Assembly (NCBI RefSeq): GCF_900100255.1
Contig: NZ_FMTS01000003.1
Coordinates: 124,001-188,000 of the forward strand
DNA length: 64,000 bases
Direction: 5' to 3'
From: Asticcacaulis taihuensis
Lineage (GTDB): Bacteria; Pseudomonadota; Alphaproteobacteria; Caulobacterales; Caulobacteraceae
In this document: positions 1 through 64,000 of the stretch, piece by piece
Layout of the letters: each line of letters begins with the position of its first letter
Numbering within the stretch: the first letter of the stretch is position 1
Made by a program: the position numbers and the translations under genes
The notes under the pieces: model-generated
Seen by the model: the letters and a program-made list of their open reading frames with translations, nothing else
Told to the model about the DNA's origin: nothing
Databases searched by the model: none

Positions 1-63
1 CACAGAAGCGGCCGCCACCACGGTGCGCCGGCGGCATTTTTTCTGTACCACCAGTCGGGGGTC

Positions 64-1353
64 TTAATCGCCATGGGCGCTTTTCGCGGTTTTCGGCGGC
101 AGCAAAGGTTCGAGTGCCATCCACACGACATCCAGCGTGTCGGCTTGCCTGCGGCTGACTTCCAGGGCGCGTTTGTCGGTGGCCTTCACGACTTCGGGGT
201 GCTGGCGAAGCTGGCTCAGCAGGAAGCCCAGTTCGGCGGTGCCCTTGACGCGGAAACCGCCCTCGGCATCGAGCAGGTCGGCATAGATGCCTGCCCAGTT
301 GCTGATATCCGGTCCGGTAATGACGCATTTGCCGAGGCGCGCGGCTTCAAGCGGATTGTGCCCGCCGATGCTTTCGAGGAAGCTGCCGCCCATGAGGGTA
401 ATGCCGGCCACCGAAAAGAACAGGCCGAGTTCGCCGAGGGTATCGGCGAGATAGACGTGGGTCTGGCTGGTGATTGGCTCGCTCTTCGAGCGCTGTGCCA
501 CCTTCAGCCCCATGGCTTCGAGATCAAGCCGGATTTCGCCGGCGCGGATCGGGTGGCGCGGTGCCAGGATGAGCAGGTCGCCGCCCCAGAGCGCCGGTTC
601 CAGCGTCTTGGCGATCAGGCTGTCCTCGCCATAATGGGTGCTGGCGGCAAAATAGACGAATTGTTTGCCGATCTGCTTTTTCAGTTCGGTCAGCGCCTTG
701 GAATCGACGGGCGGCGCAGTGCCCAGTGTTTTCAGGTTGGCGCGCGGTCCCGGCGTAACCCCCATGGCTTTCAGACGGTCCTCGCTGGCCTTGTCCTGTG
801 CCATGATCAGGCTGTAGCCCGCCAGAAGCGAGCGCATGGCCCCCTTGAAGCGCTGCCAGCCTTTGTAGGTCTTTTCGGTGATGCGGGCGCTAAGAAGGAC
901 ATGGGGCGTACCGCGTCGGGTCAGTTCGCGCAACTGGGTGGGCCAGATATCGCTTTCGATAAAGACGGCGAGGTCGGGCCGCCAGTGGTCAAGGAAACCT
1001 GTGACCGCCTGTGGCGTATCGAGCGGCGCGTACTGGTGGATCACGCCCTCGGGCAAACGCTTGGCCAGGATATCCGCGGAGGTGGTTGTGGCCGAGGTGA
1101 TCAGGATGTTGAGGTCCGGCCGCTCGACCGACAGGGCCACGATCACCGGCAGGACCGACAGGCTTTCGCCGACACTGACGCCGTGGAACCAGACGAGTTG
1201 GCCTTCCGGGCGGGGATGATCGGTCTGGCCCAGCTTTTCGCGCCAGCGTGCGGCGTCTTCCTTGCCGCGCTGGACGCGCCTTTTCAGCAGGCCGGGAGCG
1301 ATGCCGTGCGCCGCGCCCATCAATCGTTGATAAATAGATAGCGAGAGGCTCAT
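64..1353 (-). CDS. waaA: 3-deoxy-D-manno-octulosonic acid (Kdo) transferase
   Basis: A GT30-family enzyme that adds Kdo from CMP-Kdo to lipid A precursor at the cytoplasmic face of the inner membrane. The 429-residue length is usual for the family. The N-terminal domain has the RxGKE element near residues 28-32 and HGVSVGE at 57-63, matching the family's HxxSVGE motif. The C-terminal half has the GGHNPLE segment of the nucleotide-sugar binding lobe. The start codon overlaps the stop of the upstream acyltransferase gene by four bases, so the two are translationally coupled in an envelope operon. Family assignment is firm. The number of Kdo residues added cannot be read from the sequence. Confidence 0.95.
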   Translation of the reverse strand: MSLSLSIYQRLMGAAHGIAPGLLKRRVQRGKEDAARWREKLGQTDHPRPEGQLVWFHGVSVGESLSVLPVIVALSVERPDLNILITSATTTSADILAKRLPEGVIHQYAPLDTPQAVTGFLDHWRPDLAVFIESDIWPTQLRELTRRGTPHVLLSARITEKTYKGWQRFKGAMRSLLAGYSLIMAQDKASEDRLKAMGVTPGPRANLKTLGTAPPVDSKALTELKKQIGKQFVYFAASTHYGEDSLIAKTLEPALWGGDLLILAPRHPIRAGEIRLDLEAMGLKVAQRSKSEPITSQTHVYLADTLGELGLFFSVAGITLMGGSFLESIGGHNPLEAARLGKCVITGPDISNWAGIYADLLDAEGGFRVKGTAELGFLLSQLRQHPEVVKATDKRALEVSRRQADTLDVVWMALEPLLPPKTAKSAHGD

Positions 1354-2078
1354 GATGCCCCCTGCGGCACAAGGCCCAGTATTTCATCGGCGCGATCGGT
1401 CACGCCGGTCAGGGCCTGTTCGGCCTGAAGGCGCAGCGCCTCCATCGCCGTTTCATCGGTATCGGCCGGAATGGCCGGAAGAACGCCCCAGACCATGGCG
1501 CCACGTGAGAAGGGCAGGGGAATGCGCATCCGGTCCCAGGTCTTGAATTCCATGTAGTTTTTTGTCGATTGCCCCAGCACAACAAGCGGGGCGCCGGACA
1601 TCTGCGACAGTTTGAGCGACCCTTCGGTCATGACCCGCGACGGGCCACGCGGGCCATCCGGCGTCATGGCGACGCAGCGACCGCCGGTGTCCCGGTCGCC
1701 ACGAATCCAGCGGATCAGTTCGCGGAAGGCCTGGGCGCCGCCCTTCTGCTTGGTCGGGTCGGACTTCTTGGCCGAGGAACCGCGGATGGAATGATAGCCG
1801 AAGCGGGTGTTGATTTTCATGCTGACCTCGCCGCTTTTCGACATCGAGGCGAGCACGCAGACCGGCTGACCGCGATCGCGTGGCCAGGAGGCGTGTCCCA
1901 GATGCAGGCGGCCATGCCAGAACATCAGCACGACCGGCCCTTTGCCATCCCATATGGCCTCAACCGGTGCCTGACCTTCTATGGTCCAGCGCGTTGTTTT
2001 GTAACAGAATTTCAGGTAGCCGACGAGTGTGCCGGCGATCAGATCCTGCATGAAGGGTGACTGGAGGATGTCCTTCAT
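1350..2078 (-). CDS. DUF374 lysophospholipid/lipid A acyltransferase family protein
   Basis: A 242-residue protein of the DUF374 family, related to the LpxL/LPLAT acyltransferases. It has an FWHGRLHL motif at 53-60, where an HxxxxD-like catalytic centre is expected, and the diagnostic TPDGPRGP at 139-146. The N-terminus is hydrophobic enough for membrane association. It sits between the MsbA-type exporter and the Kdo transferase with four-base overlaps on both sides, which points to a role in lipid A or outer-membrane lipid assembly. The acyl donor and acceptor are unknown. Confidence 0.85.
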   Translation of the reverse strand: MKDILQSPFMQDLIAGTLVGYLKFCYKTTRWTIEGQAPVEAIWDGKGPVVLMFWHGRLHLGHASWPRDRGQPVCVLASMSKSGEVSMKINTRFGYHSIRGSSAKKSDPTKQKGGAQAFRELIRWIRGDRDTGGRCVAMTPDGPRGPSRVMTEGSLKLSQMSGAPLVVLGQSTKNYMEFKTWDRMRIPLPFSRGAMVWGVLPAIPADTDETAMEALRLQAEQALTGVTDRADEILGLVPQGAS

Positions 2079-3901
2079 TGCGCGGCCTCCGTCACCGGCG
2101 CGCCGAACTGGGTGGCGGCCAGGCTGGCATAGAGGCCATTCGCCCTGATCAACTGGTCATGCGTGCCACGCTCGACGATTTTCCCCTGATCCAGCACCAG
2201 TATCTGGTCGGCATGGCGAATGGTGGAAAGCCGGTGCGCGATCATGAAGGTGGTGCGCCCTTTCATCAGGCGTTCCAGCGCTTCCTGAACCTTGATCTCA
2301 GACTGGGTATCAAGCGCCGAGGTCGCCTCATCGAGCAGCAGCAACGGCGCGTTCTTCAGGAAGGCGCGGGCGATGGCAATGCGTTGTTTTTGCCCGCCGG
2401 AAAGCCGCGAACCGGCTTCGCCGACGCGGGTGTCGTAGCCCTGCGGCAAGGCGGTGATGAAGTCATCGGCGGCGGCGTCCCTGGCCGCCTGCTCGATCTG
2501 CTCAGGCGTGGCGTTCGGGTTGCCATAGGCGATATTGGCGCGGATGGTGTCGTCGAACAGGAAGGGGTCTTGTGTCACGAGGGCGATGCGGCTGCGCAAA
2601 GACGTGATCGACAGGTCGCGGTGGCTGACCTCATCGAAGCGGATATCACCATTCGTTAAATCATAGAAGCGCGGCAGCAGATTAAGCAATGTTGATTTTC
2701 CCGAACCGGACGGTCCGACCAGGGCGATGCTTTCCCCCGCTTTTGCCGTGAAACTGACGTCGCGCAGAACGGCCGCCTCGGCATAGGCAAAGCCGGCGTG
2801 ATCGAAGGTGATGGCCTTGAAGTCACGGGACAGCGGTTTCGCATTGGCGGCATCGACAATTTCCGGTTCGATATCGAGCGCCGCGAAAAGCCTGCGGGCG
2901 GCGGTCAGACCTTGCGTGAAGGTGCCTTGCAGGCCGGCCAGTTGGCGCAGGGCCTGACTGGCCGTGCCGAGCGCGGCGACATAGGCGAAGAGGCCCGCCA
3001 CGGTCAGATGCCCGGCCTGGGCGCGCCAGCCGGCAAAGGCCAGCAGCCCGGCCAGCAGGAAGGCGGTCAGGACTTCGGTGGCCGGGGCCGCCATGGAGCG
3101 GGCATTGGCCCCCTTGATCAGGAAGCGTTGGCGACGGTTAATGACTTCGCCGACACGCGCCTCTTCGGCAGCTTCCTGGTTGGCGATCTTGACGATCTTG
3201 ACACCATCGAGGCTTTCCATGACAGCGGTGGAAAGCGACGAAGTCTCGGCCATGGCGCCCTGGGCGGCCTTGCGCGTGGCTTTAAGGTATTTGCCCATGA
3301 CCGCCCCAATCACCGGTCCAGCGAGCAAGACCACCAGGGTCATCGACCAGTCGGTCCAGAACATGAAGGCGAGGTTGCCGATGACCAGCAGCAGGGCCTG
3401 AATATACTGCACCAGCCCGGTCGAGGCGGCATCTCGCACCTGATCCGCATCGTAAAGAACCGACGATAAGTACTGGCCGGAATGAGCTTTTTGCAGATGG
3501 CCCAGATCGGCGCGAACCAGCCGCGAGAACAGTTGTTCCTGAATGCGCCCGACCAGTTGATTGCCAACGCGGTTCAGCGTCGTGGTCAGGCCGCGCTGGC
3601 CGGCGAAGCGGAGCAGGCCGAAGACGATGATCACGGCGGGCACCGAGATCAGCGGATGCGTCGTGATCCATGCCGGCAGGTGCGGCGTTATGCGATCGTC
3701 GGCGCTGTTGACGTGAAACAGAAGGTTGATGGCCGGATCAAGCCAGCCGACCACCACGGTCGTGGTCACCGCTACAAGCACAGCACAGGCGATAGCGAAT
3801 GACAGCAGGCCCTTTTGCGGCGCCAGGTATTGCGACCACACTCGGGCGACCAGCACGGAGGTGCGCATTTCAGTCGCGGCGGTGGTCGGCGTGGTGGTCA
3901 T
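2075..3901 (-). CDS. msbA: ABC transporter, MsbA-type lipid exporter (fused permease and ATPase)
   Basis: A 608-residue half-transporter. The membrane domain spans about residues 20-340. The ATPase domain has Walker A GPSGSGKST at 396-404, signature LSGGQ at 500-504 and Walker B LLLLDE at 520-525. Domain order and size match MsbA, the flippase that moves lipid A-core across the inner membrane. The downstream acyltransferase and Kdo transferase genes overlap it in series, which favours the lipid A role over drug export. Being first in the operon, it should have its promoter in the 190 bp upstream, which also holds a palindromic repeat. A general multidrug half-transporter is the alternative. 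Confidence 0.88.
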   Translation of the reverse strand: MTTTPTTAATEMRTSVLVARVWSQYLAPQKGLLSFAIACAVLVAVTTTVVVGWLDPAINLLFHVNSADDRITPHLPAWITTHPLISVPAVIIVFGLLRFAGQRGLTTTLNRVGNQLVGRIQEQLFSRLVRADLGHLQKAHSGQYLSSVLYDADQVRDAASTGLVQYIQALLLVIGNLAFMFWTDWSMTLVVLLAGPVIGAVMGKYLKATRKAAQGAMAETSSLSTAVMESLDGVKIVKIANQEAAEEARVGEVINRRQRFLIKGANARSMAAPATEVLTAFLLAGLLAFAGWRAQAGHLTVAGLFAYVAALGTASQALRQLAGLQGTFTQGLTAARRLFAALDIEPEIVDAANAKPLSRDFKAITFDHAGFAYAEAAVLRDVSFTAKAGESIALVGPSGSGKSTLLNLLPRFYDLTNGDIRFDEVSHRDLSITSLRSRIALVTQDPFLFDDTIRANIAYGNPNATPEQIEQAARDAAADDFITALPQGYDTRVGEAGSRLSGGQKQRIAIARAFLKNAPLLLLDEATSALDTQSEIKVQEALERLMKGRTTFMIAHRLSTIRHADQILVLDQGKIVERGTHDQLIRANGLYASLAATQFGAPVTEAAQ

Positions 3902-4004
3902 GCTAGGTCTGGAAAAAGCTTCTTGAGCGATTATATAGGCTTATGCGTGATTTCTTCAAACCTGTCGCCTGTTTATGTGTTAATGAACAGCCGAATCCAT
4001 CCCT

Positions 4005-4077
4005 CCAAAAGCGTTCTGCGCTTTTGGCAAGGGCAAGCGCCCGCCGCGCACGTTTGCGCGTAGCCGTGCGGCGCTTG
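4005..4077. repeat. Palindromic intergenic repeat upstream of the phosphatase gene
   Basis: A perfect 9-bp inverted repeat with a 5-base loop (CCAAAAGCG / CGCTTTTGG, 4005-4027) is followed by a second, imperfect GC-rich palindrome with AAGCGCC/GGCGCTT ends at about 4035-4077. It lies between the divergent exporter and phosphatase genes. It resembles dispersed REP-like elements of alphaproteobacteria and has no coding potential. Confidence 0.55.
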
Positions 4078-4094
4078 AGCACCTACGAGAAAAA

Positions 4095-4784
4095 ATGAAG
4101 CTGCTCCCTAAAAAATCACACGTTAAGCCGTTTCCGACGGATACCAAATGGGGGCTGTTCACCACCTATCTGCACTATCTGTGGGCTGATCATGCCTATT
4201 TGCGAATCGGCTTCACCAATGCCCACTGGATCGGGCCGGACATGGTGCGCACCAATCAGCCATGGCCGTTTCAACTGGCCTGGTGGAAGAAACAGGGCGT
4301 AAAGACGGTCATCAACCTGCGCGGCGGCAAGGGATCGTTCTACTATCTCGAAAAACACGCCTGTGAAAAACTGGGGCTCACACTGGAGGATTTCGGCCTG
4401 ACCTCGCGCAGCCTGCCCACCGCCGCCGAGTTCCGCGAAGCAAAGACATTGTTCGACCGCATTGAATATCCAGCCCTGCTGCATTGCAAGTCGGGCGCCG
4501 ACCGCGCCGGCATGATGAGCGTGCTCTACCGGCATTTCCATCTGGGCCATTCGATCCGCGATTCGGCGCGCGAACTGGGCCTGCGCACCCTGCATATGAA
4601 GGCCGGCCATACCGGCGTGCTCGATTATGTGTTCGAGGTTTACCTTCGCGATATAGAGCCTAAAGGAATCAGTTTCTGGGACTGGACGCAGGGGCCGGAT
4701 TACGATCCAGACAAGCTGAAAGCGACTTTCAAGGCCAGTTGGTGGGGCACCCTGCTGACCGATAAGCTATTGAAACGGGAATAG
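4095..4784 (+). CDS. Cysteine-based protein tyrosine/dual-specificity phosphatase family protein
   Basis: A 229-residue cytoplasmic protein with the P-loop HCKSGADR at 130-137, matching HCxxGxxR. Cys131 would be the nucleophile and Arg137 the phosphate binder. An N-terminal segment with INLRGG near 73-78 is typical of bacterial dual-specificity-like phosphatases. No signal peptide or membrane segment is visible. The gene stands alone, divergent from the lipid exporter operon. The substrate could be a phosphoprotein, a phosphoinositide or another small phosphate ester, and the sequence does not decide. Confidence 0.82.
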   Translation: MKLLPKKSHVKPFPTDTKWGLFTTYLHYLWADHAYLRIGFTNAHWIGPDMVRTNQPWPFQLAWWKKQGVKTVINLRGGKGSFYYLEKHACEKLGLTLEDFGLTSRSLPTAAEFREAKTLFDRIEYPALLHCKSGADRAGMMSVLYRHFHLGHSIRDSARELGLRTLHMKAGHTGVLDYVFEVYLRDIEPKGISFWDWTQGPDYDPDKLKATFKASWWGTLLTDKLLKRE

Positions 4785-4813
4785 AAAAAGCCGCCGAATG
4801 ATCCGGCGGCCTT
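4785..4813. terminator. Bidirectional intrinsic terminator
   Basis: A GCCGCC/GGCGGC stem has five A residues on its left side and CTTT on its right. The stronger U-tract reads on the minus strand, so it mainly serves the DUF4170 gene. It also lies directly after the phosphatase stop codon. Confidence 0.75.
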
Positions 4814-4821
4814 TGGTATAT

Positions 4822-5058
4822 TTAATGGCTGTGATCGTCGGTCGACGGATCGATCAGCTTGTGGGCATGGATGACGAAATAGCGCATCAGGGCGTTGTCA
4901 ACGGTTGATTGTGCCTTGGAACGCCAGGCGAGGACCGCTTCGGCATTGTTCGGATAGGCGCCGACGAACTCGATCTTCTTCAGATCCTTGAAGGTGGTGC
5001 CGTCAAGGCTCGAAAGTTCGCCGCCGATGACGAGATGGAGGAGTTGCTTATCGCTCAT
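4822..5058 (-). CDS. DUF4170 domain-containing small protein
   Basis: A 78-residue soluble protein matching the short DUF4170 family of alphaproteobacteria. It contains LHLVIGGEL near residue 8 and a central VGAYPNNAEA segment. There is no signal peptide. It lies 19 bp downstream of the CysQ/IMPase-type gene and ends at an intrinsic terminator, so it is the last gene of the pmbA-cysQ-DUF4170 unit. No function is established for the family. Confidence 0.75.
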   Translation of the reverse strand: MSDKQLLHLVIGGELSSLDGTTFKDLKKIEFVGAYPNNAEAVLAWRSKAQSTVDNALMRYFVIHAHKLIDPSTDDHSH

Positions 5059-5077
5059 TGTCTCTTACTCTTTGATA

Positions 5078-5872
5078 TTAAAGGTGCTCCAGGTGGGCGC
5101 AGCGCCGGATGATTTCATCGAAAAGCGGCGCGCCCGCGCAGATCAGGCTGGGTTTGAGGCTGTCTATAGCATTGAATCCATAAGGATTTCCTAAATGGTC
5201 CGAAACCACCGCGCCGGCTTCCTGGGCGATCAGGGTGGCGGCGGCCACGTCCCAGTCGCGCTTCGGCGTCAGGGCCAGGGTGAAATCGGCCTTTCCGGCC
5301 GCGACGCTGACCATGCGATAGGCCACGGACGGGCGTGAATGGACACTGAGACGCGGCCAGGGCAGGGGCCAGATGTCCCTGCCAAACAGGCGGGCATCGC
5401 CCAGAACCTCGGCGTCTTCCAGGGTGTCGCGCTGGCTGGCCCGAATAAGTTCGCCGTTCAGCCAGGCGCCTTCACCAAAGGCAGCCGCGTACATTTCATT
5501 TGAGTCGGGCGCATAGACGGCGGCAGCGACCGGTTGGTTGGCCTCGATGACGGCAAGCGCGATCGTCCAGTAGGGGCTGCCCTTGGAGAGGCCCATCGTG
5601 CCGTCGATCGGATCGAGCACGAAGGTGCGCAAACTGGTCAGGCGTTCAGCATTGTCAGCTTCTTCCTCGCTCTGCCAGCCGTAGTCGGGGCGGGCGGCGA
5701 GCAGGGCCTCCTTCAGCCACAGATTGACCTCGGTATCGGCATTGGTGACGATGGAGCCGTCGGACTTGTAGCTGGTCTTCAGGCCGTTTGTCTTGAGATG
5801 CTGGGCGAGCGCGCCGGCGCGACGAACCTTGTCGATGATCAGTTCAAGGTCTGTCGCGTGGTCATCGCGCAT
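5078..5872 (-). CDS. Inositol monophosphatase family protein, CysQ-like 3'(2'),5'-bisphosphate nucleotidase
   Basis: A 264-residue Mg-dependent phosphatase. DPIDGT at 87-92 and the acidic cluster SEEEAD at 68-73 form the metal site, and WDVAAA near 204 carries the third conserved Asp. Members hydrolyse either 3'-phosphoadenosine 5'-phosphate or inositol monophosphate. The CysQ reading is favoured by length and genome habit but is not proved. The start codon shares its A with the TAA stop of the preceding pmbA gene (TAATG), so translation is coupled. Confidence 0.8.
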   Translation of the reverse strand: MRDDHATDLELIIDKVRRAGALAQHLKTNGLKTSYKSDGSIVTNADTEVNLWLKEALLAARPDYGWQSEEEADNAERLTSLRTFVLDPIDGTMGLSKGSPYWTIALAVIEANQPVAAAVYAPDSNEMYAAAFGEGAWLNGELIRASQRDTLEDAEVLGDARLFGRDIWPLPWPRLSVHSRPSVAYRMVSVAAGKADFTLALTPKRDWDVAAATLIAQEAGAVVSDHLGNPYGFNAIDSLKPSLICAGAPLFDEIIRRCAHLEHL

Positions 5873-7251
5873 TATTTGCCCCCGACGCTCAAAGACTCGA
5901 CGAGCAAGCTCGGTGTATCGAGCGTGCCCTTGATTTCCAGGTCACTGGCGGGGACGAGGCGGCTGTAGATATCGATCAGATTGCCGGCCACGGTGATTTC
6001 ATTGACCGGATAGGCGATGACGCCGTTCTCGAACCAGAAGCCGGAGGCGCCTGCCGACCAGTCGCCGGTGTCGTTATTGACGCTGGGGCCGAACATCGAG
6101 GTGACGATCACGCCTTTTCCGGCCGAGGCCATCAAGCTTTCAATCGTTTCCGTGCCGGCGCTGAGCGTGACATTATGCGTCGAAACGCCTGGCGCATTGG
6201 CCAGGCTGCGCGAGGCATGGCCTGTGGTGGTCATGCCGAGTTGTTTCGCCGCCGAACTGTTCAGCAACCAGCCGTTTAAAACACCATCCTTGATGATGGC
6301 GCGTTCGCTGACGGCCACGCCTTCGTCATCGCACAGGCAGGAGCCCAGGCCGCGTACGCGCAAGGGATTGTCGATGATCTGCACGGACGAATCGAACAGT
6401 TGCTGGCCCAGCCTGTCCTTCAGGAAGCTGGACCCGCGCGCAATCATGGTGCCGGAAATGGCGCCGATGAATTGACTGATCAAAGACTTGGCGATGCGCT
6501 TGTCGAAAATAACCGAGGCTTTTTGCGTCTCGATCTTGCGCGCGCCAAGCGCCGCAAGTGCGCGTTCGGCGGCGATACGGCCGGTCTCGGTCACATCGGG
6601 CAGGTCGGAAGCGAAGCGTACGCTGCGGCCTTCGCCGTCGCGCTCCATATTGCCGTCGGCGTCGGTGGCGATATAGCGGCCCGACTGGAAGAACAGACTG
6701 GTCTGGTGGTGGCCACGGAAGCCACCGGACGTCAGCATTGACCACTGGTTCTGGACATAGCCGGTGCTGGCGGCATCGCTTTGAAGGGCGTCATTACCGA
6801 GCGACAAGCCGGCGGTTTCAATATCGAGCGCACGCTGTTGCAGGCTTTCGGCGCTGAGATGTGTGTCGTCGAAAAGCTGGAGATCGACGGGCGCGTCCTT
6901 ATACAGTCGGCTGGGGTCGGCCAGGCCGGCATAGGCGTCATCCGGCGCCAGACGGGCCATGGCGACGGCGCGCTCGACCAGTCGATCCAGCGTGCTTTGC
7001 GAAAACTCGGAAACCGAAACCACGGCCTGTTTCTGGCCGACGAAAACGCGCAGGCCGAGATCGCTGTTTTCGTCGCGCTCGACGGTTTCGACCGCGCCCT
7101 TGCGGACGCCGACCGACAGGGAGCGGCTTTCAGCGAAGACGGCCTCGCAGGCATCGGCACCGGCCTTGCGGGCGGCCGTCAACAGGTTTTCGAGGCGCTC
7201 GAACCGGGTGTCTGCCGAAGCGTTCAGAGTGTCGTTTCGCGTTTGCAACAT
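5872..7251 (-). CDS. pmbA: PmbA/TldE-type TldD family protein
   Basis: A 459-residue protein of the TldD/PmbA (U62) family. It matches the PmbA/TldE subunit, which pairs with TldD to process peptides such as microcin precursors. Features include an N-terminal domain with the SVGVRKG-type segment and the C-terminal half with GMTTTGHASRS and the NDTGDWSAGASGFW region. The PmbA subunit normally lacks the HExxxH zinc site, and none is seen here. The start was set at the ATG at 7251; a further 46 in-frame upstream codons do not resemble the family. It heads an operon with the CysQ-like gene. Confidence 0.88.
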   Translation of the reverse strand: MLQTRNDTLNASADTRFERLENLLTAARKAGADACEAVFAESRSLSVGVRKGAVETVERDENSDLGLRVFVGQKQAVVSVSEFSQSTLDRLVERAVAMARLAPDDAYAGLADPSRLYKDAPVDLQLFDDTHLSAESLQQRALDIETAGLSLGNDALQSDAASTGYVQNQWSMLTSGGFRGHHQTSLFFQSGRYIATDADGNMERDGEGRSVRFASDLPDVTETGRIAAERALAALGARKIETQKASVIFDKRIAKSLISQFIGAISGTMIARGSSFLKDRLGQQLFDSSVQIIDNPLRVRGLGSCLCDDEGVAVSERAIIKDGVLNGWLLNSSAAKQLGMTTTGHASRSLANAPGVSTHNVTLSAGTETIESLMASAGKGVIVTSMFGPSVNNDTGDWSAGASGFWFENGVIAYPVNEITVAGNLIDIYSRLVPASDLEIKGTLDTPSLLVESLSVGGK

Positions 7252-7485
7252 GAAAATTCTATAGGCCCGGCGAGGATGTGAAAGCAAGTCTCGTTTGTGA
7301 CAATTTAAAATGCATGTTTGAAAAATCTGACGCCCGTATGCGCCGACTAAAAATCCACTTTCCGCGACAAAAGACGCATTGAGCAGCATTAAATTACCGC
7401 AGATTAGCGTTTTTTTTAGGTGTGACTTTTATGAATGTTGCGGTCAGGCCGCGCCTGATGCGTTTAAAACAGGGTTGGGCCGGTA

Positions 7486-9426
7486 ATGTTGCGTTGGATA
7501 AAGTCGATCTTTGCCACCTTGCTGAATAACCGGTCAACACAGGCCAGCGCGGAAGACAGCGTGAGCGAAGCTGAGGAAGTATCGGCCATGAAGCCGATCG
7601 TATCCAGCTTCTGCCTCGTTAATGGCGGCTATTATATTATGGTCACGCTCAATCGCTTCTGGACCGAAAGCGGCCCGGGACTGGTTGTGATGGCCAGCCT
7701 GTCGGCCCTCACCATGCTGGCTGGATTCTATTTCTATTTCTTCTGGCTGAAAAGCGCCCGGCGCGTCTACCAGTTGAACATCGCCAGCCTGACGATCAAT
7801 TTTCTGCTCTATCTCAATCCGGTCGTTTTCCAGAGTTTGCATTTCGACAGCGACCGCCTGGTCTATTTCGTCTTTCTGGCGCTGGTTTTCGCCACCACAG
7901 GGGTGAGCCTGCGGGTGGTTATCCCTAGTGTTTCGCTGTGCATTTTCACGGTCGCCTGGTTGAAGCACCAGCACCACACCCCGATGAATGCCGATAATGT
8001 CGGGCTGGTGGCGCTTATACTGCCCCTGACAGCCTTCCTGACCTATATCGTCCGCCAAACCCTGTTGCGCGCCGTTAAGGCACGCGTGATTGCCGAAAGC
8101 CTGCGCATGGAAGCGCAATCCATGGCCGACAGCGACGTGCTGACCGGCCTGCCTAATCGGCGCAGTTTTTTCCAGGTTATGGACGCGGTCCTGGCAGGCG
8201 TCAGCGTCGGACAGAAGCCGTTTCATCTGGCCCTGATCGACCTCGACGGCTTCAAGCCGATCAATGATATCTACGGCCACAGCGTTGGCGATGCCCTGCT
8301 GATCGAGGTTGGCAACCGGCTGCGCCAGGTCTGCGGCGAGCGGGCCTTTGCGGCGCGGATGGGTGGCGATGAATTTGCCATTGTCCTCTACGGCGATACG
8401 GCGCCTGCCGAACTGGACGCTTTCGGAACGCAGCTTTGCGATGCCCTGCGCGATACCTATTTCCTCGGCAGCGTGACCGCCCATATTTCCGGCAGTGTCG
8501 GCTTTGTGCGCTGTGCCTCGGGTCAGTTTACGCCGTCGCAACTGCTGGAGCGTGCCGATTACGCCCTCTATTTTGCCAAGCAGAACGTGCGGGGCGCGCC
8601 GGTGGTCTTCACCGAGAAGCACGAAACCGAGATGCGCGATTTCAGCCAGGTAGACCAGGCCCTGCGCACCAGCGATCTCGACGCCGAACTGTCGATCATG
8701 TTCCAGCCTCAGGTCGATGTCATCGAAAACCGCACCATCAGTTTCGAGGCTCTGGCGCGCTGGAACAGCCGCAAACTCGGCAGTGTGCGTCCGGATATCT
8801 TCATCAAGGCGGCGGAGCGCTCCGGCCTGATCACCCAGATTACCCTGATTTTGCTGGAAAAGGCCCTGAAGCAGGTACGCGAGTGGCCGGCGCAGACCAG
8901 GGTGTCTTTCAACCTGTCGGCCCGCGACCTGCGCTCAGGCATTTCGATCACCAATATCTGCAATGCTGTGCGTGACTCAAGGATAGATCCGCGCCGGATC
9001 GAGTTCGAAATCACGGAAACCGCCATGCTGACCGATTTCGAGCAGGCCTGCGAGGCGCTGGTCCGTCTGAAGGCCATGGGCTGCCGCATTGCTATCGATG
9101 ATTTCGGCTCAGGCTATTCCAGTTTCAGCTATATCCACCGCCTGCCGGTCGATAAAATCAAGATTGACCGCAGCTTCGTTGTGCAGCTTCTCCAGCACAG
9201 TTCGGCGCTGAAAATCATCAAGACAATCATCGACCTGTGCCGCAACCTGAACCTGGACTGCGTCATCGAGGGTGTCGAAACCCAGACCGAAATGAACAAG
9301 CTGGCCCAGATTCGCGCCCGCTATATCCAGGGGTATCTGTTCTCAAAGCCTATGCTGGCCGAAGAGGTGTTACCCTGGCTGCATGACGAGGCGGCGCGCG
9401 GCCAAACCGCCCTCAGGGCCGTCTGA
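7486..9426 (+). CDS. Membrane-bound GGDEF-EAL protein (cyclic di-GMP turnover)
   Basis: A 646-residue inner-membrane signalling protein. About five hydrophobic segments lie between residues 38 and 190, with no recognised sensory domain. A GGDEF domain follows with an intact GGDEF motif at 293-297, then an EAL domain with EAL at 421-423, the loop-6 DFGSGYSS motif and EGVET. Both catalytic signatures look intact, so it could make and degrade cyclic di-GMP. The product-inhibition RxxD site is absent upstream of GGDEF, where an Ala replaces the Asp. It is a single-gene unit convergent with ubiD and ending one base before it. Confidence 0.93.
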   Translation: MLRWIKSIFATLLNNRSTQASAEDSVSEAEEVSAMKPIVSSFCLVNGGYYIMVTLNRFWTESGPGLVVMASLSALTMLAGFYFYFFWLKSARRVYQLNIASLTINFLLYLNPVVFQSLHFDSDRLVYFVFLALVFATTGVSLRVVIPSVSLCIFTVAWLKHQHHTPMNADNVGLVALILPLTAFLTYIVRQTLLRAVKARVIAESLRMEAQSMADSDVLTGLPNRRSFFQVMDAVLAGVSVGQKPFHLALIDLDGFKPINDIYGHSVGDALLIEVGNRLRQVCGERAFAARMGGDEFAIVLYGDTAPAELDAFGTQLCDALRDTYFLGSVTAHISGSVGFVRCASGQFTPSQLLERADYALYFAKQNVRGAPVVFTEKHETEMRDFSQVDQALRTSDLDAELSIMFQPQVDVIENRTISFEALARWNSRKLGSVRPDIFIKAAERSGLITQITLILLEKALKQVREWPAQTRVSFNLSARDLRSGISITNICNAVRDSRIDPRRIEFEITETAMLTDFEQACEALVRLKAMGCRIAIDDFGSGYSSFSYIHRLPVDKIKIDRSFVVQLLQHSSALKIIKTIIDLCRNLNLDCVIEGVETQTEMNKLAQIRARYIQGYLFSKPMLAEEVLPWLHDEAARGQTALRAV

Positions 9427-10959
9427 TTATTTCCAGATGGATTTTCCTTGGCCTGGCAGGCCCATCTCGGCCCACTTTTCCGACACGCGATCAATGATGG
9501 ATTGCTCCATATAGAGCTTCTCGCCCCATTCACGATGGGTTTCCGGCGCCCACTTGTTGGTGGCGTCCAGGCCGATCTTGGAACCTAAGCCTGATTCCGG
9601 TGAGGCGAAGTCAAGATAATCGATCGGGGTGTTTTCCACGAGCATGATATCGCGCGCCGGGTCCATGCGGGTGGAGAGCGCCCACATGACGTCCTTCCAG
9701 TCGCGGGCATTGATGTCGTCATCCACCACAATGATCCATTTGGTGTACATGAACTGGCGCAGATAAGACCACGCCCCCATCATCACGCGCTTGGCGTGAC
9801 CGGGATAGGCTTTCTTCATGCTAATGACGGCGATACGGTAGGAACAGCCTTCCGGCGGCAACCAGAAATCGACGATTTCCGGAAACTGCTGCTGGATCAA
9901 CGGGATAAAGACTTCATTTAACGCCTCGCCGAGCACGGAAGGTTCATCGGGCGGGCGGCCGGTGAAGGTCGAGAGGTAGATCGGTGTCTTGCGCATGGTG
10001 ATGGCGCTGATCTTGAAGATCGGGAACTTCTCGACTGAATTATAATAGCCGGTGTGATCGCCGTAAGGGCCTTCATCGGCATAGTCATCAAGCAGGACAT
10101 GGCCCTCCAGCACGATTTCGGCATGGGCCGGCACCATGAGGGGGACCGTTTTAGCCGGTACCAGTTCGGCCTTTTGTCCACGCAAAAGACCCGCGAACTG
10201 ATATTCCGACAGGGTATCCGGCACCGGCGTCACGGCGGCCAGGATCAGGCCCGGATCGGCGCCAAGCACGGCCGCGGCGGGCAGGGGCTCGCGCTTGCCT
10301 TCTGCTTTCCAGCGGCGATGGTGCTGGGCGCCGCCGCGATGAGCCAGCCAGCGCATGATGGTTCGGTCTTTGCCCAGGACCTGCATCCGGTAGATGCCGA
10401 GATTGTAGTCATCTTCGCGCGTATCCGAAGGGCCCTTGGTGACGATCAGCGGCCAGGTGATCAGCGGCGCTGGCTCGCCCGGCCAGCAGCCCTGAATCGG
10501 CAGCTTCGTTAAATCGATATCTTCGCCGGTGAGGACAATCTCCTGAACCGGCGCGGTTTTTATCGTCTTTGGTCGCATCGAAAGCACGGTCTGCATCAGC
10601 GGCAGCATACCCACGGCATCCTTCAAGCCGCGCGGCGGTTCCGGTTGGCGCAGGAAGGCCAGCAGTTCGCCGACTTCGCGCAGTTCCGGCGCGGTGGTGC
10701 GTTCCTTTCCTTCCAGGGTAACGCCCATGGCGACGCGCTTCACATTGCCGAACAGATTGACCAGGACCGGCATGGGGGAGGGCGTGCCGTCTTCCAGGGT
10801 GACGTTTTCGAATAGCACCGCCGGGCCCTTTTCGGCCAGCAGGCGGGTCTGGATCTCGGTCATTTCGAGGTGCGTGGAGACGGGCGTCTTTACCCGCACC
10901 AGTTCGCCGGCGGCTTCCAGTTTGTCGATAAACTCACGCAGGGATTTATAGGCGGCCAT
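9427..10959 (-). CDS. ubiD: UbiD family decarboxylase
   Basis: A 510-residue enzyme of the prenylated-FMN-dependent UbiD family, which in ubiquinone synthesis decarboxylates 3-polyprenyl-4-hydroxybenzoate. The length fits UbiD proper. The [12 protein letters not shown] segment and the acidic VVDDDIN region contain expected cofactor and active-site residues. No ubiX partner is in the window, but ubiA lies 5 kb away. Its stop abuts the stop of the GGDEF-EAL gene, so the two units converge without a visible terminator. Other UbiD paralogues act on aromatic acids; full length and species context favour the ubiquinone role. Confidence 0.9.
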
Positions 10960-11108
10960 TTTGTTCCTCTGGTACTCAGGCTCGGAGACGGCTCCTCCGC
11001 ATAAGCCGGAACGCGAGCGCTGGCAATGGGCGCCGGTGTCGCATTTGCCGCAAGCTTGAAAACCGGCATCAACTCGGCCAAGGTGTCAGGATTCGCTGGA
11101 GATACTGT

Positions 11109-11978
11109 GTGATAACGGACAAAAAAGGCTTGTTGGTGATCGGCGCGCGTTCCCTGATCGGGCGGCGTATGCCGGAGGCGATCAGGGCCGCCGGCTGGCC
11201 GGAAGAGTCCGTCCGCTACAGTTCACGCCAGCCGGTGGCGAAACAGGGTGTCATCCTCGATACCGCGCGGCCTTACGATTTCCAGCCGGACCGCACCTTC
11301 GCGGCCGTCATTGTCTGCGCGCCGATCTGGCTGATCACCGATGTTCTGCTGGAACGCCTGGTCGGTCTCGGCATGAAGCGCATCATCGCCTTTTCCTCGA
11401 CCAGCCGGCTGACGAAGGGGGCATCGGGGGAGGCGGCGGAGCGCGAGGTGGTGGCCAAACTGGCGGCGGGTGAGGAGACACTGACCGCTTTCTGCGAGGC
11501 GCGCGGCGTGGCCTTCACCATTCTGCGCCCGACTCTGATCTATGATGAAGGGCTGGACGAGAATGTCACGCGCATCGCCGATCTGATCCGCAAGCTGGGG
11601 TTCTTCCCGGTCTGCGGCCTGGCTAAGGGCCTGCGCCAGCCGGTTCATGCCCGTGATCTGGCAAAGGCGGCCATGCAGGCCCTGACGGCAAAGCCCAGTT
11701 TCAACAAGGTATATAATCTCAGCGGTGGCGAAGACCTGACCTATGCCGCCATGGTGCGGCGCATTTTTGAGGCGCTCGGCCGTGCGCCGGTGATCATCGC
11801 CCTGCCGGAACTTCTGTGGCGTATCGGTTTTTTCGTGGCTAACCTGGTGCGGCCGAAACGGCTGAAGCGCAATGTCCAGATGGTGCTGCGTATGAATACC
11901 GACCTGTGGTTCGATCACAGCGGCGCCACGATCGATTTCGGTTACCGGCCCGGACCTTTCAAGCCGGAATTTGAATAG
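11109..11978 (+). CDS. NAD(P)-binding epimerase-like protein (atypical SDR)
   Basis: A 289-residue Rossmann-fold protein starting at GTG. The N-terminal GARSLIGRRM is a variant of the dinucleotide-binding glycine motif. FSSTSR near residue 99 and LRPTLIYD near 142 match the extended SDR/NAD-dependent epimerase superfamily. The usual YxxxK catalytic pair is not seen, which suggests an atypical SDR related to the complex I 39-kDa subunit or UDP-sugar epimerase branches. No substrate can be named. It converges with the Sel1-repeat gene, whose stop abuts its own. Confidence 0.7.
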   Translation: MITDKKGLLVIGARSLIGRRMPEAIRAAGWPEESVRYSSRQPVAKQGVILDTARPYDFQPDRTFAAVIVCAPIWLITDVLLERLVGLGMKRIIAFSSTSRLTKGASGEAAEREVVAKLAAGEETLTAFCEARGVAFTILRPTLIYDEGLDENVTRIADLIRKLGFFPVCGLAKGLRQPVHARDLAKAAMQALTAKPSFNKVYNLSGGEDLTYAAMVRRIFEALGRAPVIIALPELLWRIGFFVANLVRPKRLKRNVQMVLRMNTDLWFDHSGATIDFGYRPGPFKPEFE

Positions 11979-13181
11979 TCAGTCCGGCTTCCAGCGCATG
12001 GAGAGGCGCAGGGACTTGCCGTCATAGCTCTTCGCCCAGTCGGTCTTGTTACCGGATGTGCCGAGGCGATCCATGATCCGCATCAGCGAGGCGCCGAAGC
12101 CATAGCCCTTCGGGTCTTCTTCCGTCAGCACGCAGTCATCGAGATCGCCCGAGGTCGTAAAGCGGCATTCCGCCGAGGCCCGGCCGCCGACCTTGTCATT
12201 CTGGGCATCGACCGGATAAGCCGAGACGCTCAACTGATCGTAATAGCCGTGGATATCCATGGTCTGGAAGCGCGGATCATTGGTTTCGGTGGCAAAGAAC
12301 ATGATGTCGCGCGGGATCTTGTTGAGCTCCAGCACCGTGTCGTCCGGCGCATCCGGGTGGGCTTTCAGCCAGTCCTTCGCAGCGCTGTCCGTGTCGTCGC
12401 GGGCCAGAATGCGGTACAGCCGGGCGGCGCGACCGATATCGACCGGCGTGCCCGCACCGGTCTCATACTGATGGGCCAGCAGGCGCACCGCCTGACGGTC
12501 GCCGCGTTTGGCCGCCTTCTTGAACAGGTTGACGGCTTCGGTCTGGTCCTGCGGCGCCAGATCGCCGATCATGTAGATCTGGCCGAGTTCGGTCAGCGCG
12601 CCAGCATGGCCCTGATCGGCGGCCTTTTTCAGACTGGCCAGGGCCAGGGCATTGTCAGGCGTGACGCCGCGGCCTTCAAGATAGGCCATGCCCACGGCGT
12701 ATTGCGCGTTGGCGTCGCCCTTTTCGGCCGCCGTCTGGCAATAGGGCAGGGATTTTGGCCAGTCCGGCGTGACGGTGTCGCTTTGGGTATAGGCTTCGCA
12801 GACAAAGGCGCGGGCCTCGTCACGGCCCTGATCGGCGGCCTGTACATACCATGTGAGCGACTGGGCGGCATCCGGCTTGACGCCGTGACCCAGGCGATAG
12901 GCGACCGCCAGGTCATATTGCGCACTGGCATTGCCGGCCTCAGCCGATCTGGTGATCCATGAAAGCGCGGTTTTTTCATCGGCCTTTTGATCGAGCAGGG
13001 CATCGAAATAGACCTGGGCCAGGTCGTATTGCGCCTGGGCATCACCGCCTTCGGCCTTGTCGGTCAGAGCCTTGAGCTGTTCCTGCGGCGTCGGTGGTTT
13101 CGGTGGGACAAGCGCCGCCGTGGCAGGCTGAGCTATCGCCGCTGCGAGCACTATCAGGGAAAGCCAGTCAAGCTTACGCAC
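11979..13181 (-). CDS. Sel1-like repeat protein, exported
   Basis: About 400 residues. The N-terminus starting at GTG 13181 reads as a signal peptide ending near ATAA, and is preceded by AGAGG seven bases upstream. The central part has at least six Sel1-like repeats, seen as AxYDLAxxYxxG units with AAEKGDANAQYAVGMAYLEG as a clear example. The C-terminal third is not repetitive and has an ECRFTTSGDLDDC segment. Such proteins serve as periplasmic scaffolds. Upstream in-frame codons encode a GPSRGPSRG stretch that merely translates a tandem DNA repeat, so that longer start was rejected. Confidence 0.8.
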   Translation of the reverse strand: MRKLDWLSLIVLAAAIAQPATAALVPPKPPTPQEQLKALTDKAEGGDAQAQYDLAQVYFDALLDQKADEKTALSWITRSAEAGNASAQYDLAVAYRLGHGVKPDAAQSLTWYVQAADQGRDEARAFVCEAYTQSDTVTPDWPKSLPYCQTAAEKGDANAQYAVGMAYLEGRGVTPDNALALASLKKAADQGHAGALTELGQIYMIGDLAPQDQTEAVNLFKKAAKRGDRQAVRLLAHQYETGAGTPVDIGRAARLYRILARDDTDSAAKDWLKAHPDAPDDTVLELNKIPRDIMFFATETNDPRFQTMDIHGYYDQLSVSAYPVDAQNDKVGGRASAECRFTTSGDLDDCVLTEEDPKGYGFGASLMRIMDRLGTSGNKTDWAKSYDGKSLRLSMRWKPD

Positions 13182-13185
13182 GTTA

Positions 13186-13212
13186 CCTCTACTTGGACCT
13201 CTACTTGGACCT
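13186..13212. repeat. 12-bp tandem repeat at the VOC/Sel1 gene junction
   Basis: The unit CCTCTACTTGGA occurs twice in tandem (13186-13197, 13198-13209) plus a partial third copy. On the minus strand each copy carries an AGAGGT Shine-Dalgarno-like core. The repeat includes the VOC-protein stop codon and the ribosome binding site of the Sel1 gene. Confidence 0.8.
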
Positions 13213-13557
13213 CTGCTTATCCGACCAGACCGCCAGTTCGTTACCCGACGGGTCGGTAAAATGGAACCGCCGTCCGCCGGGGAAGTCAAAGATCGATTTC
13301 ACGATCACCGCCCCTTGGGCTTTTACGGCCGCGAGCGACGCCTCAAGATCCTCACTATATAGGATCACCAGGGGCTTTGCGGAAGTCTCGGCCGGATCGG
13401 CCTGAAAGCCGCCGTCAAGCCCGGCATTAGCCAAGGCCGCATAGGTCGGGCCGTAATCGATGAAATTCCAGCCGAATGCCTTGCTGTAGAAGTCTTTCAC
13501 CGCGCCTAAGTCGCTACCGGGAAATTCGATATAGTCGATCTTGTGGTGTTCAGGCAT
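13201..13557 (-). CDS. VOC family (glyoxalase-fold) protein
   Basis: A 118-residue single-module vicinal-oxygen-chelate protein with two beta-alpha-beta-beta-beta units. It starts IDYIEFPGSDL and carries FYSKAFGW after the first strand, then RRFHFTDPSGNELAVWS at the C-terminus. That is the usual pattern for glyoxalase/bleomycin-resistance-like proteins. The substrate is not predictable. It lies 2 bp downstream of a methyltransferase gene and just upstream of the Sel1-repeat gene, forming a minus-strand operon. Confidence 0.85.
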   Translation of the reverse strand: MPEHHKIDYIEFPGSDLGAVKDFYSKAFGWNFIDYGPTYAALANAGLDGGFQADPAETSAKPLVILYSEDLEASLAAVKAQGAVIVKSIFDFPGGRRFHFTDPSGNELAVWSDKQRSK

Positions 13558-13559
13558 GT

Positions 13560-14207
13560 TCAGTTTTCCAGTTTCCAGACGCTGGCCGGCTTGACCGCCG
13601 CTTCCTCGATATCGGCATTGGTCAGGATATCGTAATCCGCCAGCCGGGTCAGGCCCGTTTTCGGGAAATAGGTCCGGTGGGGATCGCCGATATAGACCTC
13701 TATCTTGTGGGGGGCGGCGCGGCGAAAATATGTCAGCATGGCGTCGGTCATCGGTTTTTCGTAGCAGATATCCCCGGCCAGGATGATATCAACATCAGGC
13801 ACAGGGGCCGCCAGCAGATTTTCGCCCGTAAATGCCAGTTCCATGCCGTTCAATTCGGCATTCAGTGCCACGGCGGCTTCGGCGTAAGGGTCAATATCAT
13901 TGCACAGCACGCTTTGTGCGCCGGCCAGCCTGGCCGCGATGCCGACCAGACCCGAACCGCAGGCGATATCGAGCACGCGCTGACCTTTGACAATTTCCGG
14001 ATGCTCAACTATGTACCGCGCCAGGGCCTGACCGCCCGACCAGGCGAAGGCCCAGAAAGGCGGGGCCAGGCGCTGGGCCGCCATATCCTGTTCGGTCATC
14101 AGCCACAACGGCGTGACCTCATCGGCCTGATAAAGCCGGATCGACGGCAAGGAAGGCACAGGCAGGGGGCGAGTATTGGCCCGGATAAACGACGCCTTGT
14201 CGGTCAC
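13560..14207 (-). CDS. Class I SAM-dependent methyltransferase, ETF-beta lysine methyltransferase-like
   Basis: A 215-residue Rossmann methyltransferase with SAM-binding motif I VLDIACGSGLVG at about 89-100 and CNDIDPYA as motif II. The WAFAWSGGQALARYI segment before motif I is characteristic of the COG3897 group that includes the METTL20-type electron-transfer-flavoprotein beta lysine methyltransferases. That target is inferred from family resemblance; other protein lysine targets are possible. The gene is packed between the DUF3298 lipoprotein gene (10 bp) and the VOC gene (2 bp). Confidence 0.75.
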   Translation of the reverse strand: MTDKASFIRANTRPLPVPSLPSIRLYQADEVTPLWLMTEQDMAAQRLAPPFWAFAWSGGQALARYIVEHPEIVKGQRVLDIACGSGLVGIAARLAGAQSVLCNDIDPYAEAAVALNAELNGMELAFTGENLLAAPVPDVDIILAGDICYEKPMTDAMLTYFRRAAPHKIEVYIGDPHRTYFPKTGLTRLADYDILTNADIEEAAVKPASVWKLEN

Positions 14208-14217
14208 TCGGTATCGC

Positions 14218-15036
14218 TCATTGGGCGTCCGGATCGCTCAGGGCCTGGTCTTTGACCGGGTCGCCGCCGAACTGATCGGAAAATTCCGGCGCCAGTACAT
14301 CGCCCAGCATGGTCTGAGGCACGCGGATTTCGTATGGCCCCTCGGCGTAGGGGCCGACATCATAGGGGGCGTATAGCGCATCGATCGCGCCGGCCGTGCC
14401 GCCGCCCGCCGCCGGGATGAGCACCAGGCGGCTTTCGGCAAATTTCGGACACGCGAAGCCGGAGCCGGACTGCGATATGGGTTCGCCGGCGCGCTTCGAG
14501 CGCTCGGCCTCGACCTGATGGCAGAGATAGGCGTCGATGGCCTTGAAATCGGCGCCGGGCCTGAACAGGCGTTTGGTGTCGATCGCCGTCTTCGCGGTCT
14601 TGTCCCATAACAAGGTCTGGATGGTGTGATTGGGGTGGGCGCCACCCTGGTAATCATCTTCCTCGGAAAAGACCGAGACAAGACGCGGCGTCTGGGCGGC
14701 GATCTTCCAGACGATGCTGTGATAATAGGGCGGTTCCTCGATGCCGTCAGCGCTGTTCTGGGCGCGGTCCTTGTGCGCCTGGTCCATAAAGGCGGTGAGC
14801 GTCGTCTGAGCTTCGGTGAACAGGCGGGCGTGCAGTTCGGGATAGAGTTTGATCGCTTCGGGCAGGGTGAGACTGACCTCTGCATCGGCATTGGAATTGG
14901 CAAAGGTCAGGGGGACGGGCGCCGATGGTGCGGCGGGGGTTGCCGTCTGGTCATTTTTCGGTGCCCTGTGACAGGCGGTGACAGCCATCAGGGCGCCCAG
15001 AGCCAGGCCGGTGAGGAGTCTGCGGGACTGTGTCAT
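14218..15036 (-). CDS. DUF3298/RsiV-like lipoprotein
   Basis: A 272-residue predicted lipoprotein. From the ATG at 15036 the N-terminus has an arginine-containing start and a hydrophobic stretch ending VTAC, so Cys22 would be lipidated. The mature part has the EEDDYQGGAHPNHTIQT segment seen in DUF3298/DUF4163 proteins, the family that includes the anti-sigma factor RsiV domain. The C-terminus has a YDVGPYAEGPYEIRVP motif typical of the same domain. The role is unknown, possibly peptidoglycan or glycan binding in the periplasm. It starts 8 bp after the ubiA stop. Confidence 0.8.
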   Translation of the reverse strand: MTQSRRLLTGLALGALMAVTACHRAPKNDQTATPAAPSAPVPLTFANSNADAEVSLTLPEAIKLYPELHARLFTEAQTTLTAFMDQAHKDRAQNSADGIEEPPYYHSIVWKIAAQTPRLVSVFSEEDDYQGGAHPNHTIQTLLWDKTAKTAIDTKRLFRPGADFKAIDAYLCHQVEAERSKRAGEPISQSGSGFACPKFAESRLVLIPAAGGGTAGAIDALYAPYDVGPYAEGPYEIRVPQTMLGDVLAPEFSDQFGGDPVKDQALSDPDAQ

Positions 15037-15043
15037 GCTGCCT

Positions 15044-16054
15044 CTACGTGTTAAGGAATCCGGTAAAATGCACCGCCAGCAAACTGAAAAACCATATGAG
15101 CCCGGTCGTACGGTTGGACTTGAACAGCCTGAGCGCCAAGGCGGGCTCCCAGCGTTCGCCGGACGAATCCGGCCGCAAACGGACAAGCTGCATGAAAAGA
15201 TGCGTGGTTACGAGCAAAAGTCCAACGAAAAAGAGTTGCGGCAGACCGGCCAGGTAGGCGGCGACGCCGGTCAATACCGAGGCGGCGCCATAAAACAGGC
15301 TGACGCCGGTAATGGTATGCTTGCCTAAAGCGCGGGCGCTCGACTTGACGCCGATCATGGCGTCGTCCTCGATATCCTGCAGGGCGTAGATAGTATCGTA
15401 ACCGAGCGTCCAGAAGATCAGGCCGGCATAGAAGAGCAGCGCCGGCAGGGTCAGCGTGCCGGTCACGGTGGCAAAACCCATCAGGAAGCCCCAGTTGAAT
15501 GTCAGGCCCAGCCACGCCTGCGGCCACCAGGTGATGCGTTTCATGAAGGGATAGGCCGCGACCAGCAGCAGGGAGCCGGCGCCAAGCGCAATGGTCAGCC
15601 AGCCCAACTGAATCAGGATCAGGAAGCTGATCAGCGAACAGCCGGCGGCGAAGGCCAGGGCCTGCTTTGGGCTTATCTGGCCGGATGGAATGGGGCGGCC
15701 GCGCGTGCGCTCCACCTTGGCATCGAAATCCCGATCGACGAAGTCATTGAAGGCGCAACCGGCGGCGCGCATCAGCACCGAGCCGATGGCGAACAGCAGC
15801 AGTTTGACCCACGGAAAATGGTAACGCAGGACTTCATGCGGCGGCAAAAGGCGGGCCGTACCATCCAGGTTATTGGCAAAGAACGGGTGCGCGATGGCGA
15901 AAGCCAGTCCCATGGCACCGGGCAGGAACAGCAGCCAGATACCGATCGGCCGGTCGAGCCGGCCCAGTTTCAGCCAAGGTTGCAGCGCACGCGGCGCGTA
16001 GCGGTCAACCCAGTTGAGCCTGGCGGCATCGGGAAGCGGGGCATGTGTGGTCAT
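15044..16054 (-). CDS. ubiA: 4-hydroxybenzoate polyprenyltransferase
   Basis: A 336-residue inner-membrane enzyme that attaches the polyprenyl side chain to 4-hydroxybenzoate in ubiquinone synthesis. The first Asp-rich motif is NDFVDRDFD, preceded by RAAGCAF. The second is YALQDIEDD with downstream KSSARALG. Eight or nine hydrophobic segments follow the UbiA pattern. The start was placed at the ATG at 16054 (MTTHAPLPD); a further 29 in-frame upstream codons translate intergenic repeat DNA. It leads the minus-strand run of UbiA, DUF3298 lipoprotein, methyltransferase, VOC and Sel1 genes. Confidence 0.95.
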   Translation of the reverse strand: MTTHAPLPDAARLNWVDRYAPRALQPWLKLGRLDRPIGIWLLFLPGAMGLAFAIAHPFFANNLDGTARLLPPHEVLRYHFPWVKLLLFAIGSVLMRAAGCAFNDFVDRDFDAKVERTRGRPIPSGQISPKQALAFAAGCSLISFLILIQLGWLTIALGAGSLLLVAAYPFMKRITWWPQAWLGLTFNWGFLMGFATVTGTLTLPALLFYAGLIFWTLGYDTIYALQDIEDDAMIGVKSSARALGKHTITGVSLFYGAASVLTGVAAYLAGLPQLFFVGLLLVTTHLFMQLVRLRPDSSGERWEPALALRLFKSNRTTGLIWFFSLLAVHFTGFLNT

Positions 16055-16118
16055 GGCCTTTTGATGAACCGCGCCGCCGGAATTGTCGAGGGGGAAATGT
16101 GGAGGCCACAGGTATAAG

Positions 16119-16276
16119 AAAGTAAGATGCCCCACCACCATCTTCGCTTCGCTTGATGGTCCCCCTCCCCACCAGAGGTGGGGAGGTACAGAAAATTATA
16201 CCTCCCGGGCTTGCCGGGGAGGGGGACCACGCCCATGCTTTATGGGCGTGGTGGTGGGGTATCTTACTTGCCTTCT
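16119..16276. repeat. Long composite palindromic repeat, copy 1 (family A)
   Basis: About 155 bp between the ykgJ-type and ubiA genes. The outer arms AAGTAAGATGCCCCACCACC and GGTGGTGGGGTATCTTACTT are complementary over about 20 bp. Inside lie two smaller hairpins built from CCCTCCCC/GGGGAGG arms around an AAAATTATACC centre. A near-identical copy lies at 27999-28156, and related shorter copies lie at 39893, 42731 and 45890. Confidence 0.85.
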
Positions 16277-16278
16277 TC

Positions 16279-16899
16279 TTAAGCCCGGCGTTTCAGCAGT
16301 TGCGAGCGGTCCTTACGCACCTGGGCGGCCGGAATGACGCGGGCGAAGGGGCGCAGGCCGAAGAGGCTCTCTTCCATGCCGGTTTCCAGGATATCGCCGC
16401 GCTTGGGCGCCTTCAGGAACAGGTCTTCCATCGGGGTGATGACGTAAAGGCCCTCCGGCGCATAGACCAGCACCAGTCCTTCATTTTTCGGCATGACCTC
16501 GGACCAGATTTTCAACTGGTCGTAATAGTGCGGGCGGCGCCAGTCGTGCGGGCGATCCGGATCGACATCGACGGCCAGCGTCGTGCCGTTGGGTTCGAGG
16601 CGCAGGACGAAGCCAGCCTGATCGGGTCGCCACACGCCGTTCATATCATCGTGTTTCAGCCACAGGCACTTGAATTCCTGGCAGATTTGCGGATGCAGGC
16701 CCCACACGCCGCAGCCGCCTTCGGGGCGGACATTGACGCAGGTGTGGCCGGATTTCTTTTCCAGGTCAGGGATATCGTAAACCTTGCAGCACAGGTTGCA
16801 GGTGCCGCATTCCTTCAGGCTGGCCCGTTTGACGGGAGCCGGCGGGGGCGCCTTCTGGCGGTTTACATCATGTGCGCTTCGCGTCACGGGGGGTATCAT
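16279..16899 (-). CDS. YkgJ-type cysteine cluster protein
   Basis: A 206-residue cytoplasmic protein with a zinc- or iron-sulfur-binding cysteine cluster. CGTCNLCC lies near residue 30, followed by an HTCVN Cys and GGCGVWGLHPQICQEFKC. This is the YkgJ (CxxCxxxCC...C...C) family pattern. The remainder contains PDRPHDWRRPHYYD and a C-terminal segment with no recognised motif. The start at 16899 was chosen because the protein signature begins shortly after it; an ATG at 16959 would add 20 residues. The function of the family is not settled. Confidence 0.8.
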   Translation of the reverse strand: MIPPVTRSAHDVNRQKAPPPAPVKRASLKECGTCNLCCKVYDIPDLEKKSGHTCVNVRPEGGCGVWGLHPQICQEFKCLWLKHDDMNGVWRPDQAGFVLRLEPNGTTLAVDVDPDRPHDWRRPHYYDQLKIWSEVMPKNEGLVLVYAPEGLYVITPMEDLFLKAPKRGDILETGMEESLFGLRPFARVIPAAQVRKDRSQLLKRRA

Positions 16900-17051
16900 A
16901 GGCCCTGAACCTTTTGTCCAGACTGGCAGCCCTTTTGCGGCCAGCAACGCCGCAAGCATCCCAAAACAGAGTCAATAAACGGTTACTTTAACCTTTTATT
17001 TTTCAGGAATGTGCCCGGAGATTGTCAGGCGATTCGGCGTTCATGAACTGT

Positions 17052-17822
17052 TCACGGCTCCAGCGTCTTGCGGCCTTCAATGACCTCGTCATAGGAGAAG
17101 ACGATATCCGGATCGGGGGCGGCGACCTCGCGGCCGGCATGGGGGCAATCGAGCACCTTCAGCACATGGCGCAGGATGTTTTCGCGCGCCTTGACCTTGC
17201 TGTCGGTGGCGACGCATATCCACGGGCCGTGTTCATGATGCGATCGGCGCAGCATGTCATCACGCGCCGCCGAATAATCGGTCCAGCGGTCCTGTGCCAC
17301 CTGGTCGAGATCGCTGACTTTCAGCTTCTTGCGCGGATCGGCACGGCGGTCGTCTAGCCGTTCCTTCTGTTCCTTCATCGAGATATCGAGCCACAGCTTG
17401 ATCAGGGTGATGCCGCTGCGCACGATCATGCTTTCGAAGTCGGGCACGTCGCGGATAAAGGTTTCCTGCTGTTCGGGCGTGGAAAAGCCCATCACCTTCT
17501 CGACGCCGGCGCGGTTGTACCACGAACGGTTATAAACCACCCATTCGCCGGTGGAGGGCAGGCGATTGACATAGCGCTGAAACCACCAGGCGCCGCGGTC
17601 GAAATCGGTTGGCTTGGGCAGGGCGATGACGTGGGTATTGCGGACGGAGAGGCATTCGGTCAGACGCTTGATGGCGCCATCCTTGCCGGCGGCGTCGCGG
17701 CCTTCCAGCAGGATGCACACCTTTTGACCATTGGCCATGGTCCAGATCTGGGTGTCGACCAATGCCACCTGCAGGGCTTCGAGGCGCTTCTGGGCCTCCT
17801 TTTTATCATTTTTCTTCGACAC
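17052..17822 (-). CDS. ppk2: Polyphosphate kinase 2 family protein
   Basis: A 256-residue one-domain PPK2, which transfers phosphate between polyphosphate and nucleotides. Walker A GRDAAGKDG is at 41-49. A Walker B-like VVYNRSWYNR lies near residue 111, and the lid-region LDDRRADPRKKLKVSD follows. The GTG start at 17822 is preceded by a strong AAGGAGG, which rules out the 87 upstream in-frame codons. Length and single-domain form suggest class I or III PPK2 using ADP/GDP; the preferred direction is unknown. It is transcribed alone. Confidence 0.93.
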   Translation of the reverse strand: MSKKNDKKEAQKRLEALQVALVDTQIWTMANGQKVCILLEGRDAAGKDGAIKRLTECLSVRNTHVIALPKPTDFDRGAWWFQRYVNRLPSTGEWVVYNRSWYNRAGVEKVMGFSTPEQQETFIRDVPDFESMIVRSGITLIKLWLDISMKEQKERLDDRRADPRKKLKVSDLDQVAQDRWTDYSAARDDMLRRSHHEHGPWICVATDSKVKARENILRHVLKVLDCPHAGREVAAPDPDIVFSYDEVIEGRKTLEP

Positions 17823-17887
17823 CTGAGCCTCCTTATGGCGTTTCCAGCTTGCCGGAATTTTATAAGGAAACAAGTGTGTTCCGGTAT

Positions 17888-18481
17888 TTAAGCGATCAGG
17901 CGTCCGTCTCTGGCGATCAGGCGCAGGTGGGCGGGCTGCGGGCCTTGTTCCGGCGGGCACAGGCGCACGGCGTCCAGCGTGTAGCGGCCCAGCACGCCGT
18001 TCGGATTCTGCGGCATGGCGCTGAGGGTCTGGTAAATGCCGACCAGGCGATCCACCTTGCCATAGGCATTCAGCATGGGGCACAGGCAGATTTCAAAACG
18101 CACCGTTTCATTTTGAAACAGGGCGGCTTCTTCCGGCGATATTTCGGGATGCGAGGTCTGCCAGGGGGCGGACAGGGTGAGGATCACCGGCTGCGCCTGG
18201 CGGCGGCTGAGCATCAGGGCCGTGGTCACCCGGCCGATAAAAGATGCCTGGAAAAGGGCGATAAAGGAGGTGTCCTTCAAATCGAAGCCATGCAGGGCGC
18301 GCAGAAAGCCGCCCGCCAGGCGAAAGCGGTGGCTGTGATCGGTGGTTGAAACCATCATCATCTGCGGGATCAGGGTCTTGAGACGCGCCGGGTTGAACTG
18401 TTCCCGCAGAGGGGCCTTTCCCGGATCGGTCTGAAGGCTGCGCCAATAGCTCAGGAATGAAACTGTACTGGAATGGGGCAC
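17888..18481 (-). CDS. PAS_5-type (PF07310-like) regulatory protein
   Basis: A 197-residue cytoplasmic protein. It resembles the PAS_5 group common in Caulobacterales and Rhizobiales, with a helical YWRSLQ start, the FRLAGGFLRALHGFDLKDT segment in the PAS core and a C-terminal GVLGRYTLDAVR. There is no effector domain, so it may act through protein contacts. The GTG start at 18481 has AAGGAGA 5 bases upstream. Ligand and partner are unknown. Confidence 0.7.
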   Translation of the reverse strand: MPHSSTVSFLSYWRSLQTDPGKAPLREQFNPARLKTLIPQMMMVSTTDHSHRFRLAGGFLRALHGFDLKDTSFIALFQASFIGRVTTALMLSRRQAQPVILTLSAPWQTSHPEISPEEAALFQNETVRFEICLCPMLNAYGKVDRLVGIYQTLSAMPQNPNGVLGRYTLDAVRLCPPEQGPQPAHLRLIARDGRLIA

Positions 18482-18634
18482 GTCGATCTCCTTTGTACAG
18501 GGGAAAGGCAAGATCGCTGCCGGAAATGTGGTGTTTGTGTACTTTTTTGACGCCGGGCTTAATCAAAAGGCAAGTTTGGCGCGGTATGGTTCTTGCTGAT
18601 GAATGGCCAGAATAGCCATGAGGGCGAAAAAGCC

Positions 18635-19459
18635 ATGAGGAAAGTTTTGATGCGCAAAGCCTTGAAGAACCTGTTCACCCTTCTGGTGGGCGCCGGAATG
18701 CTGGCCTTCGCCGGCGCCGCAGCGGCCTGCACGACCGGTTGCGCGCCGCCGGCGCCGCCCACCGTGCCGCATAATCCGCGTCCGCCGCATACCCCCTGCA
18801 CGAGCTGCGGCGGTGGCGGCAATGTCAATGTGAACGTCAATGTCAAGGTCGGCGCCGGTGCCAGTGCGGGCGCGAGTGCCGGGGCCACCACCTATTACGG
18901 CGGTGGCTACAGCAACTGGTCGCAGACGCCGGGCTATCCGCAGGCCGCCGGCACCCTGAATGTCGTCAGCGGAAACTGCTGCGGCGCCATGGAAAGCTAC
19001 AGCGAGCAGCAGACTTTCACCAAGCAGACCATCATCCAGGCGAGCTGCATCGACGACACCGGCGTGCCGCACCCGGCCTCCCAGGTCTTCTCAGGCCGTG
19101 ATATCGCCGGTTCCTATCGCGGCGAGGTCTATCGATGCATTGCCGGCACCCATATGCAGTGGACTTACTCGGACTATGACGGTTCGCATATCAATTTCGA
19201 TGGCGGCAAGAACGCCACCTGCGCCAAAAACGAGGCCCTGTGGTTCGAAAACGGCACCCTGACCTGCAAGGCGCAGATCCCGCAGCGCCAGTGTAACGAA
19301 CGCTCGCTGCTGCGCCGCTTTGGCGTCGGCATCAAGATTCTGACCCTTACCCGCACAGAAACTATCACCAAACAGCGCCAGATGGCCTGCAATAGCTGCA
19401 ATGCCACCAATACGGCGGTGATGAGCTTCGATGGAGGCGTTGGCGGTTTCGTCCAGTAA
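18635..19459 (+). CDS. Secreted cysteine-rich protein of unknown function
   Basis: About 274 residues with a clear signal peptide (KALKNLFTLLVGAGMLAFAG, cleavage near AAA). The mature start is Cys- and Pro-rich (CTTGCAPPAPP, PPHTPCTSCGGGG). A low-complexity stretch of alternating NVNVNVNVKV, then AGASAGASAGA, could form a beta or flexible linker. The second half is a globular-looking domain with about eight cysteines, including GNCCGAMESYSEQQTF, ASCIDD, RCIAG, LTCKAQ and MACNSCNATN. No known family was recognised. It is a single gene closed by a strong terminator. Cysteine number and export suggest a disulfide-bonded surface or periplasmic protein. Confidence 0.6.
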   Translation: MRKVLMRKALKNLFTLLVGAGMLAFAGAAAACTTGCAPPAPPTVPHNPRPPHTPCTSCGGGGNVNVNVNVKVGAGASAGASAGATTYYGGGYSNWSQTPGYPQAAGTLNVVSGNCCGAMESYSEQQTFTKQTIIQASCIDDTGVPHPASQVFSGRDIAGSYRGEVYRCIAGTHMQWTYSDYDGSHINFDGGKNATCAKNEALWFENGTLTCKAQIPQRQCNERSLLRRFGVGIKILTLTRTETITKQRQMACNSCNATNTAVMSFDGGVGGFVQ

Positions 19460-19482
19460 ACCATAAGAAAGTACAGAAAACT

Positions 19483-19515
19483 GAAAACCCCGCCGGTCCA
19501 TCTGGCGGGGTTTTT
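19483..19515. terminator. Bidirectional intrinsic terminator
   Basis: The stem ACCCCGCC/GGCGGGGT has a 9-base loop, T5 on the right and A4 on the left. It separates the convergent Cys-rich protein gene and the M16 peptidase gene. Confidence 0.9.
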
Positions 19516-19522
19516 GTTTAGA

Positions 19523-22405
19523 CTACTTTGCGGGCGCTACCGCCGGCTTGATCTGGATGCGCATGGCCTTGTTCATATCGAGATATTCATTGGCCAGCTT
19601 CTGGATATCGGCCACGGTCACGGCCTTGTACTGGTCGCGGCGGGTCCGGATATAGTCGAGTTTGCGCGGATCGGTGGTCGAGCCGGGCAGGGCGCCGGCC
19701 CAGAAGGTGTTGGTCTTCAGGTCGGTATCCATGCGGTCGAGCAGGGGCTTTTGCGCGCGCAACAGTTCGTCATCGCTGATCGGGTGGGCTTTGAGATCGG
19801 CCACAATGCCCGCCACCGCATCATAATAGGCCTGGTCGTCTTCTGGCTTTACCTGGGCGACGGCACTGAGATAGCCATAGCCGGGGAAGGTCTGGGAATA
19901 GTAGTTGCTGGCATAGGGGCTGTAGCTCAGGCCCTTCTGCTCACGCACGATATCGGTCAGGCGCAGGGAGAGCACTTCGGCCAGCACGGTCAGGCCGCGG
20001 GCGCGCTGGGTGTCGGACATGAAGTCCGTGCCCGGCCAGGCGATATAGCTCAGGTCCTGGTCGGCGCGGCCCTGATGCTCGAATACGCGGTTGAGGTTCT
20101 GCGTCGGGAAATGCAGCGACAGGCCGTCGGCGGGAATGGCTGGCTGGTCGGCACGTTTCCCGAGCGTAGCGAAGGTCTTGCTGATCTGGGCTTCCGCTTC
20201 CGCTTCGGAAATATCGCCGACAATGGTGATTTCAACCGGTTCGGTCTTGAGTTGGCGGTCGATTAGTGCCTTGACATGATCATTGGTGGTGCCGAGGAAA
20301 TCGGCCTGGCTTGGCATGGTGAAGCGCGGGTCGTTGTCCCGCAGGGCGGCAGCTCCGCTCATCTGGAAGACGCCGCCGGGGGTGGAATTGAGCTGGTTGT
20401 AGTAGTCGGGAATGAAGGATTTCAGGCGGGCAAAGGCATCGGGGCTGTAGGCCGCGTCGGTGGTGAAGGCCATCAGCACCTGCATCTGAGTGGCGAAATC
20501 GGTCGGATTGGTGCCGCCCGAAAGCGTGGTGGCGTCCTCGCCGATGCTCAAACCAACGCTGTAGATCTTGCCGGTCAGGCTGTCCTTGATTTCGGACGCC
20601 GTAAGCTTGCCGAGGCCGCCTTCCTGAAGATCGGACACCGAGGCGGCGAAGACGGGGGGCTTTGCGGCCGGCGACAAGGCGCTTAAGCCCCCTGCAAAGC
20701 GGACGGTGATGCCGATCTCGTCGTCCTTGAAATTGGTGTTCTTGATGGTGGCGCGCACGCCGTTGGCGTAGGTCAGTTGGGTCAGGCCGAGGTCCTTGAC
20801 TTCCTCGCGTTTGATCACCTTGGCCGGCGTGCCGAAATCGGTATAGGGCCAGGGCTTGTTGACGCGAGCTTCGGCGGCCGCGACCTTGGCCAACTGGACG
20901 GTATTATAGGTATCGAGGAAGGCTTTCTGGTCGAAATCACCCAGCGTTGCCCCTTCATGCCACAGCAGCGGGCCGTCGCCGGCGAACAGGGGCATGATGC
21001 CGGCATTGAGGGCATTGAGCGTGATCGATGGCTTCAGCTTCTGGAAATAGTCCCAGTCCTGTTGCGGGGAAGTGAAAACCTCGCCATCGGCCATGGAATC
21101 GACCAGGGATTCGGCCAGTTGCCGGCTGTTGCGCGTATTGGCGCCCTGAAGGGCCTGCTTGAAATAGGTTTCGGTATCGCTGAGCGTGCGGTCAAGTTCG
21201 GCCTGGTCGGCGCCATATTCGATGAACTGACGCACGGTGGTATAGGCGGCGACGAAGGCATCCTTTTCGCGGCCAGGCTTGGGCGTGATCGACAGTTGCG
21301 TGACGGTGGCCGTATGATCGACATCGTCATGAGCTATTGAGGCGGCGGCAAAGGGGGTATCCGGCAGCTTGGCCAGACGCTCCAGGCGCTCGTTCAGAAT
21401 TTGGGTGCGGAGGCCATCGAGGAAGTCGGCAGTTTCCTTGGCCTCGTTTTGATAGGTCTCGGTAATCGGTTGCGACCAGGTCATGGTCAGTTCGGTGCGC
21501 AGGCCCTTTTCGGCATAGGCTTCCGAGGTCACGCCCTTGGGCTTATAGGCGCCGAAATCGGTGACGCGGATGGGGGCCGCGGGCTTCTGCCAGTCGGAGA
21601 ATTTCGCCTTGATGCGCGCCTCCATGGCGTCCGGATCGAAATCGCCGACCACGACAAGCGTCGCCTGTTCCGGGCGGTAGAAGCTGTTGTAATAATCGAC
21701 GAAGCGGTCGCGCTTGGCGGTCTTGATGATATCCGTCAGGCCAATGGGCAGGCGCACGGCATATTTCTGGCCGCCGAAGGCCGCGGTGGACCATTTCATG
21801 TAGGCGTGGCGGCCGGGGCTGTCGCTGGCGCGCTCCTCGCCCAGAATGACACCGCGCTCGCGGTCGATGGCGCCGTCATCCAGCGACAGATTGCCGGCGG
21901 TTTCGCGCATCAGGAACAGGCCGGTATCGAGATCATCGTCGGCCACCTTGGGCAGGTCCAGTTCGTAGACCGTTTCACTGAAACCGGTATGGGCATTGGT
22001 GTCGGCGCCGAAGGACAGGCCGTGGCGCTCCAGGATCTTGACCATATCGCCCTCGGCCACATTCTTCGAGCCGTTGAAGGCCATGTGTTCGAGGAAGTGG
22101 GCCAGCCCCTGCTGGCTGTCGTCCTCCATCAGCGAGCCACCATTGAAGCGCAGGCGGATCGAGGCGGTGCCGGGCGGAGTGGCGTTTTTGAGGATGATAT
22201 AGGTCATGCCGTTCGGCAGCTTGCCGAAGCGCACGGCCGGATCAGCCTTGATGTCCGAATGGTTCTGGGCGAAATCCAGCCCTCTGCTGATATCGACCGA
22301 CTGCGCGGCGACCGGTGCTTCGGCATAGCTGCTAATCGGAGTCAGGGCCGTGGTCGTCAGGGCCGCGATGGCAAAGGCGGTCAGCAGGGATTTTTTCATC
22401 AGCAT
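19523..22405 (-). CDS. Secreted M16 family zinc metallopeptidase
   Basis: A 960-residue protein with two tandem M16 repeats. A signal peptide ends near SSYAEA. The inverted zinc motif HFLEH is at 103-107, with the distal Glu expected in the RERGVILGEERA helix. The second half has no HxxEH motif, as usual for the structural lobe, but has the NRVFEHQGRADQDLSYIAWPG strand region. Such enzymes degrade oligopeptides in the periplasm. The ATG at 22405 follows GGAGATAC; upstream codons lie in a REP-like palindrome. It is transcribed alone toward the terminator at 19.5 kb. Confidence 0.92.
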   Translation of the reverse strand: MLMKKSLLTAFAIAALTTTALTPISSYAEAPVAAQSVDISRGLDFAQNHSDIKADPAVRFGKLPNGMTYIILKNATPPGTASIRLRFNGGSLMEDDSQQGLAHFLEHMAFNGSKNVAEGDMVKILERHGLSFGADTNAHTGFSETVYELDLPKVADDDLDTGLFLMRETAGNLSLDDGAIDRERGVILGEERASDSPGRHAYMKWSTAAFGGQKYAVRLPIGLTDIIKTAKRDRFVDYYNSFYRPEQATLVVVGDFDPDAMEARIKAKFSDWQKPAAPIRVTDFGAYKPKGVTSEAYAEKGLRTELTMTWSQPITETYQNEAKETADFLDGLRTQILNERLERLAKLPDTPFAAASIAHDDVDHTATVTQLSITPKPGREKDAFVAAYTTVRQFIEYGADQAELDRTLSDTETYFKQALQGANTRNSRQLAESLVDSMADGEVFTSPQQDWDYFQKLKPSITLNALNAGIMPLFAGDGPLLWHEGATLGDFDQKAFLDTYNTVQLAKVAAAEARVNKPWPYTDFGTPAKVIKREEVKDLGLTQLTYANGVRATIKNTNFKDDEIGITVRFAGGLSALSPAAKPPVFAASVSDLQEGGLGKLTASEIKDSLTGKIYSVGLSIGEDATTLSGGTNPTDFATQMQVLMAFTTDAAYSPDAFARLKSFIPDYYNQLNSTPGGVFQMSGAAALRDNDPRFTMPSQADFLGTTNDHVKALIDRQLKTEPVEITIVGDISEAEAEAQISKTFATLGKRADQPAIPADGLSLHFPTQNLNRVFEHQGRADQDLSYIAWPGTDFMSDTQRARGLTVLAEVLSLRLTDIVREQKGLSYSPYASNYYSQTFPGYGYLSAVAQVKPEDDQAYYDAVAGIVADLKAHPISDDELLRAQKPLLDRMDTDLKTNTFWAGALPGSTTDPRKLDYIRTRRDQYKAVTVADIQKLANEYLDMNKAMRIQIKPAVAPAK

Positions 22406-22423
22406 TCGGGTATCTCCGGGCAA

Positions 22424-22466
22424 GCGCATCCCGAAAAGTGTCCGCACTTTTCGGATTAAGATGCGC
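22424..22466. repeat. REP-like palindrome, copy 1 (family B)
   Basis: The arms GCGCATCCCGAAAAGTG and CACTTTTCGG...GATGCGC fold into one long hairpin in front of the M16 peptidase gene. A degenerate second copy lies at 47160-47203. Confidence 0.75.
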
Positions 22467-22530
22467 GCCAACTAAAATATCGAAGGACACTGCCGCAGGA
22501 TTGTGTCCGAAGAAAGCGAAATCCGGTGGA

Positions 22531-24147
22531 TTAACTTTTGTTAAGCTCGGCGGATGGTTTTACCGGCAGGGGCACAGGCTTCTTCTTTGCCGGCTGGCAG
22601 ACCACCAAGGTGACCGGGATATTGCGCAGATTGCATTCCGCCTTCGTCATGGACTGGTGATAGGTGAGCGGCGCATAGAACAGGTAGCTGACGGCGATCA
22701 GTATGCTCAGCCCGCACAGGATGCCGAAGCGGTGCTTCGCCACCAGCGGCACCTGCCGGGCCACAATCCGGAAACACAGCGTCACCAACAGGTAGCTCAG
22801 GGCCAGGCCGATAAAGTAATGATAGATGTACATCACCCGGTGGATGCCGAGATAGATGTGGAACACCCAGAAGAACATGAACATGGCAAACAGGGCTTCC
22901 AGGCGGTCGAAATCCATGGCGCGCGCTTCGGCGTCCGCGGTTTCCTTGCGGTCAAAGCGGCGGCGCGAGATCAGAACGGCCGCGCCAACGATGCCGACGA
23001 TGCCTAAGCCCCAGTTGACCGGATTGCCGACCATATGGGTATAGGCGGTCTTCTTGCCGTCGAAATCCCATCGGTAGGTAATGGCCTTGGCCATGAAGGG
23101 CCACAGCACCGGCTGCGAGCCATTGGGCTCGGTTTTCACTTCGCCGGTGAAGTCGTACTTCATATACTTGTAATAGCCGACGGTGGCGTCCCAGACCACG
23201 GCGGGCGACAGACCACGTTTGTGGGCGAGATAGTCCCTGTAGACCTGGCCCATGGCGTTGTTGTCGCGGGCGCCGGCCTTGGTTGAGGTATCGGGCGCAT
23301 TGGGATTGAAGACCACATGCAGGGTGAAAAGCAGGGCCACGACGGCCAGGAAAGCGCCGGCGACCGAGGTGCCGCGCCAGAATTGCCGCAGCCAGTTGGG
23401 GCGTGAATGATCTATCCACAGGGCGCGGCCGAGACTGAGCGTGCCGAGCAGGAGCATGACCAGCGAATTGACCTTGACCATGAAGCTGAGGCCGCACAGC
23501 AGACCGAAGGCGGCATAGGTTAGCAGCGGCCGTTTCGGCTCGCGCCCGAAAGTGTAAAGCCAGACCAGGATCGAGCCGAGGGTAAAGGTGAACTGGTAGG
23601 AATCGAGATGGGCGGCGCGGAAATGGACGATATAGGCGTTCTCGAAGACAAACAGCAGCGAGAAGACAAACGCCTCGAACGCTTCGCCATTGAGGCGCAG
23701 GATGATGAGATAAAAGAGCAGGGCGCTGATGACCGCGAACAGCGCCGAAGGCATACGGATCGGCGTGAAGTCATAGCCTTTCGGCACGACGCGCGAATCG
23801 ATCTTCTTCACATCACCGAGGAAATGGGTGTCGATATTTTTGTTGATGCCCAACAGCTTGCCGGCCTTGACGCCGGCATCCATAAACATGAAGCCGAGCG
23901 GCGGATGCGAGGCATATTGCGCCTTGCCTTCCTCATATCTCTGGGTCGTCGTCAGGTAATAGGATTCGTCCCAGAAGGCATGGTTGGGGTTATTCAGGTC
24001 ACGCACGAAATTGAAGCAGGCCAGCACGATAACCAGGACGCCGAGCATCCAGCGCAGGGTCTGGTCATCGGCATTCCACAAACGGTCGGCGAAATCTTTC
24101 GCTCTTTGAATGAAGGAAGGGGCGGGCATGTTCGGGTCGGAGGTCAT
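22531..24147 (-). CDS. PMT/GT39-type membrane glycosyltransferase
   Basis: About 538 residues with roughly ten membrane helices. The first periplasmic loop has NHAFWDESYYLTTTQRYEEG, where the DE pair matches the acidic catalytic site of lipid-carrier-dependent GT39/PMT proteins. The next loop has YASHPPLGFMFMDAG, matching the HPP element. This class transfers sugars from polyprenyl-phosphate donors to proteins or envelope glycans in the periplasm. The acceptor is unknown. The start may be the ATG at 24147 or the GTG at 24159; neither has a strong ribosome binding site. No neighbouring polysaccharide cluster helps. Confidence 0.8.
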   Translation of the reverse strand: MTSDPNMPAPSFIQRAKDFADRLWNADDQTLRWMLGVLVIVLACFNFVRDLNNPNHAFWDESYYLTTTQRYEEGKAQYASHPPLGFMFMDAGVKAGKLLGINKNIDTHFLGDVKKIDSRVVPKGYDFTPIRMPSALFAVISALLFYLIILRLNGEAFEAFVFSLLFVFENAYIVHFRAAHLDSYQFTFTLGSILVWLYTFGREPKRPLLTYAAFGLLCGLSFMVKVNSLVMLLLGTLSLGRALWIDHSRPNWLRQFWRGTSVAGAFLAVVALLFTLHVVFNPNAPDTSTKAGARDNNAMGQVYRDYLAHKRGLSPAVVWDATVGYYKYMKYDFTGEVKTEPNGSQPVLWPFMAKAITYRWDFDGKKTAYTHMVGNPVNWGLGIVGIVGAAVLISRRRFDRKETADAEARAMDFDRLEALFAMFMFFWVFHIYLGIHRVMYIYHYFIGLALSYLLVTLCFRIVARQVPLVAKHRFGILCGLSILIAVSYLFYAPLTYHQSMTKAECNLRNIPVTLVVCQPAKKKPVPLPVKPSAELNKS

Positions 24148-24299
24148 TAAGGCTCGCACATGTCGGGTCTGGCATTGAAGGATGAGTCTTATGCCCTATT
24201 CGATCCGGTCTGCCTACAGGTTTGACAATGGGAAATGGCTTTGATGTGCAAAGCCTTTGCAGTGCTTTTGCGCAAAGGCGTAGAAAAATATGCACCAAA

Positions 24300-24470
24300 A
24301 AGTTGTAAATTAACGCAATTTAAACCCCCTAAATGTAACTTGAGGTTGCGCTGCGGTTTTCCCCTGAGATCGTCCGGCGCCCCACGTGGGCACTGTTTCT
24401 CCCTCTTCCGGGCGCGCACATAAACTCCGCGCCGGATCTGCTGGTCCCAGATCCGGCCGGACCTTTTTAG
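24300..24470 (+). ncRNA. Candidate structured RNA ending in an intrinsic terminator
   Basis: The 330-bp gap between the GT39 and ABC-2 genes has no credible ORF. Near its plus-strand 3' end it folds into GCCGGATCTG/CAGATCCGGC (24431-24440, 24448-24457), followed by T5 at 24464-24468. The left arm can instead pair upstream: GCGCCGGATCT (24429-24439) is complementary to AGAT...CCGGCGC (24367-24370, 24374-24380). A GCCC/GGGC hairpin lies between. Terminator and anti-terminator therefore compete. No plus-strand gene follows, so a free-standing small RNA is more likely than a leader. No known RNA family was confirmed. Confidence 0.35.
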
Positions 24471-24479
24471 CTTCCCAAA

Positions 24480-25243
24480 TCAGTTTCTGAGACGGTAGCC
24501 CGTCTTGAAAATCCAGGCGATGAGGGCAACGCAGGCTGTCATGAACACCAGCGTCATGCCGAAACTGACCATCACATTGACATCGGCCTTGCCATAGAAG
24601 GTCCAGCGGAAGCCATTGATCAGATAGACGATCGGGTTGAACAGGGTGACGTGTTGCCAGAATTCCGGCAGCATCTTGATGGAATAGAAGGTGCCGCCGA
24701 GGAAGGTCAGGGGGGTGATGATCAGCAAGGGCACTACCTGCAATTTCTCGAAGCCATCGGCCCAGACGCCCAGGATAAAGCCGAACAGCGAAAAAGTGAG
24801 GGCGATCATGACCAGGAATATAGCCGCCCAGATCGGATGAACCACCTCATAGGGCACGAACAGCCGCGCGGTGATCAGGATGATGGTGCCGAGGATCACC
24901 GACTTGGTGGCCGCCGCCCCGACATAGCCCAAAAGCGCTTCTACGACCGAAACCGGCGCGGACAGCAACTCATAGATCGTGCCGGTAAAGCGCGGCAGAT
25001 AGATGCCGAAGGAGGCGTTGGACGTGCTTTCGGTCAGGATCGACAAGAGGGTCAGGCCGGGCACGATAAAGGCACCGTAAGAGACCCCATCGACCAGAGT
25101 CATTTTGCTGCCGATCGCCGAGCCGAAGACGATGAAATAGAGCGAGGTCGAAATGACCGGCGCGGCAATACTCTGGAACAGGGTGCGCCAGGTGCGGTGC
25201 AGTTCGAAAAAGTAGATGGCGCGGACGGCGTGGAGGTTGATCG

Positions 25244-25247
<4 letters not shown>
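24480..25247 (-). CDS. ABC-2 type exporter permease
   Basis: A 255-residue membrane protein with six hydrophobic segments and the ABC-2 pattern: N-terminal amphipathic helix, long hydrophobic centre, [19 protein letters not shown] in the fifth loop and a last helix ending KTGYRLRN. It is YadH-like. The start codon overlaps the stop of the ATPase gene by four bases, so the pair forms one exporter. The substrate is unknown; relatives move drugs, lipids or polysaccharide precursors. Confidence 0.9.
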
Positions 25248-26170
<923 letters not shown>

Positions 26171-26245
26171 CTGTTTTCCTTTGCGAGGTAATGCGTGACC
26201 TATATAGTCCGTTATGCGCCAAAAAACGACAGGGGATATTCGCCG

Positions 26246-27997
26246 ATGAAGAGAGTTTTGCTGTGCGGACTGGCGTTTGTGGCTTTCAGTGCCCAGGCGA
26301 AAACCCCGGCGGCGGATATGGTTTTCCGCAACGCTTACGTCTACACGGTTGATGCAAAGAACAGTGTGGCCCAGGCACTGGCGGTAAAGGATGGCCGGGT
26401 TGTCTATGTCGGCGATGAGGCTGGCGCGAAAGTCTTTACTGGCCGCAAGACGCAAGTGATCGATCTCAAGGGGCGTATGGTCATGCCGGGCCTGATCGAC
26501 GGCCATATGCACCCGCAATCGGGCGGCCTGCGGATGTTGAGCTGTAATCTCAACTATGAAAGCCTGACGATTGCGGAATTTCAGGCGCGCATTCAGAAAT
26601 GCGTCGATGAGGATAAAACGTCCGGCCCGAATGACTGGCTGGAGGTGATCAACTGGTTCGAGCAGGGCGCGAAGCCAGCGGGCACGGTCCTGACCCGTGC
26701 GGCGCTCGATGGTGTGAAAACCACCCGGCCGATCAAGGTCCATTCGTCCTTCGGCCATTCCAATCTGACCAATACACGCGGGCTGCAACTGGCCGGCATC
26801 ACTCGCGAAACACCAGACCCAAAGGACGGGGTGATTGTGCGCGATACGGCCGGTGAGCCGACCGGCCTTTTGCAGGACGCGGCGCAGGATTTGGTGGACA
26901 GGCTGGTGCCGCCGCCTTCGGTTGAAAAGAATTACCAGGCGACGCAACTGGCGCTGAAAGCCATGCGCGAGCAGGGGATTACCACCTTTCTCGACGCCTA
27001 TACCGATATCGAGACCATGACGGCCTATCGCACGGTTTCCAAAGAGGGCCGGCTGACGGCGCGGGCGCATTTCGCCGTGCTGATCGATTCCCCGGCGGAT
27101 TATGATGCTGACAAGGCCATTGCCGAGGTGCTGAAGGAAAAGGCCGAATTTGAGCAGACACCGGTGGGCGCCAGGCCGATCATGAAGGTGGATACCGCCA
27201 AGCTGTTCCTCGATGGCGTCTATTCGGCGCCGGCCTTTTCGGCGGTGATGGTCGAGCCCTATTTCGAGAATGGCCGGCCGGGGCATAATTACGGACCGAA
27301 GCCCTATTTCTCGCAAGCGCAGCTTGATGACACCCTGATCAAACTGGCGGCGGCGGGGCTCAATCCGCACATGCACGCCGATGGCGATGGCTCGGTGCGT
27401 ATGGGGCTGAATGCCGTCGAGGCCATGCGCAAGGTGCATCCGGCCGACGATATCCGTCCGGCCATCGCCCATGACGAGATTGTCGACCCGGCCGATTACA
27501 AACGCTATGCCGAGGTTGGCGCCTTGCCGGTTCTGTCCTTCCAGTGGGAGCGGCCGTCCATCGATATCATGCAGTCGATGCCGGCACTGGGGCCGGTACG
27601 GTCGGCCCTGATGGAGCCGGCGGGCCTGCTGGAGATATATGGCGCACGCATTGTCTATGGTTCGGACTGGCCTGTGGACGCGCTCGATGAATGGCTGGCC
27701 CTTCAGATTGCCGTGACGCGCCAGGCGATCGGCGAGGACGCTGTGAAATATCCGGACCGGCTGGGCATCGATCCGGGACTGACGGTAGCACAGGCGGTGC
27801 GGGCAATTACGCTCAATGCGGCCTACAGCCTGAGGCAGGACAAGGAGACCGGTTCGCTGGAAGCCGGCAAGTTTGCCGACCTGATCGTGCTTGATCGCAA
27901 TCTGTTCCAGATCAAACCGGAAGAGATCGGCGGCACCCAGGTGCTGCTGACCATGGTGGGCGGGAAGATTGTGTATGAGGCGGAGGACTTGAAGTAA
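26246..27997 (+). CDS. Secreted YtcJ-type amidohydrolase
   Basis: A 583-residue metal-dependent hydrolase of the amidohydrolase superfamily, YtcJ/Amidohydro_3 branch. A signal peptide ([18 protein letters not shown]) is followed by the metal motif GHMHP, with His at 87 and 89. A metal-bridging Lys could lie in [13 protein letters not shown], a His in [11 protein letters not shown] and a catalytic Asp in YGSDWPVD. The start follows AGGGGAT. Substrates in this group are varied N-acyl or cyclic amide compounds and cannot be predicted. It is divergent from the ABC exporter and ends at a long palindrome. Confidence 0.88.
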
Positions 27998-27998
27998 G

Positions 27999-28156
27999 AA
28001 ACCCCACCACCATCTCATTTCATTCGATGGTCCCCCTCCCCGGCATAGCCGGGGAGGTACAAGAAAATGGAAATTATACCTCCCCACCTTTGGTGGGGAG
28101 GGGGACCGCACGACGCGCGAAGCGCTAGATGTGGTGGTGGGGTATCTTACTTTCTC
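27999..28156. repeat. Long composite palindromic repeat, copy 2 (family A)
   Basis: Same architecture as the copy at 16119: outer arms of ACCCCACCACC and GGTGGTGGGGTATCTTACTT, and two inner hairpins with GGGGAGG arms around an AAATTATACC centre. It sits between the convergent amidohydrolase and TonB receptor genes, where it could also act as a transcription barrier. Confidence 0.85.
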
Positions 28157-28159
28157 CAC

Positions 28160-28195
28160 AAAAGAAAAGGCCGGCGAGGGGGATATTCGCCGGCC
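28160..28195 (-). terminator. Intrinsic terminator of the TonB receptor gene
   Basis: The stem GGCCGGCGA/TCGCCGGCC (28169-28177, 28187-28195) has a 9-base loop. On the minus strand it is followed by TTTTCTTTTG, directly after the receptor stop codon. Confidence 0.85.
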
Positions 28196-28218
28196 CATAG
28201 GTTTTCACTCAGACTTTA

Positions 28219-31011
28219 TCAGTACTTGTAGGTGATTTGCAGGAAGCCTGAGCGGCCGAGACCTTCGTACCAGTTGGCATTATAGTAAGGGTAGCTGGTC
28301 CAGGTGGAATCATAGGGCGGGTTGGTATCGAACAGGTTGTCGATGGCCAGAGACACCGTAACCTTGTCGTTGAGGTCGTACTGCGCTGAGGCGTTATACA
28401 GCATGTAGGCTTTCACCCAGGCATCCTCGTCATAGTTCGGCAGGCGGCTGGTATAGTTGCCGTCGATGTTGAACTTCCATTTGCCGGTCTTCAGGTTGAC
28501 GCTGGCCGACGCCTTGTCGCGCGGTATGTAATAGTCGGAATCGACCGCCAGCTTGTTGATGGCCGGGTCGCCGACATAGCGGGTATAGTCATGGTCGATG
28601 ACATGGGTATAGCTGCCGGACAGTCCGAGCACACCGATCGGCGTATCGAAGCGCAGGTGGCCGGCGAAGTCGTAACCCGAGGTTTCTTCCTTCGCCACGT
28701 TGATCGGGCTGACGAACACCTGGGTGATGTCACCGCCGGAATCACGCGTGACGCGGGCAATGGCGTCCTGGCAGGTCGGGGTATTTATGTCCTGCAGGCC
28801 ATTGCGGCATTCGCCTTCAGTGCGGGTCAGGTTGTTGATGACCAGATCCTCAACCACGCCTTCCATCTTGATCTTGAAATAGTCAACGCTGACATCGAAC
28901 ATGCGCGATGGCGCCCAGACGAAGCCGGTATTGAAGCTTTCGCTGGTTTCCGGTTCCAGGTCGCGGTTGCCGCCGGTCTTTACCGAGATGCGCGAGCCGC
29001 GGCCGCAATCACCGGGATAGTCTTCCGGCGTGTCGTTGTAACAGGTGTAGTAGTCGGTGGCGCGGCCTTCTTCGTAACCGATGCCCTGATAGACATAGTT
29101 CAGGTCCGGTGCACGGAAGCCAGTGCCCCAGGCGGCGCGCAAGAGCAGGGTCTTGAGTGGGCGGTATTCCAGGCCGAGATTATAGGTGCTCTGGCCGACG
29201 CTGTGACCGGCATAATCATAGTGATCGTAACGGGCGGCGGCGCTGGAGGACAGGGTGGAGAGCAGCGGAATGCTGAACTCGACGCCGGTGGCGTAGTGGT
29301 TGCGGTGGCCCTTCGAGATGAAGTCCGTCCAACTAAAGAAGTGCGGCGAGGCGGCTTTCGGATCGGTGCCCTGGTCGTAGTCCTGGCGGCCGCCCTCGAT
29401 GAGGAAGTTGAAGCCGACGGGGCCGGCCGGCATCTGGAACAGGTCACGCGTGCCGATCTGGGCCGTCAGTTCGGTGACCGAGCTCTTCGGGTGATAGACG
29501 GCGTTTTCGGCGATCGAGGCGTATTCTTCCGGCGTCAGCGGGGTGTAGAAGCGCGTTGGGTCGGCATTGAAGACCGGCAGGCCGTAGCCGTCATCCTCGC
29601 CCAGGAACTGCGGATCGGTATCCATGCCGAGCTTCGGCCCCAGGAACAGGGCATTGGCCTTTTCGACATTAATCAGCGGGAAGATGACCTCGGCAGTATA
29701 GGCGCTGTAATTGAGGGCGACTTCGTAATTCCACTTATCGTCGGCGCCAAAGGTGCCGCGCACGCCCGGCGTGAAGGTATAGGTGGTCGAATTGACCTGG
29801 CGCTTGGCCTTGTCCAGCCCGCCCATTTCTTCCGGTGTGAAGATACGATACCAGTTGTCGGTGCCGCCGGTGAAGCTGTTGTAGAAGTCGCCGACATCGT
29901 TGCCGGTTTCATCCTGATAGCCCCATGAGGTCGGGCGCTTCAGAAGTTCGAGGCGGCTGAGGCCGAACTGCACGTCGGCGAAGAGGTGCAGAGTATCGGA
30001 CACATCATAGGTGAAGGAGCCGACCAGGTTGCCGGCGTGACGTTGCGACTGGACCGTCTTGTAGCCGATGGCGGATTTACTGCCGCAGTAATTGCCGAGA
30101 ATGGTGTCGCCATCGCCATAATAGGGATCGGTGGCCAGGTGTGTGGTGCCGCCGTTGGTGGAGGCGGTGGGGGCGCAGTCGGCCTCGGTGGCGTCGATGG
30201 CATAGACGTCGTAATCGACGCGCTGCCAGTTGGTGACCGGGGTCTGGTAGGCCGGATCGGGCGCGTCGAGCGTCGAATCCTGACGTTTGCGCTGATAGCC
30301 GTAGATCGGATCGGTCCACAGAATTTCACCGCCAAAGACGCCGTGGAACTTGCCGGCGTCGAAGCCCGATGAATAATTCAGGCGGTGCGATTGCCCGCCA
30401 CCCTGTTCGGTCCAGCCATAGCGGTAATCGAGCGTGGAGCCGTCATAGCGTTCCTTGAGCTTGAAATTGACCACACCGGCCAGGGCGTCAGAGCCATAGA
30501 TGGCCGAGGCGGAGCCGGACAGAATTTCGATCTGGTCGACCATGCCCAGCGGAATATTGGAAATGTCGGTGAAATTGCCATTGCCGTCATACGGCATCGG
30601 GAAATCGGAAATGCGGCGGCCATTGACCATGACGAGCGTATGGTTGGGGCCGAGGCCGCGCAGATCGACCTGTTGCGCGCCGGGCGAATAGTCGGCGGCA
30701 TTGCCCGACTGCATCGATTCGGTTTCGCCGCTGTTGGCGGTGACGGTCTTGAGCACGTCCGGCACGCTGGCATAGCCGCCGGCGCGAATCTGGTCGGATG
30801 TGATCACGGTGACAGGGGCCGGGCCCTCCTTCTGCGTGCGCGGGATGCGCGAACCGAGGACGACGACGGTCTGGGGTTCTTCATCCGCGGGCGCGGCGGT
30901 TGTGGTGTCCTGCGCGCTTGCCACGCCATGAAGGCCATAAAGGCTGCATCCGGCAAGCAGGGTCAGCTTGCAGAGACGCCCAAGGGTTAAATAAGGCCTG
31001 GTTTTCTTCAT
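28219..31011 (-). CDS. TonB-dependent outer-membrane receptor
   Basis: A 930-residue receptor. A signal peptide ends near GVASAQ. A TonB-box-like QTVVVLGSRI segment and plug domain (EGPAPVTVITSDQIRAGGYA; GLGPNHTLVMVNGRRISD) precede a long beta-barrel with the C-terminal aromatic signature FLQITYKY. ATG 31011 follows AAGGAGCG. The plug sequence is of the type often tied to peptide or polymer uptake in this order. It is divergent from the cyanophycinase-peptidase fusion gene with a 211-bp shared promoter region, so the ligand is plausibly a peptide or cyanophycin fragment. That ligand is inference only. Confidence 0.93.
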   Translation of the reverse strand: MKKTRPYLTLGRLCKLTLLAGCSLYGLHGVASAQDTTTAAPADEEPQTVVVLGSRIPRTQKEGPAPVTVITSDQIRAGGYASVPDVLKTVTANSGETESMQSGNAADYSPGAQQVDLRGLGPNHTLVMVNGRRISDFPMPYDGNGNFTDISNIPLGMVDQIEILSGSASAIYGSDALAGVVNFKLKERYDGSTLDYRYGWTEQGGGQSHRLNYSSGFDAGKFHGVFGGEILWTDPIYGYQRKRQDSTLDAPDPAYQTPVTNWQRVDYDVYAIDATEADCAPTASTNGGTTHLATDPYYGDGDTILGNYCGSKSAIGYKTVQSQRHAGNLVGSFTYDVSDTLHLFADVQFGLSRLELLKRPTSWGYQDETGNDVGDFYNSFTGGTDNWYRIFTPEEMGGLDKAKRQVNSTTYTFTPGVRGTFGADDKWNYEVALNYSAYTAEVIFPLINVEKANALFLGPKLGMDTDPQFLGEDDGYGLPVFNADPTRFYTPLTPEEYASIAENAVYHPKSSVTELTAQIGTRDLFQMPAGPVGFNFLIEGGRQDYDQGTDPKAASPHFFSWTDFISKGHRNHYATGVEFSIPLLSTLSSSAAARYDHYDYAGHSVGQSTYNLGLEYRPLKTLLLRAAWGTGFRAPDLNYVYQGIGYEEGRATDYYTCYNDTPEDYPGDCGRGSRISVKTGGNRDLEPETSESFNTGFVWAPSRMFDVSVDYFKIKMEGVVEDLVINNLTRTEGECRNGLQDINTPTCQDAIARVTRDSGGDITQVFVSPINVAKEETSGYDFAGHLRFDTPIGVLGLSGSYTHVIDHDYTRYVGDPAINKLAVDSDYYIPRDKASASVNLKTGKWKFNIDGNYTSRLPNYDEDAWVKAYMLYNASAQYDLNDKVTVSLAIDNLFDTNPPYDSTWTSYPYYNANWYEGLGRSGFLQITYKY

Positions 31012-31222
31012 GGAACGCTCCTTGTTGATGTAACGGTGTTCGCGGATGCAAATGGGATAAATGTGCAAATATAGTTTCAAAGTGCACTATTTTTGCGGAA
31101 ACATGATGAAAAGTGACATCATTGTGTCAAACTTGGCAATCAAATTGTTGCCATAAGGTCAATTTGCGATCACAGTTGTGGTGATATGTTGCATTTGCGC
31201 ACTAAACCACACGGAGCCCGAT
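31012..31222. promoter_or_regulatory. Shared divergent promoter region, candidate operator
   Basis: AT-rich 211 bp between the receptor and fusion genes. It contains the interrupted inverted repeat GTGCA-N15-TGCAC at 31063-31087, in front of the receptor, and a TTTGCGCAC half at about 31194-31202 near the fusion start. An Lrp/AsnC-type regulator encoded 2 kb away is a reasonable candidate binder, but the site is not a clear consensus match. Confidence 0.3.
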
Positions 31223-33166
31223 ATGCGTCACCTGATTCTTGCCTTAAGTCTCTCATTCGTCACCTTAAATATGGGTAATATTGCCGAGGCTAAGGCGTGG
31301 AAGAGCGGACCAGGTTACAAAACCTTCGTGATCGGTGACGAGGCGAAGGCGACCACCGATCCGGTAACGGCTGGTTTCCTGCTGAGCGGCGGCGGCGACT
31401 GGGCCTATGATGCCTTCCGCTGGTTTACCGCCCATGCCGGACATGGCCACATTGTGGTGCTGCGGGCTTCGGGCACCACGGAATCGCAGGATGAGTTCTA
31501 TAATCAGGTAAAGGGCGTCAGTTCGGTGCGCACCTTCCTGTTCACCGACCGCAAGGCGTCCTACGATCAGAAGTTGCTGGAAGCGGTGAAGAGGGCTGAT
31601 GGCATCTTCCTGGCCGGCGGAGACCAGTCCAACTATGTGCGCATGTGGAAGGGCACGCCGCTCAATGAAGCGCTCGATGCCCACGTGGCGGCCGGCAAAC
31701 CGATCGGCGGCACATCCGCGGGGCTGGCGGTGCAGGGAAGCTGGCTTTACGGGGCCATGGATGGCGGCAGCATTACCTCACCGGAAGCCATGAAAGACCC
31801 GCTGGGTTCGGCGGTGACGATGGAAAGCGATTTTCTCCATTCCGAGTTATTGACCAATATCGTCACAGATAGCCATTTCGGTGTTCGTGACCGCTTAGGG
31901 CGTCTGATCGCCTTTGTGGTCAAATCGGAATCGCTGCGCGACGCCGATGGCAAGCGGTATGCCCATCCTCTGGTCGGCCTTGGTATTGATGAAGAAGCGG
32001 CCATGACAGTCGAGGCCGATGGCACGGCGAAGGTATATTCCAATCTCGATGGCCACGGCTGGCTGGTCCAGGGCGGTGAGGTTCACGATCTGGGGCCGGG
32101 CAAGCCGCTCAATATAAAGAATGTCAGGGTCACCGGTATTGGGAAGACCAGCACCTTCAACATCCGGACGCTGGAGGTGGGCCTGCCATCCTTCACCCGC
32201 ATCTATGATGTCACCGATGGCGTGCTGACCCAGCAAAAACACTGGTCGCTGGCTATTCATGGCGGCGCGGGTGTGATCGATCGCGGCGATCTGACGCCGG
32301 CGAAGGATGCGGCCTATCGCGCCGGTCTGGCCGAGGCGCTGGCGGCGGGCCAGGCCGTGCTAGACACCGGCGGCACGGCGCTTGATGCCGTCGAAGCCAC
32401 ATTGAAACCGCTGGAAGACAATCCCCTGTTCAATGCCGGTAAGGGTGCGGCCATCGCGGCCGACGGCAATGTCTATCTCGACGCGGCTATCATGGACGGT
32501 GGCACGATGAAGGCTGGCGCCGTGGCGGCTTTGACGCGCACGAAAAATCCGATCCTGGCGGCGCGTGCTGTGATGGACAAGACGCACCATGTGTTCCTCG
32601 CCGGGGAAGGCGCGGATGCGTTCGCCAAGTCGCAGGGGCTGGCGCAGGTCGATCCGTCCTATTTCCATACACCGGAGCGCGAGCAGATGCTGGTCGATTG
32701 GAAAAAGGATCACCAGGCGATGATCAATCCGACCCATATGTATGGCACGGTCGGCGCAGTGGCGCTGGATAGCGACGGCCATCTGGCGGCGGCTACCTCG
32801 ACCGGCGGTCTGACAGGCAAGCAGTGGGGCCGCATCGGCGATAGCCCTCTGATCGGTGCCGGCACCTATGCGCGTGACGGTGACTGCGCCGTTTCGGCCA
32901 CCGGCACAGGTGAATATTTCATCCGCGATTCCGCCGGCCGCCAGGTTTGCGACCGCGTGCGCTGGAACCATCAGGATATCGAGGCGGCGGCTCATGACAC
33001 CATCATGTCGATCGGTTCCATTGGCGGCGATGGCGGCCTGATCGCCATGGATGCCAATGGCAAGCCGGCCTTTGCCATTAATGACGTCGGCATGTATCGT
33101 GGGGCGGTATCATCCGATTCCCCCGTTATCCGAACGGCGATCTATGGCGACGAGACACTGAAATAA
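31223..33166 (+). CDS. Secreted fusion: cyanophycinase (S51) plus isoaspartyl peptidase/L-asparaginase (T2)
   Basis: A 647-residue exported protein with a signal peptide ending near NIAEA. The N-terminal half is a cyanophycinase-like peptidase: GGTSAG with nucleophile Ser165, DSHFGVRDRLGRL around 216-228 and LGIDEEAAM around 254. All three match CphB-type enzymes, which cut cyanophycin to beta-Asp-Arg. The C-terminal half, from LAIHGGAG at about 343, is an Ntn-hydrolase of the plant-type asparaginase family: DNPLFNAGKGA, autocleavage/nucleophile Thr509 in YGTVGAVA, GDSPLIGAGTYA and ATGTGE. Those enzymes split isoaspartyl dipeptides. The stop overlaps the AsnC-type start (TAATG). Confidence 0.88.
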   Translation: MRHLILALSLSFVTLNMGNIAEAKAWKSGPGYKTFVIGDEAKATTDPVTAGFLLSGGGDWAYDAFRWFTAHAGHGHIVVLRASGTTESQDEFYNQVKGVSSVRTFLFTDRKASYDQKLLEAVKRADGIFLAGGDQSNYVRMWKGTPLNEALDAHVAAGKPIGGTSAGLAVQGSWLYGAMDGGSITSPEAMKDPLGSAVTMESDFLHSELLTNIVTDSHFGVRDRLGRLIAFVVKSESLRDADGKRYAHPLVGLGIDEEAAMTVEADGTAKVYSNLDGHGWLVQGGEVHDLGPGKPLNIKNVRVTGIGKTSTFNIRTLEVGLPSFTRIYDVTDGVLTQQKHWSLAIHGGAGVIDRGDLTPAKDAAYRAGLAEALAAGQAVLDTGGTALDAVEATLKPLEDNPLFNAGKGAAIAADGNVYLDAAIMDGGTMKAGAVAALTRTKNPILAARAVMDKTHHVFLAGEGADAFAKSQGLAQVDPSYFHTPEREQMLVDWKKDHQAMINPTHMYGTVGAVALDSDGHLAAATSTGGLTGKQWGRIGDSPLIGAGTYARDGDCAVSATGTGEYFIRDSAGRQVCDRVRWNHQDIEAAAHDTIMSIGSIGGDGGLIAMDANGKPAFAINDVGMYRGAVSSDSPVIRTAIYGDETLK

Positions 33167-33618
33167 TGACCACGCGCAAGCCTGCCCCGGAACTGGACGC
33201 CATCGACCGCAAGCTGATGGCGTCATTACGTGAAAATTCGCGCCTGCCGGTGTCGCAACTGGCCACCATGCTCGATATTCCGCGCACTCAGGTCTATGCC
33301 CGGCTGGAACGGCTTGAAAACGAAGGCATTATCGACGGCTATACGGTGCGGCTGGGCCAGGCCTATTCCAAGTCCCGCCTGCGCGCCCACGTCATGATCA
33401 AGACCCTGCCGCGCCTGTGCCAGGAGGTCGAACTCAAGCTGCCGGAAATTCCGGAAGTCTCGGCCGTCTATGCCATCAGTGGGGAATACGACATCATTGT
33501 CATGGTCGAGGCGGCCGACAGCATCGAAATGAACGAACTGATCAATCGCATCGGCCTGCTCGATGGGGTGGAGCGCACTACCACATCCATCATTCTGGCG
33601 GCGAAGCTGGAACGTTAG
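33166..33618 (+). CDS. Lrp/AsnC family transcriptional regulator
   Basis: A 150-residue regulator. An N-terminal winged helix has LDAIDRKLMASLRENSRLPV and a recognition helix near IPRTQVYARLERLE. A C-terminal RAM ligand-binding domain ends in TTTSIILAAKLE. Lrp/AsnC proteins sense amino acids, and the start codon is fused to the stop of the cyanophycinase-peptidase gene. It probably responds to Asp, Arg or a related product and controls the adjoining genes; this is inferred from position. Confidence 0.93.
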   Translation: MTTRKPAPELDAIDRKLMASLRENSRLPVSQLATMLDIPRTQVYARLERLENEGIIDGYTVRLGQAYSKSRLRAHVMIKTLPRLCQEVELKLPEIPEVSAVYAISGEYDIIVMVEAADSIEMNELINRIGLLDGVERTTTSIILAAKLER

Positions 33619-34742
33619 GGTCTTGCCGCGAACCAGTTGGTCAGCCGACGGATCGCTTCCTTGATCTCAGGCGTGGAGACCGCGAAGCTGAAGCGGATGA
33701 AATGACAGCCTTCGACCGGATCGAAATCAAGACCCGGCGCCGTCGCCACGCCGGTGTCGCGCAACAACATCTGGCAAAAATCGAGGCTGTTGTCGGTCAG
33801 GTGGCCGATATCGGCATAGATATAGAAGGCGCCATCGGGCGGCGCAATCGAGGTCAGGCCCATAGCGGGCAGGGCTTCAAGCAATAGCTGACGGTTTTTC
33901 GCATAGACCGCGACATGACCTTGTAGTTCCTTATGGCAATCGAGCGCCACCAGGCCGGCGTGCTGACTGAGAGAAGGCGCGGTCAGGAACAGATTGCCGA
34001 CATAGGCACGTGCCTTTTCCAGATGTGCCTGTGGCACCAGCAACCAGCCCAGCCGCCAGCCAACCATGCTGAAATATTTGGAGAAACTGCTGACCACCAG
34101 GGCGTCCTCTGCATATTCCAGCATGGAATGCGCGGGTTCGACATAGCTCAGGCCGTGATAGATCTCGTCGGAAATGATGCGGATGCCACGTTCGCGGCAG
34201 ACGACGGCAATGGCCTCAAGCTCGGCAGCTTCGATGATCGTACCAGTCGGGTTGGCCGGACTGGCGATGATGACACCATCCGGCGCCGGTTCGACGGCGG
34301 CCAGAGCCGCGGCGGTTAATTGGAAGCGGACCGACGCATCACAAGGAATTTCCACCGGTATCTGGCGCAGCGCCTTGACCGTATTACGGTAGGCGACATA
34401 TCCGGGGCGCGCCATGGCGATGCGGGCGCCGGGTTCGAAGCTGGAAATCAATGCCAGCAGCAGGGCGGGTGAGGCGCCGCAGGTCAGGATGAATTGCTCA
34501 GGTGCGACGGTGACGTCATAGGTTTCCTGGTAGTGACGGGCCAGGCGCGCGCGCAGGTCCGGGCTTTCCCAATAGCCAAGGCCGTCCGTGTCGAGCACAT
34601 GATGGGCAGTCTCGATCGCCTTTGCCGGCGCGCCGGTGGAGGGCTGGCCGAACTCCATGTGGATGATGGAGCGGCCCTCGGCCTTCAGTTGATGAGCAAG
34701 GCGGCTAATGGCGATGGCGTGAAATGGTTCGATATCCTGCAT
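33615..34742 (-). CDS. Pyridoxal-phosphate-dependent class I/II aminotransferase
   Basis: A 375-residue fold-type I aminotransferase. SPANPTG at 161-167, SDEIYHGL around 191-198 with Asp192 and Tyr195, and Lys222 in SSFSKYFSMVGWRLG form the PLP site. The final Arg region is FIRFSFA. It converges on the AsnC gene with a four-base overlap, so it is not in that operon but may use its products. Aspartate or arginine-derived amino donors are possible. The specific substrate is not determined. Confidence 0.9.
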   Translation of the reverse strand: MQDIEPFHAIAISRLAHQLKAEGRSIIHMEFGQPSTGAPAKAIETAHHVLDTDGLGYWESPDLRARLARHYQETYDVTVAPEQFILTCGASPALLLALISSFEPGARIAMARPGYVAYRNTVKALRQIPVEIPCDASVRFQLTAAALAAVEPAPDGVIIASPANPTGTIIEAAELEAIAVVCRERGIRIISDEIYHGLSYVEPAHSMLEYAEDALVVSSFSKYFSMVGWRLGWLLVPQAHLEKARAYVGNLFLTAPSLSQHAGLVALDCHKELQGHVAVYAKNRQLLLEALPAMGLTSIAPPDGAFYIYADIGHLTDNSLDFCQMLLRDTGVATAPGLDFDPVEGCHFIRFSFAVSTPEIKEAIRRLTNWFAARP

Positions 34743-34864
34743 GTCCTGCTTCTAGGCCAGATGGCTGTCGATCCCAATTCAAAAATTTGAACTGCGTCCT
34801 TGTCAGGGCGGATAATTGTTGCTAATGCGAATGATTATCAAAGTTATGCGGTATTTTTCTCCTC

Positions 34865-35485
34865 ATGCCCAGTTCACCAACGGTAAAGTCCGGCTTCTGG
34901 CGTAACCAGTTGCGCCAGTGGCACTGGATCAGTTCGGCGGTTTCGCTGATGGGGCTGCTGTTGTTTTCCGTGACCGGCTTTACGCTCAATCACGCGGCGC
35001 AGATAGAAGCCCAGCCCAAGGTGACGAAGATCGAACGCCAGGTGCCGCAGACCGCCCTGGCCGGATTGGCCTCGGTGACGGCCAATGTGCCGCTGACGCC
35101 GGTGCAGGCGACAGCCATTCGTGGCGCCACCGGCGTCGATGTGCGCGGCGCCACTGTCGATGCCGATGAGGACGGAATCTATCTCACCCTGTCGGCGCCA
35201 GGCGTCGATTCGACCCTCGAAATCAGCCGTATCGACGGCCACGCCACTTATGAACGCACGGATCGTGGTCTAATCGCCGTGCTCAATGACCTGCACAAGG
35301 GGCGCCATTCGGGGCCGGTCTGGGCGATGTTTATTGACCTGATCGCCATCGCCTGCGTCGTGTTCTCCGTGACCGGTTTCGGCCTTCTGTGGCTTTACGC
35401 CCGTGGTCGCCGTGTCACCTGGCCGCTGGTCGCCCTGGGTCTGGTGCTGCCTTTCATCCTTTTCCTGCTGTTTGTTCACGCCTGA
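34865..35485 (+). CDS. PepSY-associated membrane protein of a flavin electron-transfer operon
   Basis: A 206-residue inner-membrane protein with three helices (about 20-42, 158-178 and 185-204) and a periplasmic domain between the first two. RQWHWISSA, FTLNHAA and LNDLHKGRH carry histidines placed like the heme or redox ligands of PepSY_TM proteins. It is the first gene of a five-gene operon with DUF2271, ApbE, a CysJ-like reductase and DUF4198. It probably carries electrons from the cytosolic reductase across the membrane to the flavinylated DUF2271 protein. Heme binding is inferred, not shown. Confidence 0.82.
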   Translation: MPSSPTVKSGFWRNQLRQWHWISSAVSLMGLLLFSVTGFTLNHAAQIEAQPKVTKIERQVPQTALAGLASVTANVPLTPVQATAIRGATGVDVRGATVDADEDGIYLTLSAPGVDSTLEISRIDGHATYERTDRGLIAVLNDLHKGRHSGPVWAMFIDLIAIACVVFSVTGFGLLWLYARGRRVTWPLVALGLVLPFILFLLFVHA

Positions 35486-35493
35486 GGTTTACC

Positions 35494-36015
35494 ATGACTG
35501 CCCGATTTATTGCCTTCGCCGCCGTCGCGGCCACCGGCCTGACCGCTTCCATGGCCGATGCCGGCCAGGTTGTGCTCGATATCGAAATCCCGACCCAGAA
35601 GGTTGCGGAATACCACAAGCCCTATGTCGCGGGCTGGATAGAGGATGCCGCCGGCAATCATGTCGCCAATGCCTTCCTGTGGTATGATGTCAAGAAGCCG
35701 GAAAACCGCGGCGCCCGCTGGCTGAAGGGTCTGCGCTCGTGGTGGCGCAAGAGCGGCCGTGACCTGACCTCGACCGATGGTTTCAGCGGCGCCACGCGCG
35801 CGCCCGGACGCAATACGCTGGCTCTCGATACCAATGCCTCGGCCTTCAAGGGGCTGAAGCCCGGCGCGTACAGCTTCGTCGTTGAGGCATCGCGCGAGCA
35901 GGGGGGGCACGACCAGGTCAAGCTGCCGCTGACCTGGAACCCTGCCAGGGCGGTGACCGCCAATGCCAAGGGTACAACGGAACTCGGCCAGGTCAAGCTC
36001 AGCTATAAGCCGTAA
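35494..36015 (+). CDS. DUF2271 periplasmic protein with an ApbE flavinylation motif
   Basis: A 173-residue protein. A signal peptide (TARFIAFAAVAATGLTASM) ends near ADA. DUF2271 features include KPYVAGWIED near 42 and an aromatic- and arginine-rich RSWWRKSGRD at 81-90. DGFSGAT at 95-101 fits the DxxSGAT motif on which ApbE attaches FMN by a phosphoester bond, so Thr101 would carry FMN. The protein would be an extracytosolic redox carrier. It precedes apbE with no intergenic space (TAA directly followed by ATG). Substrate could be ferric complexes, quinone or another acceptor. Confidence 0.8.
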   Translation: MTARFIAFAAVAATGLTASMADAGQVVLDIEIPTQKVAEYHKPYVAGWIEDAAGNHVANAFLWYDVKKPENRGARWLKGLRSWWRKSGRDLTSTDGFSGATRAPGRNTLALDTNASAFKGLKPGAYSFVVEASREQGGHDQVKLPLTWNPARAVTANAKGTTELGQVKLSYKP

Positions 36016-37005
36016 ATGACCCTGTCGCTGCCCGCCCTTGACCGACGCGTTGTGATCCCCGACCTGGTCGCGGAACCGCAGGCGCCTGCCGGAACGGTCC
36101 GTCATGATCTCGGCGGCGCGGCCTTCGCCACGACCTGGCGGGTCAGTATCTATGCCGAAGCCGATGCGGTCCTTATGGGGCTTAAGGCGCGGCTTCAGGC
36201 GGTGCTGGACGGAATCGACCGGGAAATGAGCCCGTACCGCATCGATTCCGACCTGACGCGCTTCAATCTGGCGCCTGCGGGCACATTCGTTTCTCTACCG
36301 GCGCGGATGATGACGGTTATGTGCCATGCACTGGCTATGGCCGAACTGACCCATGGCGCCTTCGACCCGGCTATCCTGCCGGCCGTGGAACTGTGGGGCT
36401 TCGGCGCGAAGGCGGTGCCGGAAGGCGTGCCGGATATTTCGGTCCTGCCGGCCAGCCGCTGGCGCGATCTGGTCTGGCAGGCGGAGGGCATTGTCAAGCC
36501 TGAGGGCGTGCGCATCGATCTGTGTGCTATCGCCAAGGGCTATGCCGTCGATGCCTTGATGGATCTTCTGAAAGCCGAACCGGGCGTCTGTTCGGCCCTG
36601 GTCGAGATTGGCGGCGAACTGAAGGGCTGGGGAGTACAGCCGGACGGTCTGCCGTTCTGGGTTGAAATCGAGACGCCGGTCAATGCAGTATCTGTGGCTG
36701 CCCTGTGCGACTGGGCGGTGGCCACCTCGGGCGAACAGGTACGGTCATTCGTGCATGACGGCCAGGTCCATTCGCATATCATCGACAGCCGCACCCAGGC
36801 GCCGACGCGCTCCGGCATTGTCAGCGTGACCGTATTTAATACCGACTGCTGGCGGGCCGATGCGCTTGCCACGGCCCTGGTGGTGATGGGCGAGACGCGC
36901 GCCATGGATTTCGCCGTGACGTACGATATCCCGTGCCTGTTCTGGCTGCGTGACGGGGACGGTTTTCGGGAACGGTTGAGCCCGCGCCTGGAGGACTGGC
37001 TGTGA
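36016..37005 (+). CDS. apbE: FAD:protein FMN transferase
   Basis: A 329-residue ApbE-family enzyme that moves FMN from FAD onto Thr in SGAT motifs. MSPYRIDSDLTRFN near 71, GAFDP at 114-118, AKGYAVD at 173-179, the EIGG motif at 197-200 and the HIIDSRTQAP plus DALATAL metal-site region are present. No signal peptide or lipobox is visible, although the likely target is exported; most Gram-negative ApbE proteins are lipoproteins. The gene starts directly after the DUF2271 stop and overlaps the next gene by four bases. Confidence 0.92.
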   Translation: MTLSLPALDRRVVIPDLVAEPQAPAGTVRHDLGGAAFATTWRVSIYAEADAVLMGLKARLQAVLDGIDREMSPYRIDSDLTRFNLAPAGTFVSLPARMMTVMCHALAMAELTHGAFDPAILPAVELWGFGAKAVPEGVPDISVLPASRWRDLVWQAEGIVKPEGVRIDLCAIAKGYAVDALMDLLKAEPGVCSALVEIGGELKGWGVQPDGLPFWVEIETPVNAVSVAALCDWAVATSGEQVRSFVHDGQVHSHIIDSRTQAPTRSGIVSVTVFNTDCWRADALATALVVMGETRAMDFAVTYDIPCLFWLRDGDGFRERLSPRLEDWL

Positions 37006-38312
37006 CGTCTTACCTGGATAACCTGACCGATGATCCGGTACGCTGGGCGTGGGCTGGCGTCTGGGCCGCCGGGTTTATAGCAGTTTGCCTGTGGGCAGCG
37101 TTCAAAGGGCGGCGCAAATCCGAGGTGACCAGCGAATATCTGGTGCTCTATGCCTCCCAAACCGGCCAGGCTGAGGAGATTGCCAGAGACAACGCGGCTT
37201 CACTTGCAACGGGCGGGCGTGATGCGCAGGCCATTTCCACGGATAAGGTGACGGTGGCGCAATTGCGGGCGGCGAAGCATATTCTTTGCGTGATATCGAC
37301 AACGGGCGAGGGCGATGCACCGGACGAGGCCCTGCGCTTCGAAAAGACACTGATGCGGGAAGCGTACAATCTGGCGGGCCGGTCCGTGGCGGTCCTGGCC
37401 CTGGGCGACAGCAAATATGATCAGTTCTGCGCCTTCGGTCACCGGGTTTTCAACTGGCTGGTCTCATGCGGCGCCGAGGCTGTGGCGCCGGCGATCGAGG
37501 TCGATGATCTGGATGCGGGGGCGCTGAAAATATGGCACGACCTGCTGACCAATCTTGGCGGGCAAGAGAAGGCTCACTCGGATGACGGCTTGCCGTGGCG
37601 GCTGGAGGCGCGGACACGGCTTAATCCGCAGGGTACGCATCCACTCTATCGTCTCAGCTTTACCGGCCAGACCGCCGACTGGCAGGCGGGTGATCTGGTG
37701 GAAATCACCACGCCGCTTGGCCATCGCCGTGACTATTCGATCGCCAGCCTGCCGGAAGAGGGACGGCTGGACCTCTATGTCCGTGAAGTCCGCAAGGAAA
37801 ACGGCGAACCTGGTGACGGTTCTGGCCTGCTGATCGAAGGCATTCAGGTGGGTGATAACCTGCCGCTGCGGATTAAATCGCACAAGGGGTTCCATATGCC
37901 GGAAGGCGACGGGCCATTGCTGCTGATCGGCGCCGGTTCGGGACTGGCGGGCTTACGGGCGCATATCCTTCAGGCGCAGGCGCGCAAGGTCTGGCTGATC
38001 TATGGTGAGCGCCATCCGGAGCATGACGGTGCCTTGGCCGACGAAATGAAAATCTGGCGCGACGAGGGCCGTCTGGCGCGTCTCGATCTGGCTTTTTCAC
38101 GGCCCGATGATGGCGAGGGGCAGTATGTCCAAGCAATCGTGGCGGCGAACTGTACCGATATTCCCGCCTGGTTGGGCACGGACGGTGCGATCCTGTGCTG
38201 TGGTGGTCGTGAGATGGGCCTTGAGGTCGAGCAGGCGCTGGCAGGCGCGCTCGGCCAGGCGTGGGTCGATGACGCCAAGATATCCGGGCGATATCGCCGC
38301 GACCTTTATTAA
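37002..38312 (+). CDS. Membrane-anchored CysJ-like flavodoxin/NAD(P)H reductase
   Basis: A 436-residue flavoprotein. One helix (about 15-34) anchors it. A flavodoxin domain has the FMN loop SQTGQAE at 52-58, and an FNR-type module has RDYSIAS for FAD and LLLIGAGSGLAGL for nucleotide, ending GRYRRDLY like CysJ. It should take electrons from NADPH through FAD to FMN in the cytosol and hand them to the PepSY protein. The start overlaps the apbE stop. A stand-alone sulfite reductase flavoprotein is less likely because of the anchor and the neighbours. Confidence 0.87.
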   Translation: MTSYLDNLTDDPVRWAWAGVWAAGFIAVCLWAAFKGRRKSEVTSEYLVLYASQTGQAEEIARDNAASLATGGRDAQAISTDKVTVAQLRAAKHILCVISTTGEGDAPDEALRFEKTLMREAYNLAGRSVAVLALGDSKYDQFCAFGHRVFNWLVSCGAEAVAPAIEVDDLDAGALKIWHDLLTNLGGQEKAHSDDGLPWRLEARTRLNPQGTHPLYRLSFTGQTADWQAGDLVEITTPLGHRRDYSIASLPEEGRLDLYVREVRKENGEPGDGSGLLIEGIQVGDNLPLRIKSHKGFHMPEGDGPLLLIGAGSGLAGLRAHILQAQARKVWLIYGERHPEHDGALADEMKIWRDEGRLARLDLAFSRPDDGEGQYVQAIVAANCTDIPAWLGTDGAILCCGGREMGLEVEQALAGALGQAWVDDAKISGRYRRDLY

Positions 38313-38334
38313 GAATGATTTTTGGGAGCCTATT

Positions 38335-39150
38335 ATGTTGAAACCAGTCCTGTCCGGCCTTGCGGTGGCCGCCCTGTTTGTAGCGGGGGCTGCCGAAGCG
38401 CGCACCAGCTATATCCTGCCCTATAATTTCGCCCCGACCGAAGCCTATATCACGGCCGAAGCCGCGACCTCGGAGAACGTCTTTGTGCCGGAAGGCGCTC
38501 TGAAGGTCGACAGCTTTCAGATCATCGATGACAAGGGAGCGGCCACGCCTGCCAAGGGAACACAGTTCAAGGAAGTGACCCTGTTCGAATCCGCCCTGCC
38601 GCACGAAGGCACCTTTCGCCTGACCACGGGCAATGTGGAAATGCGCTCGATGCAGATGGTCGAGGTCGATGGCAAATGGCGCCCGGTACGCGGACCCGGT
38701 GGACCGGGCACTCCGGGGGGGCAAATGCTGCAACAACCCGCCATTTCCGCCGACGCCAAAACGGTGACCGTCAAGGGCATGAGCCGCGCCGACAGCTATA
38801 TTTCGCTGAAAAAGCCGTCTGATACCTTGCCGCCGCTGGAAGGCAAGGGGCTGGAAATCGCGCCGGTGTCGCATCCAAGTCGTCTCTTCGCTGGAGGCAC
38901 GTTCGACTTCACCGTGGTCTTCGACGGCAAGCCCTTGCCGGCGGCGGATTTCAAGATCGAGCGCGGCGGCGACCAGTATCGTGATGCCAGCTATGTCTAT
39001 ACCGGCACCACGGATGCTGGCGGCAAGGCGCAGGTGGCATTCGATACGCCGGGCGTCTATGTGATTGAGATGAGCCGCAACTGGCAGGATGGAGATCAAT
39101 CCGATCCGCGCAACTGGTCCTACAGTCTTACGCTTGAAGTCGCGCCTTAA
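38335..39150 (+). CDS. DUF4198 periplasmic protein
   Basis: A 271-residue exported protein. A signal peptide (LKPVLSGLAVAALFVAGAA) ends near EARTS. Ig-like beta-rich DUF4198 features include FDGKPLPAADFKIERGG near 199 and VYVIEMSRNWQDG near the C-terminus. DUF4198 proteins occur with metal-transport and flavinylation operons; the exact role is unknown. It is the last gene of the PepSY-DUF2271-ApbE-reductase operon and ends 23 bp into the end of the convergent siroheme methyltransferase gene. Confidence 0.8.
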   Translation: MLKPVLSGLAVAALFVAGAAEARTSYILPYNFAPTEAYITAEAATSENVFVPEGALKVDSFQIIDDKGAATPAKGTQFKEVTLFESALPHEGTFRLTTGNVEMRSMQMVEVDGKWRPVRGPGGPGTPGGQMLQQPAISADAKTVTVKGMSRADSYISLKKPSDTLPPLEGKGLEIAPVSHPSRLFAGGTFDFTVVFDGKPLPAADFKIERGGDQYRDASYVYTGTTDAGGKAQVAFDTPGVYVIEMSRNWQDGDQSDPRNWSYSLTLEVAP

Positions 39151-40045
39151 CAGGCCCAGAATTGAGCAAGGCCAGGCGGGCGTAGCCAAAGGCGACGCCG
39201 ATACCCATCAGCACCGGACCGTCAAAGGCCGCCTGGGCAACCAGCGCGGCCATTTCCGTCAGTGTGCCGGAAAGGGCGCGAGCGGTCGGGCGTCCGGCAT
39301 TTTCGATAATAACCACAGGCGTTTGTGGCGAACGGCCGGCGTGCAGTAGGCTGGCCTCGATATGGTCGGCATTGTGCGACGACATATAGAAGACGAGCGA
39401 GACCATCGGATCGCTGATGCTCTCATGGCGCAGGTCGATCGAGCCATCCTTTGTGCGGCCGGTCAGGAAAGTGACCGAGCGCGCTTCGCCGCGATGGGTG
39501 AGCGGAAAGGCAAATTGTGCCGCGGCGGCGGAAGCCGCGGTGACGCCCGGCAGGGTCTTGTGGCCGATGTCGTGGGCTTCCAGATAAAGGCGCTCTTCCT
39601 CGACGCGGCCAAAGACCGACGGATCGCCGCCCTTCAGCCGCACGACATGCAGGCCCTTCTTCGCCAGCCGCACCATCAGGGCGTTGGTCTTGTCCTGGGA
39701 AACGCTGAGGCGGTCGCCGCGCTTGCCGACGCAGATCTTGACGCATTTCTGCGGTGCCAGGGCGAGGATATCTTCCGAGACCAGGGCGTCGTAGAGCAGG
39801 GCCTGCGCCGATTGCAGGGCCTTCAGCGCACCGAGCGTCAGGTGATCGGCATCGCCGGGACCGGCGCCGACGAGAGAGACGAAGCCCTTCCGATCCTCCC
39901 CTGCGAAGCGGGGGAGGGGGACCACGAAGTGGTGGAGGGGGCTGACAGACGGTGGCTTTGCCCCCTCCGTCATCGACACCAGCCCTTCGGGCTTCGCGCT
40001 GACACCTCCCCCGCAAGCAGGGGAGGATAAAGAGTTACGCGGCAT
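39128..40045 (-). CDS. cobA: Uroporphyrinogen-III C-methyltransferase
   Basis: About 305 residues. The tetrapyrrole methylase core begins near FVSLVGAGPGDADHLTL and has VVRLKGGDPSVFGR, PGVTAASAAAA and LTHRGEARSVTFLTG, all typical of SUMT (CobA/CysG C-terminal domain). It makes precorrin-2 for siroheme, the prosthetic group of NirB. About 54 N-terminal codons (39886-40045) are read through an intergenic-type palindromic repeat (LSSPACGGGVS, LPRFAGEDRK) and are foreign to the family. The ATG at 40045 overlaps the end of nasA; the true start may lie farther in. The methylase core is intact. Confidence 0.85.
   Translation of the reverse strand: MPRNSLSSPACGGGVSAKPEGLVSMTEGAKPPSVSPLHHFVVPLPRFAGEDRKGFVSLVGAGPGDADHLTLGALKALQSAQALLYDALVSEDILALAPQKCVKICVGKRGDRLSVSQDKTNALMVRLAKKGLHVVRLKGGDPSVFGRVEEERLYLEAHDIGHKTLPGVTAASAAAAQFAFPLTHRGEARSVTFLTGRTKDGSIDLRHESISDPMVSLVFYMSSHNADHIEASLLHAGRSPQTPVVIIENAGRPTARALSGTLTEMAALVAQAAFDGPVLMGIGVAFGYARLALLNSGPVKARLQA
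39893..40028. repeat. Palindromic repeat, family A variant, at the 5' end of cobA
   Basis: Hairpins made of CCTCCCCTGCGAAGCGGGGGAGG at one end and CCTCCCCCGCAAGCAGGGGAGG at the other bracket a middle with TGGAGGGGGC and GCCCCCTCC arms. It keeps an open frame through the start of cobA. Confidence 0.8.
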
Positions 40046-42698
40046 GGGCGGTCTCCTTTGCATGTTTCAGCAGGCATTGCTTCAGTTCGCCCTTGCACGA
40101 ACCACAGGCCGTGCCGGCGGTGGTCGCTTCGCCAATGGCCTCGACGGTGAGGGCGCCATCGGCAATGGCGGCAGTGATGGTTTTTTCACCGACGCTGCGG
40201 CAGGCGCAGATAATCCGGCCCTTGTCCTGCACGCCGGGCAGGCGGCCGATCAGCAGGGCGGCGCGGTCCTTGGCATCCAGCACCAGGTCGCCGAAGCGTT
40301 CCAGCAGCCAGTCGCGGGGCGGCAGGCGCTTATGGATCGGTGCGATGAAAAGAACGCGGGTCAGGCGGCCATCCTCGATGCGGACGCGGCGGGTCAGGCC
40401 GGTAGTCACGTCGTCGAGGCTCTGGGTGATCTCGATGCCGGAAATATCCATCGGCGCGATGCCGGCCAGTTCGAAACAATCGGCGAAGGCGTGGCTGGAC
40501 CGCCGCCACACGGCATCACCAAAGTCGGGCAACTCACCGTCGAAATCGCGTGGTGTCATGATGAATCCGTGCCAGGCCTCGTTATAGGCAGAGACCCGCG
40601 CCGGGGTGTGCTTGAATTCCGGCTGTCCGGACATCGGATCGACCGCCGGATTGACCATTTGGTTGGCGCGGCCAAAGGGGGCGAACTGACGCGTCCAGTG
40701 CATAGGCACGCTCAGATTGCCTTCGCGCACATCGTCGGTGACGCGGGCTTTCAGGATTGCTTCGCCAAATGCCGTGGTGACGATAGACAGGCGGCTATCC
40801 CTGATGCCAAGGCGTTTGGCGTCCGTCGGATGGATATCCAGCAGAGGCTCGTTGATATGGCGGTTCAGTTCGGGCGCCAAGGCGGTGCGTGTCATCGTGT
40901 GCCAGTGGTCGCGGACGCGGGCGCTGTTCAGGCTGAATGGAAATTCTGGCGTAGGCTTGTTGGCCGGACCAGTGGGCTTTGGTGCGATCAGGCGGGCGCG
41001 GCCATTCGGCGTGGCGAAACGGCCATCGGCAAAGAGACGGTGCGTGGAGCCAGCCGCAGTCACAGGCCAGCGCGTCGGCGTGAGCGTGTCATAGGCGTCG
41101 CGGTTTAGTCCGGTCAGGCCGCCGAGGTTCAGAAACCGTTGGCCGGTATTCTCGAAAGCGGTCAGCCCGGCGTGTTCGGCGAAGACCTCGTGCGGACCTT
41201 TCCAGCTAAAAGCTTTGTCCCAGGCGCTGTTCATGCGGCGGGCCACTTCGGCGATGATCGCCCAGTCGGGACGGACTTGGCCGGGCAGGGTGGTCATGCG
41301 ACGCTGGCGCGAGATGACGCGCTCGGAATTGGTGACCGTGCCGTCTTTCTCGCCCCAGGCGGCGGCCGGAAGCTGGATATGCGCCATATCCATCGTATCC
41401 GTGCGGGCGATGACATCGGAGACCACGACCAGTTCGCAGTTGGACAGGGCTTCGTGGATGCGGTTGCCGTCCGGCATAGAGACCATTGGATTGGTGGCCA
41501 TGATCCAGATGGCCTTGACCTTGCCTGTGCGCACAGCCTCGAACATATCGACCGCCTTCAGGCCGGGTTTCGGCGCGATGGTCGGCGATTGCCAGTAGCG
41601 TTGAACAATCGCCTTGGAGGCATCATCGAAATCCATGTGCGCAGCCAGCATATTGGCCAGGCCGCCGACCTCGCGGCCGCCCATGGCATTGGGCTGGCCG
41701 GTGATCGAGAAGGGCGCGGCGCCAGGCTTGCCAACCTTACCGGAGAGCAGGTGGGCATTGATCAGGGCCAGCCCCTTGTGGACGCCCTGGGACGACTGGT
41801 TGGAGCCCATGGAGAACAGGCTGACCGTCTTTTCGGTATGGAGGAAGGCATCGTAGAAGGCTTTAAGATCGGCCGGCGAAATCCCGCAATCGTGGGCAAT
41901 GGCGTCCAGGCTCTGATCATCCTCGCAAAGCGCCGCCATCAAGCGCGAATAGCCTTCCGTATGCTGGTCGATGAAGTCATGATCGACGGCATTACGGGCG
42001 ATCAGGTGAGCGCACAGACCATTCCACAGGCGCACATCGGTCTGTGGCCGGATCATCAGGTGCAGGTCGGCGGCCTTGGCGGTATCGGTGCGTTTGGGGT
42101 CGATGCAGACGCGCATCTGGCCTTCTCGCGCCTCGATGCGGCGATAGAGCACCGGATGGGTCCAGGCGGCGTTGTGGCCGGAAAAGACCAGCAGGTCGGC
42201 CAGCTCGAGATCCTCATAGGTGCCGGGCACCAGGTCGGCGCCGAAGGCCTGCTTGTGCGCCGCCACCGCCGATGACATGCACAGGCGTGAATTGGTATCG
42301 ACATTGGCCGTGCCGATATAGCCCTTGGCCAGTTTGTTGACAGCGTAATAGTCCTCGGTCAGCAACTGGCCGGAGACATAGAAGGCGACGGCATCGGGGC
42401 CGTGTTCGCTGATGATGGCGTTGAACTTGTGCGCCACGGCGTCCAGGGCTTCGTCCCAGCTTGTTGGTTCGAAACCATTGGCGGTACGCATTTTCGGTTC
42501 AAGCAGCCGGCCTTCGAGGCCAAAGGTATTGCCGAGCGCCGTGCCCTTGGAGCACAGGCGGCCTTGGTTAGCCGGGTGGGTTTCGTCGCCCTTGACCGAC
42601 ATGCGGCGGCCGCCGGTCAGTTCCGCCTTCACGCCGCATCCGACCCCGCAATAGGGGCAGGTCGTTTTCATCGTGACGGGCGGCGTGGACTCGAACAT
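40035..42698 (-). CDS. nasA: Assimilatory nitrate reductase, molybdopterin catalytic subunit
   Basis: An 887-residue Mo-bis-MGD enzyme reducing nitrate to nitrite in the cytoplasm. An N-terminal [4Fe-4S] site uses Cys14, 17, 21 and 49 (CPYCGVGC ... RLCSKG). The molybdopterin domains follow, with VDTNSRLCMSSAV, and then a molybdopterin-dinucleotide-binding end domain. A C-terminal BFD-like [2Fe-2S] domain has ICACRS and TACGSCKGEL. It fits the NasA/NarB group with an added BFD domain. It lies downstream of nirD across a 150-bp palindromic repeat and overlaps the extended cobA start. Confidence 0.94.
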   Translation of the reverse strand: MFESTPPVTMKTTCPYCGVGCGVKAELTGGRRMSVKGDETHPANQGRLCSKGTALGNTFGLEGRLLEPKMRTANGFEPTSWDEALDAVAHKFNAIISEHGPDAVAFYVSGQLLTEDYYAVNKLAKGYIGTANVDTNSRLCMSSAVAAHKQAFGADLVPGTYEDLELADLLVFSGHNAAWTHPVLYRRIEAREGQMRVCIDPKRTDTAKAADLHLMIRPQTDVRLWNGLCAHLIARNAVDHDFIDQHTEGYSRLMAALCEDDQSLDAIAHDCGISPADLKAFYDAFLHTEKTVSLFSMGSNQSSQGVHKGLALINAHLLSGKVGKPGAAPFSITGQPNAMGGREVGGLANMLAAHMDFDDASKAIVQRYWQSPTIAPKPGLKAVDMFEAVRTGKVKAIWIMATNPMVSMPDGNRIHEALSNCELVVVSDVIARTDTMDMAHIQLPAAAWGEKDGTVTNSERVISRQRRMTTLPGQVRPDWAIIAEVARRMNSAWDKAFSWKGPHEVFAEHAGLTAFENTGQRFLNLGGLTGLNRDAYDTLTPTRWPVTAAGSTHRLFADGRFATPNGRARLIAPKPTGPANKPTPEFPFSLNSARVRDHWHTMTRTALAPELNRHINEPLLDIHPTDAKRLGIRDSRLSIVTTAFGEAILKARVTDDVREGNLSVPMHWTRQFAPFGRANQMVNPAVDPMSGQPEFKHTPARVSAYNEAWHGFIMTPRDFDGELPDFGDAVWRRSSHAFADCFELAGIAPMDISGIEITQSLDDVTTGLTRRVRIEDGRLTRVLFIAPIHKRLPPRDWLLERFGDLVLDAKDRAALLIGRLPGVQDKGRIICACRSVGEKTITAAIADGALTVEAIGEATTAGTACGSCKGELKQCLLKHAKETAHAA

Positions 42699-42730
42699 GA
42701 TTGGAGGTATCCGAACGGTGGCTGTTTAGA

Positions 42731-42856
42731 TCTCCCCCTCTTGGAGGGGGAGGTGGCGCGCAGCGCCGGAGGGGGTAACAACCGACGGAAATTTACCCCC
42801 TCTTGAAAATGGCTTGCGCCATTTCCAAGCTCCCCCTCCAAGAGGGGGAGAGCTAA
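42731..42856. repeat. Palindromic repeat, family A variant, between nasA and nirD
   Basis: About 125 bp with outer arms CTCCCCCTCTTGGAGGGGGAG and CTCCCCCTCCAAGAGGGGGAG, and inner GGCGCGCAGCGCC and ATGGCTTGCGCCAT hairpins. It fills the gap between two nitrate genes that should be co-expressed. Confidence 0.8.
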
Positions 42857-43188
42857 AAGTTCAGTCCCAGCAGAATGCGGCCGTCCGCAATCTTCAGCGG
42901 CACGGTGGGGGTGCAGCCTTTGCCGGCGTCGGCGCCCAGGGCCTCGCCGCTCTCCAACGAAATCGACCAGTTGTGCAGCGGACAGGCTATGGCGCGACCA
43001 TGGACAATGCCTTCGGACAGCGGACCGCCCTTGTGCGGGCACTTGTCGAAGACGGCGTAGTATTCGTCGGCCACCGTGCGGAAGACGGCGATGGCGCCCA
43101 TGACGGTTTCGACGCGGCGGGCGCTTTGCGGAGCCACCTCGATGGCCGCGCCGACATCCGTCCAGTTGATCATGACATTCGCATTCAT
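42853..43188 (-). CDS. nirD: Nitrite reductase small subunit with Rieske-type ligands
   Basis: A 111-residue Rieske-fold protein with Cys50/His52 in CPHKGG and Cys69/His72 in CPLHNW, the ligands of a [2Fe-2S] Rieske cluster. E. coli NirD lacks these, while assimilatory NasE-type partners often keep them. It works with NirB to give NAD(P)H-dependent nitrite to ammonia reduction. The start overlaps the nirB stop by four bases (ATGA), so translation is coupled. Confidence 0.92.
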   Translation of the reverse strand: MNANVMINWTDVGAAIEVAPQSARRVETVMGAIAVFRTVADEYYAVFDKCPHKGGPLSEGIVHGRAIACPLHNWSISLESGEALGADAGKGCTPTVPLKIADGRILLGLNF

Positions 43189-45662
43189 TCAGCAGGCTCC
43201 GGTTGGGTAAAGCCTTCTCGCAGATCGGCAAGAGGCGAAAAGACCTTGGCGGGTTCGGATTTCGGCGCATGTTCGGCCCACGGATCGACCTGATAGACCG
43301 CCTGGCTTTCCAGGAAGCGAGCCACCAGTGCGGCACGCATTTCCGGTTCGGCCAGACGATCCTTGACGAATTGCAGACCGACCCGCTCGATCCAGGGCGC
43401 GGTGCGCTCCAGATACCAGGCGTCCTCGCGGTAAAGCTGAACGAAGGCTTTTCCCCATTCCAGTGCTTCCTGTTCGGTCGCCACCTTGGCAAGCAAGTCG
43501 GTGCCGCGCAGGTGGATGCCGGCGTTGCCGCCGACATGCAGCTCGTAGCCTGAGTCAACGCACACCACGCCGAAGTCCTTGATCGTCGCTTCTGCGCAGT
43601 TACGCGGGCAGCCGGAGACGGCCATCTTGAACTTATGCGGCATGTAGCTGCCCCAGGTCGCCTGCTCCAGCTTGACGCCGAGACCGGTCGAATCCTGCGT
43701 GCCGAAGCGGCACCATTCCGAACCGACGCAGGTCTTCACCGTGCGCAACGCCTTGGCATAGGCGTGGCCCGAAACCATGCCCGCAGCGTTGAGATCGGCC
43801 CAGACGGCGGGCAGGTCTTCCTTTTTGACTCCGAAGAGATCGAGGCGCTGGCCGCCGGTGACCTTGACCATCGGCACATTGAACTTGTCGACGACATCGG
43901 CAATGGCGCGCAGTTCCTTGGCCGAGGTCAGCCCGCCCCACATGCGCGGGACCACGCTGTAGGTGCCATCCTTCTGGATATTGGCGTGGTTGCGCTCATT
44001 GACGAAGCGCGAGCGCGGATCGTCCTTGTACTCGCGCGGCCAGGCACAGAGCAGGTAATAGTTCAGCGCCGGGCGGCAGGAGGAACAGCCATCGGGTGTT
44101 GTCCATTTCAGCGCCTGCATGACATCAGGCAGGGTCTTCAGTTCCTGCTCGATGATCGCCTTGCGGACATGCGCGTGACCATGCTCGGTGCATTTGCAGA
44201 CGGGTTTCGGGCCGGTCTGGGCCTTGAAACTATCCCCCAGGGTGCATTTCAGCAGGCTTTCGACAATGCCGGTGCAGGAGCCGCAGGAGGCCGAGGCCTT
44301 GCAGTGGCCGCGCACCTTGTCCAGCGTGTCGTTGCCGGAAGCGATCGACGCGACCACCTGACCCTTGGATACGCCATTGCAGCCGCACACTTCCGTGTCG
44401 TCGGGCCATGCCGCAATGGCGTCAGAAGGGTCCTGGCCGGCCAGGGCATTGGTGACGGCCTGACCGAAGATCAGGGTGTCGCGGATCGGGGCGATATCCT
44501 CGCCCTTTTTCATCAGGTCAAAATACCATCCGCCATCGGCCGCCTCGCCGAAAAGGACTGTGCCCACCAGTTTGTCGTCCTTGATGACGATGCGCTTGTA
44601 GACGCCGCGGCCCGGATCGCGGAAGACGATGTCCTCGCAGCCCTCACCGCCGGAGAACCGACCGGCCGAATAGAGATCGACGCCGGAAACCTTCAGGCGC
44701 GTGGCCATCTGCGTGCCGGCGTATGATGAGTCGACGTTCTTTTCCGTCAGGACATCGGCAAGCGTCCGGCACATATCCCAGATGGGTGCGACCAGGCCAT
44801 AGCATTGGCCGCGGTGCTGGGCGCATTCGCCGATGGCGAAGATGTTGGGGTCGGAGGTACGCATCTGGTCATCGACCACGATGCCGCGCTCGACCACCAG
44901 GCCGGAGGATTTCGCCGGCTCGACATGCGGATGGATGCCGACGGCCATGACCAACAGAGAGGCGGGGATGACGCGGCCGTCCTTCAGCTTCAGGCCCTCG
45001 ACATGGGTTTCGCCGAGAATGGCTTCGGACTGGGCGTTGAGCACAGAGATGACGCCGCGATCGAGCAGGGCCTTTTCCAGCAGGCGGCCGGCGGCCTCGT
45101 CGAGCTGACGCTCCATCAGCACATCGACCAGGTGGATGACCGTCGATTTCATGCCGCGCTTGGCCAGGCCATAGGCGGCTTCGAGGCCGAGCAGACCGCC
45201 GCCGATCACCACCGCCTCACCGCCATTATTGGCTGCCTGTGTCATCAGATCGACATCGAGCAGATCGCGGAAGGCGACGACGCCGTGAAGATCGGAGCCT
45301 GGCAGAGGCAGGCGGATCGGGTCTGAGCCCGTGGCCAGGATCAGCTTGTCATAGGCGATGGTCTGGCCATCGTGCAGCACCACATGCTTGGCGGCCGTCT
45401 CGATCGACTGCACCCAGTAGCCGAAGTGCGTCTTCACGCCATTGGAATCGTACCAGTCCTGGCTGTGAGTGACAATCTGATCGAAGGTCTTTTCCCCTGC
45501 CAGCACTGGCGACAACTGGATACGGTCATAGGTGGCGCATGGCTCGGCGCCGATGATCGAAATCTCGAAGCGCGTATCATCGCGTTTCAGAATTTCCTCG
45601 ACAATACGGCCCCCGGCCATGCCGGCGCCGATAATGACGATACGCTCTTTCTGTGTGGTCAT
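43185..45662 (-). CDS. nirB: Nitrite reductase large subunit, NAD(P)H-dependent
   Basis: An 825-residue cytosolic flavoprotein. An FAD/NAD(P) domain starts VIIGAGMAGGRIVEE, and GGGLLGLEAAYGLAKRG is the second dinucleotide motif. A BFD-like cluster follows (CGCNGVSKGQV ... SCGSCTG). A siroheme/[4Fe-4S] domain has CVGSEWCRFG and GCPRNCAEA, whose cysteines bind the cluster. It reduces nitrite to ammonium with siroheme supplied by CobA. The ATG at 45662 begins just after a leader with an intrinsic terminator and two ANTAR-type hairpins. Confidence 0.95.
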   Translation of the reverse strand: MTTQKERIVIIGAGMAGGRIVEEILKRDDTRFEISIIGAEPCATYDRIQLSPVLAGEKTFDQIVTHSQDWYDSNGVKTHFGYWVQSIETAAKHVVLHDGQTIAYDKLILATGSDPIRLPLPGSDLHGVVAFRDLLDVDLMTQAANNGGEAVVIGGGLLGLEAAYGLAKRGMKSTVIHLVDVLMERQLDEAAGRLLEKALLDRGVISVLNAQSEAILGETHVEGLKLKDGRVIPASLLVMAVGIHPHVEPAKSSGLVVERGIVVDDQMRTSDPNIFAIGECAQHRGQCYGLVAPIWDMCRTLADVLTEKNVDSSYAGTQMATRLKVSGVDLYSAGRFSGGEGCEDIVFRDPGRGVYKRIVIKDDKLVGTVLFGEAADGGWYFDLMKKGEDIAPIRDTLIFGQAVTNALAGQDPSDAIAAWPDDTEVCGCNGVSKGQVVASIASGNDTLDKVRGHCKASASCGSCTGIVESLLKCTLGDSFKAQTGPKPVCKCTEHGHAHVRKAIIEQELKTLPDVMQALKWTTPDGCSSCRPALNYYLLCAWPREYKDDPRSRFVNERNHANIQKDGTYSVVPRMWGGLTSAKELRAIADVVDKFNVPMVKVTGGQRLDLFGVKKEDLPAVWADLNAAGMVSGHAYAKALRTVKTCVGSEWCRFGTQDSTGLGVKLEQATWGSYMPHKFKMAVSGCPRNCAEATIKDFGVVCVDSGYELHVGGNAGIHLRGTDLLAKVATEQEALEWGKAFVQLYREDAWYLERTAPWIERVGLQFVKDRLAEPEMRAALVARFLESQAVYQVDPWAEHAPKSEPAKVFSPLADLREGFTQPEPAE

Positions 45663-45680
45663 TACTCGAACCCTTTGAGC

Positions 45681-45776
45681 AAAAAAAAGAGCCCCGAACC
45701 ACGCCACTCATTGCTGAGTAGCTGGTTCGGGACTCCATTGTCCTGATGGTGCGCCGCAGAAACCGCCGTTGGTTTC
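45681..45776 (-). promoter_or_regulatory. nirB leader: two-hairpin ANTAR antitermination element with terminator
   Basis: Read on the minus strand, the leader has three hairpins in order. P1 (45776-45759) is GAAACC/GGTTTC with hexaloop AACGGC. P2 (45743-45730) is GGAC/GTCC with hexaloop AATGGA. The terminator (45735-45681) has a 13-bp arm ending in TTTTTTTT, with one G-U pair. Both hexaloops have A at position 1 and G at 4, and the right strand of P2 is part of the terminator's left arm. This matches the known ANTAR-binding design, and a NasT-type ANTAR protein is encoded 4 kb upstream. Confidence 0.85.
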
Positions 45777-45889
45777 AGAAGCGCGAATGTGGTTGATCGA
45801 CAGTGATCAGATCTATGAGGCTACGGCAAAAGCGGAGATTGTCAACACGGAAAATGCGGTTATCCGATTTTGTGCGATGCGAAGGCAAT

Positions 45890-45916
45890 CTCCTCCCCCG
45901 ATAAATCAGGGGAGGA
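45890..45916. repeat. Hairpin, family A fragment, downstream of the nitrate transporter
   Basis: TCCTCCCC/GGGGAGGA arms lie around a CGATAAATCA centre, directly after the transporter stop. It may act as a weak terminator or 3' stabiliser but has no T-tract. Confidence 0.6.
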
Positions 45917-45925
45917 TCAAGGGGC

Positions 45926-47140
45926 TCAGATCTTCGCATCCGCCGCGCCGAAGACGTGCCAGGTGGTGCGCCAGCGCTTCTTGACGTAGCTGAGGCCGCC
46001 GAGCGCCACCAGGGCGAGGGCGGCGAAGCCCAGCAAGCCGATCTGGTAAGAGCCGGTGGCCTGCTTGGCCAGGCCGAGCGAAGCCGCCAGATAGAAGCCG
46101 CCAATGCCGCCGCACATGCCGACCAGGCCGGTCATGATGCCCATTTCGTTACGGAAACGCTGTGGTACAAGCTGGAACACCGCGCCATTGCCCATGCCGA
46201 GCGCGCCCATGCCGACGATCAGCACGCCCACGGCGGTCCAGATGGTCGGCATACCGAAGCTGAGGACAGCCAGGCCCGCAGCCGCCACCATATACATGAC
46301 GCTGAGCGTCCGGATGCCGCCAATGCGATCGGCCAGCGCCCCGCCGATCGGACGGACGAGGGAGCCGACGAAGACGCAGGCGGCGGTAAAGAAGCCGGCG
46401 TGGATCGGATCGATGCCGTATTCGCTGTTGAAATAGATGTTAAGAGAGGAGGACAGGCCGACAAAGCCGCCGAAGGTGACGCCATAAAAGAACATGAACC
46501 ACCAGGCATCGGGCTGCTTGAAGATGCTGAGATACTGCGCCGTGGTTTTGGCAGGCGGCTGGTCGGGTGCATCCTTGGCCATAACCATGTAGAGGACGAA
46601 AGTGATGATCAGCGGGATGGCGACCAGGCCGAATACGCTCGTCCAGCCGAACATCTTGGCAAGCGTCGGGGCAAACAAAGAGGCCAGCACCGTGCCGGAA
46701 TTGCCGGCGCCGGCGATGCCGAGGGCAACGCCTTGATATTTGGGCGGATACCAGCGTGAGGCCAGCGGCAGGGCCACGGCAAACGAAGCCCCGGCCATGC
46801 CGAGCACCACGCCGAGCGCCAGCACGCCGCCATAATTATTGATATGCATCAGCCAGGCCGCCAGAAGTCCGGCAATGACGATAAGCTGCGCCAGGGCGCC
46901 GGTTTTCTTGGGGCCGATGCGATCGACCAGCACGCCGTTGACCACGCGCAGGACGGCGCCGGAGAGGATCGGTACGGCGACCATGAAGCCTTTTTCGGCC
47001 GGTGTCAGGCCGAGCGTCTTGGCGATCTGGACGCCGAGCGCGCCCAGCAGTACCCAGACCATGAAGCTCATGTCGAAGTACAGGAAGGAAGAGAAGAGGG
47101 TGGGGGTGTGCCCCGATTTTAAGAAGTCCCTGGAAATCAT
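45926..47140 (-). CDS. MFS nitrate/nitrite transporter
   Basis: A 404-residue protein with twelve predicted helices of the NNP branch (NarK/NasA). The second nitrate-signature-like motif is GNSGTVLASLF, and GGLVGMCGGIGGFYL-like glycine-rich helices also fit. It imports nitrate for assimilation. The start at ATG 47140 was chosen over upstream in-frame codons, which are charged and run into the porin-transporter gap. A porin gene precedes it by 78 bp with a REP-like palindrome between, so both are probably in one transcript controlled by the porin leader. Confidence 0.9.
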   Translation of the reverse strand: MISRDFLKSGHTPTLFSSFLYFDMSFMVWVLLGALGVQIAKTLGLTPAEKGFMVAVPILSGAVLRVVNGVLVDRIGPKKTGALAQLIVIAGLLAAWLMHINNYGGVLALGVVLGMAGASFAVALPLASRWYPPKYQGVALGIAGAGNSGTVLASLFAPTLAKMFGWTSVFGLVAIPLIITFVLYMVMAKDAPDQPPAKTTAQYLSIFKQPDAWWFMFFYGVTFGGFVGLSSSLNIYFNSEYGIDPIHAGFFTAACVFVGSLVRPIGGALADRIGGIRTLSVMYMVAAAGLAVLSFGMPTIWTAVGVLIVGMGALGMGNGAVFQLVPQRFRNEMGIMTGLVGMCGGIGGFYLAASLGLAKQATGSYQIGLLGFAALALVALGGLSYVKKRWRTTWHVFGAADAKI

Positions 47141-47159
47141 AATGGTTACTTTCGGCAGA

Positions 47160-47203
47160 GCGCATTCCAGAAAATGTATAGCACTTTTTGGATTAAGATG
47201 CGC
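47160..47203. repeat. REP-like palindrome, copy 2 (family B)
   Basis: A GCGCATTCCAGAAAATG arm pairs imperfectly with CACTTTTTGG...GATGCGC. It is a degenerate version of the element at 22424 and lies between the porin and nitrate transporter genes. Confidence 0.6.
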
Positions 47204-47217
47204 GTTAAAACAATGAG

Positions 47218-48438
47218 TTAGAGTTTGTACTGCAAGGCGATCCATGTCTTGCGCCGTGAAGCGGGCGCGGAACCGCCGGCGGAATCGAAATCGGCGTATT
47301 TTACGAGCGCCGAGAGATGCGGCGTGAGGGCGATAGTGGCGACCGCGTCCCATTCCCGGCCCAGTTTCTGATCGAGGCGTGCGGTCGTCAGGTCATGATA
47401 GACGAGGCTTAAAACCGGCTTCAGCTTGGCGGGTAAGGCCAGGCTCAGGCTGTAGCTCAGGTCGTCAATGCCGTTGACGGTCGTCTTGTTGCCGCCGGTG
47501 CCGGAAAAAGCGTCCGAAAAGCCCTGGAAGGCATGGTTGGTGCCGAGCGGGGTAATAAAACCGACCGTGCCGTTGCCGCCAAGGGATTCGTAATTGACCT
47601 TGAAAGTGGCGAGACCATAGGTGGCGCCGGCCTCGACCATATATTCCTGCAAGTCGAAATTGGCTGGGTTGTTGCCGTAGTCGGTCTGGCGCGCATACTG
47701 GCCGGTATAGGTAAGTTTCAGGGTGCCGGCCCTGGCGGCGCCGGCGGCACGCAGGCCCCAGGTATTGGTGGAGGAAACAGCGGCATTGTCGAAATCGAGC
47801 GCGTAATCGAAGGCGGTCAGTTTCAGGCGGTCGCTGAAGGCATAGCTGGCATTGAGCACCCAGCTATCCGAATCCCAGTCCTTGCTTTCGGCCAGGACGC
47901 GATTGATCTTGCTGAGATAGGCCAGGCTGTATTTCAGCTTGCCGAAGCCGCTGTCCAGACGAATACCGTCCATGGTTTGCTCGTCCTGACGCCAGCCGAC
48001 ATTGCCGATAAAGCGGCCGTCATCGAGAATTATGCGCTGGCGGCCGGCGGTGAGTGTGGTCGTGGTCGTCGGGGTCCAGACGATCTGGGCGCGGTTCAGT
48101 TCGGTGACTTCCGGATCGGACACGACCGGGTAGGCCGTCTTGCCGTTGGTGGTCGAGTTGTAATCGCTGGTCAGGGCCGTGACGTTCTCGAATTCGACCA
48201 GGAGCTTGAGGTGGTGGACCTCGCCGGTCTGGACGCCGATGCGATTGCGCCAGGTCAGGGCGTCGGCCTTATTGGTGAAGCCCTGTTGCTCGACCTGCTC
48301 GGAGCGCAGATTTGACTCGACGATCGGCTTTGAGGCTGCCAGCGCGGTGCTGAAGCTGTCTTCGGCCTGTGCCGTTCCGGCCACGGTTAGGGCCGTGAGA
48401 ACCGTCAGGGCCGTTGTTTGGTAAAGTGAAAATTTCAC
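47218..48438 (-). CDS. AlgE-like (alginate export family) outer-membrane porin of the nitrate regulon
   Basis: A 406-residue outer-membrane beta-barrel. A signal peptide ends near GTAQAED. The barrel has many alternating strands, RQRIILDDGRFIGNVGWRQ near residue 130 (the hallmark of the AlgE-like export-porin family), and a C-terminal aromatic/leucine end (WIALQYKL). It probably lets nitrate or another anion pass the outer membrane, judged by its position in the nitrate cluster. The GTG start (48438) follows GGGGA; the longer upstream frame would read through a terminator hairpin. The leader before it carries an ANTAR element. Confidence 0.82.
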   Translation of the reverse strand: MKFSLYQTTALTVLTALTVAGTAQAEDSFSTALAASKPIVESNLRSEQVEQQGFTNKADALTWRNRIGVQTGEVHHLKLLVEFENVTALTSDYNSTTNGKTAYPVVSDPEVTELNRAQIVWTPTTTTTLTAGRQRIILDDGRFIGNVGWRQDEQTMDGIRLDSGFGKLKYSLAYLSKINRVLAESKDWDSDSWVLNASYAFSDRLKLTAFDYALDFDNAAVSSTNTWGLRAAGAARAGTLKLTYTGQYARQTDYGNNPANFDLQEYMVEAGATYGLATFKVNYESLGGNGTVGFITPLGTNHAFQGFSDAFSGTGGNKTTVNGIDDLSYSLSLALPAKLKPVLSLVYHDLTTARLDQKLGREWDAVATIALTPHLSALVKYADFDSAGGSAPASRRKTWIALQYKL

Positions 48439-48459
48439 GCCATATCCCCGGTTGAAAGC

Positions 48460-48586
48460 AAAAAAAACGTCCCAGCCGTGACCACCGTTGCCGGTGAACA
48501 TGCCTGAGACGTCATTGTCTGATATAGGCCCCGCGCGCCGCCATTGGCACACCGGGCCGAAAGTCTGGCGATCTCCATTGATCGCC
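48460..48586 (-). promoter_or_regulatory. Porin leader: two-hairpin ANTAR antitermination element with terminator
   Basis: On the minus strand P1 (48586-48567) is a 7-bp GGCGATC/GATCGCC stem with hexaloop AATGGA. P2 (48520-48507) is AGAC/GTCT with hexaloop AATGAC. Both loops have A1 and G4. The right strand of P2 lies in the left arm of a 9-bp terminator stem ACGTCTCAG/CTGGGACGT (48512-48467), followed by T7. A NasT-type protein is encoded upstream, so nitrate-dependent antitermination is expected. Confidence 0.87.
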
Positions 48587-48592
48587 TGTGCA

Positions 48593-48620
48593 GAATTGGC
48601 AGGCTGTGGGCCGTCGTCAA
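48593..48620 (-). promoter_or_regulatory. Candidate sigma-73-type promoter of the porin/nitrate transporter transcript
   Basis: On the minus strand TTGACG (48620-48615) is followed, 14 bases later, by GCCAATTC (48600-48593), six of eight bases of the Caulobacter -10 form GCTANAWC. Initiation about 7 bases on, near 48586, would make the first transcribed base the first base of P1. Confidence 0.5.
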
Positions 48621-48745
48621 TCCTTATTCGGAATATATTGCGATGCGAAAAAGTCTTGCGTTAAAAATATCACAAATACCGCCGTTCACGAGCTTTTGTG
48701 ATGGCCCGTAGATATTGCGATTGCGAAGTGCATCTGGTTTCATTT

Positions 48746-48767
48746 GATATCACAAGTTCGTGATATC
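48746..48767. promoter_or_regulatory. Perfect 22-bp dyad, candidate operator
   Basis: GATATCAC-N6-GTGATATC lies 13 bp downstream of the nasS stop. The neighbouring half-sites ATCACAAA (48669) and TTTTGTGAT (about 48695) repeat the motif. It may be bound by a regulator of the porin operon; the binder is unknown. Confidence 0.45.
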
Positions 48768-48779
48768 TTGTTCCGGAGA

Positions 48780-49919
48780 TCAGGCGCAGCGGAAGACGCC
48801 GCCATCGAACAACTGGTTGGCGGGCATGAGGATATTGTGCGGTTTTGCGGGAATTTCCCAGCCGGCCGGCTGGCCACCCTCGGTTTTTTCGTCGGCCAGG
48901 GGGCAATCCAGTCCCAGCGGCGCGGCGGCTTCGCGCCACAGGTCGGGCCGGTAGACGTGCCGCGCCAGTTGGTCGAAATCATGGTCGGGTGACAGCATCC
49001 CCCAGCGCACCATCTGGCCCATGAACCACTTGGCGTGACTGATCCACGGGAAGGTGGCGGTCTGCGGATCAAAGGTCAGTCCGCTGCCATCCAGCGCCAG
49101 CTCGATGGCTTTCCACGGCGCATTGACCGAAGCCGTGCGGGCCAGAATGCGGATCAGGTCTTCGCGGTGCGCAGGTGTGCTGGCCCATTGTCCGGCACGC
49201 AGCAGGGCGCGGGTGAGGGCTATGGTCGCCTCCGGATTAGCTTCGGCCCAGGCGGCACGAACCCCCAGCACCTTTTCCGGCTTGAGCGTCCAGTAATCCG
49301 GATCGGAGAAGAGAATTTCGCCATGGCCGTTCAGTTGCGCCGCCTGTGGCCAGGGCGAGCCGGAACAGAAGCCATCGATCACCCCGTCCTTGACCATGTC
49401 GGCCATGCGGGACGGCGGCACGACAATCCACTGGATCTGGCGTTCCGGATCGAGCCCGGCCGAGGCCACCCAGTGGCGCAGAACGAAATGGTGGGGCGAC
49501 CAGGTGAAGGGTACGGCAAAGACCAGCCGGCCCAGACCTTCCTTGCGGCGGCGTTCGACTTCACGCGCCAGCAGACGGGCGCTGCCGAGGAGCGAAGTAT
49601 CCAGCTTGCCGCCATCCTCCAGCCGTGCCTTGAGCTTGGCCGAGACCAGCACCGAATTTCCATTGGCCCCCAGGGCCATCGGCGCGATGATCCGGCCCAT
49701 AGAAGGACCCAGCCCCAGCGCCGCCGCGAACGGCATGGGCGCCAGGATGTGCGCGGCATCGATCATGCCATAGGCCAGCTTGTCGCGGATGTTCGACCAG
49801 TTGGCCTCGCGGATCAGGGTGACGTTCAGGCCCTCGCTGTCATAAAAACCCAGGGCCTCGGCTACCAGGATCAGGGCGGCGTCATTCAGCGGGCTGTAGG
49901 CGATTTTGAGTTCGGTCAT
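48780..49919 (-). CDS. nasS: NasS-type cytoplasmic nitrate/nitrite sensor
   Basis: A 379-residue NrtA/CmpA-like periplasmic-binding-protein fold with no signal peptide, as expected for NasS, which binds nitrate in the cytosol and holds NasT inactive. MTELKIAYSPLNDAAL begins the domain, and GLGPSMGRIIAPMALGANGN and SPHHFVLRHWVASAG are in the NrtA-like core. The start overlaps the nasT stop by four bases (ATGA). A membrane-transport role is unlikely because no ABC permease or ATPase for nitrate is nearby and there is no export signal. Confidence 0.9.
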   Translation of the reverse strand: MTELKIAYSPLNDAALILVAEALGFYDSEGLNVTLIREANWSNIRDKLAYGMIDAAHILAPMPFAAALGLGPSMGRIIAPMALGANGNSVLVSAKLKARLEDGGKLDTSLLGSARLLAREVERRRKEGLGRLVFAVPFTWSPHHFVLRHWVASAGLDPERQIQWIVVPPSRMADMVKDGVIDGFCSGSPWPQAAQLNGHGEILFSDPDYWTLKPEKVLGVRAAWAEANPEATIALTRALLRAGQWASTPAHREDLIRILARTASVNAPWKAIELALDGSGLTFDPQTATFPWISHAKWFMGQMVRWGMLSPDHDFDQLARHVYRPDLWREAAAPLGLDCPLADEKTEGGQPAGWEIPAKPHNILMPANQLFDGGVFRCA

Positions 49920-50518
49920 TGGCTGTCACCCGGTTTCAACAGATCGCTCACCGCCAGGATGTCGGCGGCCACGGCCTGGATGGGCCGGCCGGTATCCATG
50001 GCATGTTTGCGAAGGGCCTTGTAGGCATCGTCTTCGGAGAGATTGCGCGAGGCCATCAGCACGCCCTTGGCGCGGTCGATGGTCTTGCGGGCGGCGAGGT
50101 CGGCCTTGGCCTTGTCGAGATCCTTGCGCAACCCTTGAGTCACGGCAAAGCGCTGTGCAGCCACGGTCAGGATCGATGAAATGCGCTTCGGATTGAAGCC
50201 ATCGACAATATAGCCGGCCACGCCGGCCTCCAGCGCCTTTGCCGTGGCGTTGTCGTCGGAGCGGTCGACGAACATCACCACCGGGCGCGGCACCTGTTCG
50301 TTGGCCACCTGCAGGGCTTCCAGCATGTCGCGGTCCGGACTTTCGCAGGCGATGATGACCATGTCGGGATCGAAATCACGCAGCATCCGCAGTTCGAAAT
50401 GCCGCTCCTGGCGGATGACGGTCTCCTGGTCGCCATTATCCGCGCGAACACCCTCCGCCACCTGTTCGGCGCGGGCTTCGTCGGGATCGATGATAAGCAC
50501 ATTGACGGTCTTGGCCAT
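49916..50518 (-). CDS. nasT: NasT-type ANTAR-domain antiterminator
   Basis: A 200-residue response-regulator-like protein. A receiver-like domain (VNVLIIDPDEARAEQVAEG) leads into a C-terminal ANTAR RNA-binding domain with RKTIDRAKGVLMASRNLSE and AYKALRKHAM. It binds paired hexaloop hairpins and blocks intrinsic terminators when NasS releases it in the presence of nitrate. The ATG at 50518 was chosen over an upstream in-frame codon that adds eight residues before the receiver domain. Two matching leader elements lie at 48.5 and 45.7 kb. Confidence 0.92.
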   Translation of the reverse strand: MAKTVNVLIIDPDEARAEQVAEGVRADNGDQETVIRQERHFELRMLRDFDPDMVIIACESPDRDMLEALQVANEQVPRPVVMFVDRSDDNATAKALEAGVAGYIVDGFNPKRISSILTVAAQRFAVTQGLRKDLDKAKADLAARKTIDRAKGVLMASRNLSEDDAYKALRKHAMDTGRPIQAVAADILAVSDLLKPGDSQ

Positions 50519-50680
50519 TCGGAAAAATGTTAGCGCCTGCAAAATAAATTTGGCAAGGCTGTTTGCGGCAGCCAGGGGCTATTCCGGTAACAGTTTGATT
50601 TACATCGTTTACATGATGTGATGAGCTTGTGAATTCTCGGTTCGCCGCGTAGTCTGGCCAAAAAGGCGGGAATATACAAA

Positions 50681-51781
50681 GTGGCGAATGTCGCGTTAAT
50701 TGGGCTGGAAAAGGCATTCGGGACGCAGACCGCCCTGAAGGGAATCGACCTGGCCATTGCCGACGGTGAATTCCTGGTCATTGTCGGGCCATCCGGCTGC
50801 GGCAAGTCCACGCTTTTGCGCGTTATTGCCGGGCTTGAGGCGCCGACCGAAGGTGATGTCCTGATCGAGGGACAAAGCGCGTTGTCGCTGTCGCCCGCCC
50901 AGCGCGGCGTCGCCATGGTCTTCCAGTCCTATGCCCTCTATCCGCACCTCAATGTACGCGACAACATGGCTTTCGGCCTACGCATGGCCAAAAGACCGGA
51001 AGCCGAAATTACGGCAGCGGTGGGCCAGGCGGCGACACTGCTGGGTATCGAAGACCTGCTTGACCGGCGGCCAAAAGAACTTTCCGGCGGCCAGAGGCAG
51101 CGCGTGGCCATCGGCCGCGCCATTGTGCGGCAGCCGCGACTGTTCCTGCTCGATGAGCCCCTGTCCAATCTCGATGCCGGCCTGCGCGTCCATATGCGCC
51201 ACGAATTCGCCCGTTTGCACCGAGAACTGAAAACGACGATGATCTATGTCACCCACGATCAGGTCGAAGCCATGACCCTGGCCTCGCGCCTGGTGGTACT
51301 CAATGGCGGCGCGATTGAACAGGTCGGCACACCGATGGAGGTCTATGAAGCGCCGCGCAACCTGTTTGTGGCCTCCTTCCTTGGGTCGCCGCGCATGAAC
51401 CTGCTGGCGGGGGAAATAACCGCCATAACGAAGTCGGCGGTCAAGGTCAGGCTGGTGTCAGGCGATGTGGTGTCGGCGGCGGCCGAGGCCGGCCGGGCCC
51501 ATATCGGCGACCGGATAACGCTCGGCGTGCGGCCGGATGCCTTGGCCATCGGCAAGGGGGCGAATGGGTTCAATGTCACGGCCGATGTCGTCGAGACCCT
51601 GGGCGGGATGCAGGCGGTCTATGGCCTGATGGCAGGCGTCGGCCAGACGGTCTGTGCGCTTTTGCCCGGCGGTCATCCGGTCAGGCACGATGACACATTG
51701 CGATTATGTTTTGCACCGAGCGATGCCTATCTGTTCGATGCCGACGGACAGGCCTTTACCCGGCTTAAAGCGCGCGCCTGA
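50681..51781 (+). CDS. Sugar ABC importer ATP-binding protein (MalK/UgpC type)
   Basis: A 366-residue ATPase. Walker [10 protein letters not shown] is at 36-44, the signature LSGGQRQR near 133 and Walker [13 protein letters not shown] follows. The C-terminal OB-like regulatory domain has GVRPDAL, typical of MalK/MsmK. It should power the permease pair encoded at 57.6-59.3 kb, whose operon has no ATPase. The GTG start (50681) follows a weak ribosome binding site. It diverges from nasT and ends 17 bp into the convergent halogenase-like gene. Confidence 0.92.
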
Positions 51782-53288
51782 GCAGGGCGGAAAGCGCCGC
51801 CTCATGCGTGGGCGCCGTCAGGGCCGCCTGGCGGATGCCCTCGGTGACGTCGCGCAGGATCGCACGGGCCTTGTCTTGTGGCACGAGCGCCGCCAGCGGA
51901 TCGGCCGCATCCGGTACGACGCCCAGTCCGTCATAAATGGCCATCCAGCTTGCCGGTTTGAAAAAGTCGTAATAGTCGGCGAACAGCTTGCCCTGCTGGC
52001 GGAAAACCTCGCTCTTGGCAGAGAGGCTGTCCGGAATATCCATACCTGTGACATATCGCCAGAAATCCGTGTCACGGCGCGGAGAGGCTTTGTAGTGCAG
52101 GATCAGGAAGTCGCGGATTTCTTCGATTTCCCGGACCGAACGGGCATTGAAACCCTGGCTCAGGGTTGCGCAGTCCACCGTGCGCGGGAAATAATCGAAG
52201 AAGCGGAACAGGTTGGCGAAGATCAGGTGGATGCTGGTCGATTCCAATGGTTCGAGGAACCCGGACGCCAGGCCGAGCGACAGGCAGTTCCGCAGCCAGG
52301 GGTGCCGACGCCTGCCGGGCGTAAAGCGGAGCAGCCGAGGTTCGGCCACCGGCGCGCTGTCGACCGCATCGGTCAGTGTCTGACGGGCCGTCTCGTCGTC
52401 GCAGAACCGACTGGCATAGACATAGCCGTTGCCGAGCCGCGACAGCAGGGGAATACGCCAGGTCCAGCCGGCGGCGCGGGCGGTGACCAGGGTATAGGGT
52501 GCGATCGGTCGCAGGCCCTGAGTCGGCATGGCGACGGCCCGGTCGCATGGCAGCCAGTGCGACCAGTCTTCATAGTCTGATCCCAGGGTCTTCCCGATCA
52601 GCAGGCCGGCAAATCCCGAGCAATCGATGAAGAAATCTCCGGCGATCTCACGGCCATCGGCCAGCCTCAGACCGGCTATGTCGCCCTGGTCATCCTGGGT
52701 GACCTCAATGATCCGGCCCTCGATGCGCCGCACGCCCTTGGCCTCGGCATAGCCGCGCAAGTATTGCGCCACCTTGCCGGCGTCGAAATGATAGGCATAG
52801 CCTGCCATATAGAGCGGTGAGTTACCGTTCGTCGTGGGCTTGGCGAAACGGTTATGCAGCGCCAGTTGCGCCGACATGCTGAGGTCTGACAAGGGAGGGA
52901 CGGGCGCTCCGGCGATCTTTTCACGCAGCCAGTGCTGAAACAGCGGCAGATTGTCTATGGTCGGCCCGAGTTCACCGAAGCCGTGGAAAAAGTCGCTGCC
53001 GGGGCCGCTCCAGTCCCTGAAGCGGATGGCCAGCTTGTAAGTGGCATCGGTGGCGTCGACAAAATCGGCTTCATCGATATTCAGGTAACGCAGCATGTCC
53101 TGAATGGAGGGGACAGTGGCTTCCCCCACGCCGATGGTGGGGATATCTTCGGATTCGACCAGGCTGACCTTTTGGGGGCCTGGCGTGCGCAACAGCAGGC
53201 GCGCCAGGCAGGCGGCGGCCATCCAGCCGGCGGTGCCACCGCCGACGATGACGAAATGATCGGCGCCGCGCGCCTGTGCTGTGCTCAT
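51765..53288 (-). CDS. Tryptophan-halogenase-like flavoprotein, copy 1
   Basis: A 507-residue FAD-dependent halogenase-family protein. FAD motif VGGGTAGW is at 15-22, Lys85 in YKLAIRF aligns with the catalytic Lys of PrnA/RebH-type enzymes, WTWRIP is the halogenase WxWxIP motif and [10 protein letters not shown] carries the conserved Glu. All known catalytic marks are present, so halogenation is chemically possible. It sits in a carbohydrate locus with no indole pathway genes, as is frequent in Caulobacterales. A flavin reductase partner is not visible nearby. The substrate is unknown. Confidence 0.85.
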
Positions 53289-53312
53289 CTGTTTCCCCGG
53301 AAGACATGATTG

Positions 53313-54683
53313 TCAGGTGGTGTCGGGACTTTCGCCAAGGCATTCACCGTGGCTGGCGATCACCTGTGAATAGAAGCGGGCGCTGTCCTTTGGTGTGCGC
53401 GCCTGCGTCTCGAAATTGACATGGACAAGGCCGAAGCGCTTGGCATAGCCCAGCGACCATTCGAGATTGTCCATGAAGGACCAGGCCATGTAGCCGCGCA
53501 CATCGACGCCTTTGGCGATGGCCTCATGCAGGGCCAGAAGGTGCGTACGCAGGTAATCGACCCGTTGTGGATCGTGTACCTGACCATGGGTAGCTGCGGG
53601 CGGATCAGGGAAGGCAGCGCCGTTTTCGGTGATATAGAGCGGGATGTCGCCATAGCGTTGCCGTATCCACAGGAGGGTATCGGTGAGCCCTTGCGGAAAA
53701 ACCTCCCAGTTCGTCTCGGTATAGAGGGCGCCGGGTTGACGGACGGGCATAGCCCTCAGCAGGTCATCCGCCGCGTCATGACGCACCACGGCGCGGGTGT
53801 AGTAATTGATGCCGAGGAAATCGAGCGGCTGGCGGATCAGGTCGAAATCTGCTTCCGGCCAGTCGGGCCAGGCGGGGCCGAATATCTCGCGCAAGGGTAG
53901 CGGATAGCGGCCGAGCAGGGCCGGATCGAGATATTGCTCGTTCATGTAGGCCGAGGCGCGGTGGGCGGCCGCCATGTCTTCCGGCGTGGCGCTGGTGGCA
54001 TATTTCGGCTCGATATTGACCGCCAGCCCGATCTCATGCCGGCCGGTTTCCCTGTAGGCTTTGACCGCCGCGCCGTGCGCCCGCATCAGGTTATGCGAGG
54101 CGATCGGCGCCTCGAAGCGGTTGCGATGGCCGGGGGCAATGGTGCCGCGCAGATAGCCGCCGTCACTGACGACCCACGGTTCGTTGATCGTGATCCACTT
54201 TTTCACCCGGCCGTCATAAGCCCCGAACGCCACGCGGGCATATTCGGCGAACCAGTCGGCCGAGTCGCGGTTGAGCCAGCCGCCCTTGTCATCAAGCGCG
54301 GCGGGCAGATCCCAGTGAAACAGGGTGACCATCGGCTCGATACCGTGGGCCAGCAGTTCATCTATCAGGTCGGAATAGAATTGCACGCCAGCGGCATTGA
54401 TCCGGCCAGTCCCTTCGGGGAGAATGCGGGCCCATGACAGGCTGAAACGATAGGCCCGCATCCCCAGGTGTGCCATCAGGGCGATGTCTTCGCGGAAGCG
54501 ATGATAATGATCGCAGGCGATATCGCCATGGTCACCGTTCGCCATCAGGCCGGGGGTGTGGGCGTAGCGGTCCCAGATGCTGGGGCCCTTGCCATCGGCT
54601 GCGGGCGCGCCCTCGATCTGGTAGGCGGCGGTGGCGCAGCCCCACAGAAAGCCTTTCGGAAAGCGCCGCGACATGGCCCCCAC
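53313..54683 (-). CDS. GH1 family beta-glucosidase, cytoplasmic
   Basis: A 456-residue retaining glycosidase of the (beta/alpha)8 GH1 family. Acid/base Glu168 lies in TINEPW and nucleophile Glu353 in YITENG. The N-terminal FPKGFLWGCATAAYQIEG is the GH1 signature. No signal peptide is present, so it acts on imported oligosaccharides. It lies just upstream of the halogenase-like gene (24 bp), in one minus-strand unit facing a LacI-type operator. Two ATGs (54683, 54674) are possible; the first was kept. Specificity for beta-glucosides is inferred from the family. Confidence 0.95.
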   Translation of the reverse strand: MGAMSRRFPKGFLWGCATAAYQIEGAPAADGKGPSIWDRYAHTPGLMANGDHGDIACDHYHRFREDIALMAHLGMRAYRFSLSWARILPEGTGRINAAGVQFYSDLIDELLAHGIEPMVTLFHWDLPAALDDKGGWLNRDSADWFAEYARVAFGAYDGRVKKWITINEPWVVSDGGYLRGTIAPGHRNRFEAPIASHNLMRAHGAAVKAYRETGRHEIGLAVNIEPKYATSATPEDMAAAHRASAYMNEQYLDPALLGRYPLPLREIFGPAWPDWPEADFDLIRQPLDFLGINYYTRAVVRHDAADDLLRAMPVRQPGALYTETNWEVFPQGLTDTLLWIRQRYGDIPLYITENGAAFPDPPAATHGQVHDPQRVDYLRTHLLALHEAIAKGVDVRGYMAWSFMDNLEWSLGYAKRFGLVHVNFETQARTPKDSARFYSQVIASHGECLGESPDTT

Positions 54684-54735
54684 ATCCTCCGTGTTTCAAA
54701 GTTCTTATGCGGCCTTGGTAGCACATATGTCGGCG

Positions 54736-54762
54736 TTGACAACAAATTTGTAAGCGTTTACA
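54736..54762. promoter_or_regulatory. Candidate LacI-family operator with overlapping -35 element
   Basis: TGTAAGCGTTTACA (54749-54762) is a LacI-type pseudopalindrome around a central CG, placed 8 bp after TTGACA (54736-54741) on the plus strand. It lies in the 137-bp gap between the divergent GH1 and PF10091 genes and could repress both. No LacI-family gene is in the window. Confidence 0.6.
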
Positions 54763-54820
54763 GCCGGAGGTCAAGCGGACCTTGAAGGGCCGTGGAACAG
54801 GCATCAGAACAGGGAAAACA

Positions 54821-56302
54821 ATGGTTTCGCGTAGCGGCTTCAGTCGTCGTAACTTAATGCTGGGCATAGGCGCAGCCGGCCTGCTGGCGGCCTGCGCCCG
54901 GCCGCAGACGGCACCCAAGAATGTCGAATTCGATGCGCGACTGGCTGACCTGCATCGGCGCACCTTCACCTATTTCTGGGAAACGACCGATACCAAGACC
55001 GGCCTGGCGCCCGATAACTGGCCCAATCCCGATTTCTGCTCGATCGCCGCCACCGGCTTTGCCCTGACCGCTTATGCCATCGGCTGCAAGAGCGGCTATG
55101 TCAGCCGGTTCGATGCCGCCGAACGGACGCGCACGACCTTGCGCACCTTCTGGAACGGCCAGCAGGGACCGGCCGCCGAAGGGATGATGGGGCATAAGGG
55201 GTTCTTCTACCACTTCCTGCATATGGATACGGGGCTGCGTTACAATAAGGTCGAGTTGTCGAGCATCGATACCGCCCTGTTCCTCTGTGGCGCCCTGACG
55301 GCTGCGGCTTTCTTCGATGGCAGGAACGCCATCGAAACCGAGATCCGCGACCTGGCCATAAAGCTCTATGAGCGTGTCGACTGGACCTTTATGGCCCGTG
55401 AAAATGGCCTGGTCAGCATGGGGTGGCACCCTGAACCCGGCATGAAGGACCATGATGCCAAGGGCCTGATCAATCGCAATTGGGACCGTTATAATGAAGG
55501 CATGATGATCTATCATCTCGGCATGGCGTCGCCGACCCATCCCCTGCCGGCTAAGGCTTGGGAAAGCTGGACGGCCACGCTCGATACCTGGGGGAATAAT
55601 TTTGGCGAACCGCATCTCGGCTTCGCCCCGATGTTCGGTCATCAGTACAGCCATGCCTGGTTCGATTATCGTGGCATCGCCGACGCCTTTATGCGCGGCA
55701 AGGGCATCGACTATTTCATCAATTCGCAGCGCGCCACGGCGGCCCAGCGCAAGTATGCTGTTAAAAACCCAGGCGGCTTCAGGGATTATGGCGCCGATAT
55801 ATGGGGACTGACCGCATGCCGCGGACCGGGTTACGTGAAGGCCAAGGTGAATGGCCGCGAGGTCCAGTTCCAGGAATATGCCGCGCGGGGACCACAGACG
55901 GGCGACAAGGAGGGAATGGACGACGGCACGATCGCGCCGACCGCCGCCGCCGGATCGGTAATGTTTGCGCCCGATATCTGCGTACCAGCCATCCATGCGA
56001 TGCGTGACCGCTATGGCTCTGATCTTTATGGCCAGTACGGTTTCATGGACGCCTTCAACCCCAGCTTCCCGGCAGATCTGCCGTCGAAGACCGGTGTTCA
56101 CACCGAAAAGGCCGGCTGGGTTTCAAAGGAACATCTGGGTATCGATCAGGGACCGATCCTGATCGGGCTGGAAAACTATCGCTCTGGCTTCGTCTGGGAT
56201 ATGTTCAACAGAAGCGCCGTCACCGGTCCGCTGGTGAAGAAGGCATTTCTGGCGGCGGGCTTCCAGCCCGTGGCCGAGGCAGGGAACTGGTTGAAAGCCT
56301 GA
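54821..56302 (+). CDS. Exported PF10091 glucoamylase-like (GH144-like) hydrolase
   Basis: A 493-residue exported protein. A Tat-type start (SRRNLMLGIG) ends in lipobox LLAAC, so it is probably a Tat lipoprotein. The body follows the glucoamylase-like (alpha/alpha)6 pattern: RRTFTYFWETTDTKTGLAPD near 40, CSIAATGFALTAYAIGC, GHKGFFYHFLHMDTG and KVELSSIDTALFLCGAL. The closest known enzymes are GH144 endo-beta-1,2-glucanases. Specificity is inferred from family resemblance. The ATG at 54821 is preferred over the upstream TTG. The stop overlaps the start of the sugar-binding protein gene. Confidence 0.85.
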   Translation: MVSRSGFSRRNLMLGIGAAGLLAACARPQTAPKNVEFDARLADLHRRTFTYFWETTDTKTGLAPDNWPNPDFCSIAATGFALTAYAIGCKSGYVSRFDAAERTRTTLRTFWNGQQGPAAEGMMGHKGFFYHFLHMDTGLRYNKVELSSIDTALFLCGALTAAAFFDGRNAIETEIRDLAIKLYERVDWTFMARENGLVSMGWHPEPGMKDHDAKGLINRNWDRYNEGMMIYHLGMASPTHPLPAKAWESWTATLDTWGNNFGEPHLGFAPMFGHQYSHAWFDYRGIADAFMRGKGIDYFINSQRATAAQRKYAVKNPGGFRDYGADIWGLTACRGPGYVKAKVNGREVQFQEYAARGPQTGDKEGMDDGTIAPTAAAGSVMFAPDICVPAIHAMRDRYGSDLYGQYGFMDAFNPSFPADLPSKTGVHTEKAGWVSKEHLGIDQGPILIGLENYRSGFVWDMFNRSAVTGPLVKKAFLAAGFQPVAEAGNWLKA

Positions 56303-57573
56303 TGAGCACGGACCGGCGCAGGTTTGGACTGGCATTGGCGTCGCTAGCGGCCGCCGCGCCTGTGGCCTGCGCCAAAAAGCATGAGCCGCTGCGTATCTGG
56401 GCCATGGGGCTGGAAGGTGAGGCACTGGGCGCGATCGCCGGTGATTTCGAGGCGCAAAACCCGGCCGTTCCGGTGCGGGTGCAGGCCCTGCCGTGGGGGG
56501 CGGCGCATGAAAAGCTGCTGACCGCTTTCGCCGCCGATAATCTGCCGGATGTAATTGCGCTGGGGAACACCTGGGTATCGGAATTCGCCGCCCTTGGCGC
56601 GCTGGAACCATTGAACAGCCGCCTGTCACGGAGCAGCATCACGCCTGACCGCTGGTTCGATGGGGCGCGCAAATCGGTTACGCTCGACGGGCAGGTGCTG
56701 GGCGTGCCGTGGTATGTCGATACAAGGCTGCTGTTTTACCGCACCGACCTGCTGCAAAAAGCCGGATTTGATGAGCCGGCAAACACATGGGCCGGCTGGG
56801 ACGCGCAACTGGCGGCACTTTCCGGCGCGTGCCGCGGCGGCAAATATGGCCTGCTGATGCCCTTTGCCGAATATGAACCGCTGGTGGCCTTCTGCCTGCA
56901 GGCTGACGCGCCGATCCTGATTGACAGCGATACACGCGGCGGCTTCCGCCAGCCTGGCATCCGCGACAGTTTCGCCTACGCGGCATCGCTGTATCAGCGG
57001 GGCTATGCCGCGCGCCTCACCCATTCCGAGGTGACGGATGTCTATTCGTCATTCGCGCGCGATGATTTCGCCTTCATCATCACTGGCCCGTGGAATCTGG
57101 CGGAATTCGCCAGACGCCTGCCGGCCAACTTGCAGGACCGGTGGGCCACGGCGCCGTTGCCCGGACCGCACGGACCGGGGGAGTCCTCGGCCGGCGGGGT
57201 GTCGCTGTGCATCCCGCGCGCATCGAAACGTAAGGACAGCGCCTTCCGTTTTATCGAATATCTGTGCGATCCGCAGCGCCAGGCCGATTTTTACAGGACC
57301 ACGAGCGATCTGCCGGCCGACCGGGGCGCCTGGTTACGGACCAGCCTGATGCACGACCGGCGGTCACTGACCTTCTTTGATCAGCTCAACCGCACCCGCC
57401 CGCCACCGCAGGTGCCGGAATGGGAGCGTATCGCCAACGAGATGGTGGCGGCGCTGGAGCGCGTGGTGCGCGGCATCACGACGCTTGATGCCGCCTTGAA
57501 AGGGCTGGATGAATTCGCTTGGACGCTTCTGGCCAAGCGGCGCGCCATGCTCGAACTGAAGGGCGTGGCATGA
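56302..57573 (+). CDS. Sugar ABC transporter extracellular solute-binding protein
   Basis: A 423-residue family-1 binding protein of the maltose/multiple sugar type. The N-terminus MSTDRRRFGLALASLAAAA resembles a Tat signal, with a Cys near residue 23 that only loosely fits a lipobox. The mature part has LRIWAMGLEG, the family's LPDVIALGNTW loop and an aromatic-rich DVYSSFARDDFAFIITGPWN. It overlaps both neighbours (TGATG upstream, ATGA downstream), so binding protein and permeases are made together. Confidence 0.93.
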   Translation: MSTDRRRFGLALASLAAAAPVACAKKHEPLRIWAMGLEGEALGAIAGDFEAQNPAVPVRVQALPWGAAHEKLLTAFAADNLPDVIALGNTWVSEFAALGALEPLNSRLSRSSITPDRWFDGARKSVTLDGQVLGVPWYVDTRLLFYRTDLLQKAGFDEPANTWAGWDAQLAALSGACRGGKYGLLMPFAEYEPLVAFCLQADAPILIDSDTRGGFRQPGIRDSFAYAASLYQRGYAARLTHSEVTDVYSSFARDDFAFIITGPWNLAEFARRLPANLQDRWATAPLPGPHGPGESSAGGVSLCIPRASKRKDSAFRFIEYLCDPQRQADFYRTTSDLPADRGAWLRTSLMHDRRSLTFFDQLNRTRPPPQVPEWERIANEMVAALERVVRGITTLDAALKGLDEFAWTLLAKRRAMLELKGVA

Positions 57574-58463
57574 CGACCTTGCGCGCCTTCATGCGGGAGA
57601 TATCGCCGGGCCATGTCTTCGTGGCGCCGGCCATGTTCGTGCTCAGTGTCTTCTTCCTTATGCCGGTGTTGGGTGCGCTGGTGATGAGTTTCACCGATTT
57701 CGACCTCTATGCCCTGGCCGACCTTAAAAACCTGCGATTCATCTGGCTTGGCAACTATATCAACCTGATGCAGACGCCGCTGTTCTGGAAGGCGTTCGGC
57801 AATACCTGCTATTTCGCCCTGGTCGGCGCGCCCCTATCGATCGCCGTGTCGCTGGCCATGGCCATGCTGCTCAATGTGCCGGGCGTGGGGCTCAAGGCGC
57901 TTTACCGCACGGCCCTGTTCGCGCCCTATGTAGCGACGCTGGCCGCCGCAGCGGTGATCTGGCGCTATATGCTGGATGCGCAATATGGCTGGCTCAACCA
58001 ATTCCTGATCGTCATCGGCCTGCAACCGATCGACTGGCTGGGCAATCCGCACTTTTCCATGCCGGCCATCATCCTGTTCTCAGTGTGGAAGAATTTCGGC
58101 TACAACATGCTGATCCTGCTGGCGGCCCTCCAGCGCATTCCGGATGATCTTTACGAAGCTGCCCGCGTTGATGGGGCAGGGGGCTGGGAACGCTTCATTC
58201 ATGTCACCCTGCCGGGCGTGGCGCCCAGCCTGTGGATGGTGGCCTTGCTCACCGTGGCCGGCTATTTCCAGCTCTTCGCCGAACCCTACGTCATGACCCA
58301 GGGCGGGCCGGCGCAATCCACTGTAAGCCTGCTCTATTTCATGTACGAGGACGGCTTCAAGTGGTGGAACCTGGGCCATGCCTCGGCCACGGCCTTTATC
58401 CTGTTTGCGGTGCTGATGGGCCTGTCTTTCCTGCGGCCGAAATCGGAAGAGGTGTTCGCATGA
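57570..58463 (+). CDS. Sugar ABC transporter permease (MalF/UgpA type)
   Basis: A 297-residue protein with six membrane helices. The cytoplasmic EAA loop has LYEAARVDGAGGWERFIHVTLPG, the standard contact with the ATPase. The ATG at 57570 overlaps the preceding stop (ATGA); the longer frame start lies inside the binding protein gene and was rejected. It forms the heterodimer with the next gene. Confidence 0.95.
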   Translation: MTTLRAFMREISPGHVFVAPAMFVLSVFFLMPVLGALVMSFTDFDLYALADLKNLRFIWLGNYINLMQTPLFWKAFGNTCYFALVGAPLSIAVSLAMAMLLNVPGVGLKALYRTALFAPYVATLAAAAVIWRYMLDAQYGWLNQFLIVIGLQPIDWLGNPHFSMPAIILFSVWKNFGYNMLILLAALQRIPDDLYEAARVDGAGGWERFIHVTLPGVAPSLWMVALLTVAGYFQLFAEPYVMTQGGPAQSTVSLLYFMYEDGFKWWNLGHASATAFILFAVLMGLSFLRPKSEEVFA

Positions 58464-59281
58464 GGAATGCCCTCCAGAAAATATCGACCACGGGCCTGTT
58501 GATTGCCGCCTCATTCATCGCCGTCTTTCCGTTGTTGTGGATGGTGTCTATGTCCTTCATGCCGGAGGCCGAGGCCAATGCCTTCCCGGCGCGGCTGTTT
58601 CCGCACGATCCGACCCTGGCCAACTATGCCGACCTCTTCGCCCATCAGCGCATGGGCCGCTTCCTGTTCAACAGCCTGCTGGTGGCCTCGCTGGCGACGG
58701 TCCTGTCACTGGCGTTCAATGTGACCGCCGGTTATGCCTTCGCCAAGCTGGACTTTCGGGGGCGTGAGAAGTTGTTCCGCTTCCTCCTGGCGGTGGTGGT
58801 CATCCCCGGTCAGTTGACCATGCTGCCCTTGTTTTTCCAACTCAAGACGCTCGGCCTGCTTAATTCTTACGCCGGCGTGGTGGTGCCCTTCATGACCTCG
58901 CTGTTCGGTATTTTTCTCGTCAGGCAATATGCGCTCGGCCTGCCCGATGAAATGCTGCAGGCGGCGCGCGTCGATGGCGCCTCGGAATGGATGATCTTTC
59001 GTAAGATTGTTCTGCCCAACCTGTCGCCCATTATCGTGACCCTGGCTGTGTTCACCTTTCTGGCCGCCTGGAATGATTTCCTGTGGCCGCTGATCGTGCT
59101 GTCGGACGATCACAACTATACCCTGCCTCTGGCCATTGCCTCGCTGTCGCAGGAACATATCCAGGATTCCGGCATGGTCATGGCCTGTGCCACGGTCACC
59201 ATCGCACCGGTGATATTGCTGTTTCTGGCGCTTCAACGCCATTATGTAAGGGGACTGCTAGCGGGCAGTGTTAAAGGATGA
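58460..59281 (+). CDS. Sugar ABC transporter permease (MalG/UgpE type)
   Basis: A 273-residue protein with six helices and the EAA loop MLQAARVDGASEWMIFRKIVLP. SLSQEHIQDSGMVMACATVTI lies in the last periplasmic part. The start overlaps the first permease's stop by four bases (ATGA). The gene order is binding protein, permease 1, permease 2, with no ATPase in the operon; the likely ATPase is at 50.7 kb. Confidence 0.95.
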   Translation: MRNALQKISTTGLLIAASFIAVFPLLWMVSMSFMPEAEANAFPARLFPHDPTLANYADLFAHQRMGRFLFNSLLVASLATVLSLAFNVTAGYAFAKLDFRGREKLFRFLLAVVVIPGQLTMLPLFFQLKTLGLLNSYAGVVVPFMTSLFGIFLVRQYALGLPDEMLQAARVDGASEWMIFRKIVLPNLSPIIVTLAVFTFLAAWNDFLWPLIVLSDDHNYTLPLAIASLSQEHIQDSGMVMACATVTIAPVILLFLALQRHYVRGLLAGSVKG

Positions 59282-59988
59282 GAGCTTTCATTATCGCCTT
59301 GGCGGCCCTGGCCCTGACGGGCTGCGCCACGACCCGGCCGGATATGCTGGCCAGGGGCGCGACGGCTGAAAAGGTCACGCTCAAGGACGGTTCGACCGTG
59401 CAGTACATGCAGTATGTGCCGGCCAGCTATCATGGTGGCAAGATGCCGGTGATTGTCTTCCTGCATGGATCGGGTGAAGCGGGCAGCGATGTTACGCGCG
59501 TTATGGGGCCGGGGCCGTGGGCATATGCCCGCGACCATGCCGACTTCCCGTTCATCATCCTGGCGCCGCAGCAGTGGCGCGACGAGGAATGGGAACCGAA
59601 AAAGCTGAAGGAATGGTTGGATAATGTCGAGGCGCATATCCCGGCGGACCGAAAGCGCATCTACCTGACCGGCCTGTCGCTCGGCGGCGGTGGCGCCTGG
59701 GACTGGGGCATGACGCAACCCAGGCGCTTTGCCGCCATCGCGCCGGTCTCCGGTTATTCGAACCTGAAAACCCCCTGCAAGCTGACCGGTAACCATATCT
59801 GGGCTTTCCACGGCGAGGTCGACGACGTGGTGCCGATCCGCGATGAGGAAGTGCTGGTCAGCGCCGCGAAAGCCTGCGGCATCGACATTAAATATACCAT
59901 CTATCCCGGCGGCAATCACAACGCCTGGGACGCCACCTACGCCAATCCGGACCTCTACGCCTGGTTCATGGATCATAAAAAGGAGTAA
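59278..59988 (+). CDS. Alpha/beta-hydrolase lipoprotein (esterase-like)
   Basis: A 236-residue predicted lipoprotein. The lipobox LTGC places lipidated Cys16. An alpha/beta-hydrolase fold follows with VFLHGSGEAG as oxyanion region, nucleophile Ser134 in GLSLGGGG, Asp in HGEVDDVVP and His in GGNHNAWD. It resembles PHB-depolymerase/dienelactone-like carbohydrate esterases that flank glycoside hydrolase genes. It overlaps the second permease's stop by four bases. Removal of ester groups from the imported sugar polymer is a likely but unproved role. Confidence 0.82.
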   Translation: MRAFIIALAALALTGCATTRPDMLARGATAEKVTLKDGSTVQYMQYVPASYHGGKMPVIVFLHGSGEAGSDVTRVMGPGPWAYARDHADFPFIILAPQQWRDEEWEPKKLKEWLDNVEAHIPADRKRIYLTGLSLGGGGAWDWGMTQPRRFAAIAPVSGYSNLKTPCKLTGNHIWAFHGEVDDVVPIRDEEVLVSAAKACGIDIKYTIYPGGNHNAWDATYANPDLYAWFMDHKKE

Positions 59989-59993
59989 CGCTC

Positions 59994-62264
59994 ATGACCG
60001 CCTTTACCCCCTCCCGCCGGTTTTTCCTGAAAGGTGCCGCCGCAACCGCCGCCCTGGTGCCGGTGGCAGCGCCCGGTTTTGCCAGGGTAACGCCCGCCGC
60101 CGATCCGTTCATTGAAAAGCTTATCAAAAGCATGAGCCTTGAGGAAAAAGCCGGCCAGCTTTCGATCTATGGCGACACCACGCGCTTTGACGGCCCGCCG
60201 ATCAACCCGACCTCGGAGCAGGCGCAGGGTAAGGAAAAGGTCAAGGCCGATATCGCTGCCGGTAAAATTACCGGCCTGTTCAACGGCATCGGCGTGGCCG
60301 GCGGCCGCGAACTGCAACAGGTGGCCATCGAGCGGTCGCCGCACAAAATTCCGCTGATTTTCGCCGGCGACATCATCCACGGCGTCAAGACGACCTTCCC
60401 GATTCCGCTTGGTGAATCCGCCAGTTGGGATACCGACCTGGCCATGCGCACCGCGCGGGCCGCCGCTCTGGAAGCGACGGCCAAGGGGCTGCACTGGACC
60501 TTTGCGCCGATGGTTGATGTGGCGCGGGATCAGCGCTGGGGCCGCGTCGCTGAAGGGGCAGGAGAGGATACGTACCTCGGCATCCAGTTGGCGAAGGCGC
60601 GCGTCAAGGGCTTCCAGGGTGACAGCCTGAAGGCTGAAACCTCGGTGGTGGCCTGCCCCAAGCACTTCGCGGCCTATGGCGCCGTTCAGGGCGGGATGGA
60701 GTACAACACCGCCGATATCCCCGAAACCACTTTGCGCGAAGTCCATCTGCCGCCGTTCAAGGCCGCCTTCGATGCCGGGGCGCTGACCACCATGTCGTCC
60801 TTCAACGATATCGCCGGTGTGCCCTCGACCGGCAATCATTACCTGCTGACCGATATCCTGCGCGGCGAATGGGGCTTCAAGGGGCTGGTGGTTTCGGACT
60901 ACACCTCGGAAGAGGAACTGATCCTGCACGGTTTCGCCGCTGATGGCGCCGATGCCACGGCCAAGGCGATCAATGCCGGTTGCGACATGGGGATGCAGTC
61001 GGGCCTTTATATGAAATACCTGCCGGACCTCGTACGCTCGGGCAAGGTAAAGCTGGCCGTGCTCGATGAGGCAGTGCGCCGGGTGCTTTACGTCAAGAAG
61101 GCGTTGGGCCTGTTTGAAAATCCCTATCGGTCGCTCGATCTCACGCGTGAGCAGACAGATATCCGCCGGCCGGAGACCGTGGCCCTGGCGCGCGAAGCCG
61201 GACGCAAGTCGTGCGTGCTGCTGAAGAACGAGGGCAACCTGTTGCCGCTGCCGAAGTCAGGTAAAAAGATTGCCCTGATCGGCCCGTTTGGTAATGACAA
61301 GGCCAATTGTCCCGGTCCGTGGGCGGTCTTCCCCGATGTGGAATCCTGCGTCACCTGGGAGGCCGGCTTCCGCGCGGTGATTGGCGATGCCCTGACCGTA
61401 GTGAAGGGCTCGGATGTCGAGGCGCCGATCGAAGGCGGCATAGACGCGGCGGTTAAGGCGGCGAAGGCGGCCGACATCGTCGTGCTGGCCATCGGCGAGG
61501 CGGCGAACATGTCCGGCGAGGCGCAATCACGCGTCGATATCTCCATCCCCGCGCCGCAACTGGCGTTGGCCGAAGCCGTGGCCGCGACTGGCAAACCGGT
61601 GGTGGTTCTGCTCAAGCATGGCCGCGCCTTGGCCCTGACCGGGGCGGTGAAAGAGGCACCGGCTATTTTGGCCACCTGGTTCCTCGGTTCGGAAGAGGGC
61701 AATGCCATTGCCGATATCGTCTTCGGCGATTATGCGCCGCAGGGTCGTTTGCCTGTCAGCTTCCCGCAGGCGTCGGGGCAGGAACCCTTCTACTACAACC
61801 ACCGCATCACCGGCCGTCCGCAGATCAGCGACGACAAGAACTTCAAGGCGCGCTACCGCGAAGTGACCAATGAGGCGCTTTATCCGTTTGGCCACGGCCT
61901 GAGCTATTCGACGGTTTCCTACGGCACCACGGCGGTCAATGCGCCCACCCTGGCGATGAATGGTCAAATCAAGGTGACCGCGATCATCAGCAATACCGGC
62001 AGCCGCAAGGTGCATGAGGTGGTGCAGCTCTATATTCACGACAAGGTGGCCTCGATGACCCAGCCGATCCGGGCGCTGAAAGGCTTCCAGCATTTCGATC
62101 TGGAGCCGGGCCAGAACACGACGGTTGAATTTACCCTGACGGCCGCCGACCTCGCCTTTGTTCATCCCAACCTGAGAGCCTCGGCCGAAGCCGGCCGGTT
62201 CGATGTCTGGATCGCGCCGTCTTCGACCGGCGGCACGCCGGCTTCGTTTGATTTGATAGCTTAA
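59994..62264 (+). CDS. Exported GH3 family beta-glucosidase
   Basis: A 756-residue exported enzyme. A Tat-type signal (SRRFFLKGAA) ends near GFA. The (beta/alpha)8 domain has FAPMVDVARDQRWGR and nucleophile Asp302 in VVSDYTSEEE. A second alpha/beta domain carries ALIGPFGNDKANCPG, and a C-terminal FnIII-like domain has SNTGSRKVHEVVQLY. AAGGAGTAAC precedes the ATG. It would remove terminal glucose from oligosaccharides in the periplasm, complementing the cytoplasmic GH1. It ends the operon before an inverted repeat. Confidence 0.95.
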   Translation: MTAFTPSRRFFLKGAAATAALVPVAAPGFARVTPAADPFIEKLIKSMSLEEKAGQLSIYGDTTRFDGPPINPTSEQAQGKEKVKADIAAGKITGLFNGIGVAGGRELQQVAIERSPHKIPLIFAGDIIHGVKTTFPIPLGESASWDTDLAMRTARAAALEATAKGLHWTFAPMVDVARDQRWGRVAEGAGEDTYLGIQLAKARVKGFQGDSLKAETSVVACPKHFAAYGAVQGGMEYNTADIPETTLREVHLPPFKAAFDAGALTTMSSFNDIAGVPSTGNHYLLTDILRGEWGFKGLVVSDYTSEEELILHGFAADGADATAKAINAGCDMGMQSGLYMKYLPDLVRSGKVKLAVLDEAVRRVLYVKKALGLFENPYRSLDLTREQTDIRRPETVALAREAGRKSCVLLKNEGNLLPLPKSGKKIALIGPFGNDKANCPGPWAVFPDVESCVTWEAGFRAVIGDALTVVKGSDVEAPIEGGIDAAVKAAKAADIVVLAIGEAANMSGEAQSRVDISIPAPQLALAEAVAATGKPVVVLLKHGRALALTGAVKEAPAILATWFLGSEEGNAIADIVFGDYAPQGRLPVSFPQASGQEPFYYNHRITGRPQISDDKNFKARYREVTNEALYPFGHGLSYSTVSYGTTAVNAPTLAMNGQIKVTAIISNTGSRKVHEVVQLYIHDKVASMTQPIRALKGFQHFDLEPGQNTTVEFTLTAADLAFVHPNLRASAEAGRFDVWIAPSSTGGTPASFDLIA

Positions 62265-62279
62265 TCAAGGAAAGGGTTT

Positions 62280-62425
62280 ATCCACAGATTGCACAGATTA
62301 ACACAGATTAAGAGGGCGCCTGCGCCGTTCGGACCAATCTTCAAAGGTATGTTTTCGTGTCCTCTCAGGTGAAGGCGCTGACGCGCTTAAACCTTAATCT
62401 GTGCTAATCTGTGCAATCTGTGGAT
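62280..62425. repeat. 146-bp element with 33-bp terminal inverted repeats
   Basis: The ends are ATCCACAGATTGCACAGATT... (62280-62312) and its complement at 62393-62425. They match at 32 of 33 positions and are made of CACAGATT units. The 80-bp middle is non-coding. The form suggests a MITE-like element or a strong stem loop in the transcript between GH3 and halogenase genes. Confidence 0.8.
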
Positions 62426-62451
62426 TCTCTTAAAATTCAGCACGGGGCCAC

Positions 62452-63972
62452 ATGACCAATCCTCCGATCAAAACCATCACCATTGTCGGCGGCGGCACAG
62501 CCGGCTGGATGACGGCCGCCTTGCTCTCCAAGCTCCTGATGGGGCGTTACGATATCACTCTGATAGAATCCGAGGAGATCGGCACGATCGGCGTGGGGGA
62601 GGCGACCATCCCGGCCATCAAGGTTTTCAACGAGATGCTGGAGGTCAATGAAGCCGAGTTCCTGAAGGCGACGCAGGGCACCTTCAAGCTGGGGATCGAA
62701 TTTGTTGGCTGGCGTGATGGCCCGCACGACCCGGCCGACAGCTATATCCACGGCTTTGGCAAGATCGGCATAGACCGGCTGTGGCTGCATACGCACCAGT
62801 TCTGGCTGAAGATGCGCGAAAAAGGCGCGGTCAAACATTTCGATCATTACGCCATCTGCTGCGCCGCCGCCCGCAAAGGGCGCTTCACGCCGCCCGATCC
62901 ACGGCGCGGCCCGCCGGTCAGCGATCTCGATTACGCCTATCATTTCGACGCCTCGCTTTATGCCCGTTACCTGCGGACTTTAAGCGAAGGACGGGGCGTG
63001 AAACGGATCGAGGGGCGGATTACGCAAGTGAATCTGCGGCCGGAAGACGGCTTTATCGACACGCTTACCCTGCAAAACGGGCACTCGATCGGCGGCGATT
63101 TATTTATCGACTGTTCCGGTATGCGCGGCCTGCTGATCGGCGAGGCACTCGGTATCGACTATGAAGATTGGAACGAATGGCTGTTGTGCGATCGCGCCTA
63201 TGCCGTTCCCTCGGTCAATCCGGCCCAGATTACCCCTTACGTTACCTGCACGACGCGCGATGCCGGCTGGCAGTGGCGCATCCCCCTGCAACACCGCACC
63301 GGCAATGGCTATGTCCATTCGAGCGGCTATACCGATGATCAAACGGCGGTCGATACCCTGATGTCCACATTGGGCGGGCCCGCCCTGGCCGAGCCGCGCC
63401 TGGTGAAGTTCCGACCCGGCAAGCGGCATAAATCATGGGAAAAGAACTGCGTCGCCATCGGGCTTTCGGGCGGCTTCCTGGAGCCGCTGGAATCGACCAG
63501 CATCCACCTGATCCAGACCGGCATTTTGCGACTGTTGTCACTGTTTCCGGGGCAGGGTTTCAATGCCGCGGATATCAGCGAATACAACACCTATACCGAT
63601 GACGAATACCGCGACATCCGTGACTTCATCATTGCCCACTACAAGGTGACGAACCGCGAGGATACGCCGTTCTGGAAGTACCTCAAACATATGCCGGTGC
63701 CGGAGTCGCTCGCCCGCAAGCTCGACCTGTTCCGCTCGTCGGCGCGATTCTTCAAGCGTGGCGCGTTCGAACTGTTCCGCGAGGAAAGTTGGGTGCAGGT
63801 GCTGTTGGGGCAGGGGATGACTGCCGGCTACGACCCCAATGTCGACCTGCTGAGCGAGGCGGAAATGATCGGTTTCCTGCGCGATATCGAGGCAGTGATC
63901 GACGGCAATGTCAACGCCATGCCGACGCACGACGCCTATATCGCCCGCTATTGCCCGGCGCCGAAAGTGTAA
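62452..63972 (+). CDS. Tryptophan-halogenase-like flavoprotein, copy 2
   Basis: A 506-residue FAD-dependent halogenase-family protein, paralogous to the copy at 51.8-53.3 kb. FAD motif VGGGTAGW is at 12-19. Lys79 in FKLGIEF has the same number as the catalytic Lys in PrnA, and WQWRIP and [10 protein letters not shown] follow. It is in line with the GH3 gene but separated by a 146-bp inverted-repeat element, so co-transcription is uncertain. No flavin reductase gene is near. The substrate is not indicated by its neighbours. Confidence 0.87.
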   Translation: MTNPPIKTITIVGGGTAGWMTAALLSKLLMGRYDITLIESEEIGTIGVGEATIPAIKVFNEMLEVNEAEFLKATQGTFKLGIEFVGWRDGPHDPADSYIHGFGKIGIDRLWLHTHQFWLKMREKGAVKHFDHYAICCAAARKGRFTPPDPRRGPPVSDLDYAYHFDASLYARYLRTLSEGRGVKRIEGRITQVNLRPEDGFIDTLTLQNGHSIGGDLFIDCSGMRGLLIGEALGIDYEDWNEWLLCDRAYAVPSVNPAQITPYVTCTTRDAGWQWRIPLQHRTGNGYVHSSGYTDDQTAVDTLMSTLGGPALAEPRLVKFRPGKRHKSWEKNCVAIGLSGGFLEPLESTSIHLIQTGILRLLSLFPGQGFNAADISEYNTYTDDEYRDIRDFIIAHYKVTNREDTPFWKYLKHMPVPESLARKLDLFRSSARFFKRGAFELFREESWVQVLLGQGMTAGYDPNVDLLSEAEMIGFLRDIEAVIDGNVNAMPTHDAYIARYCPAPKV

Positions 63973-64000
63973 AAAAGAACCCCGCCGGAACAGGAACGGC
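63973..64000 (+). terminator. Probable terminator arm, cut by the window end
   Basis: CCCCGCCGGAACAGGAACGGC after the halogenase stop has a GCCG-type arm and the start of a hairpin. The right arm and T-tract would lie beyond base 64000. Confidence 0.3.

Follow-up and report, generated by a model that had tools for sequence, protein, structure and literature searches.

A fused S51–T2 gene beside a TonB-dependent receptor in Asticcacaulis taihuensis: a candidate exported enzyme for scavenging cyanophycin

The cyanophycinase and isoaspartyl-peptidase steps of cyanophycin breakdown are both known, as the work of separate enzymes. The window analyzed here, a stretch of 64,000 nucleotides from A. 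taihuensis, contains one gene that seems to join a domain of each kind. The locus therefore raises the question of whether a single exported protein performs both steps, and on which substrate it acts. An earlier note on this DNA had answered that a secreted cyanophycinase and an isoaspartyl peptidase are combined on one chain.

The gene, its parts and the predicted cleavage site

The gene is a single frame with one terminal stop (TAA, 33164-33166), which translates into 647 amino acids at 31223-33166 on the plus strand. A GGAG motif has its end 6 bases ahead of the ATG. The parts of the gene and the neighbors that matter for the analysis are as follows.

26195..27997, plus strand: Amidohydro_3 protein with an apparent signal; longest frame, start uncertain
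28219..31080, minus strand: TonB-dependent receptor, divergent from the fusion gene and its conserved partner; longest frame, start uncertain
31223..33166, plus strand: S51–T2 fusion gene, 647 amino acids (P0001), from translation, Pfam, NCBIfam and motifs
31223..31291, plus strand: apparent Sec signal peptide at residues 1-23, judged by inspection
31295..32197, plus strand: S51 cyanophycinase-like domain, residues ~25-325, from Pfam, alignment to solved structures and motifs
32198..32242, plus strand: junction, residues 326-340, in which the T2 signal peptide is gone, from comparison with unfused copies
32243..32746, plus strand: alpha part of the T2 domain, residues 341-508, with NPLFNAGKG at 400-408, from Pfam, solved homologues and motifs
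32747..33163, plus strand: beta part of the T2 domain, residues 509-647, with the predicted nucleophile Thr509 and with Arg537, Asp540 and Thr560
33166..33618, plus strand: Lrp/AsnC-family regulator, whose ATG shares one base with the stop of the fusion gene (TAATG)

The domain order described in the earlier note, S51 followed by T2 in one frame, was borne out by Pfam. Both domains score over their cut-offs: Peptidase_S51 at residues 115-172 with 36.1 bits (cut-off 23.9), and Asparaginase_2 at residues 341-632 with 323.2 bits (cut-off 27), covering positions 1-301 of the 309 in the profile. The proposed export also agrees with the N-terminus (MRHLILALSLSFVTLNMGNIAEA-KAW), which by inspection resembles a Sec signal. 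The S51 half contains the motifs GGTSAG (162-167), DSHFGVRDRLGR (216-227) and GIDEE (254-258); the T2 half contains NPLFNAGKG and GTVGAVA (508-514).

The fusion is genuine. It is no assembly accident, since 15 of the 25 Asticcacaulis genomes searched (own genome included) contain a match over the full length in one frame and since dN/dS lies between 0.008 and 0.33. Against four relatives the ratios are 0.04-0.14 for the S51 part, 0.07-0.33 for alpha and 0.008-0.10 for beta; they are rough values because 3 of the 12 dS values exceed 1. Selection appears to hold all three parts.

The NCBIfam model PRK10226 (beta-aspartyl-peptidase) matched residues 343-641 with 265 bits. This is under the equivalog cut-off of 567, so the T2 half is not filed as this equivalog and its wider T2 membership is taken from Pfam. 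The best solved match of this half is 2zak, an L-asparaginase precursor (238 bits over 343-641), to which Gly508-Thr509, Arg537, Asp540 and Thr560 align. In solved T2 homologues the first residue of the beta chain aligns with residue 509 or 510 of the query, and Thr509 is therefore the predicted nucleophile. We take Thr509 to act in this role, Arg537 and Asp540 to bind the substrate and Thr560 to stand in its usual place. The same genome contains another, unfused T2 gene at C8:1084886, which is 45% identical.

Self-cleavage of T2 is predicted at Gly508/Thr509, between alpha and beta. The computed masses are 51.4 kDa for residues 24-508 (S51-alpha) and 14.2 kDa for residues 509-647 (beta). Because this cut would fall inside the T2 domain, S51 should stay covalently attached to the alpha chain. 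The earlier idea that self-cleavage releases the two enzymes from each other is wrong in this respect; where Thr509 lies was the reason to reject enzyme release by T2 autoproteolysis.

The explanation that we prefer, and regard as rather probable, is an exported bifunctional enzyme that scavenges cyanophycin or some beta-aspartyl polymer much like it.

Distribution, fusion history and junction

The fusion occurs within and beyond the genus. Among relatives with a name, A. benevestitus (87%) and Asticcacaulis sp. AC466 (84%) are the best matches. Outside Asticcacaulis, where the frames of the fusions were checked, it was found in other families of the order (G042, G110, G125, G135 and G166, among 299 genomes searched) and in another class (G360, among 398 genomes of the phylum); the genomes searched in the order and the phylum are samples and not complete groups. 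Two of the 25 genus genomes, G007 (L104, L105) and G008 (L018, L106), have the S51 and T2 halves in different locations, and the S51 gene of G007 (L104) is still located beside its TonB receptor. A close S51 match is absent from 8 of the 25, among them G010, which has a weak match.

Eleven unfused S51 loci were fetched. A T2 gene is adjacent to S51 in seven of them (G076, G282, G244, G607, G480, G418 and G422) and is missing within the fetched stretch in four (L104, L112, L113 and L119, from G007, G199, G154 and the paralogue of G022). A T2 frame is also found beside S51 in G623 and G706. The Bryobacterales locus L026 contains S51; the T2 half and nine window neighbors, the TonB receptor and Lrp included, were unmatched there within 16.8 kb. 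The adjacent pairs in 7 of 11 unfused loci, together with the repeated fusion described below, lend further support to the earlier reading that one chain performs both successive steps. The fusion is not essential, since unfused loci can lack T2 (4 of 11), two species have the halves apart and 8 of 25 genus genomes have no close S51.

Two further copies were seen in G022. L119 (G022:C1:2139000-2157000) holds an S51 paralogue of ~50% identity, which is present in three genus genomes (G017, G022 and G024). L090 (G022:C1:2632000-2644000) is a second fusion copy; its frame is broken near the N-terminus, and the receptor beside it is in pieces only.

The trees of both halves require at least four changes of the fused state. 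Grouping all fused rows in one clade is rejected (p-AU 6e-8 for S51, 4e-6 for T2), and with it a single fusion event for all fused copies. One clade is not rejected for the fused T2 rows without G360 (p 0.074); with G360 and G166 taken out of the fused S51 rows, the p-AU of one clade is 0.357. The G360 fusion falls within a T2-tree clade of four adjacent-gene pairs from genomes of the other class (100/100). Because G360 sits among adjacent-gene pairs in this tree, the simplest reading is that at least two fusions took place. The separate halves in G007 and G008 closely resemble the fused copies found in the genus and could reflect either fission or the retention of separate genes; both are compatible with the trees.

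The junction was compared with the unfused copies. Where the N-termini of unfused S51 and T2 copies can be read they are hydrophobic and signal-like, and that of L118 resembles a lipoprotein signal; the T2 of L115 is not among the readable ones. In the fusion the C-terminus of S51 continues straight to the start of mature T2 and the T2 signal is absent. In the 19 fused copies (L088-L103, L108, L117 and the window) we compared the number of residues between the S51 tail (GVL or similar) and the HGGAG of T2.

These data bear on an alternative that is compatible with our preferred explanation and that we consider possible, if somewhat doubtful: the fusion may mainly provide co-export and equal dosage of two uncoupled enzymes, and clipping between the domains may occur in the periplasm. 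The separate apparent signal peptides of the unfused copies, where readable, and the separated halves in G007 and G008 fit this view. The junction argues against it, because it is short and measures exactly 10 residues in 17 of the 19 fused copies, the window's included; the exceptions are L103 with 15 residues and L100 with 28. Sixteen of these 17 belong to one broad lineage, but the seventeenth, the separately fused G360 copy, has the same length.

The S51 half, its neighbors and the likely substrate

In the earlier note the S51 half had been called a cyanophycinase. Alignment to 3en0 and 7uqv identifies a Ser/His/Glu triad of Ser165, His218 and Glu257. The aligned residues of this half are Gln135 (the end of GGDQ), Ser165, Asp216, Ser217, His218, Arg222, Arg224, Arg227 and Glu257, and the CphB residues Gln101, Ser132, Asp172, His174, Arg178, Arg180, Arg183 and Glu201 all have counterparts among them. 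By motif and by alignment to solved structures, the catalytic residues are thus complete in the S51 half as well as in the T2 half. The available passages of PMC3235067 describe Gln101, Asp172, Gln173, Arg178, Arg180 and Arg183 of CphB as critical beside Ser132; five of these six pocket residues are kept here and Gln173 is replaced by Ser/Thr. The same passages report that the extracellular CphE of P. alcaligenes keeps the CphB pocket residues except for Gln173, which is Thr223.

The motifs GGDQ, D[S/T]HF..R.R..R and G.G[I/V]DE are conserved in all 30 S51 copies (19 fused including the window, 11 unfused). The same is true of GTSAGL, which is preceded by Gly in 27 copies and by Ala in 3. The only solved structures that match the S51 half with E < 1e-8 are the cyanophycinases 7uqv, 3en0 and 7uqw (E 1e-9 to 3e-9). 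The other eight structure matches, which include amidotransferases, peptidase DR_1070 and Peptidase E, have E values of 0.0085-0.066 (Peptidase E 0.02).

Two results set this half apart from the known cyanophycinases. First, the TIGR02069 cyanophycinase model matches residues 86-271 with only 88.4 bits, under its cut-off of 126.6. In a scan of ten S51 proteins of other genomes the cut-off was passed by L038, L039, L046, L051 and L071 and missed by L026, L064, L076, L079 and the G360 fusion L108 (100 bits). Second, an S51 tree was built from 37 rows, in which E. coli PepE is the sole outgroup and the MccG clade is outside the sampling. In it the S51 half belongs to a separate clade, which has 15 rows (97/100) and a stem 1.85 changes per column long. 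At a 90/92 fork this clade meets a weakly supported group (88/72) that contains CphE-like proteins and longer ones; the depth of the join is unsure because the PepE branch is very long (7.05). The names CphB-like and CphE-like are labels by length, apparent signal and motif, and five proteins so labelled were scored against TIGR02069. The S51 half falls within neither of these two groups and branches deeply on its own, next to the CphE-like proteins.

The description as a cyanophycinase hence holds for motifs, triad and pocket residues, and not for the model score and the position in the tree. Because the TIGR02069 cut-off was missed, we file the S51 half as a separate S51 subfamily, neither CphB nor CphE, which would work like a cyanophycinase. 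Its specificity could differ, given the missed cut-off and the long-stemmed clade of its own. With the S51 half in its own deep clade and below the cut-off, we infer cyanophycin as the substrate from the residues and the context.

Part of this context is the TonB receptor. A related receptor is located upstream of S51 and divergent from it in 27 of 29 fetched loci, with 43-93% identity (the window left aside; one genome contributes two copies, L090 and L091). The receptors score 726-1758 bits in 26 of these 27 loci; L090 has pieces only, the best with 149 bits. Two loci have no related receptor: L109, which is uninformative because it is near a contig end, and L119, the G022 paralogue, within the fetched stretch. 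All three T2-only loci (L105, L106 and L118) lack a related receptor. Against this receptor, nothing else in the window's genome scores above 98.2 bits in a single stretch, compared with 2195 for the receptor itself; what stands beside S51 is therefore a particular receptor lineage and not any receptor.

The Lrp/AsnC regulator possibly senses released amino acids. Of 18 fused loci, 7 have a relative of it downstream, no more than 140 bases away and on the same strand, and 2 have it 1.3 kb off on the other strand; it is absent in 9. A relative of the Amidohydro_3 protein is near S51 in 14 of the 18 fused loci and in none of the 11 unfused ones. None of the seven neighboring proteins scanned is arginine-specific. 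At 34865-38312 (plus strand) the scan found PepSY_TM_like_2 and DUF2271, followed by proteins that by eye are ApbE-like and flavodoxin/FNR-like; this cluster has the appearance of flavin-based electron transfer, and parts of it are conserved in close relatives.

A cyanophycin synthetase was found in none of the 32 genomes that carry this S51 (E up to 1e-100); 1 of 14 control genomes matched. IadA was not found in the window's genome. Since 27 of 29 loci have the receptor next to S51 and none of the 32 genomes has a synthetase, scavenging fits better than storage, and a storage role was judged unlikely. Both enzymes on one chain, an adjoining TonB receptor and the lack of a synthetase in the 32 genomes make this a candidate for a scavenging locus, a name that it would earn if enzyme and receptor act on cyanophycin. 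Solid cyanophycin granules would be unable to pass a TonB receptor, so that a soluble form of the polymer or an attack outside the cell would be needed; the polymer may be cut outside the cell.

The same results can be read in another way, which we consider unlikely: S51 may cut a different beta-aspartyl or Asp-rich peptide, such as the isoaspartyl peptides of dead cells, and T2 may finish the products. The divergent S51 clade, the TIGR02069 score under the cut-off and the absence of a synthetase from the 32 host genomes are in keeping with this reading, as is the promiscuity of the assayed IaaA and IadA from cyanophycin clusters that is described in the available parts of PMC10206079. However, GGDQ, D[S/T]HF..R.R..R and the glutamate of GIDE/GVDE occur in every copy inspected, 19 of them fused and 11 unfused, and these motifs include pocket residues that are critical for cyanophycinase activity according to the passages of PMC3235067 cited above. 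That the S51 half is catalytically dead and helps T2 by binding or scaffolding is very improbable, because the full triad, the pocket residues and an S51-part dN/dS of roughly 0.04-0.14 stand against the one point in its favor, a Pfam S51 match limited to the core segment 115-172.

Proposed function and comparison with known systems

In the preferred explanation, a bifunctional scavenger, the neighboring TonB receptor would carry soluble polymer or oligomers into the periplasm. There the S51 serine hydrolase would take beta-Asp-Arg dipeptides off the chain, and T2, matured by the cut at Gly508/Thr509, would split them into Asp and Arg. The working protein would consist of the S51-alpha chain (51.4 kDa) held together with the beta chain (14.2 kDa), with the two active sites still joined. 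From what is typical of the families it is probably a dimer. A structure prediction with six sequences gave a pLDDT of 41.4 and a pTM of 0.37; because of these values it was set aside.

A more specific version, which we think has a small chance of being right, is a two-protein cyanophycin cassette. The receptor would import polymer or oligomers, and the periplasmic S51–T2 protein, with its sites joined, would pass beta-Asp-Arg on without release and yield Asp and Arg. The 10-residue junction shared by separate fusions would then reflect this geometry, and a new exported S51 subfamily would be defined.

The repeated fusion and the tie to a particular outer-membrane receptor are good genomic evidence for one shared pathway. 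As far as sequence can tell, the S51–T2 gene and its matching outer-membrane importer suggest a self-contained system for eating cyanophycin. If the substrate is cyanophycin, such alphaproteobacteria would be feeding on nitrogen stored by other bacteria, and the protein would offer a one-enzyme route to Asp and Arg that is of practical interest for nitrogen recovery. The locus also points to a candidate S51 subfamily that is open to direct testing. Among the open full-text matches listed, which were judged by titles, abstract starts and passages, none describes an S51–T2 fusion; subscription papers and protein databases are outside this scope, and the domain order may already be in domain databases.

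Ben Hania et al. have reportedly dealt with gene clusters for cyanophycin scavenging. Among the nearest known systems are the cyanophycinases. The S51 half resembles the extracellular CphE of Pseudomonas, as described in the available passages of PMC3235067, in being an apparently exported S51 serine hydrolase with the same triad and pocket residues and with a hydroxyl residue at the Gln173 position (Thr in CphE, Ser/Thr here). Unlike the fusion, CphE is a single enzyme encoded by a gene of 1260 bp, and these passages do not mention T2; its sequence is outside our S51 tree. CphB (3en0) shares the catalytic and pocket residues and presumably the fold; the S51 half matches it only at E ~1e-9. 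In contrast to the fusion, CphB is intracellular, is a single enzyme and has Gln173. The entries 7uqv and 7uqw are titled simply 'Cyanophycinase'.

MccG, the microcin C immunity protein, is likewise an S51 family member and acts on an isoaspartyl compound. It is compared here by its description in the available parts of PMC9239234, being outside the tree; its third triad residue is Asp, whereas that of the S51 half is Glu. The T2 half resembles enzymes of the IaaA/EcAIII type (2zak) in its full-length T2 domain and in the predicted Thr nucleophile and substrate-binding Arg and Asp. It differs from them in that it follows S51 on one chain and is apparently exported.

At the level of gene clusters, the available parts of PMC10206079 report that in 45 of 52 genomes without cphA1 the genes for cyanophycinase and isoaspartyl dipeptidase are clustered. 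These scavenging clusters resemble our locus in that both enzyme types occur together without cphA1; they differ in consisting of separate genes, and a search of the main text finds neither 'fusion' nor 'fused'. For Citromicrobium a TonB transporter is described near a cyanophycinase gene, and cyanophycin is proposed as the substrate of the transporter (PMC3400609, in the parts available). A term search of the main text of that report found no asparaginase or peptidase, unlike the fusion locus, but the two loci are alike in having a receptor gene and a cyanophycinase-type gene as neighbors.
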